Source: a virus. Taken from it: a stretch of 35,912 nucleotides of DNA. The notes under the pieces were generated by a model that saw nothing but the letters and a program-made list of their open reading frames with translations, was not told where the DNA came from and searched no databases. Numbering within the stretch: the stretch's first letter is position 1; each line of letters begins with the position of its first letter. Position numbers and translations under genes: made by a program. Where the stretch lies: positions 1-35,912 of the IMG/VR virus record IMGVR_UViG_3300049215_000363; one strand, 5' to 3'. Positions 1-35,912 of this stretch are shown in pieces.

Positions 1-77
1 TCGGGTTCTTGCTCCGCTACGGCCAATCCCTCGTGATCGGCTCGGGCACCGGGTACGCGGCTCCGTCCGGCTACTGA
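1..77 (+). CDS. Major capsid protein, 3' end only (repeat of the gene at 34339-35862)
   Basis: The first full codon begins at base 3. The segment encodes the last 24 residues, ending GYAAPSGY, with TGA at 75-77. It is identical to the end of the full-length capsid gene and exists only because the window carries the circular overlap. It should not be counted as a second gene. Confidence 0.95.
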   Translation, partial: GFLLRYGQSLVIGSGTGYAAPSGY

Positions 78-126
78 TCCCCCCGGTAGCCAGACGTTGC
101 GTGCGCGCGGAGCCGAACCGAGCCTC
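1..126. repeat. Terminal overlap of the circular genome, left copy
   Basis: These 126 bases are identical to 35786-35911; the next base differs (c at 127, a at 35912). Either the assembly of a circular molecule ends in a k-mer-sized overlap, or the genome has a short direct terminal repeat. The overlap lies inside the capsid gene and has no cos or pac character, so I favour a circular assembly of about 35,785 bp. Confidence 0.93.
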
Positions 127-175
127 CCCGCACGGACGCCTTACCTCCCACGGAAGGTCGGCTCCGCGCGCACGC
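99..175 (+). terminator. Long hairpin after the capsid gene, likely terminator or attenuator
   Basis: Bases 99-116 (gcgtgcgcgcggagccga) are perfectly complementary to 158-175, giving an 18-bp GC-rich stem around a 41-base loop. The stem is followed by a pyrimidine-rich, T-containing stretch (ctctttctcttt, 179-190). It sits between the capsid stop at 77 and the next start at 214, where tailed phages often reduce read-through from the strongly expressed capsid gene. The left arm recurs at 35884-35901 in the overlap. Confidence 0.65.
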
Positions 176-213
176 GCCCTCTTTCTCTTTGTTCCACGAA
201 AGGACTGCGGCTC

Positions 214-804
214 ATGGCCGAATGGAACTCCCACGCCGGTGACGACCTCACACTGCTGAACGGCAACGTGATGCAGCTCGGCAACTCGATCGCGCCGATC
301 CGCCAAACGTGGGACCGGCGCGAAGCCCACACCGACGTCGCCGCCGCGCTCACCACCCAGGTGATGCTCTCGACGCCGATCGTGCTGCGCGCCGGTGACG
401 TCATCACCAACATCGCCGTCCAGTTCGGTCACACCGCCGCTGTCTCACCGACGAACTGGTGGTTCGCGCTCTACTCGAACGCGGCGACGCCGGCGCTGCT
501 CGCGCAGACCGCCGACCAGACCACGGGCGCGATCGCTGCCGACGCGTTCAAAGACCTCCCGCTCACGGCCGCGCAGACGATCAGTGCCGACGGCGTGTAC
601 TGGATCGGGATCATGGTCAAGGCAGGCACCGTCCCGTCGTTGCCGTGCCAGGCCGGATTCGCGACGTCGAAGCTGTCGAGCGCGTTGCTTACCGGCATGA
701 CGGTCCTCGCGCAAACGTCGGGGGCGTCGCTCACGACGACCGCGCCCGCAACGATCGCGACGCCGACCGCCGTCGTGAACGTCCCCTACGCGATCGCTCA
801 CTGA
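214..804 (+). CDS. Beta-rich structural protein downstream of capsid, function unknown
   Basis: This encodes 196 residues. I chose the ATG at 214 because gaaagga lies at 198-204 and because an upstream in-frame start would place the N-terminus inside the hairpin. The protein is rich in Thr, Ala, Val and Ile. It has alternating hydrophobic strands (around 45-60 and 75-85) and a stretch, WFALYSNAATPALLAQT, that looks like a jelly-roll or fibre-type beta domain. I see no signal peptide and no catalytic motif. The position after the capsid gene suggests a capsid-decoration or fibre protein, but this is inference from context. No family was recognised with certainty. Confidence 0.75.
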   Translation: MAEWNSHAGDDLTLLNGNVMQLGNSIAPIRQTWDRREAHTDVAAALTTQVMLSTPIVLRAGDVITNIAVQFGHTAAVSPTNWWFALYSNAATPALLAQTADQTTGAIAADAFKDLPLTAAQTISADGVYWIGIMVKAGTVPSLPCQAGFATSKLSSALLTGMTVLAQTSGASLTTTAPATIATPTAVVNVPYAIAH

Positions 805-816
805 AAGGCGCGACCG

Positions 817-1098
817 ATGTTCGACACGACCAAAGCGAGCCACGAGCTCGTCGGCGAATACCGCGCCGCGGCGGCCGACGGCAAAAAGAACGTCGCACGG
901 CTCATCGAAGATCTGCTCAAACAGCGCGGCGATCACCACCTGCTTCGCGACGAGCCGGAACGCGCCATCCCGACGCCCGCCCCTGACCAGGTCCCAGCCT
1001 CGGCACCCGAGCACGCAGTCCCAGCTCCGGCACCCGAAGAGACCGATGGCGCTGATCTGCCCGACGGTACCGACGGCCTCGACACCACCGATGACTGA
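817..1098 (+). CDS. Small Pro/Ala/Asp-rich protein, function unknown
   Basis: This encodes 93 residues. Residues 1-45 are charged and probably helical (KNVARLIEDLLKQRGDH). Residues 50-93 are a disordered Pro-Ala-Glu-Asp tail with repeated PAP(E/D) and DGTDG-like motifs and a net negative charge. The start has a gaaaggcg ribosome-binding sequence 12 bases after the previous stop. Its last 8 bases overlap the next gene, which implies coupled translation. A head-associated accessory role is possible from position only. Confidence 0.7.
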   Translation: MFDTTKASHELVGEYRAAAADGKKNVARLIEDLLKQRGDHHLLRDEPERAIPTPAPDQVPASAPEHAVPAPAPEETDGADLPDGTDGLDTTDD

Positions 1099-1279
1099 TC
1101 TCACCGGTCTCGTCGCCGCGCGCGAGCGGGCACGACAGCGGGGCGATCGTGGCTTGTTCCTCGAGCTCACGTTCGCGTTGCGGCAGCGAGGGTGGGAGCC
1201 GTCCGCTCCCGAGGTCGAAGTGCCCCCGGCCGCGGCCGAGCGGGCGACCCCACCGCGCGCGCGCCGTCGGGCTATCTGA
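1091..1279 (+). CDS. Small hypothetical protein
   Basis: This encodes 62 residues and begins at the ATG overlapping the end of the previous gene. Residues 5-35 form a charged helix (ARERARQRGDRGLFLELTFALR), followed by a Pro/Glu linker and a basic C-terminus (PPRARRRAI). Its stop overlaps the next ATG (TGATG), so the three small genes look translationally coupled. I recognise no family. Confidence 0.6.
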   Translation: MTDLTGLVAARERARQRGDRGLFLELTFALRQRGWEPSAPEVEVPPAAAERATPPRARRRAI

Positions 1280-1608
1280 TGGCCGGGACGATCACGATCG
1301 GCGGCGAAGCCAACGGGCTTCTGTCGGGCGCGAAGACGATCGGGCCGCTCACCATCACCGGCAGCGCCGTCGTCGGTGAAGTCCTCGACGTCACGCTCTC
1401 GGCCGGGAACAACACGATCGCGGTGCCGTCGACCGCGACCGCGTGTGTCATCGTCCCGCCTTCCGCGGGCACCGTCACCCTGCAGCTCGACGGTGACTAC
1501 ATCTCGCCGAAATGGCCGTTCGTCAAAACGTTCGACCCGGCGCACATGCCGGCCACGTTCACGCTGAACGCGGCATCGGGCGTCACCGTCGAGATCACCT
1601 TCATCTGA
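1279..1608 (+). CDS. Small beta-rich structural protein
   Basis: This encodes 109 residues. The ATG at 1279 overlaps the previous stop. The sequence alternates Thr/Val/Ile strands with Gly turns (GTITIGG, GPLTITGSAVVGEVLDVTL, GTVTLQLDGDY), as expected of a compact beta-sandwich. It resembles the small domains found in phage decoration and fibre proteins, with no enzymatic motif. A capsid-decoration or fibre-associated role is inferred from position between capsid and fibre-like genes. Confidence 0.7.
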   Translation: MAGTITIGGEANGLLSGAKTIGPLTITGSAVVGEVLDVTLSAGNNTIAVPSTATACVIVPPSAGTVTLQLDGDYISPKWPFVKTFDPAHMPATFTLNAASGVTVEITFI

Positions 1609-1620
1609 CCAAGGACGGTC

Positions 1621-2571
1621 ATGCGACGCGCAACGATCGCTTCTCTCGTCGTCATCCTCGCCGGCGCGTGCATCGCGCTTGCCGCATGCACGCCGGCGCA
1701 GATCTACCGGTGGTGCACGGCGAACCCGCAGTACCACTACAACTGCAGCACAGTCACGACGTCGACGACGATGCCGTCGACGACAACCACGACCGTCGCA
1801 CACGGCGCGTGCACGACCGACGGTTCGTGGGGCTCGGTGTCCTGGCCGAACGCGAACAACGACCAGGGGATCGACGACCCGCAACGCACGAGCAACTACC
1901 CGGGCTTGCCGCTGAGCAACGGCTACAACGACGAACTGAACGTCGACATCTTCTCACCGTCGACGAACAGCACGATCTCCGGCTCTGGTTGCCCGCAGGC
2001 GTTCACCGTCAACGCGAACGAGATCAACTACCAAGACTGCGGCTACTGCGTGCAGGCCTACCCCGACATTCGCCTCACGTGGGGACAGTCGCCCGGCAAC
2101 CAGCCGATCTCGAACTTCTCGCACATCAACGCGACCTACTCGGTCAACGACCCGGTACCGACGTCGGACACCAAGGACGTATACAACGACGCGTTCGACC
2201 TGTGGCCCGCCAACAACGGCGGCTACACCGGCAGCACCGACGCGATGATCTGGGTCAACAACCACAACGTCGGTTCCGGCGGCGCAACCAAGATCGGCAC
2301 GACCACCATCGAAGGTCACGCGATCACGGTCTACAACTGCTGCAACAACACCCCGCCCACGTCCGGGAACCCCGAGATCATCCTGAGCTTCGATACGCCG
2401 GACCTGCACGACACGCTCGATCTCGTCCCGTTCGCCAACTACCTCGTTTCGATCGGCGCCTGGTCCTCGAACGCGGCCTGGTCGAGCATCCAGTTCGGCA
2501 CCGAAGACCGCGAAGTCACCGGCCCGTTCACCTACGGCCTCAGCCTCGCCACCACCCCGGCAACCGGATGA
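1621..2571 (+). CDS. Lipoprotein with a GH12-like (endoglucanase/xyloglucanase fold) domain
   Basis: This encodes 316 residues. MRRA is followed by a hydrophobic stretch and a clean lipobox, L20-A21-A22-C23, so the protein should be exported and lipidated. A Ser/Thr linker (about 43-60) leads to a domain (about 64-312) with GH12 landmarks in order: an AYPDI strand (146-150), the YNDAFDLW motif, D207-A-M-I-W211, and the C-terminal F-G-T-E295 motif. In GH12 the nucleophile is Glu in an E(I/L)MIW motif and the acid/base is Glu in GTE. Here the second is kept and the first is Asp. The enzyme may be weak, altered, or reduced to carbohydrate binding. Its stop overlaps the next start. Family assignment is from motif recognition, not from a search. 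Confidence 0.72.
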   Translation: MRRATIASLVVILAGACIALAACTPAQIYRWCTANPQYHYNCSTVTTSTTMPSTTTTTVAHGACTTDGSWGSVSWPNANNDQGIDDPQRTSNYPGLPLSNGYNDELNVDIFSPSTNSTISGSGCPQAFTVNANEINYQDCGYCVQAYPDIRLTWGQSPGNQPISNFSHINATYSVNDPVPTSDTKDVYNDAFDLWPANNGGYTGSTDAMIWVNNHNVGSGGATKIGTTTIEGHAITVYNCCNNTPPTSGNPEIILSFDTPDLHDTLDLVPFANYLVSIGAWSSNAAWSSIQFGTEDREVTGPFTYGLSLATTPATG

Positions 2572-3575
2572 CGACCGCCGTCGCGCCCTCATCGATCTGG
2601 GACACCGCCGCGCTGTCGGCGTGGGTCGCCGGCCTCCCGCACGGCATCACCTACCAGCTCTTGCCGCGCGTCTACGACGCCAGCCGGCAGCCGTTCACGA
2701 TCGCGTCGAAGTTCCTGTTCACGCTCGACTGGAACGGCGCCACGCTCCAACAACACACCGACGGGACCGAACAGCTCGACGGCACGCAAGCAACCGCCAA
2801 TCGGGTACAGGCCCGCAGCCTCGCCCACTTCAACGACTGCGTCATCTGGAACCTCAAAGGCTCCGTGAAACTGCTCGGCGCGAACACCAACGCCGGACTC
2901 GGCGACGCCGCCTACAACCCGGCGCTCTCCGCACAACACGGCCTCTGGGTCGACGGCGGCTCGTGGTTCGACTGGTCGGCACAGACCGCATACGTCGACA
3001 AAGTGTTCGGCGACTACGCGTACGTCGGCGGCACACACTCCGCGCCGCACGACTTCCTCCTCACACGCGTGTGGGGCAACACCAACGGCCGCCAAGGCAT
3101 CAGCATCTGCCGCTACGGCGGCAACGGCCGCGTCCAACACAACGTGCTCATGACCTCACGGCGCAGCCTCTTCGACATCGAACCGCTGCCCGGCTGGGCG
3201 TCAGGCGCGAACGGCCTGCCGGTCGGGCTCGACATCTCCGCGAACCTCACCGGCCCGCACCGCGAGAACTTCTTGTCGTCGCAGGGCTACGACATCGCGA
3301 ACGACGTCGACTGCCACGACAACCAAGACCATTCCGGCGGCGCAGCCGGCGCGCTCAACGTGTACGTGAAAGGCCCGCAGCGGCGCTCCAACTGGAAGTT
3401 CCGCAACAACACGACCGACCACACCTACGGCTCAGCCGCCGGGCACGTCCGCAACTACTACGACATCGACGGCATCACCGACACCGGCAACGTCCAGCCC
3501 GTACAAAAAGACGTCGTGCATCAGGCCGTCTTCAACGACTGCACCGCCGTGACCTACAACGAGACCCCGGCGTAA
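2568..3575 (+). CDS. Right-handed beta-helix (pectate-lyase-like) protein
   Basis: This encodes 335 residues, starting at the ATG that overlaps the previous stop (ATGA). The middle shows short repeating strands with Asn and Gly turns (DCVIWNLKGSVKLLG, HGLWVDGGSWFDW, YAYVGGT, GISICRYGGNGRVQHNVLM, GLDISANLTGP), the usual look of a parallel beta-helix. Such folds occur in phage tailspikes and polysaccharide depolymerases. I cannot identify catalytic carboxylates. There is no signal peptide, unlike the upstream lipoprotein. It probably binds or cleaves a surface polysaccharide together with its neighbours. Confidence 0.72.
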   Translation: MTTAVAPSSIWDTAALSAWVAGLPHGITYQLLPRVYDASRQPFTIASKFLFTLDWNGATLQQHTDGTEQLDGTQATANRVQARSLAHFNDCVIWNLKGSVKLLGANTNAGLGDAAYNPALSAQHGLWVDGGSWFDWSAQTAYVDKVFGDYAYVGGTHSAPHDFLLTRVWGNTNGRQGISICRYGGNGRVQHNVLMTSRRSLFDIEPLPGWASGANGLPVGLDISANLTGPHRENFLSSQGYDIANDVDCHDNQDHSGGAAGALNVYVKGPQRRSNWKFRNNTTDHTYGSAAGHVRNYYDIDGITDTGNVQPVQKDVVHQAVFNDCTAVTYNETPA

Positions 3576-3608
3576 CAAGCCCAAACCACGGAAGGACCGG
3601 ACCGTCAC

Positions 3609-4307
3609 ATGGACGCTGTCGCGCTCGCGCAACATCCCGACATCGCGCGCAACGCCGAACGGCTCGCGGCCGCGGGCGTCGACGACGCGAACCATCTCGT
3701 CGTCATCTCCTACAACCTGCACGCCCACATCGACAAGTTCGGGCCCGACTCGCTCGCCGCCGCGGCCGCGTTCCACCAGACGACCGACGAACCGACCGCC
3801 GCGCAGCTTCTCGCGTGGCGTGACGCGACGCCCATGCAGATGGACGCGGTCAACACGGCCGAATCGGTCGCCGCAAGCCACGACTACTCGACGTTCGACG
3901 AGCCGTACAACCTGCTCACCACCGCGGGCCTCGCGCGCATCACATCGCTGATCGTCGCCGGCGGCGGCCAAGCCTGGAACAACACCAACAGCCGCATCGG
4001 TGTCGGCAACTCGGCCACGTCCGCGACGGTCGCCGACACGGATCTCGGCGCCGCGGCCGGCTCCGCGAACCGCCAGTTCCAAGTCTCAAACGCGACGTAC
4101 CCGCAGACCGCGAACGGCGTCATCACGTTCCAGTCGACGTTCAGCACGAGCGTCGCGAACTTCACCTGGAACGAATGGTGCATCGACGAAGGCACCACCA
4201 ACGGCACGACCGTTGTCGCCACGATGATGAACCACAAGATCAGCTCGCTCGGAACGAAGACCAGCGCGTCGTCGTGGATCTTCACCGTCACCGTCACATT
4301 GGCCTGA
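3609..4307 (+). CDS. Tail-fibre-like structural protein
   Basis: This encodes 232 residues behind a gaaggacc ribosome-binding sequence. Residues 1-90 are helical and Ala-rich. From about residue 100 comes a domain common in actinophage minor tail and fibre proteins: an NLLTTAGLARI strand, a RIGVGNSAT turn, FTWNEWCIDEG, and a closing WIFTVTVTLA strand. This architecture suggests a particle-attached beta-sandwich. It lies between the beta-helix gene and the glycine-rich fibre gene. Confidence 0.75.
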   Translation: MDAVALAQHPDIARNAERLAAAGVDDANHLVVISYNLHAHIDKFGPDSLAAAAAFHQTTDEPTAAQLLAWRDATPMQMDAVNTAESVAASHDYSTFDEPYNLLTTAGLARITSLIVAGGGQAWNNTNSRIGVGNSATSATVADTDLGAAAGSANRQFQVSNATYPQTANGVITFQSTFSTSVANFTWNEWCIDEGTTNGTTVVATMMNHKISSLGTKTSASSWIFTVTVTLA

Positions 4308-4311
4308 ACCG

Positions 4312-6249
4312 ATGGGCTGGACGATCCCGAACTCGACTGACGTACCGGCCAGCGCCCGCTACGGCAACGGCGTGATGTCGTGGCTGTTCCAATCAGACCT
4401 GATCGCCGCAGAACAGTCAGGCGAAGGCCTCGCCGTCATTTCCGGCTGCCAACTGCAAGCCGGCACGAACGCGGGCACCGTCAAAATCAGCGCCGGTACG
4501 GCGATGTGGGGCGCAGCGCCGGCAACCGTGAGCGCGCAAGACAACGTCGCCTGCGCCGCGAACGCCGACACGACAAACCCCCGCTGGGCGCTCTACGAGC
4601 TCGACAACACCGGCACGCTGCAATGCAACCTCGGGACCGCGGCCACAACACCGGTCCCACCGACCCCGACCGCAGGTCGTGTTGTCGTCGCGGCCGTGTT
4701 GATCCCGCCGAACGCGACGACCGTGTCGGGCGCGTCGGCACCGTACGCAGATGACGGCGCGATCAAGATCATCGACAAGCGGTGGTTCCGGGCGTCGGTC
4801 GCGTTCGAGCAGTTCTTTCAGCCGATCGCCGCGCAGGTCACGAACGGTGTGACGTACTCGACGTCGACGACGATCACCATGAACTCGAACGGCACGAACC
4901 TGAACACGTTGACCGGGACGCAGCCGCTCAACATTGCGAGCAAGACCGGCCTGTTGACCAAAGGTGCGGTGCGCGTCTCGCACGCCGGCGCCACCCACGT
5001 CGTCTCGTACAACGGGCTCGGTGCCGGGACGGGACCGTCCGGCGAGGATCAGCTGCTTAACTGCGACAGCTCCCCGCAAGGCGCCGGTGGTGGCACGCGC
5101 CCGAGCGTGGTGCTGTCGACGTCGGACCCGGTCAGCAACGCGCAGATCGTCACCTCGACCACCGCGAACGCGTTCACGGCCGCGCACATCGGCAGTTACA
5201 TCACTGGCGCAGCCCAGCTCCCGACGACCGCCAACTCGGGCACACACTTCGGCGTCATCGCCGCGTACGGCGACGCGGGCGCGGCGGGCACGTGGGCCGA
5301 CATCACGTGGCCGGCGACGTCCGGTGCGACCGGCCTGACGTTCAACTACTACCAGCTCGTGTTCTCGTTCGCGGTGCCGACCTGGGCGCGTTATGTGCGA
5401 TTCCGTGCGATCGGCGGCGGCGGCGGCGGCGGTTCCGGCTCGCACGTCGCAGCGACCGGCTCGGCCGCGCATGGCGGCGGCGCGGGCGGCGCGGCAGGCA
5501 AGTGCGACATCATCATGCCCGCAGCGTCGCTGCCGTCGACGTTGACGATCACGGTCGGATGCCCCGCGCCCGGCGGGCCGGGCGTGACCGCGAACGGCAA
5601 CGGCGCCGACGGCGCCGCGGGACAGAACACGACCCTCGTCGGGACCGCGCTGTCGGTCGAGATCGCGGGCGGCGGCACGCAAGGCTCCGCAGGCGTGACC
5701 GGCGGCGGCGCGGGCGGCAACAACGGGTTCGGGAACATCGCGGGCCAGCAAGACAACTACGCGCGTGCGGGCTCTTGGTCTGCGCCGTCAGGTTCGACGG
5801 TCGGGTCGGGCGGCAAAGGCGCCGACGGCACCGCACCCGCAGCTGCGCAGGCCGGCGCGTCGACGAGCAAAGGGCCCGGCGCCGGAGGTGGTGGTGGCGG
5901 CACGTCAGCCGCGAACGCGCTGCAAGCCGCAGGTGACGGCGGCAACGGCGAGACCGGCATGGGCGCGTTCGGTTCCGGGAACGGGGGCGGTTCGCACGGT
6001 GCGACCGTCGGCGCGAACGGCGGAAATGGTGCTGGCAACTCGGGCGACATCGCGAACGCCCCGCACGGCGGCGGTGGTGGCGGTGGTGGCGCGGGTGCGA
6101 ACACGTCGAACACGTCGGGCGGCAACGGCGGCAACGGCGGCGGGTACGGCTCCGGAGGTGCCGGCGGCGGCAACGGCATCGGGACCGGCACGAGCGGCGC
6201 CGGTGGTACGAGCGGCGGCGGCTGCGCACTCGTCGAAGCGCTCCCATAA
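4312..6249 (+). CDS. Glycine-rich fibre or receptor-binding protein
   Basis: This encodes 645 residues. The N-terminal part (1-165) resembles the particle-proximal part of actinophage minor tail proteins (ISAGTAMWG, ADTTNPRWALYELD, DDGAIKIIDKRW). From about residue 366 to 642 the chain is dominated by Gly-Gly runs with Asn, Ala and Ser, starting at GGGGGGGSGS. Long glycine-rich regions of this kind form polyglycine-II sheets in some phage adhesins (established for T-even-type gp38 tips). Start spacing to the previous stop is 4 bases, so translation is probably coupled. It is the best candidate for the main receptor-binding fibre. Confidence 0.8.
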   Translation: MGWTIPNSTDVPASARYGNGVMSWLFQSDLIAAEQSGEGLAVISGCQLQAGTNAGTVKISAGTAMWGAAPATVSAQDNVACAANADTTNPRWALYELDNTGTLQCNLGTAATTPVPPTPTAGRVVVAAVLIPPNATTVSGASAPYADDGAIKIIDKRWFRASVAFEQFFQPIAAQVTNGVTYSTSTTITMNSNGTNLNTLTGTQPLNIASKTGLLTKGAVRVSHAGATHVVSYNGLGAGTGPSGEDQLLNCDSSPQGAGGGTRPSVVLSTSDPVSNAQIVTSTTANAFTAAHIGSYITGAAQLPTTANSGTHFGVIAAYGDAGAAGTWADITWPATSGATGLTFNYYQLVFSFAVPTWARYVRFRAIGGGGGGGSGSHVAATGSAAHGGGAGGAAGKCDIIMPAASLPSTLTITVGCPAPGGPGVTANGNGADGAAGQNTTLVGTALSVEIAGGGTQGSAGVTGGGAGGNNGFGNIAGQQDNYARAGSWSAPSGSTVGSGGKGADGTAPAAAQAGASTSKGPGAGGGGGGTSAANALQAAGDGGNGETGMGAFGSGNGGGSHGATVGANGGNGAGNSGDIANAPHGGGGGGGGAGANTSNTSGGNGGNGGGYGSGGAGGGNGIGTGTSGAGGTSGGGCALVEALP

Positions 6250-6261
6250 AGGGCCGGCGTC

Positions 6262-7770
6262 GTGAGCATCCTCAACATCGCGTTCTGCGGCGATTCGACC
6301 ATCCAAGGAACCGTCGACGCGCCCGACGAAGGCGACGGCGGCACTGGCAGCGCGGTCGAAATCGCAGCCGAACTTCTCGGCAACTCGCCGTACGGCCCGC
6401 TGATCGGGCCCGGCGTACGCCCCGCATGGCGCGGCATGGCCGCGCAGTCGGGCACCGAATGGTCCGACGCCGGCACATGGACCGCGACGGCAACAACCGA
6501 CGCGTTCGACAAATGGTTCTTCGGCACCCAAGCGTTCTATGGCGCGCACGGCACCGGCTCGACCGCAACGTGGACGAAACCGGCCGGCTGGGCCCGACCG
6601 ATCGTCGCGTTTGCCGTCTACTACGTCGACTACACGGGCGCCGGTGACGGTTCAAGCGCCGGGAACTGGTCGTATCAAATCGACGGCGGCGCCTGGACCA
6701 ACATGGGCCAGACCGTCAGCCACGACAACAACCTCAAAAAGCTGTACGTCGCCGCCGGCGTGAACAGCACCATCACGTTCCGTCAAGCTGACGCGTCCGG
6801 CGCCAATGCCGGCATGTTGATCTGCGCGGTCGAGCCGTACTACGTCAACCCGCTCACCGCGCCCCAAGGTGTCATCGCCCACGACCTCGGCCGCGACGGC
6901 AACTTTTTCGTCGCGTTCGTCGAATCGGGTAGCGGCGACGAGCTCGCATGGTTCGACAGCTGCGTCTTGCAGAACTCGGCACCGAACCATCAGCCGTCCA
7001 TCGTGCTCACCCAGTTCACGAACGACGCCGCACTGTTCGGAGGCATCACCGGCGCGCAGTGGACCGCAGCGTTGCAGACCATCTACAACCGCGTGCACAG
7101 CTACGCGACGTACATCCCGCTCAACGTGTTCGACCAGAACGGCCGCACCGCGAACCTCGCGACCTACCGGGCCGCAACGAAAACGTTCGTCGCATCGACA
7201 CCAGGCACCTACTACTTCGACACCTATGACGCGTGGTCGGCGCTCGGCATCACCGGCTGGTCGGCTGCGAACGCGCAAGGGTTCATGTACGACAGCCTGC
7301 ATCTCTCCCCGGCAGGCCATCTCGACCAGGGAGGCCGGTTCTACTGGTTCTTGCGCGCGAACGCCGTCAACGCCGGCGAAAGTTCGCCCGGCTTCAATCT
7401 CGCACCGGCCATCGGTCAAGGCCAAGGGTTCGCGGTCGGCGCGATGTCGCTCGCGACCGTCGCGCTCGCCGGACGAATGTTCACCGAAGAGCTCGGCGCC
7501 GGCGCCGACGCCGGCGAACAGATCGCCCTCTCCGATACGGAGACAGGCACGGGGACCGACGCCGGCGAGACGATCGCAATCACCCAATTTCCGTCCGACA
7601 GCGACACGGGCGCGGGTGACGACGAAGGCGCGCTCACGAACATGCCGTTCGACACCGACACGGGCGCGGGCACCGACGCCGGCGAACAGGTGGCCGCAGT
7701 CACCATCGGTGTCCCTTCCGGCCTCGAGGGCATCTCCACACCGAGCGAAGAACTCGTCGCGGTGACATGA
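6262..7770 (+). CDS. SGNH/GDSL-type hydrolase with acidic C-terminal repeats
   Basis: This encodes 502 residues from GTG. The N-terminus has the block I motif G10-D11-S12-T13 with the predicted nucleophile Ser12. Block III is represented by F-T-N254-D, and block V by D344-S-L-H347. All catalytic positions are therefore present. Such enzymes in phages usually de-acetylate or de-esterify surface polysaccharides. Residues about 410-480 hold four degenerate copies of TGAGTDAGEQ-type acidic repeats, perhaps calcium-binding or a flexible tether. There is no signal peptide. It follows the fibre gene and probably acts as a particle-borne esterase. Confidence 0.8.
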   Translation: MSILNIAFCGDSTIQGTVDAPDEGDGGTGSAVEIAAELLGNSPYGPLIGPGVRPAWRGMAAQSGTEWSDAGTWTATATTDAFDKWFFGTQAFYGAHGTGSTATWTKPAGWARPIVAFAVYYVDYTGAGDGSSAGNWSYQIDGGAWTNMGQTVSHDNNLKKLYVAAGVNSTITFRQADASGANAGMLICAVEPYYVNPLTAPQGVIAHDLGRDGNFFVAFVESGSGDELAWFDSCVLQNSAPNHQPSIVLTQFTNDAALFGGITGAQWTAALQTIYNRVHSYATYIPLNVFDQNGRTANLATYRAATKTFVASTPGTYYFDTYDAWSALGITGWSAANAQGFMYDSLHLSPAGHLDQGGRFYWFLRANAVNAGESSPGFNLAPAIGQGQGFAVGAMSLATVALAGRMFTEELGAGADAGEQIALSDTETGTGTDAGETIAITQFPSDSDTGAGDDEGALTNMPFDTDTGAGTDAGEQVAAVTIGVPSGLEGISTPSEELVAVT

Positions 7771-7785
7771 TCGAAGGCGCTACGG

Positions 7786-8730
7786 ATGGCTAACTACAAC
7801 GCCAAACAAGGCGACAACAGCTCGGTCATCTGGAAAGACACGTTCACCTACAAGGACGGGTCTTCACCGAATCTCACCGGCGCGACCGTCGAATTCGTGA
7901 TGCGCAGCGCGACGTCGTCGACGCCGACGATCGACGCGGTCGCGACGATCACGAACGCCACGAACCCTGCGACCGTCTCCTACACGCCCACCGCGACAGA
8001 CCTCGCCAACGCGGGCCTGTTCTTGCAGTACTGGAAGGTGACGTTCCAGGGCGGCCAGATCCAACGGTTCCCGACCGTCGGTTACAACACCGTCAACATC
8101 GAAGAGAACCTCGAGAGCGCGAACAGCACGATCGTCGATCTCTCCGACGTCAAGGACTACCTCAACCTTTCGGCCTCCGACCGCACTCACGACGCGAAGC
8201 TGATGCGGTTCATCACCGGCGTACAGCCGGTCGTGGAACGCATCGTCGGGGAGGTCGTCCCCAAAGTGCACACCGAGTGGTACGACGGCGGCCAGTACTG
8301 GATCATGCTGCGGCACCGGCCGGTGCTCGACGTGATCGCCGTGTCGGAGTGGCGCGGCCCGATCGAATACACCCAGTCCGAAGCTCAGGATCCCGGGCAC
8401 GGGTCGATCTATTCGGTGCTGTGGGAGAAGAACGGCCGGGTCGTGCGCCGCAGCGCGGGCGGTGGCGTCATCGCGTTCCCGCACATGCCGCAAGCGATCC
8501 AAGCGATCTACCAGACCGGCCGTGACCCGATCCCCGACAACATCCGGCTCGGCACGCTCGAGCTGATCCGCGCGAACTACCAGCCGACCCAACAAGCCGG
8601 CCGGCCCGCGTTCGGCGCGCAAGGCGCCGGCGGCGAAGACCTCCCGCCCGGGCCCGCCATCGGGTTCTTCGTCCCGAACCGCGTGCGTGAACTGCTCGCG
8701 CCGCACAAGCGGGCGCCGGCGATCGCATGA
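7786..8730 (+). CDS. Fusion of a BppU-N-like domain and an HK97 gp6-like head-tail connector
   Basis: This encodes 314 residues. Residues about 1-110 look like the Ig-like N-terminal domain of phage baseplate upper proteins (KQGDNSSVIWKDTFTYKDG, then LTGATVEFVMRS). Residues about 117-314 look like a gp6-type connector: DLSDVKDYLNLSASDRTHDAKLMRFITGVQPVVERIVG, a YDGG strand, and a C-terminal helix ending near the RVRELLAPHKR tail. Gp6-type proteins form the ring between portal and tail. Joining the two in one chain is unusual. Start context is gaaggcgctacgg. The stop overlaps the next start by ATGA. Confidence 0.72.
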   Translation: MANYNAKQGDNSSVIWKDTFTYKDGSSPNLTGATVEFVMRSATSSTPTIDAVATITNATNPATVSYTPTATDLANAGLFLQYWKVTFQGGQIQRFPTVGYNTVNIEENLESANSTIVDLSDVKDYLNLSASDRTHDAKLMRFITGVQPVVERIVGEVVPKVHTEWYDGGQYWIMLRHRPVLDVIAVSEWRGPIEYTQSEAQDPGHGSIYSVLWEKNGRVVRRSAGGGVIAFPHMPQAIQAIYQTGRDPIPDNIRLGTLELIRANYQPTQQAGRPAFGAQGAGGEDLPPGPAIGFFVPNRVRELLAPHKRAPAIA

Positions 8731-9248
8731 CGATCGAAACAACGACCGTCCCCGACGCGATCGACTACCTGCTGAACATGATCGCCGCGCTGCCCGAGTG
8801 CGCGCCGCCGGTCGCAGTGCTCGACGGCTTCCCCGGCGAGATCTCCGGCCTCGACACGATCGTGACCGTCGGCGGCGAAATGAACCCGACCGCGACCGGC
8901 ACGATGAGCTGGGCTGCGCTCGGCGGACCCGTCCCCGCGCGCGACGAGCGCTACACGATCGACGTCGGCGTGTGGTGCTGGGTCGGCGGCTCCAACAACG
9001 TCGACGACCTCGAAAGCCTCTCCGACGCGCAGAAGACCGCACGCGACAACGCGTTCACGATCGTGCGCGCCATCGAAAAAGCCGTCCGCAACGACCCGAC
9101 CTTCGGCGGCCTGTTCGGCACCGGCTGGTCAAGCGTCCTCGACACGTTCCACGTCGACCAAACCAACGCCGACACCGACCCGACGCAGGGACGTGTCTGC
9201 GACGTGCATTTCGACGTCGGCGTCTACTCCCGCCGCCGCACCTTCTGA
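8727..9248 (+). CDS. Probable tail terminator (tail completion) protein
   Basis: This encodes 173 residues, starting at an ATG overlapping the connector stop. It has an N-terminal helix (PDAIDYLLNMIAAL), a central strand pair (RYTIDVGVWCWVGG), a long helix (TARDNAFTIVRAIEKAVRNDP) and a closing strand (VCDVHFDVGVYSRRR). This order and length match the small tail-terminator family that caps the tail tube before it joins the head. Its place between the connector and the tail tube gene fits. Confidence 0.65.
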   Translation: MTIETTTVPDAIDYLLNMIAALPECAPPVAVLDGFPGEISGLDTIVTVGGEMNPTATGTMSWAALGGPVPARDERYTIDVGVWCWVGGSNNVDDLESLSDAQKTARDNAFTIVRAIEKAVRNDPTFGGLFGTGWSSVLDTFHVDQTNADTDPTQGRVCDVHFDVGVYSRRRTF

Positions 9249-9260
9249 AAGGCCCCAACG

Positions 9261-9518
9261 ATGGCGCTGTTCCGCAACGTTCACCACGAGATGCTCGGCG
9301 TGCCCGTCCCGGGCCGCGCGCAACTCACGCCCGTCGAACCCGACGACACCTTCGAAGTCCCCGACGACGAATGCTCGTGCGGCTGGACCGCACACGAAGA
9401 CGGCACACCCGACGGTCACGACATCGCCCTGCACTTCGAGCTCAACGACAACTACAAGCGTCTCGACGGGCCCGTCCCGCCGGCGTCTGCGTCCACGGAA
9501 GGACCGGCTGAACAATGA
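9261..9518 (+). CDS. Small hypothetical protein in the tail operon
   Basis: This encodes 85 residues, behind a gaaaggcc ribosome-binding sequence. It is acidic, with ECSCGWTAHEDG and several His residues that could bind a metal, but only two Cys are present. Its stop overlaps the start of the tail tube gene (ATGA), so the two are probably coupled. No family was recognised. A head-tail junction role is possible from position. Confidence 0.65.
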   Translation: MALFRNVHHEMLGVPVPGRAQLTPVEPDDTFEVPDDECSCGWTAHEDGTPDGHDIALHFELNDNYKRLDGPVPPASASTEGPAEQ

Positions 9519-10558
9519 CCACTTCGTTCCCGTCGGGGCTCGGCGCGAGCTTCGGGTTCACGACCGAAGGCACCGTCGGCACGATGACGACGTCGTCGAT
9601 GCGTTGGGTCCGGCCCGACAAGGCGCCGTTCGCGCTGAAGAAGACGATCGCACAGTCGACCGGCCTGCATCAGGGCCTGTTCGAAGAAGGCAAACGCCGC
9701 GCCTACGTGCAACGTGAAGGCGGCGGCACCATCTCGATGGACTTGATCGACAAGCAGCTCGGCCTGTTCTTCCAACATGCGCTCGGCGCATGGTCCGGTA
9801 CCGGCAACGGCACGATTACGCAGGTCGGCGGCAGCGCCGCATGGTTGCAGAACTTCTATCCGGGCGACACGACCGGCAAATCGCTTTCAGTCCAGCTCGG
9901 CATGCCGTTCACGAACGGCACGATCCAACCCCTGAATTATCCGGGGTGCAAGATCCTCGATTTCACGATCTCCTGCCAGCGAGGCGGACTCGCGAAGGTT
10001 GACGCCACCATCGACGGCTGGGACGAACAGACCTCGACCGGCTACGCCGCGCCGTCGTTCGTCGCGAGCGACGTGTACTCGTTCAACCAGATGACCGTGA
10101 AGTTCGGCGGCACGCCGTCGACGACGAGCGGCGTGACATCGATCTCGGCGGGCGCCGTACCGACCGGCCTGGTCGACAACCTGTCGATCAAGGTCACGAA
10201 TCCGATGAAGGTGGATCGGTTCCAACAAGGCACCCAGACCAAGCAAGAACAGCTTCCGAACAACTTCCGCCAGATCGAAGTCAGCTTCGACATCGAATGG
10301 GCGGCCGTCGCCGACGTCTACACGGCGTTCGCGGCCGACACGTCGACGGCGATGGAGATCACCTGGACCGGCGGCATCGCCGGCGGCTCCAACCACTTCT
10401 TCGTCGACATCATCATCCCGCAGCTGTTCTTCGAAGAAGCATCTCCGCCGCTCGACGGACCCGACGTCATCACCCAGAAGGTGAAAGCCAAAGGCCTCGA
10501 CAACGGCGCCGACAACCAGATCCAGCTCCAGTACCAGTCGACGGACACGTCGATCTGA
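9515..10558 (+). CDS. Major tail tube protein
   Basis: This encodes 347 residues. Residues 1-110 hold the strand pattern typical of actinophage tail tube subunits (GASFGFTTEGTVGTMTTSSMRWVRPDK, then SMDLIDKQLGLFFQHALG). The later half has LVDNLSIKVTNPMKVDRF, FRQIEVSFDIEWA and a C-terminal FFVDIIIPQLFFEEASPPLDGPDVITQKVKAKGL segment. Its position just before the tape-measure chaperones is diagnostic for the tube protein of siphoviruses. The subunit polymerises into the tail tube around the tape measure. Confidence 0.82.
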   Translation: MTTSFPSGLGASFGFTTEGTVGTMTTSSMRWVRPDKAPFALKKTIAQSTGLHQGLFEEGKRRAYVQREGGGTISMDLIDKQLGLFFQHALGAWSGTGNGTITQVGGSAAWLQNFYPGDTTGKSLSVQLGMPFTNGTIQPLNYPGCKILDFTISCQRGGLAKVDATIDGWDEQTSTGYAAPSFVASDVYSFNQMTVKFGGTPSTTSGVTSISAGAVPTGLVDNLSIKVTNPMKVDRFQQGTQTKQEQLPNNFRQIEVSFDIEWAAVADVYTAFAADTSTAMEITWTGGIAGGSNHFFVDIIIPQLFFEEASPPLDGPDVITQKVKAKGLDNGADNQIQLQYQSTDTSI

Positions 10559-10585
10559 GCACCCACCCAAGAGGGGGACTAGTTC

Positions 10586-11011
10586 GTGAAACTCAAGCTC
10601 GGGGAACAAGAGTGGGACTTCGACACTGACAAGTGGCGTAATGACGAGATCATGGCCGTCGAACGCGAGCTCGGCTGCTCGATGGCCGAGTTCGCCGATC
10701 AGCTCAACCGCGGGTATATGTCTGCGGTGACCGCCGCGATCTGGATCTACAAGCGGCGCGAGAACCCGAAGCTGCGTTTCGCCGAAGTGCGCTTCACCAT
10801 GGCCGAGTTCGACCTCGTCCTCGACCGCGACGAGCTCCGCACGGCGTATTGGAAAGTCAAGACCGTCGAAGAACGCGAGAAGATCCTCGCCGCCGTCGAC
10901 GACCCCGACGACGAGGCCTACATCACCGCCGAGCCCGAAGAGGCGCAGCGCAGCGTGGACCCTACGCAGCCGCCCGAGCTCGAGGCGGACAGCGAACACT
11001 CGAAGTCCTAA
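10586..11011 (+). CDS. Tail assembly chaperone, upstream (gpG-like) part
   Basis: This encodes 141 residues behind a strong gaggggga ribosome-binding sequence. It is helical, with WRNDEIMAVERELGCSMAEFADQLNRG and AIWIYKRRENPKLRF segments, and ends in an acidic Pro/Glu tail. It sits between the tube gene and the tape measure, the conserved place for the chaperones that solubilise the tape measure. A second open frame (-1) begins to look coding near its end, so a fraction of ribosomes probably shift to make a longer protein. Confidence 0.75.
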   Translation: MKLKLGEQEWDFDTDKWRNDEIMAVERELGCSMAEFADQLNRGYMSAVTAAIWIYKRRENPKLRFAEVRFTMAEFDLVLDRDELRTAYWKVKTVEEREKILAAVDDPDDEAYITAEPEEAQRSVDPTQPPELEADSEHSKS

Positions 11012-11163
11012 AAGCCGAATACGAAGGCGACTTCGCGCACCTCTTCCATATCCGGCCGTGGGAATGGCCGCTGCTCGAGCACGGCGAAACGAAACGGCTG
11101 ATCCGCGCCGTGGACGGCGTCCGCGCCGAGCTCGCCGCAGCAAAGAACAAAACCCCGACATGA
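10586..11163 (+). CDS. Tail assembly chaperone, -1 frameshift product (gpGT-like)
   Basis: The reading frame one base back stays open to TGA at 11161-11163 and, from about 11002, encodes a plausible domain (KAEYEGDFAHLFHIRPWEW, then a charged helix). No start codon with a ribosome-binding sequence precedes it, so it is most simply made as a -1 extension of the upstream chaperone. I see no classical X-XXY-YYZ heptamer. One possible slip site is the C-CCC run at 10903-10906, but that would put a long Arg-rich stretch into the product, so a site nearer 11000 may be used. Frame shown by sequence; mechanism inferred from the family. Confidence 0.55.
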
Positions 11164-11173
11164 GGCACGCGCG

Positions 11174-11605
11174 ATGGCGACAGAGTTCACGCTCGACGCC
11201 CGCCAAGTCCGCGCCGCCGGCAAAGCCTTCAAAGCGTCGCTGCCGCGCGCGGTACGCCTCGCGCTCGCACGCGAGCTCCGCACGATCGGAAAAGAACTCG
11301 CGCTCGCCGCGATCGCAGCCGCAGACTTCGAAGTCGACCCGAAAGCCGTGCAAGTCCGCACCGTCGGACCGTCCGTGCGCATCAAACTCGTCGCGGTCGA
11401 AGACAAACCGCACCACGGCAAAGCGCTCGCGTTCGAAAACGACGGCAAGCCCGGCAACTTCCGCCATCCCGTGTTCGGCAACCGCAACGCCTGGGCGAAC
11501 TCGCGCGCGCGGCCGTTCCTGACACCGACCGTGGAAGCGGCCTATTCGGCGACCGTCGACAAGATCGGCGAAGCCGTCGAGAAGGCACTGAACGCAGCGA
11601 TCTGA
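11174..11605 (+). CDS. HK97 gp10-like tail completion or neck protein
   Basis: This encodes 143 residues. Helical N-terminus (RQVRAAGKAFKASLPRAVRL), a strand region (VQVRTVGPSVRIKLVAV), the motif HPVFGNRNAW and the C-terminal RPFLTPTVEAAY followed by a long helix. The HPVFG...RPFL pattern is typical of gp10-like proteins at the head-tail junction. It lies between the chaperones and the tape measure rather than before the tube, a small rearrangement from the HK97 order. Confidence 0.7.
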   Translation: MATEFTLDARQVRAAGKAFKASLPRAVRLALARELRTIGKELALAAIAAADFEVDPKAVQVRTVGPSVRIKLVAVEDKPHHGKALAFENDGKPGNFRHPVFGNRNAWANSRARPFLTPTVEAAYSATVDKIGEAVEKALNAAI

Positions 11606-11631
11606 GCTGACACGCCCAAGGAAGGGCAGCC

Positions 11632-13770
11632 GTGGCCGGAAAGATGTACGAGGTCCGGCTCACCGCCGAGAACAGCGACCTCCTGCGCAAGCTCGTCGAA
11701 GCCGGCGACGCCTCCGAGCGTGCCGGCAAGAAGATGGAGTCGTCGTTCGACAAGTCGACGTCGCGCGTCGGCTCCATGTTCTCCCGGCTCGGTTCCCTCG
11801 GGTCGAAATTCGGCGTCCCGATGTCGGAGTCGCTCGACAAGGTCGGCGCCAAGTTCGACGAGACCGAAAAGAAAGGCCACGGGTTCGGGGCTGGGCTCGC
11901 CAGCGTCGGCCAAGCCGTCACCCTCGGCCTCGGCGCCGGCCTCGTCGCCGTCGGCGCCGAGAGCATCCACCTCGCCGACAACTTCGAAGCGTCCCACGCC
12001 CGGCTCGTCGTCGCGCTGAAGAACTCGGGCACGTCGTTCTCGTCATGGCATTCCCAAGTCGACGCGGCCGAGAACACGGGCCAGCAGTTCGGGTTCACGT
12101 CGACCGACATCGAAGGCGCGCTCGCCTCGATGACAACCGGCATGGGCAGCGCCCAAAAGGCGATCTCGTCACTGTCGCTCGCCGAGAACATCGCAGCCGC
12201 CCGTCACATCTCGCTCGCGCAAGCGGCGATGCTCGTCACCAAAGCGAGCGAAGGCCAGATCCGGCCGCTCAAACAAGCCGGGATCGATCTGCCGATCGCC
12301 GCGGGCGGCGCGCTGAAGGTCAAGACCGCGTTCGAAGGCCTCGTCAAGGCGCAAGACAAAGCGAAGCTGGTCGAACAGCAGATCGCTGACCATCAGCTCA
12401 AAGGCAAGGCCGCGATGACGGCCTACGCCAACGCGCAGGCCGGGCTGCAGACCGCGCAACAGAAGCTGAACGACGCGCAGACGTCCGGTTCGCAGATCCT
12501 CACCGCGCTCGGCGAAAAGTTCGGCGGTTCAGCTGCAGCGCAGGCCGGCACCTTCCAAGGCAAAGTCGCCGCGCTGCGCGCCGAAGCCACCAACCTCGGC
12601 ACGAAGCTCGGCACCTGGCTCATCCCCAAGCTGACCGAACTCATGGGTGTCGTCAGCAACGTCGTCACCTGGTTCGAAAAACATCGCGCGGTCGCGATGG
12701 CGCTCGGCATTGTCATCGGTACCGTTCTCGTCGTCGCCGTCGTCGCGATGGTCGCCGCGTGGGTTGCCGCGAACATTGCGATCATCACGACCGTCGGTGT
12801 CGTGCTGGCCGTCGTCGCCGTCATCGGCCTGCTTGTCGCCGGCGTCATCTACGCGTGGACGCACTTCCAGCTCTTCCGCGACATCGTGCTCGGTGTCTTC
12901 ACCGTGGTGAAGACCTACGTGATGACGTACGTCACGATCATCATCGGGCTTTGGCACATGTTCGGCTCGACGATCATCTCCTACGCCAAGTCCACGTGGG
13001 ACAACATCAAGCTCTACATCCAAGGTGCCCTCAACGTCATCACGGGCATCTTCAACCTGTTCAAAGACCTCTTCACCGGTAAGTGGTCGAACCTTTGGAA
13101 CGACGTCAAACAGATCCTGTCCGGGGCCTGGGACATGATCCGCGCGATCGTCGGGCAAGCGCTCAACCAGCTCGAGACGCTCCTGTCGCTCGCATGGGCC
13201 GCGATCGGTAACGCCGTCAAAACCGGCTGGTCCGACACGCTGTCGTTCTTCGAAGGGCTGCCCGGAAAGATCACCGGGTTCTTCTCAGGGTTGGTGACCG
13301 ACTTCTTCAACCTGGGCGCCAACATCATCCACGCGCTCATCAACGGCATCGGTTCCGTTGCCGGCAGCATCGCCAGCGCGATCACGAGCCATATTCCACA
13401 CAGCATCGCCGGCGTGAAGCTCTGGGCGCGTGGTGGCATCGCCGAGTACCCGATGTCCGGTGGTCTCGCCATTTTGCACGGCCGGGAGGCGATCCTGCCT
13501 CTCGATGATAGGCGACGATCGTTCGAGATTCTCGCCCAGACGGGGCTCGGCGGCGGGAGTGCGGCGACGAGTGCGGTGGTCGGGTCGGCGTCCCTGACCG
13601 GTGGCGGCGGTGGCGTCGTTGTCGTCGTGAACGTGAACGCGCCCGTCGTCGGTCGCAACTCGCAGTTTGACAGTGAGCTCGCGCTCACGATCGCGAACCA
13701 GTTGAAGCATCTCGGGATCAGGGACCAGCGGATGGTGCAAAGCATCTTCCAGTCGAACGGGCCCGGATGA
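11632..13770 (+). CDS. Tape measure protein
   Basis: This encodes 712 residues from GTG. The N-terminal half is helical and coiled (LLRKLVEAGDASERAGKKMESSF; later AQAGLQTAQQKLNDAQTS). A hydrophobic block at about 353-412 contains two or three membrane-type segments. The next part (about 420-600) has further amphipathic helices, and the end is a beta-rich tail with a VVVVVNVNAP strand. This is the standard layout of tape measure proteins, which set tail length and are ejected on infection. At about 1.5 A per residue this predicts a tail near 105-110 nm. Its stop overlaps the next start. Confidence 0.88.
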   Translation: MAGKMYEVRLTAENSDLLRKLVEAGDASERAGKKMESSFDKSTSRVGSMFSRLGSLGSKFGVPMSESLDKVGAKFDETEKKGHGFGAGLASVGQAVTLGLGAGLVAVGAESIHLADNFEASHARLVVALKNSGTSFSSWHSQVDAAENTGQQFGFTSTDIEGALASMTTGMGSAQKAISSLSLAENIAAARHISLAQAAMLVTKASEGQIRPLKQAGIDLPIAAGGALKVKTAFEGLVKAQDKAKLVEQQIADHQLKGKAAMTAYANAQAGLQTAQQKLNDAQTSGSQILTALGEKFGGSAAAQAGTFQGKVAALRAEATNLGTKLGTWLIPKLTELMGVVSNVVTWFEKHRAVAMALGIVIGTVLVVAVVAMVAAWVAANIAIITTVGVVLAVVAVIGLLVAGVIYAWTHFQLFRDIVLGVFTVVKTYVMTYVTIIIGLWHMFGSTIISYAKSTWDNIKLYIQGALNVITGIFNLFKDLFTGKWSNLWNDVKQILSGAWDMIRAIVGQALNQLETLLSLAWAAIGNAVKTGWSDTLSFFEGLPGKITGFFSGLVTDFFNLGANIIHALINGIGSVAGSIASAITSHIPHSIAGVKLWARGGIAEYPMSGGLAILHGREAILPLDDRRRSFEILAQTGLGGGSAATSAVVGSASLTGGGGGVVVVVNVNAPVVGRNSQFDSELALTIANQLKHLGIRDQRMVQSIFQSNGPG

Positions 13771-15068
13771 CGGCTCGGTTCCCGACTGTCATCGCCGAGT
13801 TCGGGTTCGGGCTCGCACCCGCGAGCACATACATCGTGTTCTACAAGTCGCAGCCGCGCTCCATCGGCGGCGTCGGTCCGGCGGGCGTCGGGTTCAACAC
13901 GTTCACGTTCGCGCCGAGCACCACGTACACCGACGTGTCGGCCGACTACCGCATGTTGAGCACTCGCCGCGGGCGGCAACGGGCGATGGATCAGTTCTCG
14001 GCGGGAACGTCGAGCGTCACACTCGACGCGACCACCACCGACTACTGGACGGACCCGTCCGCGGTCCCGAACATTCCGACGCGCTACCGCGCCACCTGGA
14101 ACGGCGTCACGTACCCGCTATTCGCTGGGTTTGTCGACGCGTGGACACCGAACTACACGCCCGGTCAAGGCTCATACTCCGAAGTCGTCGCACGCGCGAC
14201 GGACGGGCTGCGCGTCTTGCAGGGCTATCAGCCGTTCGCCGGTGGTGGCACCGTCGGCGTCGGTGAAGACACCGGCTCGCGCGTGTCGCGTGTGCTCGAC
14301 GAGGCCGGCTGGTCAGCCACCGACCGGCTCCTCGACGCGGGCATCTCGACATTGCAAGGAACGACGCTGTCGCAGACTGCACTGTCGGACGCGCAGGCGG
14401 CGGTCGACAGTGAGCTCGGCCGTCTCTACATGACCGCCGATGGGCTCGTCCGGTTCGAGAACCGCTGGTACCGGTGGACGAATCCGTCGAGCATGACGCC
14501 GCAGTTCGTGTTCGCCGACAACGACGACGACGCGCAGAGCTACGGCTCGACGTACGGCGTCGGCTCCGACGTGTACCAGTCGGCGGTCCCGGCGAACGAC
14601 AACACGCTCGTAAAGAACAAGATCGGCGCCCGGAACGACGGCGGCACGTTGCAGACGGCGATCGATGACGCGTCGGTCGCCGCGAACTACACGACCGTCT
14701 ACCAGAACACGAGCCTCCTGCTGCAGGACGACGCGTCCGCGCAGCATTGGGCGAACCAAGTGTTGTTCTTCAACAAGAACGCCGAAAAGCGCGTCGACCA
14801 GATCGTCATCAAACCGTCCGGGAACCCGGACGTGTTATGGCCGGAAGTGTTGAGCCGCCAGATCTCCGACATGATCTCGGTGATCGTCGACGGCGACGAG
14901 ATCCAATGCTGGGTCGAAGGCATCGACCACGAGGCCCAGACCTCGCCGATGGACTGGACAACGACCTACTCGCTCTCGCAGGTACCGTCGTCGCTTCGCA
15001 GCGACACCTCGCCGTTCATGATCTTCGACAGCGGCATGTTCAACGTCAACTCGTTCGCAGAGTTCTAG
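13767..15068 (+). CDS. Minor tail protein (tail tip / distal tail)
   Basis: This encodes 433 residues, starting at an ATG overlapping the tape-measure stop. Beta-rich segments include YADYRMLSTRRGRQRAMDQF-like and LFAGFVDAWTPNY stretches, followed by a domain around SRVSRVLDEAGW and LGRLYMTADGLVRFENRW. The RGR...FSAGT...LDATTTDYWTDP pattern resembles the distal-tail/hub proteins of actinophages, which follow the tape measure and connect the tube to the fibres. No protease or lytic motif was seen. Confidence 0.75.
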   Translation: MTARFPTVIAEFGFGLAPASTYIVFYKSQPRSIGGVGPAGVGFNTFTFAPSTTYTDVSADYRMLSTRRGRQRAMDQFSAGTSSVTLDATTTDYWTDPSAVPNIPTRYRATWNGVTYPLFAGFVDAWTPNYTPGQGSYSEVVARATDGLRVLQGYQPFAGGGTVGVGEDTGSRVSRVLDEAGWSATDRLLDAGISTLQGTTLSQTALSDAQAAVDSELGRLYMTADGLVRFENRWYRWTNPSSMTPQFVFADNDDDAQSYGSTYGVGSDVYQSAVPANDNTLVKNKIGARNDGGTLQTAIDDASVAANYTTVYQNTSLLLQDDASAQHWANQVLFFNKNAEKRVDQIVIKPSGNPDVLWPEVLSRQISDMISVIVDGDEIQCWVEGIDHEAQTSPMDWTTTYSLSQVPSSLRSDTSPFMIFDSGMFNVNSFAEF

Positions 15069-15076
15069 GGGAAGAC

Positions 15077-15526
15077 ATGCCGCATCCGGTTACCAAGTTG
15101 TTGCAGCGCGCCGACATGGCATCGCCGACCGATATCGCGCAGCTCGACGCGTTTGAGAGCAACGTCGAATGGTCGACGCTGATCGACTACAACGCGACCG
15201 AAGACGGCAACACGTCGGATTTCGACGATCACCCGCCGCTCAGCTCACGCAACTCGCTCGTCGACACCGAGCCGATCGATCACCTCACGCTCGAATACTC
15301 CGAGCAATGGTCAGGCGCCGTGCGTTTCCGTGTCAGCGAGAACGGCCACGAGATCGACTTCATGCTGCATTCCCGCCAGATCGGCACGCTGATCGAGGCG
15401 TTGCAGCGGCGACAGCGCGGCACCGTCGAGCAGTGGCACGCAGATCGTGCCGCGGCGAAAGCCGCCGGCGACGTCGCACCGTCCGGCGAGCCGTGCCTGT
15501 CGTGCGGCGCGCCGACCTACCGCTAA
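15077..15526 (+). CDS. Minor tail-region protein with C-terminal CxxC, function unknown
   Basis: This encodes 149 residues. I chose the ATG at 15077, preceded by gggaag and 8 bases after the previous stop; longer in-frame starts would lie inside that gene. Beta-type segments (DHLTLEYSEQWSGAVRFRV) are followed by a helix (IGTLIEALQRRQRGTVEQWH) and the ending PCLSCGAPTYR. The CLSC pair could bind zinc only if a second pair is provided by another chain. The context suggests a tail accessory protein. Confidence 0.65.
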   Translation: MPHPVTKLLQRADMASPTDIAQLDAFESNVEWSTLIDYNATEDGNTSDFDDHPPLSSRNSLVDTEPIDHLTLEYSEQWSGAVRFRVSENGHEIDFMLHSRQIGTLIEALQRRQRGTVEQWHADRAAAKAAGDVAPSGEPCLSCGAPTYR

Positions 15527-15547
15527 CAACCCGAGAGGCGCGCGCGG

Positions 15548-16036
15548 ATGCCCACGAGAACGCCGTACGTCACGACCGAGGCCATCGGCGACGTGATGAC
15601 CAAAGCCAATTTCGATCTCCTCTCGAATGCCGCGGTCGCGTACAACACCGTGTCGACGTCGCAGACGGGCATCAGCGGCACGACCCAGATCACGAACCTC
15701 GGTGTCACGTTCACCGCGCAAGCGTCCCGCTTCTACCTCATCGTCGTGCAGCTGAACGTGAACAACCCGACGAGCACCGGGTTCGTGAAGGTCCTGCTCC
15801 GCAACGCGACACCCAGCACGCTCAACTGCGTCGCAGAGACGACGTTCGCAGCGACCGGTACGAACGTGCGGGCGAACATGAGCGGCTTCTACATCTCGAT
15901 GCCGTCCGCCGGATCGGTCACCTACAACGCGTGGCTCGTCGTCCAATCCGGCACGGTCGACACTGCCGTCGGCTCCGACCCCGGCGACCCCGGCATCGCG
16001 TGGATTTTGGCGCTCGAGATCGGGCCGGCGTTCTGA
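15548..16036 (+). CDS. Minor tail/fibre-type beta-sandwich protein
   Basis: This encodes 162 residues. The opening YVTTEAIGDVMTKANFDLLSN and the core (ASRFYLIVVQLNVNN, GFVKVLLRNATPST, GFYISMPSAGSVTYNAWLVV) match a domain found repeatedly at the tail tips of actinophages, with an LEIGP ending. This is recognition from memory of such proteins rather than a search. Its stop overlaps the endolysin start (TGATG), linking tail and lysis genes in one transcript. Confidence 0.72.
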   Translation: MPTRTPYVTTEAIGDVMTKANFDLLSNAAVAYNTVSTSQTGISGTTQITNLGVTFTAQASRFYLIVVQLNVNNPTSTGFVKVLLRNATPSTLNCVAETTFAATGTNVRANMSGFYISMPSAGSVTYNAWLVVQSGTVDTAVGSDPGDPGIAWILALEIGPAF

Positions 16037-17094
16037 TGAAAGTCCTCGACTTCTCCAACGCACGCCTCGACGTCCCGACCCTCGCGCAGCTGCACGCCGC
16101 CGGCCAGATCGCCGGCGTCATGCGCTACCTCGGGCCGCTCAACGCCGACGGCAGCTCGCCGTGGCCGAAAGCGCTCACGCGCGCGGAGCTCGCCTCCTAC
16201 CAGGCCGCCGGCATCCCGGTCGCGCTCAACTACGAGACGACCGGCCGCAGCTTCCGCGGCGGTCACGCCCAAGGCGTCCTCGACGGCCAAGCCGCCGGCG
16301 CGTGGCGCAAAGCGCTCGGGCTCGACAACACCGTCGCGATCTACTTCTCGACCGACACGTCCATCACGACCGCCGACGTGCCGCTCGTCGTCGACTACCA
16401 GCACGGCATCGCCGACGGCATCGGTGAACCGGAGGGCTACTACGGCCCCGCGGTCGCGTTCGCCGAGCTCATCCGGGCCGGTGTCATCCGCACGCTCGCC
16501 AACGGCGCATATGCGCTGTGGGAACCGAACGCGCGCGGCTGGGCCGGCGACGGCATCGACGACCCGCACGCCGCGCTCGTCCAACGCGTCTCGCACTCGT
16601 TCCCACAATTCGCTGCCGGCGGCTACGACGAAAGCGATCTCTTCGTCACCGACTGGGGCCAACATCCCCGACCCAACACCGCACCGGCCACGCCTGTCCT
16701 GGAGGACAACATGTTGATCCCTCGCCGCGTCACCTCGACCGTGCCCGGCCGCGACGCCTGGATCAAATTCGACCCGGCGTCCGGCACGCTTACCGCGTTC
16801 GGGCTCGACTTCGCCGACGACGGGGCCTGGAACATCAACCGGGCGCTCGCCGCCGGCCACGTCATCGTCGCCACGCTCAAGGTCGCCTACCAGGGCCATC
16901 TGTGGGGGCCGGCCGACAACAAAGACGGCACCAAATGTGTCGTCGCCGCTGACGGCGACGGCGGCACCTTCGAGCTCGCCTACGCCAACGTCGACCCCGC
17001 TCCCGCGGCGCCCGCATCGGGAATGACCGACGCGCACGTGACGGCGCTCGTCGAACAGCTCCTCGAAGCACACGGCCACATCACCTTCGAGTAA
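16036..17094 (+). CDS. Endolysin with DUF1906 (Rv2525c-like glycoside hydrolase) domain
   Basis: This encodes 352 residues. Residues 1-225 match the DUF1906 fold, a TIM barrel related to GH25: LDFSNAR with D5, IAGVMRYLGP, ALNYETTG with E67, and IYFSTDT with D107. These carboxylates are in the places expected for catalysis in the family. After an NTAPATP linker comes a beta-type domain (about 245-325) of unknown kind, and a C-terminal helix (330-352). The following small genes encode membrane proteins. The protein has no signal peptide, so it would need the holins to reach the peptidoglycan. Confidence 0.78.
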   Translation: MKVLDFSNARLDVPTLAQLHAAGQIAGVMRYLGPLNADGSSPWPKALTRAELASYQAAGIPVALNYETTGRSFRGGHAQGVLDGQAAGAWRKALGLDNTVAIYFSTDTSITTADVPLVVDYQHGIADGIGEPEGYYGPAVAFAELIRAGVIRTLANGAYALWEPNARGWAGDGIDDPHAALVQRVSHSFPQFAAGGYDESDLFVTDWGQHPRPNTAPATPVLEDNMLIPRRVTSTVPGRDAWIKFDPASGTLTAFGLDFADDGAWNINRALAAGHVIVATLKVAYQGHLWGPADNKDGTKCVVAADGDGGTFELAYANVDPAPAAPASGMTDAHVTALVEQLLEAHGHITFE

Positions 17095-17366
17095 TGGTCT
17101 CCTGGTTCATGCACGTCGCCGGCCTCGATGACGGGTCCGGCGCCTGGTACCTGTGGTGGTCCGGGATCGTCGGCGATCTCGCGCTGGTCGGCGCCGCGAT
17201 CAGCATCGCACGACATGTGAACTGCCACTCCCACGGCTGCTGGCGTATCGCGCGCCACCCCGTTGCAGGCACGCCCTACAAGACGTGCGCGCGCCACCAT
17301 CCGACCGTGCCGTCAAAAGTCACCGTCGAACAGATCCACGCCGCACACGAAACCTCGAGGTCGTAA
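17094..17366 (+). CDS. Small membrane protein with a Cys/His motif
   Basis: This encodes 90 residues, starting within the endolysin stop (TAATG). One transmembrane segment (about 18-40) is followed by C44, C49, C65, H68 and H69, which look like a zinc-binding or redox patch on the cytoplasmic side. A very similar small protein (GCWR.GRHPV.GT...C..HHP) occurs near lysis and other accessory genes in actinophages. A holin or lysis-control role is likely from position, but unproven. Confidence 0.7.
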   Translation: MVSWFMHVAGLDDGSGAWYLWWSGIVGDLALVGAAISIARHVNCHSHGCWRIARHPVAGTPYKTCARHHPTVPSKVTVEQIHAAHETSRS

Positions 17367-17581
17367 TGACCGCCGCTCCTCGACAAACGCAACGTGCCGC
17401 GTTCACCGACCAGACGCGCCTCACGCTCCTCGAGAACGACGTCGACGAGGTGTACTCGACCATGCACGACATCGCCGAAAAGACGAACGCCAAAGTCGAC
17501 CGGATGTCACGCATCGGCATGTACATCCTCGTGTCGATCGTGATCGGCTGCGTCCTCGCGCTCATCAACCTGGTGCGCTGA
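17366..17581 (+). CDS. Holin-like protein with coiled coil and one membrane segment
   Basis: This encodes 71 residues, coupled to the previous gene by TAATG. Residues 15-48 form a charged coiled coil (LTLLENDVDEVYSTMHDIAEK), residues 50-70 a transmembrane helix ending in LVR. The layout resembles the XhlA-type membrane proteins that work with holins. Its last 17 bases overlap the end of the convergent reverse-strand gene. Confidence 0.7.
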   Translation: MTAAPRQTQRAAFTDQTRLTLLENDVDEVYSTMHDIAEKTNAKVDRMSRIGMYILVSIVIGCVLALINLVR

Positions 17582-17990
17582 TGTCGCCCGTCCGCCGGCT
17601 GACAACGGTGCCCGGTTCGCTGAGATCGACAACGAGACCGGACCCGACGAGCTTCGCTGTGCGCCGCCGCGACTCGTCGAGCTCGATTCCGTAGTTGCCG
17701 CAAAAGGATTTCGCCGAGAACATGACATTCTTGTCACGGTCGTTGGTGTTCAGCTTGTACTTGTGCGGGACGTCCTCGGTGGTCGGGCGAATCGCGAGGA
17801 GTCGCTTCTCTCGGTGGAAGCGAAGGACTACCCATGCGGGCCGGCCAAGCGCGTCAAACGCTGCATCGTTCAGTCCGATCATTCCCGACCGCATGATCGT
17901 GAGCGTGGGCTCTGCTGCCACGGGTTTGAACCGCTCCGTGAACTCTTCCCAGCCGTCGTCCGCGCCGCCTTTGCGCTTCGAAGTCGTCAT
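17565..17990 (-). CDS. Conserved hypothetical protein, leaderless, convergent with the lysis genes
   Basis: This encodes 141 residues, starting at 17990. The core (GMIGLNDAAFDALGRPAWVVLRFHREKRLLAIRPT, then FSAKSFCGNYGIEL and LVVDL) resembles small actinobacterial proteins of the swapped-hairpin type that I know from memory without a firm name. The upstream region has a good promoter 8 bases from the ATG, so the transcript would be nearly leaderless. Expression from its own promoter suggests a lysogeny-phase role. Its end overlaps the end of the holin-like gene by 17 bp. Confidence 0.68.
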   Translation of the reverse strand: MTTSKRKGGADDGWEEFTERFKPVAAEPTLTIMRSGMIGLNDAAFDALGRPAWVVLRFHREKRLLAIRPTTEDVPHKYKLNTNDRDKNVMFSAKSFCGNYGIELDESRRRTAKLVGSGLVVDLSEPGTVVSRRTGDISAPG

Positions 17991-17998
17991 GGCTCGAC

Positions 17999-18027
17999 AA
18001 CATACACGAGCTCTGGAAGGATGTCAT
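17999..18027 (-). promoter_or_regulatory. Promoter for the gene at 17565-17990
   Basis: On the reverse strand atgaca (18022-18027) is followed by a 17-base spacer and tatgtt (17999-18004). The first matches the -35 consensus in five of six places and the second the -10 in four. The predicted start lies next to the ATG, so there is no room for a ribosome-binding sequence. Confidence 0.55.
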
Positions 18028-18078
18028 CGACTTCGGCGACCGTTGGAGTCGGATGATCGTTCGTGTCATGACTTGTTG

Positions 18079-18438
18079 ATGATGCGCAATACGTTCCCGT
18101 CCGATTCACCTGGGAGAACGAGCCCCATAAAAAAAACCGAGCCCGGTGTACGTCGAGACCCGAAGCGCGGGACGTGGCTGTATGTCATCGACGCGCCGGG
18201 ACGCGACGGGAAGCGCCGCCAAGTCTGGAAGCGCGGCTTCGCAACGAGGGAAGAGGCGAACGCCGCGGCGATCAAGTTCCGCACGGAGATCGCGGATCAG
18301 CTGGTACCGCTGCCGGACCATGACAGCGTTGCGGCCTTTGCCAGGGCGCACGCAACATGCGTCAGCACGAACAGCAACGCCGCGTCGATCAACAAGATCA
18401 TCGACTACTTCCTCTACCCGAACTTCTCTTCGTGTTGA
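18079..18438 (+). pseudogene. Orphan integrase arm-type DNA-binding domain
   Basis: The frame encodes up to 119 residues with a clear integrase arm-domain signature at about 21-76: GVRRDPKRGTWLYVIDAPG, then RQVWKRGFATREEANAA. This is the N-terminal piece of a tyrosine integrase, which binds arm-type sites around attP. No core or catalytic domain follows; the frame stops after an unrelated-looking tail. No ribosome-binding sequence is visible. It may be the residue of an old integrase or an independently made arm-binding protein that serves the short integrase encoded at 19192-20019. Confidence 0.6.
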
Positions 18439-18455
18439 GATGCGGTCTCAACACG
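18431..18455. repeat. Perfect 10-5-10 inverted repeat at the end of the arm-domain frame
   Basis: cgtgttgaga (18431-18440), loop tgcgg, tctcaacacg (18446-18455). It overlaps the stop of the arm-domain frame. It could be a short terminator, a recombination core (tyrosine recombinases use two inverted arms around a 5-8 bp overlap) or a scar from recombination. Between 18456 and 18554 I see no convincing gene. Confidence 0.55.
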
Positions 18456-18554
18456 TTCAAGGCCGCCGTGCACGCCACACCGCAGACCCGCGAGTTCTTC
18501 GAGCACATGCCCAAACCCACCACCGACCCCAACTGCTGAAAAGGAAACACGGAC

Positions 18555-18776
18555 GTGAACCTCGCCGCTATCCGCAAAGCCGTCGCCGGCTTCGTCGCCT
18601 CCGCGCTGCCGATCCTCACCGCGCTGCTCACCTACAACGTGCTGCCCGGCAACGCCGCCAAGATCGTCAGCGCCGTCATCGTCGCGCTCACCCCCGTCTT
18701 CACATTCCTCGGCGTACACCAAGCACCCGCCAACACCTCGCAGCCGCCGGCAACCCCGCCGATCAAAGCCGCGTAA
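18555..18776 (+). CDS. Holin, two membrane segments
   Basis: This encodes 73 residues from GTG, with aagga at 18541-18545. Two hydrophobic helices (about 8-27 and 34-54) are separated by a short polar turn (YNVLPGNAAK), and the tail is Pro/Thr-rich and cytoplasmic or external. The LTYNVLPG turn is common in small phage holins of actinobacteria. It is separated from the endolysin by about 1.4 kb that includes the reverse-strand gene and the arm-domain frame. Confidence 0.72.
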   Translation: MNLAAIRKAVAGFVASALPILTALLTYNVLPGNAAKIVSAVIVALTPVFTFLGVHQAPANTSQPPATPPIKAA

Positions 18777-18873
18777 CTTCGCCACAACGGGAGCGCGGCC
18801 CCAGAACGGGTCTCTCTCCGCCCGTGCTCCCAGCCTGCATCCCGGAGAGAAAACCGGGCGTGGTGAACCGATC

Positions 18874-18900
18874 GACCCCTCGACTCCGCGTCGAGGGGTC
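18874..18900. terminator. Bidirectional intrinsic terminator-like hairpin
   Basis: gacccctcgac (18874-18884), loop tccgc, gtcgaggggtc (18890-18900): a perfect 11-bp stem followed by gtttcgcgttct. It lies between the holin gene on the forward strand and the reverse-strand small gene ending at 18912, so it can end both convergent transcripts. Confidence 0.75.
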
Positions 18901-18911
18901 GTTTCGCGTTC

Positions 18912-19058
18912 TCAGCGAGCTTGTTGCAGCTGGTAGAGCGCGGCGAGCCATTGGTTCTGTTGCTCGAGGAGCGCTGCGATGCGATCAAGTCGTTCGTTGG
19001 TCTCGCCCTGGCCCTTCTTCAGTTGGTTGACGATGCTGCTCTCGGTAAGGGCACCCAT
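18912..19058 (-). CDS. Small coiled-coil protein at the end of the lysogeny operon
   Basis: This encodes 48 residues. I chose the ATG at 19058, preceded by aagga about 11 bases away; longer in-frame starts have an Arg-rich N-terminus. The sequence (LTESSIVNQLKKGQGETNER, then RIAALLEQQNQWLAALYQLQQAR) is a single amphipathic helix suited to oligomerisation. It follows the integrase and ends just before the hairpin terminator. Function unknown. Confidence 0.55.
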   Translation of the reverse strand: MGALTESSIVNQLKKGQGETNERLDRIAALLEQQNQWLAALYQLQQAR

Positions 19059-19102
19059 GGCGTGGATCATCCTTCGTCGTGTTCGCGTTCGTCCAGTTCG
19101 TG

Positions 19103-19131
19103 AGGCTCGGAATCGACAAGATTCCGAGCCT
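19103..19131. repeat. Perfect 12-5-12 inverted repeat beside the integrase gene
   Basis: aggctcggaatc (19103-19114), loop gacaa, gattccgagcct (19120-19131). It lies 60 bp past the integrase stop, in the 133-bp gap before the small gene. It could terminate the integrase transcript, although no T-tract follows on either strand, or be part of the attP core, which usually lies next to the integrase gene. Confidence 0.6.
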
Positions 19132-19191
19132 TGGCGGATCACGGAGCTCTTCGAGGGCCTCGCGGGCTCCCCTCTCGATCAAGCGGCCCCA

Positions 19192-20019
19192 TCAGTTCTC
19201 GCCCGGGTCGAAGTCGGGCTGGAATTCGGGGAGTCGCAGCGCTTCGACGACTGCCGTGGCTCGGTCCTCGTCCCATGCGGCATAGCCGGCGGTGGTTTTC
19301 GGGTCGCTGTGGCCCATGAGTTCTTGGGTGAGGCGGAGGTCGTGCGAGCGGCGGTACACGGAGGTGCCGAAGTAGTGGCGCAGCTGGTGCAGTGATGCGT
19401 CGACGCCGACGCTACGCAGGTACCGGCCGCAACGCTGGCTGAGGCTGTTCGACTTGATGTGGCCGTTGCGGCGAGACGGGAACAGGTAGCCGCGCTGGGG
19501 AAGGCGCACGAGCTGCTTTTCGATCAGTGGGTGGACCGGCAAGATCCGCTGCTTCGATCCTTTGCCGGTCACGACGAGCCGGCCGCCTTGGAAGTCCTCG
19601 CGGGACAGCCCGGCGATCTCACCGGCGCGCAAGCCCATGAACGCCGCCATCAACAGCCACGTGTGAATCGGTTCGGGCGCGTGATACAGGGCTTGCTCGA
19701 GCTGGTCGTCGCGGATCGGGCGCGGGTAGCGGCGGTGCACCCTCGGTCGAACGAGGCGCATCGTCGGGTCGTCGGCGCGGATGTCTTCGCGCGCGCACCA
19801 CCGATAGAACGACGAGAGGTGGCTGAGATACACGATGCGCGTCGAGGGCGCGACGCCGAGGTCGTTCCACCATGCGGTCAGGGCGTCGGCCTTGATGGTC
19901 TCGAGCGGCCCGAGCGTACGTTCGACGCGCCGCAGCGTGAGCTCGAGCGCAGCGATGTAGCTCGGTTGGAAGTTCCGCATGCCGCAGTACGCCAGATGCT
20001 GATCGATGAGCCCGTCCAT
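19192..20019 (-). CDS. int: Tyrosine recombinase / integrase, short XerC/D-like form
   Basis: This encodes 275 residues, with gagggaa before the ATG at 20019. A core-binding domain (about 3-85) is followed by a complete catalytic domain: R131 in GLRAGEI, K153 in TGKGSKQR, H211-x-x-R214, H237 in MGHSDPKTTAGY and the nucleophile Y246. No arm-type N-terminal domain is present, unlike most phage integrases. It follows the repressor by 22 bases on the same strand, so both are probably cotranscribed. It should catalyse insertion of the circular genome. Confidence 0.9.
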   Translation of the reverse strand: MDGLIDQHLAYCGMRNFQPSYIAALELTLRRVERTLGPLETIKADALTAWWNDLGVAPSTRIVYLSHLSSFYRWCAREDIRADDPTMRLVRPRVHRRYPRPIRDDQLEQALYHAPEPIHTWLLMAAFMGLRAGEIAGLSREDFQGGRLVVTGKGSKQRILPVHPLIEKQLVRLPQRGYLFPSRRNGHIKSNSLSQRCGRYLRSVGVDASLHQLRHYFGTSVYRRSHDLRLTQELMGHSDPKTTAGYAAWDEDRATAVVEALRLPEFQPDFDPGEN

Positions 20020-20041
20020 GTTGGTTCCCTCGCAAAATCCG

Positions 20042-20410
20042 TTATGCCGCTACGGCGAATTCGGTCTGAGCAAGCCGACGGTTGACTGCACGCGCCACGT
20101 TGCGACGCACGTCACGATAGGGGAGTAATGTGACATTTCCTCCGGGAGCGGCGTTGTCGGCGAACCAGCGCAGGATGTCCGGCGCCTCTTTGCGGAAGAG
20201 CTCGGCCGGCACGCCGAGCGCCGCGGCGAAGTCGTCCATGTTCCCCGGCCGGATGCGCGCCCGGCCGACCCGGCGCTTGAAGATCGAGTTGCGGTCCATG
20301 CCGACGCGCTCGGCGAGCTGGCCGTCATTGATGTCACGCAGCCGCATCATCAGATCGAGGGCATGCATCGCCCGCTCTTCGGCCGGATCGAGCGTCGTTC
20401 GGTTCGCCAT
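20042..20410 (-). CDS. Phage repressor, XRE/Cro-CI-type helix-turn-helix
   Basis: This encodes 122 residues starting at 20410; a longer frame would run through the divergent promoter region. Residues about 18-70 form an HTH: LDLMMRLRDINDGQLAERVGMDRNSIFKRRVG, followed by GNMDDFAAALGVPAELF, the usual layout of XRE regulators. The C-terminal part (80-122) is helical and basic. The palindrome abutting its start and the divergent excisionase-like gene make it the likely lysogeny repressor. There is no peptidase-like self-cleavage domain, so induction must work another way. Confidence 0.82.
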   Translation of the reverse strand: MANRTTLDPAEERAMHALDLMMRLRDINDGQLAERVGMDRNSIFKRRVGRARIRPGNMDDFAAALGVPAELFRKEAPDILRWFADNAAPGGNVTLLPYRDVRRNVARAVNRRLAQTEFAVAA

Positions 20411-20427
20411 GGGAGCACATTGCTCCC
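20411..20427. promoter_or_regulatory. Operator O1, perfect palindrome abutting the repressor start
   Basis: GGGAGCACATTGCTCCC has 7-base arms (GGGAGCA/TGCTCCC) around CAT. It directly abuts the ATG of the repressor. The reverse-strand promoter, ttgact (20441-20446) with a poor -10 about 18 bases on, would lie over it, so the repressor probably represses itself. Confidence 0.65.
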
Positions 20428-20475
20428 GGTCAGGGGCGAAAGTCAATGGATAGTGGCGGAATGTAAGCCCAAGGG

Positions 20476-20510
20476 TTGACAGGAGGGGCAGAAGAGAGCA
20501 GAGTGCGCTT
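20476..20510 (+). promoter_or_regulatory. Rightward early promoter with operator O2
   Basis: ttgaca (20476-20481), a 17-base spacer and cagagt (20499-20504) form a promoter whose predicted start falls at about the ATG of the excisionase-like gene. A degenerate copy of O1, gagagca-gag-tgcgctt (20494-20510), covers the -10, matching O1 in 11 of 17 places. The -35 is a perfect consensus; the -10 is weak. Confidence 0.5.
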
Positions 20511-20512
20511 CT

Positions 20513-20734
20513 ATGGCGCACGAGGCTCCGACCCCGCTTTTGGGAGAACTGTCAACTCCTGCGGCTGCCGAGATCCTCGGCGTCCACTCGAACACCCTTC
20601 TCCGCTGGGTCGCCGAGGGCAAGGTCCGGGCGATCCGCTCCGCCGGCGGCGGCGTCTACCGCTTCCGACGCGCCGACCTCGAAGAGTTCGCCCGCTCGCA
20701 AATGACGCTGCCCGAACGCGAGCCACAACCGTGA
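20513..20734 (+). CDS. Excisionase-like MerR-type HTH protein
   Basis: This encodes 73 residues. The HTH is clear: STPAAAEILGVHSNTLLRWV, then EGKVRAIRSAGGGVYRFRRADLEEF. The motif LGVHSNTLLRW-V-EGK-A-R is that of the excisionase/AlpA DNA-binding family (HTH_17). It is the first gene of the rightward operon, divergent from the repressor. It may be the excisionase, the cro-like regulator, or both. Confidence 0.75.
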   Translation: MAHEAPTPLLGELSTPAAAEILGVHSNTLLRWVAEGKVRAIRSAGGGVYRFRRADLEEFARSQMTLPEREPQP

Positions 20735-20743
20735 CAACCAAGT

Positions 20744-20771
20744 GCGCCCGCCGGTTGCAGCCGACGGGCGC
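20744..20771. terminator. Hairpin before the surface-protein gene
   Basis: gcgcccg (20744-20750) pairs with cgggcgc (20765-20771), with a further three base pairs inside after a one-base mismatch. It lies between the excisionase-like gene and the ribosome-binding sequence of the LPFTG gene. It may attenuate transcription of the latter. Confidence 0.4.
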
Positions 20772-20793
20772 CGAACACGAGGAGAGAGCCCTC

Positions 20794-21456
20794 ATGCCCG
20801 TAACACGGAAACTACTCACAGCCGCGGCGCTGGTTGTTGGCGCGGGCACGTTCGTGTGCGCGCCTGCCGCGCAGGCTGCTGCGCCGACCTGGTCTGAGGG
20901 CCCGGCGATTACCTGCTCGACGATCAACATCGATCCGCCGGCGACGTTCACGGTCACTTACCACACCTCGATCGATGGCGGCACGGTCGTCGACACGCCG
21001 GCGACGTGGGGCGATCACGCCGACCCCTACATCGACACACCGGTCGGTGTGCTCGTGCCGGGCCCGCACACGGTCACGTCGTATGCGACGGCGACGGTGT
21101 CGAACCTGCCGGGCGCGACGGCCGTATCGGGGACGTCGACGGTGACGCTCACGTGCGTCGCACCGGCCACGACGACGACTGAGCCGGCAACAACGACGAC
21201 GGAACGGCAGCAGTGCCTCATTCCCGAAGGTTGCACGTCGACGACGACGGTGCAGGCCGCGGGTTCGACAACCGTGCCGAGCTCGTCGACGTCGATCGCG
21301 ATCGGCACGCCGACGAGCGTCGCCGCAGCGCCGGCGGCGCAGCAGTTGCCGTTCACTGGTTCGAGCTCGTTCCCGCTCGGTGCTGTCGGCGGCGTGTTCG
21401 TCGCTGGCGGAGCGGCCGCGCTCGCGTTCGCACGCAGGCGGGGAGGCGCAGCCTGA
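20794..21456 (+). CDS. Secreted LPFTG-anchored cell-wall surface protein
   Basis: This encodes 220 residues behind gaggagag. A Sec signal peptide runs to A28 (PAAQA|A). The exposed part (about 29-130) is Thr/Val-rich and beta-like with two Cys. A Thr/Ser linker carrying TTTTE-type repeats leads to a textbook sorting signal: L185-P-F-T-G189, a hydrophobic stretch, and the basic tail ARRRGGAA. Sortase would cut between T and G and join the protein to the host peptidoglycan. It is the second gene of the rightward early operon, so it would be displayed on infected or lysogenic cells. Superinfection blocking or altered adhesion are plausible; no enzymatic motif is seen. Confidence 0.82.
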   Translation: MPVTRKLLTAAALVVGAGTFVCAPAAQAAAPTWSEGPAITCSTINIDPPATFTVTYHTSIDGGTVVDTPATWGDHADPYIDTPVGVLVPGPHTVTSYATATVSNLPGATAVSGTSTVTLTCVAPATTTTEPATTTTERQQCLIPEGCTSTTTVQAAGSTTVPSSSTSIAIGTPTSVAAAPAAQQLPFTGSSSFPLGAVGGVFVAGGAAALAFARRRGGAA

Positions 21457-21854
21457 TGGTTTGGATGATCGTTATTGCCGACACCGGCACCGGCACGATC
21501 GCACGGCCGGTCGCGCTCGACGCCATCGAAGCGTTCCTCAACCCGACCGACCCCGGCCTGCGCCGCGCCGCACGTTCCCAATGCGTTTCGGCGATTGAAA
21601 CCAGCGACTGGATGCCGCTCGCCGCGAAGCTCGGTGTCACCGCCGACGAACTCGACTGCTTCTGCTCCGAAGTGTGGGGCGCCGACCGTGACGTGTTCCT
21701 CGCCGGCGTTCTCGACGCGTTGCGTGTCGCTCGGGTGAGTGACCGTCTGCGGTTCGATGTCAAAGCCGCGGAGGTGACACACGTCGAGTTCGTGATCGAG
21801 GCGACTGGTGTCACGGTCGTGCTGGCCGCACCCGCGAAAGCGGCGGCGTCGTGA
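21456..21854 (+). CDS. Hypothetical protein
   Basis: This encodes 132 residues, starting at an ATG overlapping the previous stop (TGATG). It looks globular and mixed: a beta strand (MVWMIVIAD), helices (ALDAIEAFL, SEVWGADRDVFLAGVLDALRVARVS) and strands near the end (VEFVIEATGVTVVLAA). Its stop overlaps the next GTG. I recognise no family; early expression is the only clue. Confidence 0.65.
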   Translation: MVWMIVIADTGTGTIARPVALDAIEAFLNPTDPGLRRAARSQCVSAIETSDWMPLAAKLGVTADELDCFCSEVWGADRDVFLAGVLDALRVARVSDRLRFDVKAAEVTHVEFVIEATGVTVVLAAPAKAAAS

Positions 21855-22108
21855 GCCTGCATCAGCACCGCCTCGAGGACGTGAAGCGCATCCAAGCAGC
21901 GCAGCGCGGACGGTCTGCCGAAATGCGGCAGAGAAAGGAGCCTCGTCGTGAAGACGACGCTCAAAGTGACGGCGTACGGGCTCATCAGCGCGGCCATGGT
22001 CGTGTTTGGTGGCGCTCCACGCTTGCGTCACTGATGTTCTGGCGCCGCCGTACCAGGGATGGCGGCGCCAGAACCACCGACTGGCGTGCGAAGTCAGGAA
22101 CGAACTGA
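21851..22108 (+). CDS. Doubtful small basic protein
   Basis: This would encode 85 residues from the GTG overlapping the previous stop. The first half looks acceptable (LHQHRLEDVKRIQAAQRGRSAEMR) but the second is Arg- and Trp-rich, and a strong hairpin (22036-22074) crosses it. A shorter frame with a good ribosome-binding site lies inside it. The two cannot easily both be functional; I give this one lower weight. Confidence 0.35.
   Translation: MSLHQHRLEDVKRIQAAQRGRSAEMRQRKEPRREDDAQSDGVRAHQRGHGRVWWRSTLASLMFWRRRTRDGGARTTDWRAKSGTN
21948..22034 (+). CDS. 28-residue membrane peptide
   Basis: A GTG start is preceded by gagaaaggag (21931-21940). The product begins MKTTLKVTAYGLISAAMVVF, a single hydrophobic segment, and ends APRLRH. 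The stop is followed at once by a 14-bp hairpin. The strong ribosome-binding site and the hairpin favour it over the longer overlapping frame. Small phage membrane peptides often act on the host envelope or on ion balance. Confidence 0.5.
   Translation: MKTTLKVTAYGLISAAMVVFGGAPRLRH
22036..22074 (+). terminator. 14-bp stem hairpin after the 28-residue peptide
   Basis: Positions 22036-22049 (gttctggcgccgcc) are perfectly complementary to 22061-22074, with an 11-base loop. No T-tract follows, but the stem is long and GC-rich. It would separate the peptide gene from the gene at 22108, which has its own ribosome-binding site. Confidence 0.6.
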
Positions 22109-22542
22109 TGAGCGTGCATTCCTCGACGACCGTCGATGTCGGCGACCTGCGCGACGTGCAGGTCGTGAGCGTCGGTCACGCGTCCGACCCGACGCACGTG
22201 TTCATGCTCGCCCACTATCCGACGACCGTCGTGTTGCGCGGTCGTACGGCCGAGCTCTACGCCTGGTTCGAAGAGCTCCGCGCCAAGCTCGACGAGCACA
22301 TCGGTCGCCTCGTCGACGGCCGGGCGCTTGTCGCTGTCTCTGAGGACGGCGCAGTCGAGCAGCTGGCCGAGATCCCGCACGATCTTCCGCCCCGCGAACG
22401 CAGCGGATCGTGCAGCGCCATGTGGGGCCAGTTCGACGGCACCGTGTCGTACCGGCACGCGTGCGCGCTCGACGCCGGCCACGACGGCCCATGCAAATGC
22501 GCATGTGACGCCGAGCTCGTTGTCGCGGAGGCGCGGCCATGA
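22108..22542 (+). CDS. Hypothetical protein with a C-terminal Cys cluster
   Basis: This encodes 144 residues, with agga 8 bases before the ATG. A beta-alpha N-terminal region (VVSVGHASDPTHVFMLAHYPTTVVL, then LYAWFEELRAKLDEHIGRLV) is followed by a segment with Cys and His residues (GSCSAMWG, RHACALDAGHDGPCKCACDAE), which may bind a metal. Its stop overlaps the next start. No family recognised. Confidence 0.65.
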   Translation: MSVHSSTTVDVGDLRDVQVVSVGHASDPTHVFMLAHYPTTVVLRGRTAELYAWFEELRAKLDEHIGRLVDGRALVAVSEDGAVEQLAEIPHDLPPRERSGSCSAMWGQFDGTVSYRHACALDAGHDGPCKCACDAELVVAEARP

Positions 22543-22832
22543 CCGCGATCGGGTTCGCTGCGTTTGTGATCTTTGTTGCGCTCGTGTTCTGGGGTTTCCC
22601 TCGTGTTGCGCGCCGCTTGTCTGGTGTTGCACCGACTTCACCCGTGACCGGGCGCAGACTCGCCGCCCGTGCTGTGTCCGAAGCGGGTGGAGTCGGTGGA
22701 GCGCCAGCACGTCACTCTGGTCCTGCGGAAGGCCGCACCCTTCCTGCGAGACGTGCTGGCGCTCCACTTTCCGATGATGAGGTCGCGCGCGCTCGTGAGC
22801 GTGTGCGCCGGCGGGTCGCAGGCGACCGGTAA
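22539..22832 (+). CDS. Small membrane-anchored basic protein
   Basis: This encodes 97 residues, coupled by ATGA. An N-terminal transmembrane helix (about 3-19) is followed by a basic Arg/Ala/Gly-rich soluble tail and a C-terminal helix (DDEVARARERVRRRV). The DNA of the tail contains an 18-bp perfect inverted repeat at 22696-22767, so nucleotide structure may constrain the coding. Function unknown. Confidence 0.6.
   Translation: MTAIGFAAFVIFVALVFWGFPRVARRLSGVAPTSPVTGRRLAARAVSEAGGVGGAPARHSGPAEGRTLPARRAGAPLSDDEVARARERVRRRVAGDR
22696..22767. repeat. 18-bp perfect inverted repeat with nested hairpin
   Basis: gtggagcgccagcacgtc (22696-22713) and its exact complement at 22750-22767 flank a 36-base loop. 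Inside lies a 5-bp hairpin, tgcgg-aagg-ccgca (22724-22737). The structure lies inside the coding region of the membrane protein above. It may be an RNA element, a protein-binding site or a recombination site. Confidence 0.75.
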
Positions 22833-22845
22833 AGGCAGGCGGCAG

Positions 22846-23055
22846 ATGCAAGCGGGGGAACGAGAACGTTGGCGTGAGCGCGACCGGCTCGCGTTTTCAG
22901 CGCGGGCATACGCGGTGGTTGCGGTGATCGCGTTGCTGATCGGTGTGTGGTCGTGGTCCGACGTGCACGATCTCGGCATCTTTCTGGTGATCGAGGCGGT
23001 CGCGGCCGCGTTCGCGTACGCGTCATTCAGCGATGCGCGTGAGGCTCACCGATGA
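22846..23055 (+). CDS. Small two-helix membrane protein
   Basis: This encodes 69 residues. I chose the ATG at 22846, since longer starts cover the inverted repeat. A charged N-terminus (ERERWRERDRLAFSARA) is followed by two membrane segments (about 23-38 and 44-60) and a polar end. Its stop overlaps the next start (ATGA). Function unknown. Confidence 0.6.
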   Translation: MQAGERERWRERDRLAFSARAYAVVAVIALLIGVWSWSDVHDLGIFLVIEAVAAAFAYASFSDAREAHR

Positions 23056-23369
23056 TCCCCCTTCGGGGAGCGGACGTGCACGCGGCACCTGCGCCCGACG
23101 TCGAGCATGGCGACGATCGGGCGTCAACGGTCATCTGCCCCTCGGGCTCTCCTACCGAAGGTGCTGCCGCGCCCGTCCTCGAACAAGGCGCCCGTGTGCG
23201 GCTCGTACCCCGCGAGCACGGCCGGGCGATCCACGACGACGCGAGCTGGTGGTGGGACGTCGTCGAGGTCTCGGACCGCGGCCTCGACGTCGTCTACCGC
23301 GACGGCACGTCGCGCCCACCGGTGCGGTGCGGTGTCGGGCGAGCGAAGGTGCTCGAGGTGCGGATCTGA
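23052..23369 (+). CDS. Hypothetical protein
   Basis: This encodes 105 residues, coupled by ATGA to the previous gene and by TGATG to the next. A long polar N-terminal part is followed by a small beta-type domain (ARVRLVPREHGRAIHDDASW, then VVEVSDRGLDVVYRDG), which resembles a short SH3-like fold. No family recognised. Confidence 0.6.
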   Translation: MIPLRGADVHAAPAPDVEHGDDRASTVICPSGSPTEGAAAPVLEQGARVRLVPREHGRAIHDDASWWWDVVEVSDRGLDVVYRDGTSRPPVRCGVGRAKVLEVRI

Positions 23370-23704
23370 TGGGCGCGCGCGAAGCACGGATGGCGCTCGC
23401 GAAGTCGATGTCGGAGCGCGACTACCAAGAAGCGATCGTCGAAGCCGCGCGGGTGTGCGGCTGGCGGGTGTACCACACGCATGACTCGCGGCATTCGCCG
23501 GCCGGGTTCCCGGATCTCGTGCTGGTACGGCCACCGCAGCTGCTGTTCGTCGAGTTGAAGTCCGCGCGCGGCGTCGTCAGTGCCGACCAACGTGACTGGA
23601 TCGCCGACCTCAGGCACAGCACAACAGTCAAAGCGGGCATCTTCTGGCCGCAAGACGAAGACGAGCTCCTCGAGCTGTTGCGATCGCGGGCGTGGGCCGA
23701 ATGA
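23369..23704 (+). CDS. VRR-NUC (PD-(D/E)XK) nuclease
   Basis: This encodes 111 residues. The core of the VRR-NUC family is clear: helix ERDYQEAIVEAARVCGWRVYHTHDSR, the G-F-P-D49 motif, and V-E62-L-K64 followed by a helix (SADQRDWIADLR). D49, E62 and K64 form the metal-dependent active site. Such small nucleases in phages resolve branched DNA or help replication and packaging. Its stop overlaps the next gene (ATGA). Confidence 0.85.
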   Translation: MGAREARMALAKSMSERDYQEAIVEAARVCGWRVYHTHDSRHSPAGFPDLVLVRPPQLLFVELKSARGVVSADQRDWIADLRHSTTVKAGIFWPQDEDELLELLRSRAWAE

Positions 23705-23889
23705 GCTCCGAACGCTTCATGTCGGCCGCCGAAGTCGCAGTACTGCTCCACGTCTCGACGATGACCATCTACCGGATGATCCGCGCCGGCCGGTTCCCGG
23801 CCTACCGGGTCGGCGGCAACTACCGCGTCAAACACGCCGACGTCATCGCATGGCTTGAAACCGCGCGCGTCGAGGTGAGCGCGACGTGA
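23701..23889 (+). CDS. Second excisionase/MerR-type HTH protein
   Basis: This encodes 62 residues, coupled to the nuclease by ATGA. The whole protein is a HTH_17-type domain: SAAEVAVLLHVSTMTIYRM, then GRFPAYRVGGNYRVKHADVIAWLE. It differs from the first HTH protein at 20513. It may be the true excisionase or an early regulator. Confidence 0.75.
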   Translation: MSSERFMSAAEVAVLLHVSTMTIYRMIRAGRFPAYRVGGNYRVKHADVIAWLETARVEVSAT

Positions 23890-23894
23890 GCGTG

Positions 23895-24155
23895 CTACTT
23901 GAGCAGCGAGAGCGTTTCGCGTTCGGAACGCACTTGGAACTCGTCGAGCCGGTCAGCGAGCTCGGCCTTGACCGCCTTCGTGTCGAGCCGCAGCGAGACG
24001 GTGCGGGCGTAGCCGATCCGGCCTTTGTAGTCCTGGCGTTTCGTCGACCGGAAGTAGTCCTTGAGGATGTCGGCCGACGCCTCGAGCTGCGGTTGCAGCG
24101 CGTCGATCTGGCGTTTCGTTTCTTCCCACACGCGTGCTGCTTCCGTGACACCCAC
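23895..24155 (-). CDS. Helical hypothetical protein on the reverse strand, leaderless
   Basis: This encodes 86 residues from GTG at 24155. It is helical (VWEETKRQIDALQPQLEAS, YFRSTKRQDYKGRIGYARTV, AELADRLDEFQ) and reads like a real protein. A -10-like tacact lies at 24162-24167, 6 bases upstream, so the message would start near the codon. It is transcribed against the early operon and lies between two of its genes. Function unknown. Confidence 0.6.
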   Translation of the reverse strand: MGVTEAARVWEETKRQIDALQPQLEASADILKDYFRSTKRQDYKGRIGYARTVSLRLDTKAVKAELADRLDEFQVRSERETLSLLK

Positions 24156-24202
24156 AGCACAAGTGTAAGCGCGGGCAGTGACAGTGAAATCCGGGAGGTG
24201 TC

Positions 24203-24727
24203 GTGAGCGCGATCGCGACCGGCTGGGTCTGGGAGCACAGCCCCTACAAACACACGTCGAAAGCCGCGCTGTTGGTGCATCTCGCGATCGCGGATGTCGT
24301 CAACGACGCGCACGACAACGAGTTCTTCATGAGCACCTACAACCTCACAACCAAGCTCGGTTCGTGCGTATCACGCAACACCGTCGAAACCACGTTGCGT
24401 GACATGGTCGCGAGAGGACTGCTCGAAATCATCGAGTCGGGCGGCGCGCAACGAAAACCGACCCGGTACAGATTTGTCAGGACGACTAGCCAAGCCATTG
24501 GGCTAGCTAGCCAAATGAGCGGGCCATCACTAGCCAAATCACTTGGCGCGAACTTAAAGAAGAACTCAATTGATGAACTTAAGGGGACTAGCCAAGCCAT
24601 TGGGCTAGACGATTCGGCCTGCGACTGGTGCAACGACACCGGAACCGTCGCCAACCCCAAGACCGGCGAAACCAAACCGTGCCCTCAGTGCGCGCGATGC
24701 GCAGTCACTTCGAGCTCGGCGTCATGA
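24203..24727 (+). CDS. Winged-helix and zinc-finger DNA-binding protein, likely replication initiator
   Basis: This encodes 174 residues from GTG with gggagg before it. Residues 5-90 form a winged helix (SPYKHTSKAALLVHLAIADVV, FFMSTYNLTTKLGSC, RNTVETTLRDMVARGLLEI, then a wing with RKPTRYRF). A polar linker follows. The end has C140-x-x-C143 and C160-x-x-C163-x-x-C166, with a CDWCNDTG motif like that of DnaJ-type fingers. The linker is encoded by an iteron-like, AT-rich stretch (24484-24608). An origin inside an initiator gene is known from lambda O. Replication function is inferred. Confidence 0.72.
   Translation: MSAIATGWVWEHSPYKHTSKAALLVHLAIADVVNDAHDNEFFMSTYNLTTKLGSCVSRNTVETTLRDMVARGLLEIIESGGAQRKPTRYRFVRTTSQAIGLASQMSGPSLAKSLGANLKKNSIDELKGTSQAIGLDDSACDWCNDTGTVANPKTGETKPCPQCARCAVTSSSAS
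24484..24608. other. Candidate replication origin: iterons and AT-rich region
   Basis: Four copies of CTAGCCAA(A/G) begin at 24486, 24507, 24530 and 24588, with 21- and 23-base spacing between the first three, about two helical turns. The first and last lie in 23-bp exact repeats (24484-24506 and 24586-24608) that also contain an inverted CTAGCCC half-site. Between copies three and four lies a stretch of about 75% A+T (24551-24582) flanked by aacttaa at 24551 and 24576. This contrasts with a visibly high-GC genome. Confidence 0.6.
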
Positions 24728-24921
24728 AGCAGTTCACGCCACGCCCGCGCGCGACGACGCAACCGGTACGCCGCAGCCATCTCGCCGGCAGCCGCCGCAC
24801 GATCGGCCGCAGCGTCGAACACCCGCGCTTCTTCGATCATCGCCGCCCGGTCGAAGAACGTGCGCAGCTGACCGTCCATCTCTCGCAGCCACACCCCACC
24901 GGTCGCGATCTCGACATCCAC
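24685..24921 (-). CDS. Reverse-strand hypothetical protein overlapping the initiator gene end
   Basis: This encodes 78 residues from GTG at 24921. It is helical and Ala/Arg-rich (QLRTFFDRAAMIEEARVFDAAADRAAAAGEMAAAYRLRRRAR), ending about 43 bases inside the convergent initiator gene. The opposite strand of this 220-bp gap encodes a less convincing His- and Arg-rich frame. I prefer the reverse-strand reading, but the evidence is composition only. Confidence 0.45.
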   Translation of the reverse strand: MDVEIATGGVWLREMDGQLRTFFDRAAMIEEARVFDAAADRAAAAGEMAAAYRLRRRARAWRELLHDAELEVTAHRAH

Positions 24922-24950
24922 CCTGTCTCAATCGGCACACGGAGCCCACG

Positions 24951-26405
24951 ATGACCAAGAAGATCTCGCAGCTCACACCCGAACAATGGGCCGACGAACA
25001 AGCCTGGTACGACCAATGGCTCGCCACCGGGCTCTGCACCGAGCCGCTCGACTTCGAACGCGCCGCCCAGACCATCGCCACCATGTACCGCGAGCTCGGC
25101 GAACGGCCACCACTGTTCCTCTGGACCGACTCACCCGCGACTGCGCTGCTCTGCCACCTCGTCATCGCTGACGCAATGCAACGTGTCATCAACGCCAACG
25201 CGCGCGGGGACTCGTCGTTGTACTCGTCGTTGCGCTCGTCGTTGCGCTCGTCGTTGGACGCGTCGTTGCACTCGTCGTTGCGCTCGTCGTTGTACTCGTC
25301 GTTGCACTCGTCGTTGCGCTCGTCGTTGGACTCGTCGTTGCGCTCGTCGTTGGACTCGTCGTTGCACGCGTCGTTGGACGCGTCGTTGTACTCGTCGTTG
25401 GGCTCGTCGTTGGACTCGTCGTTGGACGCGTCGTTGCGCTCGTCGTTGGACGCGTCGTTGCACTCGTCGTTGGACTCGTCGTTGCGCTCGTCGTTGCACT
25501 CGTCGTTGCGCTCGTCGTTGCGCTCGTCGTTGCGCTCGTCGTTGTACTCGTCGTTGGACTCGTCGTTGGACTCGTCGTTGCGCTCGTCGTTGCACTCGTC
25601 GTTGGGCTCGTCGTTGCGCTCGTCGTTGTACTCGTCGTTGTACTCGTCGTTGGGCTCGTCGTCGTTGCGCTCGTCGTTGCGCTCGTCGTTGGGCTCGTCG
25701 TTGGGCTCGTCGTTGTACTCGTCGTTGTGGTCCTTCCTGTGGGGCCACATGGAGAGTTTCTGGCTCGCGTACACGACGTTCGGACCCCGCATCGGCGTGA
25801 AGTACTCGCCCAACGACATGCGCAAGCTCGGCTATTGGGTGACGCTCGCGCAGTCCTGCGGTTGGTGGTGGCCGAAACGGATCGTGTGCATCATCTCGAA
25901 CCGGCCCGAACGCGTTGTGATGGAACCAACAAACCAAGCGCGCTCGCTGCGCCTTCATTGCGAGGACGGACCGGCGTTGCGATACCGCGACGGCTGGGAA
26001 GTGCACGCCTGGCACGGCACGAACGTCCCGCGCGATCTCATCGAGGTCGGCTGGGACGCCAAGCGCATCGTGCAAGAACCCAACACCGAGATCCGACGAT
26101 GCGCGATCGAAAAGATCGGCTGGCCGAACTACCTGCATTCGCTCGGCGTGCGACCCGTACACGAATGCGACGATCCCGGAAACCCCGGCCATCGGCTCGA
26201 GCTCTACGACCTGCCCGACGTCGCGCAAGTGTTCGGCCCGCCCGTACGGCTCGTCGTGATGGAAAACGCGTCACTCGACCGCGACGGCCGACGACGCACC
26301 TACGCCGAAACCGTCCCAGCCGACATCCAATATGCCGACGAGGCACAAGCGTGGCAGTTCGACGTACCACTCGATTCCTACCGTGCGATCGCGCGGGCAA
26401 CCTGA
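24951..26405 (+). CDS. DUF6745-like protein with a 43-unit SSLx repeat
   Basis: This encodes 484 residues. Residues 1-85 (WYDQWLATGLCTEPLDFERA, IATMYRELGERPPLFLW) and 265-484 (ESFWLAYTTFGPRI, LRLHCEDGPALRYRDGWEVHAWHGTNVP, IVQEPNTEIRRCAIEKIGW) resemble the DUF6745 family of actinobacteria as I remember it. Between them residues about 88-260 are a tetrapeptide repeat S/A-S-L-x, where x is Tyr, Arg, Asp, His or Gly (Trp in the last unit). Such repeats occur in this family, but 43 units encoded by near-identical 12-bp DNA is extreme. No function is established. The start has cccacg before ATG, so it is not a strong ribosome-binding site. Confidence 0.72.
   Translation: MTKKISQLTPEQWADEQAWYDQWLATGLCTEPLDFERAAQTIATMYRELGERPPLFLWTDSPATALLCHLVIADAMQRVINANARGDSSLYSSLRSSLRSSLDASLHSSLRSSLYSSLHSSLRSSLDSSLRSSLDSSLHASLDASLYSSLGSSLDSSLDASLRSSLDASLHSSLDSSLRSSLHSSLRSSLRSSLRSSLYSSLDSSLDSSLRSSLHSSLGSSLRSSLYSSLYSSLGSSSLRSSLRSSLGSSLGSSLYSSLWSFLWGHMESFWLAYTTFGPRIGVKYSPNDMRKLGYWVTLAQSCGWWWPKRIVCIISNRPERVVMEPTNQARSLRLHCEDGPALRYRDGWEVHAWHGTNVPRDLIEVGWDAKRIVQEPNTEIRRCAIEKIGWPNYLHSLGVRPVHECDDPGNPGHRLELYDLPDVAQVFGPPVRLVVMENASLDRDGRRRTYAETVPADIQYADEAQAWQFDVPLDSYRAIARAT
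25212..25730. repeat. 12-bp tandem repeat array, 43 units
   Basis: The unit is tcg-tcg-ttg-NNc, with the last codon tac, cgc, gac, cac or ggc (tgg in the last unit), and gcg for the first tcg in a few units. The length of 519 bases equals 43 units plus one extra tcg at 25656-25664. The variable codon is limited to its first two positions. Such arrays change length by slippage or recombination. Confidence 0.95.
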
Positions 26406-26415
26406 AAGGACCGCA

Positions 26416-26853
26416 ATGCCCACAACCTTCGAAGAGGCGCTCGCACTTGCCGGCGTCACCGTTCCCGACCATCTCATCGCACAAGCCGAAGTGCCCGTCA
26501 TCTCCGACCAACCGCAACGTCAAGGCGACGTGTCGATCTGGCCGATCGCATGGCTTCCCAAAGGTGAACATCCCTCCGAGCTCGAGCTCTCACTTGCGAT
26601 GCCGATCCCTGACGAAGGCATCGCTGTCGTGCGCGGCGAAGCAACCGGCAACACGCATCTACTTCACGGTGCCGGCTGTCGATGGCTCGCCAAGATCGGC
26701 GGCGTCATGCTCGGCGCGCTGGTCGTGCCCGAAGGCACCGAAGCGCTTCTCATCCACACCGACGAGCACGGCGCCAACGCGATGGGCCCTGGCACGTACG
26801 TGATGAAGGGAAAGCGCGAACAGCAAGACGAAATCCGACGTGTTGCCGACTGA
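26416..26853 (+). CDS. Conserved partner of the DUF6745-like protein
   Basis: This encodes 145 residues, with gaaagga before the ATG. It is predicted beta-rich (GVTVPDHLIAQAEVPVIS, GEATGNTHLLHGAGCRW, GGVMLGALVVPEGTEALLIHTDEHGANAMGPGTYVMK) and ends KREQQDEIRRVAD. I recall a similar protein, ending PE.IR.VAD, next to DUF6745 genes in actinobacteria. It may bind its neighbour. Cellular role unknown. Confidence 0.62.
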   Translation: MPTTFEEALALAGVTVPDHLIAQAEVPVISDQPQRQGDVSIWPIAWLPKGEHPSELELSLAMPIPDEGIAVVRGEATGNTHLLHGAGCRWLAKIGGVMLGALVVPEGTEALLIHTDEHGANAMGPGTYVMKGKREQQDEIRRVAD

Positions 26854-26855
26854 CA

Positions 26856-27188
26856 ATGCGTCGCTCCCGTGAAACCGAGATCGTCCTCGAAGCGATCCAC
26901 GAACTGAAAGGCATCCTCATGGCTTTGGCCGACACCCTCACACAACTGCAATCCGAAGACACCGAAATCGCCGCCGACGTCGCAAACGCCGTCTCGACGC
27001 TGCAATCACAAGGGACACAGCTCACCGCGCTGCAGAGCCAGATCTCGCAGCTCGAAGCGAACGGCAACATCAGCGCCGATCAGCTCACCGCGCTGCAGAA
27101 CGTCGCCAACGATCTGCAGACCTCGCACACGACGCTGTCGGCCGCGCTTCCCGCACCGCCCGCAGCGGCGGCACCTTCGGGAAGCTGA
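26856..27188 (+). CDS. Coiled-coil protein, function unknown
   Basis: This encodes 110 residues from ATG at 26856, two bases past the previous stop; an internal ATG at 26919 after gaaaggc is an alternative. Residues 5-95 are predicted coiled coil with heptad-like Leu, Gln and Asp (ADTLTQLQSEDTEIAADVANAVSTLQSQ), ending in a Pro/Ala tail. Similar small coiled-coil proteins are common in actinophages without an assigned role. Confidence 0.65.
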   Translation: MRRSRETEIVLEAIHELKGILMALADTLTQLQSEDTEIAADVANAVSTLQSQGTQLTALQSQISQLEANGNISADQLTALQNVANDLQTSHTTLSAALPAPPAAAAPSGS

Positions 27189-27189
27189 G

Positions 27190-27519
27190 TTGGGCGCGAA
27201 GCGCGGCGCGCTTCACGGACCACCAGAACCGAACTGGATCGCGCTGCGCTGCCTCGAACAGATCGAGGCAGCCAGCCATCCGGTCGACATCATCGCCGCG
27301 ACGCTCAAACTCACCGACGCCACCAGGCCAACACTTCCGGTCGGTGGCGGCATGCTCGTCGGAACACACGCACACGAGTTCGCCAACGACATCGCAGCCG
27401 CACTCCAAATGCGCGGATGCCATCTCAAGCCCAGAATCCGCCGACCGACCGGCGGCTGCGCCGGCCAGCTCGCACTGTTCAAACGGCCAGAAATCGCGAG
27501 TACCGTTTCCGCCAGGTGA
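27190..27519 (+). CDS. Hypothetical protein with TTG start
   Basis: This encodes 109 residues if the TTG at 27190 is used, one base past the previous stop. Features are a helix (NWIALRCLEQIEAASHPVDIIAATLKL), a G-G-G-M loop and a basic end. A later ATG at 27352 would remove the helix. It resembles small DNA-related early proteins, but I see no known domain. Confidence 0.5.
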   Translation: MGAKRGALHGPPEPNWIALRCLEQIEAASHPVDIIAATLKLTDATRPTLPVGGGMLVGTHAHEFANDIAAALQMRGCHLKPRIRRPTGGCAGQLALFKRPEIASTVSAR

Positions 27520-27537
27520 GCGCCGCCAGGGCTGCTC

Positions 27538-28095
27538 ATGCGGGAACAAGGACGGACCGGGTTGGCGACGGAGCTCGCAACGGGGCGGCGTTCGCACACG
27601 ATCCACGCGCGCGATCTGATCATCGCGATCGATCTCGCACTCGCCGATCTCGAAGGCCTGCGCATCACGGTCACCGACGCGATGATCCGCGCACACCGCG
27701 ACGCCGATGATGGTCTCGCCGGCGCGAACACGTCACCCGCGGTCTCGGGCACGCGTGACCCTGACGAACGGATGATCGACCGCATCGACCGCGGTGACGA
27801 TCCGATACGTGCGACAACCGAAGCGATGATCGCCGCGATCTACCGCGCGCGCGACGCTGCGCAGCTCGCCTATAGCGAAGGCCGCAAGCTTTTACCGATC
27901 ACCCGCGAACGAGCCGCGTTCTTGGTGCGTGAGCTTGAGGGCGGTCCGAGCTCGTGCTGCAACTGCGGCCGAACCGTGTGGCGCACCGCCAACGACCGTC
28001 TCCGAGCGGGCCGTTGCGCGGCGTGTTACCAGTACTGGTGCCGTCACGATAAGAAGGCCGACAGGCCGCCTGAACTCTGGGAAGAAGCATCTTGA
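27538..28095 (+). CDS. Zinc-ribbon-like early protein
   Basis: This encodes 185 residues. Helical N-terminal part (LIIAIDLALADLEGLRITVTDAMI, EAMIAAIYRARDAAQLAYSEG) and a C-terminal zinc-binding motif: C140/C141-N-C143 and R-C160-A-A-C163-Y-Q-Y-W-C168. Two CxxC pairs are typical of zinc ribbons in phage regulators and replication accessory proteins. The gene is coupled to the next frame by a TTGA overlap. Function unknown. Confidence 0.68.
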   Translation: MREQGRTGLATELATGRRSHTIHARDLIIAIDLALADLEGLRITVTDAMIRAHRDADDGLAGANTSPAVSGTRDPDERMIDRIDRGDDPIRATTEAMIAAIYRARDAAQLAYSEGRKLLPITRERAAFLVRELEGGPSSCCNCGRTVWRTANDRLRAGRCAACYQYWCRHDKKADRPPELWEEAS

Positions 28096-28098
28096 GCA

Positions 28099-28128
28099 TT
28101 GACAACACCGGTCGCGCGCGGGCAACAT
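28099..28128 (+). promoter_or_regulatory. Possible internal promoter
   Basis: ttgaca at 28099-28104 and caacat at 28123-28128 are separated by 18 bases. The -35 is a perfect consensus and the -10 matches in three of six positions. It would drive the genes from 28215 to 29291. Confidence 0.35.
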
Positions 28129-28214
28129 GCGGTTACGTCGGTCGAGCTCTGCGCTCCCGACGTTCTTCTTTCTCCGGCACCAGCGGCCAAAAGAGCCGCC
28201 GAAAGCGGTGCATT

Positions 28215-28463
28215 ATGCGCGACTCTGGATGCGTGCAGACGAACGATCCGGCCATTCGGCCGCGGTCGCAAGCTCACGACGACGACGTTGTCATCGAGCC
28301 CGGACCGGCCGAAACGCTCTACCGGGCCATCCGCCACACCGACGCTGCGGTCGCAGCATGCAAACGGTGCCTGCCGGTCACGCACCCCGCACGCCGTGCC
28401 GTCGACGACGCCATCATCCTCCTGCACGACGCCCGCCGCCTCATCGAAAGCCCCGCCGCGTGA
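28215..28463 (+). CDS. Small hypothetical protein
   Basis: This encodes 82 residues from ATG at 28215. The frame is open to a TTG at 28092, but the N-terminal extension is Arg/Ser-rich and lies over a possible promoter, so I prefer the later start. Helical C-terminal half (ETLYRAIRHTDAAVAACKRC, DDAIILLHDARRLIES). Its stop overlaps the GTG of the next gene. Confidence 0.55.
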   Translation: MRDSGCVQTNDPAIRPRSQAHDDDVVIEPGPAETLYRAIRHTDAAVAACKRCLPVTHPARRAVDDAIILLHDARRLIESPAA

Positions 28464-28762
28464 TCTTCAGCAAAGAAGATCCCGACCAGGCCGCCGTCAT
28501 CGAACTGCGCGAACAGATCGGCGAACGCATCAACGCGCTCGCCAAGCAAGGCATGCAGATCCAAGTCGACCGCCCCGCAGCGATACTCGAAGCGATCCTC
28601 GATGCCGTCATGGGCGAAGGCGAACTGCGCATCGCATGGGAACGTCAATGGGCGCTCGGTGTCAGCGACATGCTCGACAACGCCGAAGCCCAGATACGCC
28701 AAGCGAAACTCACCGCCGGCGTCGCGATGGACCCACGCGTACAGAACCAGATCCGACGATGA
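28460..28762 (+). CDS. Helical hypothetical protein
   Basis: This encodes 100 residues from a GTG overlapping the previous stop. It is almost all helix (VIELREQIGERINALAKQG, AAILEAILDAVMGEGELRIAW, LDNAEAQIRQAKLTAGV). This pattern occurs in many actinophages just upstream of the packaging genes. The stop overlaps the next ATG. Confidence 0.65.
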   Translation: MIFSKEDPDQAAVIELREQIGERINALAKQGMQIQVDRPAAILEAILDAVMGEGELRIAWERQWALGVSDMLDNAEAQIRQAKLTAGVAMDPRVQNQIRR

Positions 28763-28983
28763 GCCGCTACACACTGCATGGCGTTGGTCGGCTACTTGGC
28801 ATGGCACTGACACAGCCAGTACTCGTCGAGCACCTTCACGATGCGCTCGGCAGCTACACCCAACGATGGATGTGTGCTCCACCACATCGTGGTGTGCAGT
28901 ACATCGTTGTGCAGGAAGAGTGGAACGCGGACTGTTCAGTCCGCACGATCTACACGATCGAGCTGTGCTCAAGCCCTGCTTGA
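28759..28983 (+). CDS. Small hypothetical protein
   Basis: This encodes 74 residues from ATG at 28759 (ATGA overlap). A mixed alpha/beta small protein (SRYTLHGVGRLLGMALTQP, VQYIVVQEEWNADCSVRTIYTIELC). No family recognised. Its end overlaps the start of the HNH gene by about 19 bases. Confidence 0.6.
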   Translation: MSRYTLHGVGRLLGMALTQPVLVEHLHDALGSYTQRWMCAPPHRGVQYIVVQEEWNADCSVRTIYTIELCSSPA

Positions 28984-29291
28984 CGTGCGGCACACCATGC
29001 CGCGGTAGCTACTGCGGCGAGCACCAGCCCAAGCAGCGCACGCACACACGCACCACCAACGAGCGTGGCTACGGCAGCGCACATCAGCGTGCCCGAGCTC
29101 GACTCGCGCGCACACTGCCCGCGCCTTGTTGGTACGGCTGCGGCACGCGGCTCACACCCACAAGCAAATGGGTGGCGGCGCACGTCGTCGACGGAACTCC
29201 ACAGGCCGGCTGGGTCGTGGCCTGCCCCCCATGCAACGAGCGAGCGAAGCAGGCAGGGGCTGGGCAAAAGTCCGGACGGCGGGGTACCTGA
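28965..29291 (+). CDS. HNH endonuclease
   Basis: This encodes 108 residues from GTG at 28965. An N-terminal C-x-x-C...C...C stretch (PCLTCGTPCRGSYCGEH) resembles a zinc finger. The HNH motif follows: C55-x3-C59, W69-VAAHVV with H73, and C87-P-P-C90-N91. HNH proteins next to terminase genes help the cutting of packaged DNA in several phages (established for HK97-type systems). Here it is the last gene before the terminase block. Confidence 0.82.
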   Translation: MLKPCLTCGTPCRGSYCGEHQPKQRTHTRTTNERGYGSAHQRARARLARTLPAPCWYGCGTRLTPTSKWVAAHVVDGTPQAGWVVACPPCNERAKQAGAGQKSGRRGT

Positions 29292-29326
29292 CCCGCTCCC
29301 CCGGCTCCAAAAAATGTGTACGGGTT

Positions 29327-29347
29327 TGGGGCTTTGGCAAAGCCCCA
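29327..29347. terminator. 9-bp hairpin between the early operon and terminase
   Basis: tggggcttt (29327-29335), loop ggc, aaagcccca (29339-29347). A compact stem in the 177-bp region between HNH and small terminase. It probably ends early transcription; it may also be part of the packaging signal. Confidence 0.6.
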
Positions 29348-29361
29348 GACGCGTCACGATG

Positions 29362-29405
29362 TTGATACCAGTGATACCAGTGATACCAGTGGTTACATTG
29401 GTAAC
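29362..29405 (+). promoter_or_regulatory. Late control region: three 9-bp repeats and a palindrome
   Basis: gataccagt occurs three times in a row (29364-29372, 29373-29381, 29382-29390), followed by gttacattggtaac, a 5-bp palindrome around four bases. The repeats contain -35-like hexamers (ttgata, gtgata); gtgata at 29371-29376 is 17 bases from tacatt at 29394-29399. It may be an operator for a late regulator, the pac/cos recognition site, or both. Confidence 0.5.
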
Positions 29406-29428
29406 GGTCTTGCGCCAGGAGGCAACCG

Positions 29429-29464
29429 ATGACGCAACTCTGGCGCGCGCTTCCGCGTCGCTGA
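29429..29464 (+). CDS. 11-residue leader peptide before small terminase
   Basis: The perfect ribosome-binding sequence aggagg (29418-29422) precedes ATG at 29429. The product is MTQLWRALPRR, with TGA 4 bases before the terminase ATG. The small terminase has no ribosome-binding sequence of its own, so ribosomes probably reinitiate from this leader. Confidence 0.5.
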   Translation: MTQLWRALPRR

Positions 29465-29468
29465 CCCG

Positions 29469-29891
29469 ATGGCAGGGATGGGACCCGCCCCGAAACCCGA
29501 ATCGACCCGCCGGCGACGCAACGCCGCGTCAACCGCGACACGCCTTCCCGCCGAAGGCCGCGAAGGCGAACCGCCGGCATGGCCGCTCGATCGCGCCAAC
29601 GCCGCCGAACGCAACCTGTGGTCGGAGCTGTGGTCGACACCCCAAGCGGTCGCGTGGGAAGCGCTCGGCTGGGACCGCGTTGTCGCCCGCTACTGCCGGA
29701 TGCTCGTCCTCGCCGAGAAGCGCGACGCCTCTGCGGCGCTGCTGACCGAATGCCGCCAGCTCGAGGACCGGCTCGGCCTCAACCCGATGTCGATGCTTCG
29801 GCTCCGGTGGGAGATTGTCGACGACGAGCTCGCCGAGAAGCGCGAACCGAGCAGCGAATCGCTGCGGCAACGGCTCAAGCCCGTCGAGTAG
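29469..29891 (+). CDS. terS: Terminase small subunit
   Basis: This encodes 140 residues. The opening G-P-A-P-K-P-E-S-T-RRRR-NA and the helical body (AERNLWSELWSTPQAVAWEALGWDRVVARYCRML, LLTECRQLEDRLGLNPMSMLRLRWEI) match actinophage small terminases. It recognises the packaging site and recruits the large subunit. Translation may depend on the short leader frame ending 4 bases upstream. The order HNH, terS, terL is typical of HK97-type phages. Confidence 0.8.
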   Translation: MAGMGPAPKPESTRRRRNAASTATRLPAEGREGEPPAWPLDRANAAERNLWSELWSTPQAVAWEALGWDRVVARYCRMLVLAEKRDASAALLTECRQLEDRLGLNPMSMLRLRWEIVDDELAEKREPSSESLRQRLKPVE

Positions 29892-29899
29892 AAGCCCCC

Positions 29900-30163
29900 A
29901 TGCCTGTGCCCGACCTCGGGCCGCTGTGGTCCGAGCTCTGCGACACGCTCGACGCGCTCACGACCGAACGCCGGCGCCGCCAACACCTCGAACAACAACT
30001 GCGCGACACCGACGCCGTCCTCGCGTCAGCGCTCGCGCTCGCTCGAGGCAAGGGCCGGCCGTTCACGACGCAGCAGCGGCGCGATCTCGTGCAATCGATC
30101 GTCGACGCGCGCGCCGCAATCGCGACCGTGGGGGAAGCCGATGCCGTGGAGGGGACCGGCTGA
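29900..30163 (+). CDS. Small coiled-coil protein between terminase subunits
   Basis: This encodes 87 residues. It is helical and charged (LCDTLDALTTERRRRQHLEQQLRDTDAVLASALALARGKG), ending in a short acidic tail. Its last 23 bases overlap the large-terminase start. A packaging accessory role is plausible from position only. Confidence 0.65.
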   Translation: MPVPDLGPLWSELCDTLDALTTERRRRQHLEQQLRDTDAVLASALALARGKGRPFTTQQRRDLVQSIVDARAAIATVGEADAVEGTG

Positions 30164-31760
30164 AGCTGGTGAGTTCCCGACGCTCGGTTACGACGTCGGC
30201 GAATGGATCGAAGCGAACGTCAAGATCCCCGACGGTTACCGCCGCGGTGAGCCGTATCTGCTCACCGACGAGATGTTGCGGTTCCTGTTGCGGTTCTACC
30301 GGCTCGATCCGGTTACCGGCCGGCTCGCATATTTCGGTGGGCAGCTCCGACGTTCGCAGAAGTGGGGCAAGGACCCGTTCGGCGCGGCGATCATCCTCGC
30401 CGAAGCGCTCGGGCCTGCACGTTTTGACGGTTGGGACGCGCGCGGCGAACCGGTCGGTGCGCCATATCCGACGCCGTACATCCCGCTGCTCGGTGTCAGC
30501 GACGACCAGGCGATGAACACGTACGCGCCGCTGCTCGAGATGATCCGCCTCGGCCCGCTGCTCGAGCTGCCCGGCATGGACGCCGGCGAAACCCGCGTCG
30601 AGTTGCCGGGCGGCGGCACGATCGAACCGGTCACGAGCTCGCCGCGGTCGCGGCTCGGGCAACGCATGACGTTCGCGACGCTCACCGAACCGCACTTGTG
30701 GGTCGAGTCGCGTGGTGGCCGCACGCTCGGCGCTGCCGTGAAACGCAACCTTGCGGGGATGGACGGCCGGTGGCTCGAGCTCACCAACGCGTGGGACCCG
30801 GCCGAACACTCCGAAGCGCAAGCGACCGCCGAAGGCAAAGAACCCGGCGTCCTGATCGACACGATCGAACCGCAACGCGTCGTCGACCTCAACGACGACC
30901 TCGCGCTGCGCACCGAGCTGCTCCGCCAGTACGGCGACAGTGCGCTCGAGCGGGGCGGCTGGGTGAACCTCGACCGGATCACGGCCGAGATCCGCTCCCC
31001 GCGGGTCCTCGAGGCCGACGCCCGCCGCTACTTCCTCAACGAGATCGTCGCCGGCAGCCAAGCGTTCGTCGATCCGCTCCGCTGGGCCGAGCTCGGCGAC
31101 GCGACCGTCACGATGCCACGCCGCGAATGGTGCGCGCTCGGCTTCGACGGCTCAAAGTCGCGTGACTCGACCGCGCTGATCGCCTGCCGCCGATCCGACA
31201 TGCGCCTCTTCGTGCTCGGCACGTGGGAACGGCCCCGCAACATCGACATCGACGACGAATGGGAAGTCCCACGCGACGAAGTCCGCGCATGCGTCGCGCA
31301 AGCGTTCAAGACGCTGCGGGTCGGGTTCATGTACTGCGACCCGTGGGGTTGGGAAAACGACATCGACGCGTGGGCGCAGACCTACGGCGAAAAGCGTGTG
31401 CTCGGGTTCCCGACGAACCAAGAACAGCGCATGGACAAGGCGCTGCACCGGTTCCTTGTCGGGATCGAGAACGGCGAGATCGCCCACGACGCCAACGAAG
31501 TCCTCGCCCGCCACATCGGCAACGCGGTCCTATCGAACGCCGGCCGAAAGGCCACACGCGACCCCGACGATCCGGGCTCGGCGTTCTACCGCCGGATCGG
31601 GAAACGCTCCCGGCCGCTGAAGATCGACGCCGCAGTCGCGGCCGTCCTCGCCTACGAAGCCGCCGCGAACATGCCGCTCCGCCGACCGGCCGTTGGTTAC
31701 AACCTCGCCGAGCTCGTCGCGCAAGACAACGCCCGTCGAGGGCGGGAGCAGGAAAGCTGA
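30141..31760 (+). CDS. terL: Terminase large subunit
   Basis: This encodes 539 residues. The ATPase domain has a deviant Walker A, R-S-Q-K74-W-G-K77-D, with K77 as the likely catalytic lysine, and a Walker B-like strand TFATLTEPHLW with E183. The nuclease domain has GFDGSKSRDS (D336), CDPWGW and KIDAAVA (D496), the three carboxylates expected. It pumps DNA into proheads and cuts it. The start overlaps the previous gene, and the end overlaps the next (TGATG). Confidence 0.92.
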   Translation: MPWRGPAEAGEFPTLGYDVGEWIEANVKIPDGYRRGEPYLLTDEMLRFLLRFYRLDPVTGRLAYFGGQLRRSQKWGKDPFGAAIILAEALGPARFDGWDARGEPVGAPYPTPYIPLLGVSDDQAMNTYAPLLEMIRLGPLLELPGMDAGETRVELPGGGTIEPVTSSPRSRLGQRMTFATLTEPHLWVESRGGRTLGAAVKRNLAGMDGRWLELTNAWDPAEHSEAQATAEGKEPGVLIDTIEPQRVVDLNDDLALRTELLRQYGDSALERGGWVNLDRITAEIRSPRVLEADARRYFLNEIVAGSQAFVDPLRWAELGDATVTMPRREWCALGFDGSKSRDSTALIACRRSDMRLFVLGTWERPRNIDIDDEWEVPRDEVRACVAQAFKTLRVGFMYCDPWGWENDIDAWAQTYGEKRVLGFPTNQEQRMDKALHRFLVGIENGEIAHDANEVLARHIGNAVLSNAGRKATRDPDDPGSAFYRRIGKRSRPLKIDAAVAAVLAYEAAANMPLRRPAVGYNLAELVAQDNARRGREQES

Positions 31761-32011
31761 TGTTGAGCATCGACGACATTCGCAGGGCTCACGCTGAAGA
31801 GAAGGCGGCCGCAGCGGAGAAGAAGGCCCGCAAGACACGCGCGGCGTCGACGTCGGCCGAGCTCGTGTTCCTCGCGTTGATCGTCGTCGGCGTGTTCATG
31901 CTCGCGGGCACGGGCTGGGCTTCGCTCGTCGCGGGCGTCGCCGGCATCGTGTGGCTCGAGCTCCCGGAACTGCTCGCGCTGATCGCGAGTCCGCGTGGGC
32001 GTAAGCGGTGA
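31760..32011 (+). CDS. Small two-helix membrane protein between terminase and portal
   Basis: This encodes 83 residues, coupled on both sides by overlapping stops and starts. The N-terminus is a charged helix (IDDIRRAHAEEKAAAAEKKARK), then two membrane segments (about 34-52 and 54-74) and a basic end. A membrane protein inside the head operon is unusual. Function unknown. Confidence 0.65.
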   Translation: MLSIDDIRRAHAEEKAAAAEKKARKTRAASTSAELVFLALIVVGVFMLAGTGWASLVAGVAGIVWLELPELLALIASPRGRKR

Positions 32012-33297
32012 CGCTCGCCGCGCGCGCGGCCGCGAAGTTCGCTGAACAGCGCGGCGCTGACCCGACAACGCCTTGGGGCGACACGACACCACCGACGAAC
32101 GGGATGCTCGGCAGCCCCGTCGCCGGCGTCACTGTCTCCGAAAAGACCGCGCTCGGCGTCGCCGCCGTCTACTCGTGCCTGCGCGTCGCGTCCGATGCGG
32201 TCGCGACGACACCGTTCGACGTCTACACGGGTATCGGTGACGCGAAGTCGACCGTGCGCAAGCCGCCGGTGCTCGTGCAGCCCGACGTCGAGATGCTGGC
32301 CATCACCTGGTGGGTTATGGCTGTCGTGTCGCTGCTTTTGCGCGGCAACGTGTTCGGCCAGATCATCGCCCGCGACACGAACCTGTATCCGACGCAGATC
32401 AAGCTCATCCACCCCGACCAAGTCGTCGTCCGACGCACCAGCGACGGCACACCCGAGTTCCGCTATCACGGAACCGTCGTCGACCTCGACGACGTGTTCC
32501 ACATCCCGTACATCGCAGTGCCGGGCGCGATCACCGGCATCAACCCGATCCAATATCTGCGCTACACGTTCGGGCTCGCACACGCCGCCGACCTTTACGG
32601 CGGCGCGTTCTTCCAGAACTCGGCGAACCCGTCACTCGCGATCGAATACCCCAACGACCTCGAGCCTGAAGAAGCGCTCGCGCTCGCCCGCACGTTCGAA
32701 CAACAGCACCAAGGCATCGGCCAAGCACACCTCCCGGCGGTCGTCACCGAGGGCGCCAAGATCGTTCCGATCTCGATCTCACCGAAAGACTCGCAGTTCC
32801 TCGAGTCCCGCCAGTTCTCGCGGGCGGAGATCGCGACCATCTTCGGTATCCCGCCGCACATGATCGGCGACGTCGACCGCACCACCTCGTGGGGCATGGG
32901 CATCGAACAGCAAGAGCGCATGTTCAACAACACGACGCTGTCAGGAATCCTCACCCGGTTCCAACAAGCGTTCTCCGCGAACTCGGTCACTCCCAAGGGT
33001 CAGCGCGTCGAGTTCGACCTTTCGCAGCGATACATGAACGACGTCCTCACCGAGTCCCAGGCCGACGTGCTCGCACGCAACGGCGGCTGGCTCAACGTCG
33101 ACGAGATCCGGGCCCGCCGAGGCCTCGCGCCGCTCCCCAACGGCGCCGGCAAGGACTACCTGATGCCCCTCAACATGGGCATCCTCGGCGACGACCACCC
33201 GGCCATGCAGCCCAAGAACCAGCCGGCACCGCCGACAGCCGGCGGTGAGCCGCAACCGCCGACGGGTCTCGACGACCCCGACAGCAAGAACCCCTGA
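32008..33297 (+). CDS. Portal protein, HK97 type
   Basis: This encodes 429 residues from GTG. Typical portal features: VAAVYSCLRVASDAVATTPFDVY near the start, the LLLRGNVFGQIIAR segment, HPDQVVVRR, DVFHIPYIA, GINPIQYLRYTFGLAHAAD, FSRAEIATIFGIPPHMIGDVDRTT and a proline-rich end (PPTAGGEPQPPTG). The dodecamer forms the DNA entry channel. It is followed by the protease. Confidence 0.9.
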   Translation: MTLAARAAAKFAEQRGADPTTPWGDTTPPTNGMLGSPVAGVTVSEKTALGVAAVYSCLRVASDAVATTPFDVYTGIGDAKSTVRKPPVLVQPDVEMLAITWWVMAVVSLLLRGNVFGQIIARDTNLYPTQIKLIHPDQVVVRRTSDGTPEFRYHGTVVDLDDVFHIPYIAVPGAITGINPIQYLRYTFGLAHAADLYGGAFFQNSANPSLAIEYPNDLEPEEALALARTFEQQHQGIGQAHLPAVVTEGAKIVPISISPKDSQFLESRQFSRAEIATIFGIPPHMIGDVDRTTSWGMGIEQQERMFNNTTLSGILTRFQQAFSANSVTPKGQRVEFDLSQRYMNDVLTESQADVLARNGGWLNVDEIRARRGLAPLPNGAGKDYLMPLNMGILGDDHPAMQPKNQPAPPTAGGEPQPPTGLDDPDSKNP

Positions 33298-33315
33298 CCT
33301 CGAGAAGGGCCACGG

Positions 33316-34218
33316 ATGGCAACAGCGACGATCGACCGCGCCGACCTCGCGCGCGCACGCGACGAGATGCGCAACGTCCGCGAGACGCGCCGCATCCCGT
33401 TCAAAGAATTTGAGCTGCGCGCCGCCGACGGCGCGACCAACACGCTCACCTTCCAGGGCTACGCGTGCATCACCGAGACGCCGTATGAGATGCAGGACTG
33501 GCTCGGCCCGTACTCCGAGATCGTCCGGCATGGCGCGTTCACCAAAACGCTCGGCGAACAAGCCGACGTCGCGTTCCTCATCAACCACGAGGGCATGACC
33601 CTCGCCCGCACCAAGAGCGGGACACTGCAACTGAGCGAAGACGACACGGGCCTTCTCGTCGTCGCGATGCTCGACGCCACCAACCTCTACGTGCAAGCGC
33701 TCCGCAGCGCGGTCGAGCGCGGCGACATGGACGAGATGTCGTTCGCGTTCTGGGTGATGCGCCAGGAATGGTCACCCGACTATGAACAGCGCGACATCCT
33801 CGAAGTGAAGCTCCACCAAGGCGACGTGTCGTGCGTCAACTTCGGTGCTAACAGCGCGACGAGCGGCACCGTCTCAATGCGCCACGCACACGCCCTGCGC
33901 GCGCTACGCGGACACAACACGCGTGCGCTCGCCGCCGCGCTCACCGAGATCCGGGCTGGCAAAACGCTTTCGGCATCGACCACGGACGTCTTGCAGCAGA
34001 TCCTGGACCTCGCCTCCGACGCTGACGACTGCGTCGACCAGGTCCAGATCATCCTCTCCGACCTGATGGGCGTCCCCAACCCCGACGACGACGACCAATG
34101 GGACGACCTCGCCAACGGTGACGGCGAAGGCGACACGCCACCCGTCGGTCAAGGCCAACAGAACAGCCTTTCGCTCGCGCGCGCGCGCCTCGAGCTGCAG
34201 CGCGCACTCGCCATCTGA
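33316..34218 (+). CDS. Prohead protease, HK97 family (U35)
   Basis: This encodes 300 residues. Catalytic features are H91 in LINHEGMTLART and S142 in EMSFAFWV, with the GYACITET beginning of the protease domain. After about residue 195 the chain is a helical, acidic region (VLQQILDLASDADDCVDQVQIILSD, DDDDQWDD), presumably a scaffolding part that is removed. The enzyme cleaves the capsid delta domain during maturation. Confidence 0.88.
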   Translation: MATATIDRADLARARDEMRNVRETRRIPFKEFELRAADGATNTLTFQGYACITETPYEMQDWLGPYSEIVRHGAFTKTLGEQADVAFLINHEGMTLARTKSGTLQLSEDDTGLLVVAMLDATNLYVQALRSAVERGDMDEMSFAFWVMRQEWSPDYEQRDILEVKLHQGDVSCVNFGANSATSGTVSMRHAHALRALRGHNTRALAAALTEIRAGKTLSASTTDVLQQILDLASDADDCVDQVQIILSDLMGVPNPDDDDQWDDLANGDGEGDTPPVGQGQQNSLSLARARLELQRALAI

Positions 34219-34338
34219 GATCTCGCCGACGCCGCCCCACGCCAACGGTGCGGGCACCTCGGCAAAACAACGTCGACGCCGCCAAGAGCACCTCGACGCG
34301 CAAGGAAACCCCAGCCACGTCCCAAGGAAGGACTAGTC

Positions 34339-35862
34339 ATGCCCACGCTCTTGGAGCAGCTGCGCGAGAAGCGCAGCGCGAAAGCCGACGAAGCTCAAGG
34401 CCTCATCGACGCCGCCGAAAAGCGCGCGCTCGAGGCCGAAGACAAGATCAAGCGCGAGACCCCCGAGCCGGTCAAGCAGGCCGAGCTCATCGCGCAGGTG
34501 CAGCGCGGCCTCACCGACGACGAGCAGTCGACCTTCGACGCGCTCATGGTCGAAGTCCGCGACCTCAACGACCGCATCAAGGACATGGAAGAGCTCGACG
34601 CCGCACGCCGCGCCGCCGCCGAAGTGTCACGCCCCGCGCACGTGCGCAGCGAACCGCTCACGTACACGCACCAGAAGTCGGTGCAGGAGAACATCTCGTA
34701 CTTCCGTGACCTGTGGATGATGAAGCAGCACGGCGATGTCCGCGCCGCCGACCGTCTCCAGCAACACGCCCGCGAGGTCGACATCGAGCTCCCGGCCCGG
34801 CAGGCGCGACGCGAACAGAACGCCGAACAGCAGATCCGCAACGCCATCGGGTGGGATCAGCCGAGCCCGTTCGAAAAGCGTGTCAACCCGAACCGCACCG
34901 ACGGCCAAGGTGGTTACCTCGTTCCGCCGTTGTGGATGATGGACGAGCTCATCCCGATCTTGCGTGCCGGCCGCGTCGTCGCGGACCAGGTCCGCAAGAT
35001 GGACCTTCCCGAAGGCACCGACAGCATCAACATCCCGAAGCTGTCGACCGGAACGACCGTCGCGGCGCAGACGGCAGACAACGCCGGCGTGAGCTCGACG
35101 GACTTCACCGACACGAGCGTGTCCGCGGGCGTCAAGACCCTCGCCGGTCAGCAAGACGTCGCGATCCAGCTGATCGAACAGTCGCCGCTGTCGCTCGACG
35201 AGATCCTGTTCACGGACCTCATCGCCGACTACAACAAGAAGCTCGACCAGCAGGTCCTCGCCGGATCGAACGCGTCGGGTCAGGTCGAAGGCCTGTACTC
35301 GAGCGCCGGCGGCTCGCCGTGGTCGAACACCGGCTCGGTGACCTACACGGACGCTTCGCCGACCGTGCCGAAGTTCTATCCGGTGTGGGCACAGTCCGTG
35401 TCAAGCATCGCCCAGAACCGCTTCAGCATCTCGAACATCAAGTTCTTCGTGCATCCGCGGCGCTGGTACTGGCACGTCGGCGCGCTCGACTCCAGCAACC
35501 GGCCGTTGGTGTTGCCGTCGTCGTTCTCGATGTTCAACGCCATCGCCGTCAACCAAGGCGTGGACGTTGCTGAAGGTTGGGTCGGTGACGCACCGACCGG
35601 CCACCCGGTCTACGTCGACGCCAACATCACGACGTCGGACACGGCCGGCTCCGGTTCCGGGCAGGACATCTCGATCGCACTCAAGTGCGACGACGCGTTC
35701 CTCTTCGAAGGCGAGATGCGGCAACGCACCCTGCCTGAGGTGCTCTCGGGAACGCTGCAGGTCCGGTTCCAGATCTACAACTACATCGGGTTCTTGCTCC
35801 GCTACGGCCAATCCCTCGTGATCGGCTCGGGCACCGGGTACGCGGCTCCGTCCGGCTACTGA
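34339..35862 (+). CDS. Major capsid protein, HK97 fold
   Basis: This encodes 507 residues, with aaggaagg before the ATG. Residues 1-100 are a coiled-coil delta domain that serves as scaffold. The mature part begins with GGYLVPPLWMMDELIPILRAGRVVADQV and includes LAGQQDVAIQLIEQSPLSLDEILFTDLIADYNKKLDQQVLAGSN, the spine helix, and FFVHPRRWYWHV, near the A domain. This is the standard HK97-fold pattern. The protease gene lies upstream. Confidence 0.93.
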   Translation: MPTLLEQLREKRSAKADEAQGLIDAAEKRALEAEDKIKRETPEPVKQAELIAQVQRGLTDDEQSTFDALMVEVRDLNDRIKDMEELDAARRAAAEVSRPAHVRSEPLTYTHQKSVQENISYFRDLWMMKQHGDVRAADRLQQHAREVDIELPARQARREQNAEQQIRNAIGWDQPSPFEKRVNPNRTDGQGGYLVPPLWMMDELIPILRAGRVVADQVRKMDLPEGTDSINIPKLSTGTTVAAQTADNAGVSSTDFTDTSVSAGVKTLAGQQDVAIQLIEQSPLSLDEILFTDLIADYNKKLDQQVLAGSNASGQVEGLYSSAGGSPWSNTGSVTYTDASPTVPKFYPVWAQSVSSIAQNRFSISNIKFFVHPRRWYWHVGALDSSNRPLVLPSSFSMFNAIAVNQGVDVAEGWVGDAPTGHPVYVDANITTSDTAGSGSGQDISIALKCDDAFLFEGEMRQRTLPEVLSGTLQVRFQIYNYIGFLLRYGQSLVIGSGTGYAAPSGY

Positions 35863-35911
35863 TCCCCCCGGTAGCCAGACGTTGCGTGCGCGCGGAGCCG
35901 AACCGAGCCTC
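35786..35911. repeat. Terminal overlap of the circular genome, right copy
   Basis: Exact copy of 1-126, covering the end of the capsid gene and the left arm of the hairpin (35884-35901). Base 35912 differs from 127. The junction supports circularity. Confidence 0.93.
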
Positions 35912-35912
35912 A

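Follow-up and report, generated by a model that had tools for sequence, protein, structure and literature searches.

A tetrapeptide-repeat array that differs between near-identical prophages is a phage-associated feature of DUF6745 proteins

The window analyzed here, an entire IMG/VR virus record of 35,912 bases, belongs to a tailed phage, as profile searches identified genes for terminase, portal, head protease, capsid, tape measure, and integrase. On the plus strand, which carries all the features described below for this locus, a replication-initiation O-like gene (24,203–24,727; PHROG match, E = 1.4e-6) is followed by an open reading frame (ORF; 24,951–26,405) for a protein of 484 residues and by a gene of the phrog_27831 family (26,416–26,853). 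The 484-residue protein matches the Pfam family DUF6745 (PF20530) with E = 1.4e-29 and 103.3 bits, against a curated cut-off of 27, and the initial annotation, which had described the flanking domains as fitting this family, is thus upheld in that the protein is a true DUF6745 member. It consists of a conserved N-terminal domain (residues 1–87; 24,951–25,211), delimited by alignment with relatives with and without an array and by an AF2 model (pLDDT mostly 84–97 for residues 1–80), a tandem-repeat array (25,212–25,730), and the DUF6745 domain (residues 289–479; 25,815–26,387), delimited by the Pfam match and AF2. The N-terminal region aligns with phage, plasmid, and chromosomal DUF6745 members. 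The array itself was modeled at pLDDT 40–50 as a helix of low confidence. Fold searches with the full model gave no match in the PDB (best E, 0.62; best Z, 3.8), and a fold search among viral structures returned, at E < 0.001, one DUF6745 protein and two unnamed phage fragments. Matches to DUF668, DUF826, and DMT within the array were discounted as low-complexity, those from a profile search of PDB sequences as driven by the repeat only, and long minus-strand and off-frame ORFs across the array as by-products of the 12-bp period.

The array comprises 43 in-frame 12-bp units encoding the tetrapeptide [S/A]SLx, with the consensus TCG TCG TTG [TCG][AG]C, and one extra TCG codon (25,656–25,658). 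Its extent and unit number, reported in the initial annotation, were confirmed by reading the units individually, by lag-12 identity (0.87 for the best 516-bp stretch; the highest value in the rest of the window was 0.44, and 200 codon shufflings of the ORF never exceeded 0.39), and independently by Tandem Repeats Finder (42.9 copies; score, 694). Codons 2 and 3 are TCG and TTG, respectively, in 43 of 43 units. Codon 4 is CGC in 14 units, GAC in 10, TAC in 7, CAC in 6, GGC in 5, and TGG in the last one (25,719–25,730), the SSLW unit, after which comes the conserved, W-rich beginning of the C-terminal region; these counts agree with the claimed restriction to Tyr, Arg, Asp, His, and Gly, all spelled NNC, before a final Trp unit, and the single in-frame inserted codon was also found as claimed. 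The description of codon 4 as the one variable codon holds in that it varies most, but codon 1 varies as well (TCG in 38 units and GCG in 5). Thus, variation is confined to bases 1, 10, and 11 of the unit, except that the terminal Trp unit also differs at base 12. The period is four residues, so the array differs from pentapeptide-repeat proteins with their five-residue period. Elsewhere in the window, two smaller tandem repeats were also seen, one at 6,126–6,203 (39 bp x 2) within a Gly-rich gene of the tail region, the other at 29,363–29,391 (9 bp, TGATACCAG, x 3.2).

Within the DUF6745 family, the array is associated with phages. When the window protein served as the sole query, a direct protein search of viral contigs found no relative; with an alignment of four homologues as the query, 66 viral loci and 80 bacterial-genome loci were fetched. 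An array lies between the N- and C-terminal domains in 51 of 62 readable viral members versus 4 of the best 80 bacterial-genome loci (Fisher p = 8e-23), a contrast whose size is approximate because the aligned query proteins bear arrays and the genome side consists of the best 80 matches only. One of these four genome loci is a prophage that is listed in IMG/VR too. Chromosomal DUF6745 (PF20530) proteins of actinobacteria resemble the window protein in both domains and in the adjoining phrog_27831-like gene, but nearly all of those found have no array and, unlike the window protein, a short non-repetitive middle. The unit cores are diverse (QV, QL, SV, SL, AV, AT, NL, and TV), each relative having its own unit sequence built on a common plan of two constant codons, one that is usually two-state, and one that is multi-state. 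A tree of 143 C-domains calls for 17 changes in array presence, of which well-supported branches force at least 12, and neighbors on the tree differ in unit type.

The phrog_27831-family gene adjoins DUF6745 genes in phages and chromosomes alike. Relatives of it occur in 104 of 157 loci, including 72–74 of the 78 chromosomal loci near DUF6745, where no other gene is as constant; one example beside DUF6745 is L080:5040-5483. Alignment of the encoded proteins revealed an invariant QGD, three His residues, and a conserved QRE...D end, and the window protein was modeled as beta-rich with a pLDDT of 90. As its PDB matches are weak (best E, 0.43; cupins first, Z 3.4), a cupin fold is put forward as a lead only, and searches of Pfam, NCBIfam, and PADLOC gave no significant match. 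The two genes look like a two-gene unit found in both hosts and phages, the array apparently being a phage addition; since they also exist as an array-less chromosomal pair, the family has another base function, a point against the gp54-like role favored below.

Base-level statistics were compiled for 58 arrays with 1,658 units. Mean heterozygosity was 0.05, 0.37, and 0.06 for the three bases of codon 1, 0.00 for each base of codon 2, 0.03, 0.00, and 0.02 for codon 3, and 0.58, 0.25, and 0.06 for codon 4. Thus, codons 2 and 3 hardly vary, codon 1 typically has two states (Asp/Ala or Asp/Gly), and codon 4 has several, with the variation lying in first and second codon bases and the third bases nearly invariant. 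Codon 4 ending in G encodes mostly Gly, Trp, Arg, or Glu and that ending in C mostly Asp, Arg, Tyr, His, or Gly, the second base being a purine in 1592 of the 1658 units. Moreover, piN exceeds piS in 56 of the 58 arrays, piS being zero in 42. Within an array, therefore, the constant codons are homogenized while codon 4, usually with codon 1, stays mixed, and the mixture is almost solely amino-acid-changing. Codon 4 includes Arg in 56 arrays, and each of these uses either CGN or AGN, never both; a given residue state therefore seems to have originated a single time in each array lineage and to have spread by copying, without being generated anew. The order of units along the arrays is close to random (lag-1 z = -1.8), with repeats slightly over-represented at lags 5, 8, and 10, a pattern that block duplications would produce. 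The arrays carry a small negative net charge (median, -0.23 per unit).

Arrays of this class expand, contract, and reorder. In two Mycobacterium abscessus prophages (L003 and L024), the array is flanked by identical DNA for 2,427 bp on the upstream side and 3,633 bp on the downstream side, and a third (L027) matches both exactly over that downstream stretch; nevertheless, the three prophages carry 46, 19, and at least 20 units, respectively, with only short blocks in common and in different orders. A further array, of 62 units (L017; 98.5% downstream identity), has no block of four or more units in common with these three. Similarly, two Nocardia farcinica strains with flanks 99.1–99.9% identical have 38 and 15 units (strict count), and a metagenomic pair (L206 and L237; 99.4% over 482 bp) has unrelated unit orders. 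Because identical flanks accompany different arrays, unit number and order must change far faster than point mutation accumulates. The capacity for expansion and contraction predicted in the initial annotation is therefore borne out for the class: the relatives' arrays are not identical, and both repeat number and order differ between the strains compared. For the window array itself, of which no close relative was found, we infer the same variability from these relatives. As a separate observation, the gene of N. farcinica NCTC11134 is present in two records (L004 and L005), and its copies are distinguished by two single-base deletions, which put one of them out of frame, perhaps through sequencing errors or decay of that copy.

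An array of the same kind is known from gp54 of mycobacteriophage Tweety (also Che8 gp57 and PMC gp51; cluster F1), in which 48 12-bp tetrapeptide units have two constant codons, an invariant Ala-Ala, two variable codons, and fixed third bases (PMC2884959). The authors of that study in 2007 regarded the pattern as consistent with selection for variation and such repeats as perhaps commoner in phages than recognized (PMC2884959). According to two reviews, Tweety mutants that escape the defenses of the Phrann and MichelleMyBell prophages have more or fewer repeats, which tune counter-defense (PMC9262239, PMC8549241), and the relative placement of the two gp54 ends has been proposed to depend on repeat number (PMC9262239). 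In our reading of gp54, the two constant codons are followed by GGG/TGG/CAG and AGC/TAC. The DNA before the array is identical in Tweety, DeadP, Taj, and KristaRAM (0 mismatches in 426), of which the arrays have 50, 40, 32, and 18 units, respectively, counting the two end units; the N-terminal part of gp54 is present in 162 phage records. The window array resembles that of gp54 in its fixed third bases and varying first and second bases, with codon 1 varying in 5 of 43 units only. As classes, the DUF6745 and gp54 arrays also share conserved N- and C-terminal ends, differences in unit number and composition between phages with near-identical ends, and the setting of an accessory gene in a temperate siphophage. 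They differ in the constant pair, Ala-Ala in gp54, and in the flanks: gp54, which is without a Pfam match, gave no significant match to the HMMs of the DUF6745 N- and C-terminal domains and partner, and none of four neighboring genes compared with the partner matches it. Judged from these sequence comparisons, the window protein is a non-member of the gp54 family that carries an array of the same kind. The primary paper on Tweety counter-defense is reportedly Dedrick 2017. PRDM9 zinc-finger and TALE arrays, too, are near-identical DNA repeats that undergo concerted evolution with diversity in a few specificity codons, their modules being much longer than tetrapeptide units and having known nucleic-acid contacts; the likeness to the tetrapeptide arrays is one without homology. 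The VR2 of bbp36 in Bordetella phage BMP-1 is likewise an in-gene repeat whose copy number varies among isolates, in a dispensable gene, but it is described as a 24-bp element with three alternative spacers, and no tetrapeptide unit with variable codons is described (PMC2884959).

The explanation we favor, with a probability of about 0.5, is that the window protein is a recombination-tuned phage accessory protein that acts like Tweety gp54. Two conserved end domains would be joined by a fast-shuffling tetrapeptide array, the shuffling being driven presumably by out-of-register recombination or slippage between units, for which their 8–9 constant bases may supply the homology; as the unit is four codons, the changes remain in frame. 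Selection would maintain the residue mixture, and array variants may retune counter-defense against the defenses of other prophages or of the host. Counter-defense is demonstrated for Tweety and is suggested for DUF6745 proteins by analogy, the function being transferred by architecture only because the DUF6745 domains and partner have no sequence homology with gp54. Our literature search found no counter-defense assay for any DUF6745 protein and no paper naming the family. Among 18 array phages, single-strand annealing proteins were found as RecT in 2 and ERF in 5, with none in the window, and since they are not universal we do not attribute the shuffling to a phage recombinase.

The array might instead be a biophysical spacer, that is, a long flexible or helical rod of tuned length in which the codon-4 mixture serves solubility and counters aggregation, and no partner reads the individual residues. 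The broad residue classes shared by otherwise unrelated units (R, G, W or D, R, Y, H, G), the nearly random unit order, the low-confidence AF2 helix, and the suggestion that repeat number positions the gp54 ends relative to each other (PMC9262239) are all consistent with such a rod; however, a spacer alone leaves unexplained the two or more codon-4 states per array with third bases almost fixed, and we consider it rather unlikely. A neutral minisatellite, in which a tolerated linker slips and homogenizes with its residues unselected, would account for the large differences in unit number between strains with identical flanks and for the weak excess of repeats at the lags of block duplications. 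Yet neutral homogenization would make synonymous sites as variable as codon 4, whereas piS is zero in most arrays, and the same codon plan stands on at least two unrelated scaffolds; the excess of piN over piS already disfavors this explanation, which appears improbable.

The constant scaffold with restricted variable residues, the fast turnover of order, and the concentration of amino-acid-changing differences at variable codons would also fit a modular recognition code like those of TALE and PRDM9, with every unit using its variable residue to touch a single element of a linear target and shuffling changing what is recognized. A module of four residues is far shorter than those of known codes, however, and the slightly negative charge lends no support to a nucleic acid target, making a code very unlikely. 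Variation concentrated in two bases of one codon could further point to targeted mutagenesis, for example by a diversity-generating retroelement rewriting codon 4, but the reverse transcriptase profile PF00078 found nothing in the 18 array phages, including the window, while its controls were positive, and there is no adenine-specific pattern. Moreover, the purine preference at the second base of codon 4 departs from random codon replacement, and the unmixed Arg codon families are expected of duplicated units rather than of fresh mutation. The missing reverse transcriptase and the unmixed Arg codons therefore argue against targeted mutagenesis, to which we assign next to no weight. Assembly artefact, finally, comes to mind as short-read assemblies can collapse or break inside such arrays, and some contigs do end within one, for example the two ends of IMGVR_UViG_3300032897_000003 (L165 and L248). 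Contigs L016, L020, L027, and L032 also begin or end in the array, as if repeats or population heterogeneity broke the assembly. Nevertheless, reading frames remain open, and comparable arrays occur in the M. abscessus prophage L003 (Illumina, with Nanopore in some cases), in the two N. farcinica strains (L005 and L026), and in sequenced M. smegmatis phage isolates. These isolate genomes support the earlier view that the array is probably not an artefact, an origin that we regard as extremely unlikely.

Returning to the recombination-tuned protein, two scans for the DNA pattern yielded 172 further array-bearing viral stretches, some on contigs already counted; of the 122 that were readable, 107 lie within DUF6745 ORFs and 15 elsewhere. 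A non-DUF6745 protein common to two contigs (L226, minus strand; L277, ORF from 1949) contains a QV/QM tetrapeptide array and has no significant Pfam match. Phages may thus have put shuffling tetrapeptide arrays repeatedly on unrelated scaffolds (DUF6745, Tweety gp54, and at least the one unnamed protein of L226 and L277), as a widespread, reverse transcriptase-independent device for diversifying arms-race proteins, where recombining a limited set of 12-bp units would take the place of targeted mutagenesis; we offer this tentatively, as somewhat short of an even chance. The Tweety-type array was known before, and new here is the same plan on the unrelated, widespread DUF6745 scaffold, in well over a hundred phage contigs, shuffled between prophages that are identical apart from it. 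Overall, arrays of this type are present in hundreds of phages. Should the function prove transferable, these proteins would form a broad class of fast-tuning phage proteins, hypervariable without a reverse transcriptase, and DUF6745 would have a testable role. Besides these, short separate ORFs composed nearly entirely of QV tetrapeptide units, some starting MKSVK-, were seen in L170 and L181 (IMGVR_UViG_3300025889_000291), L207, and L242.
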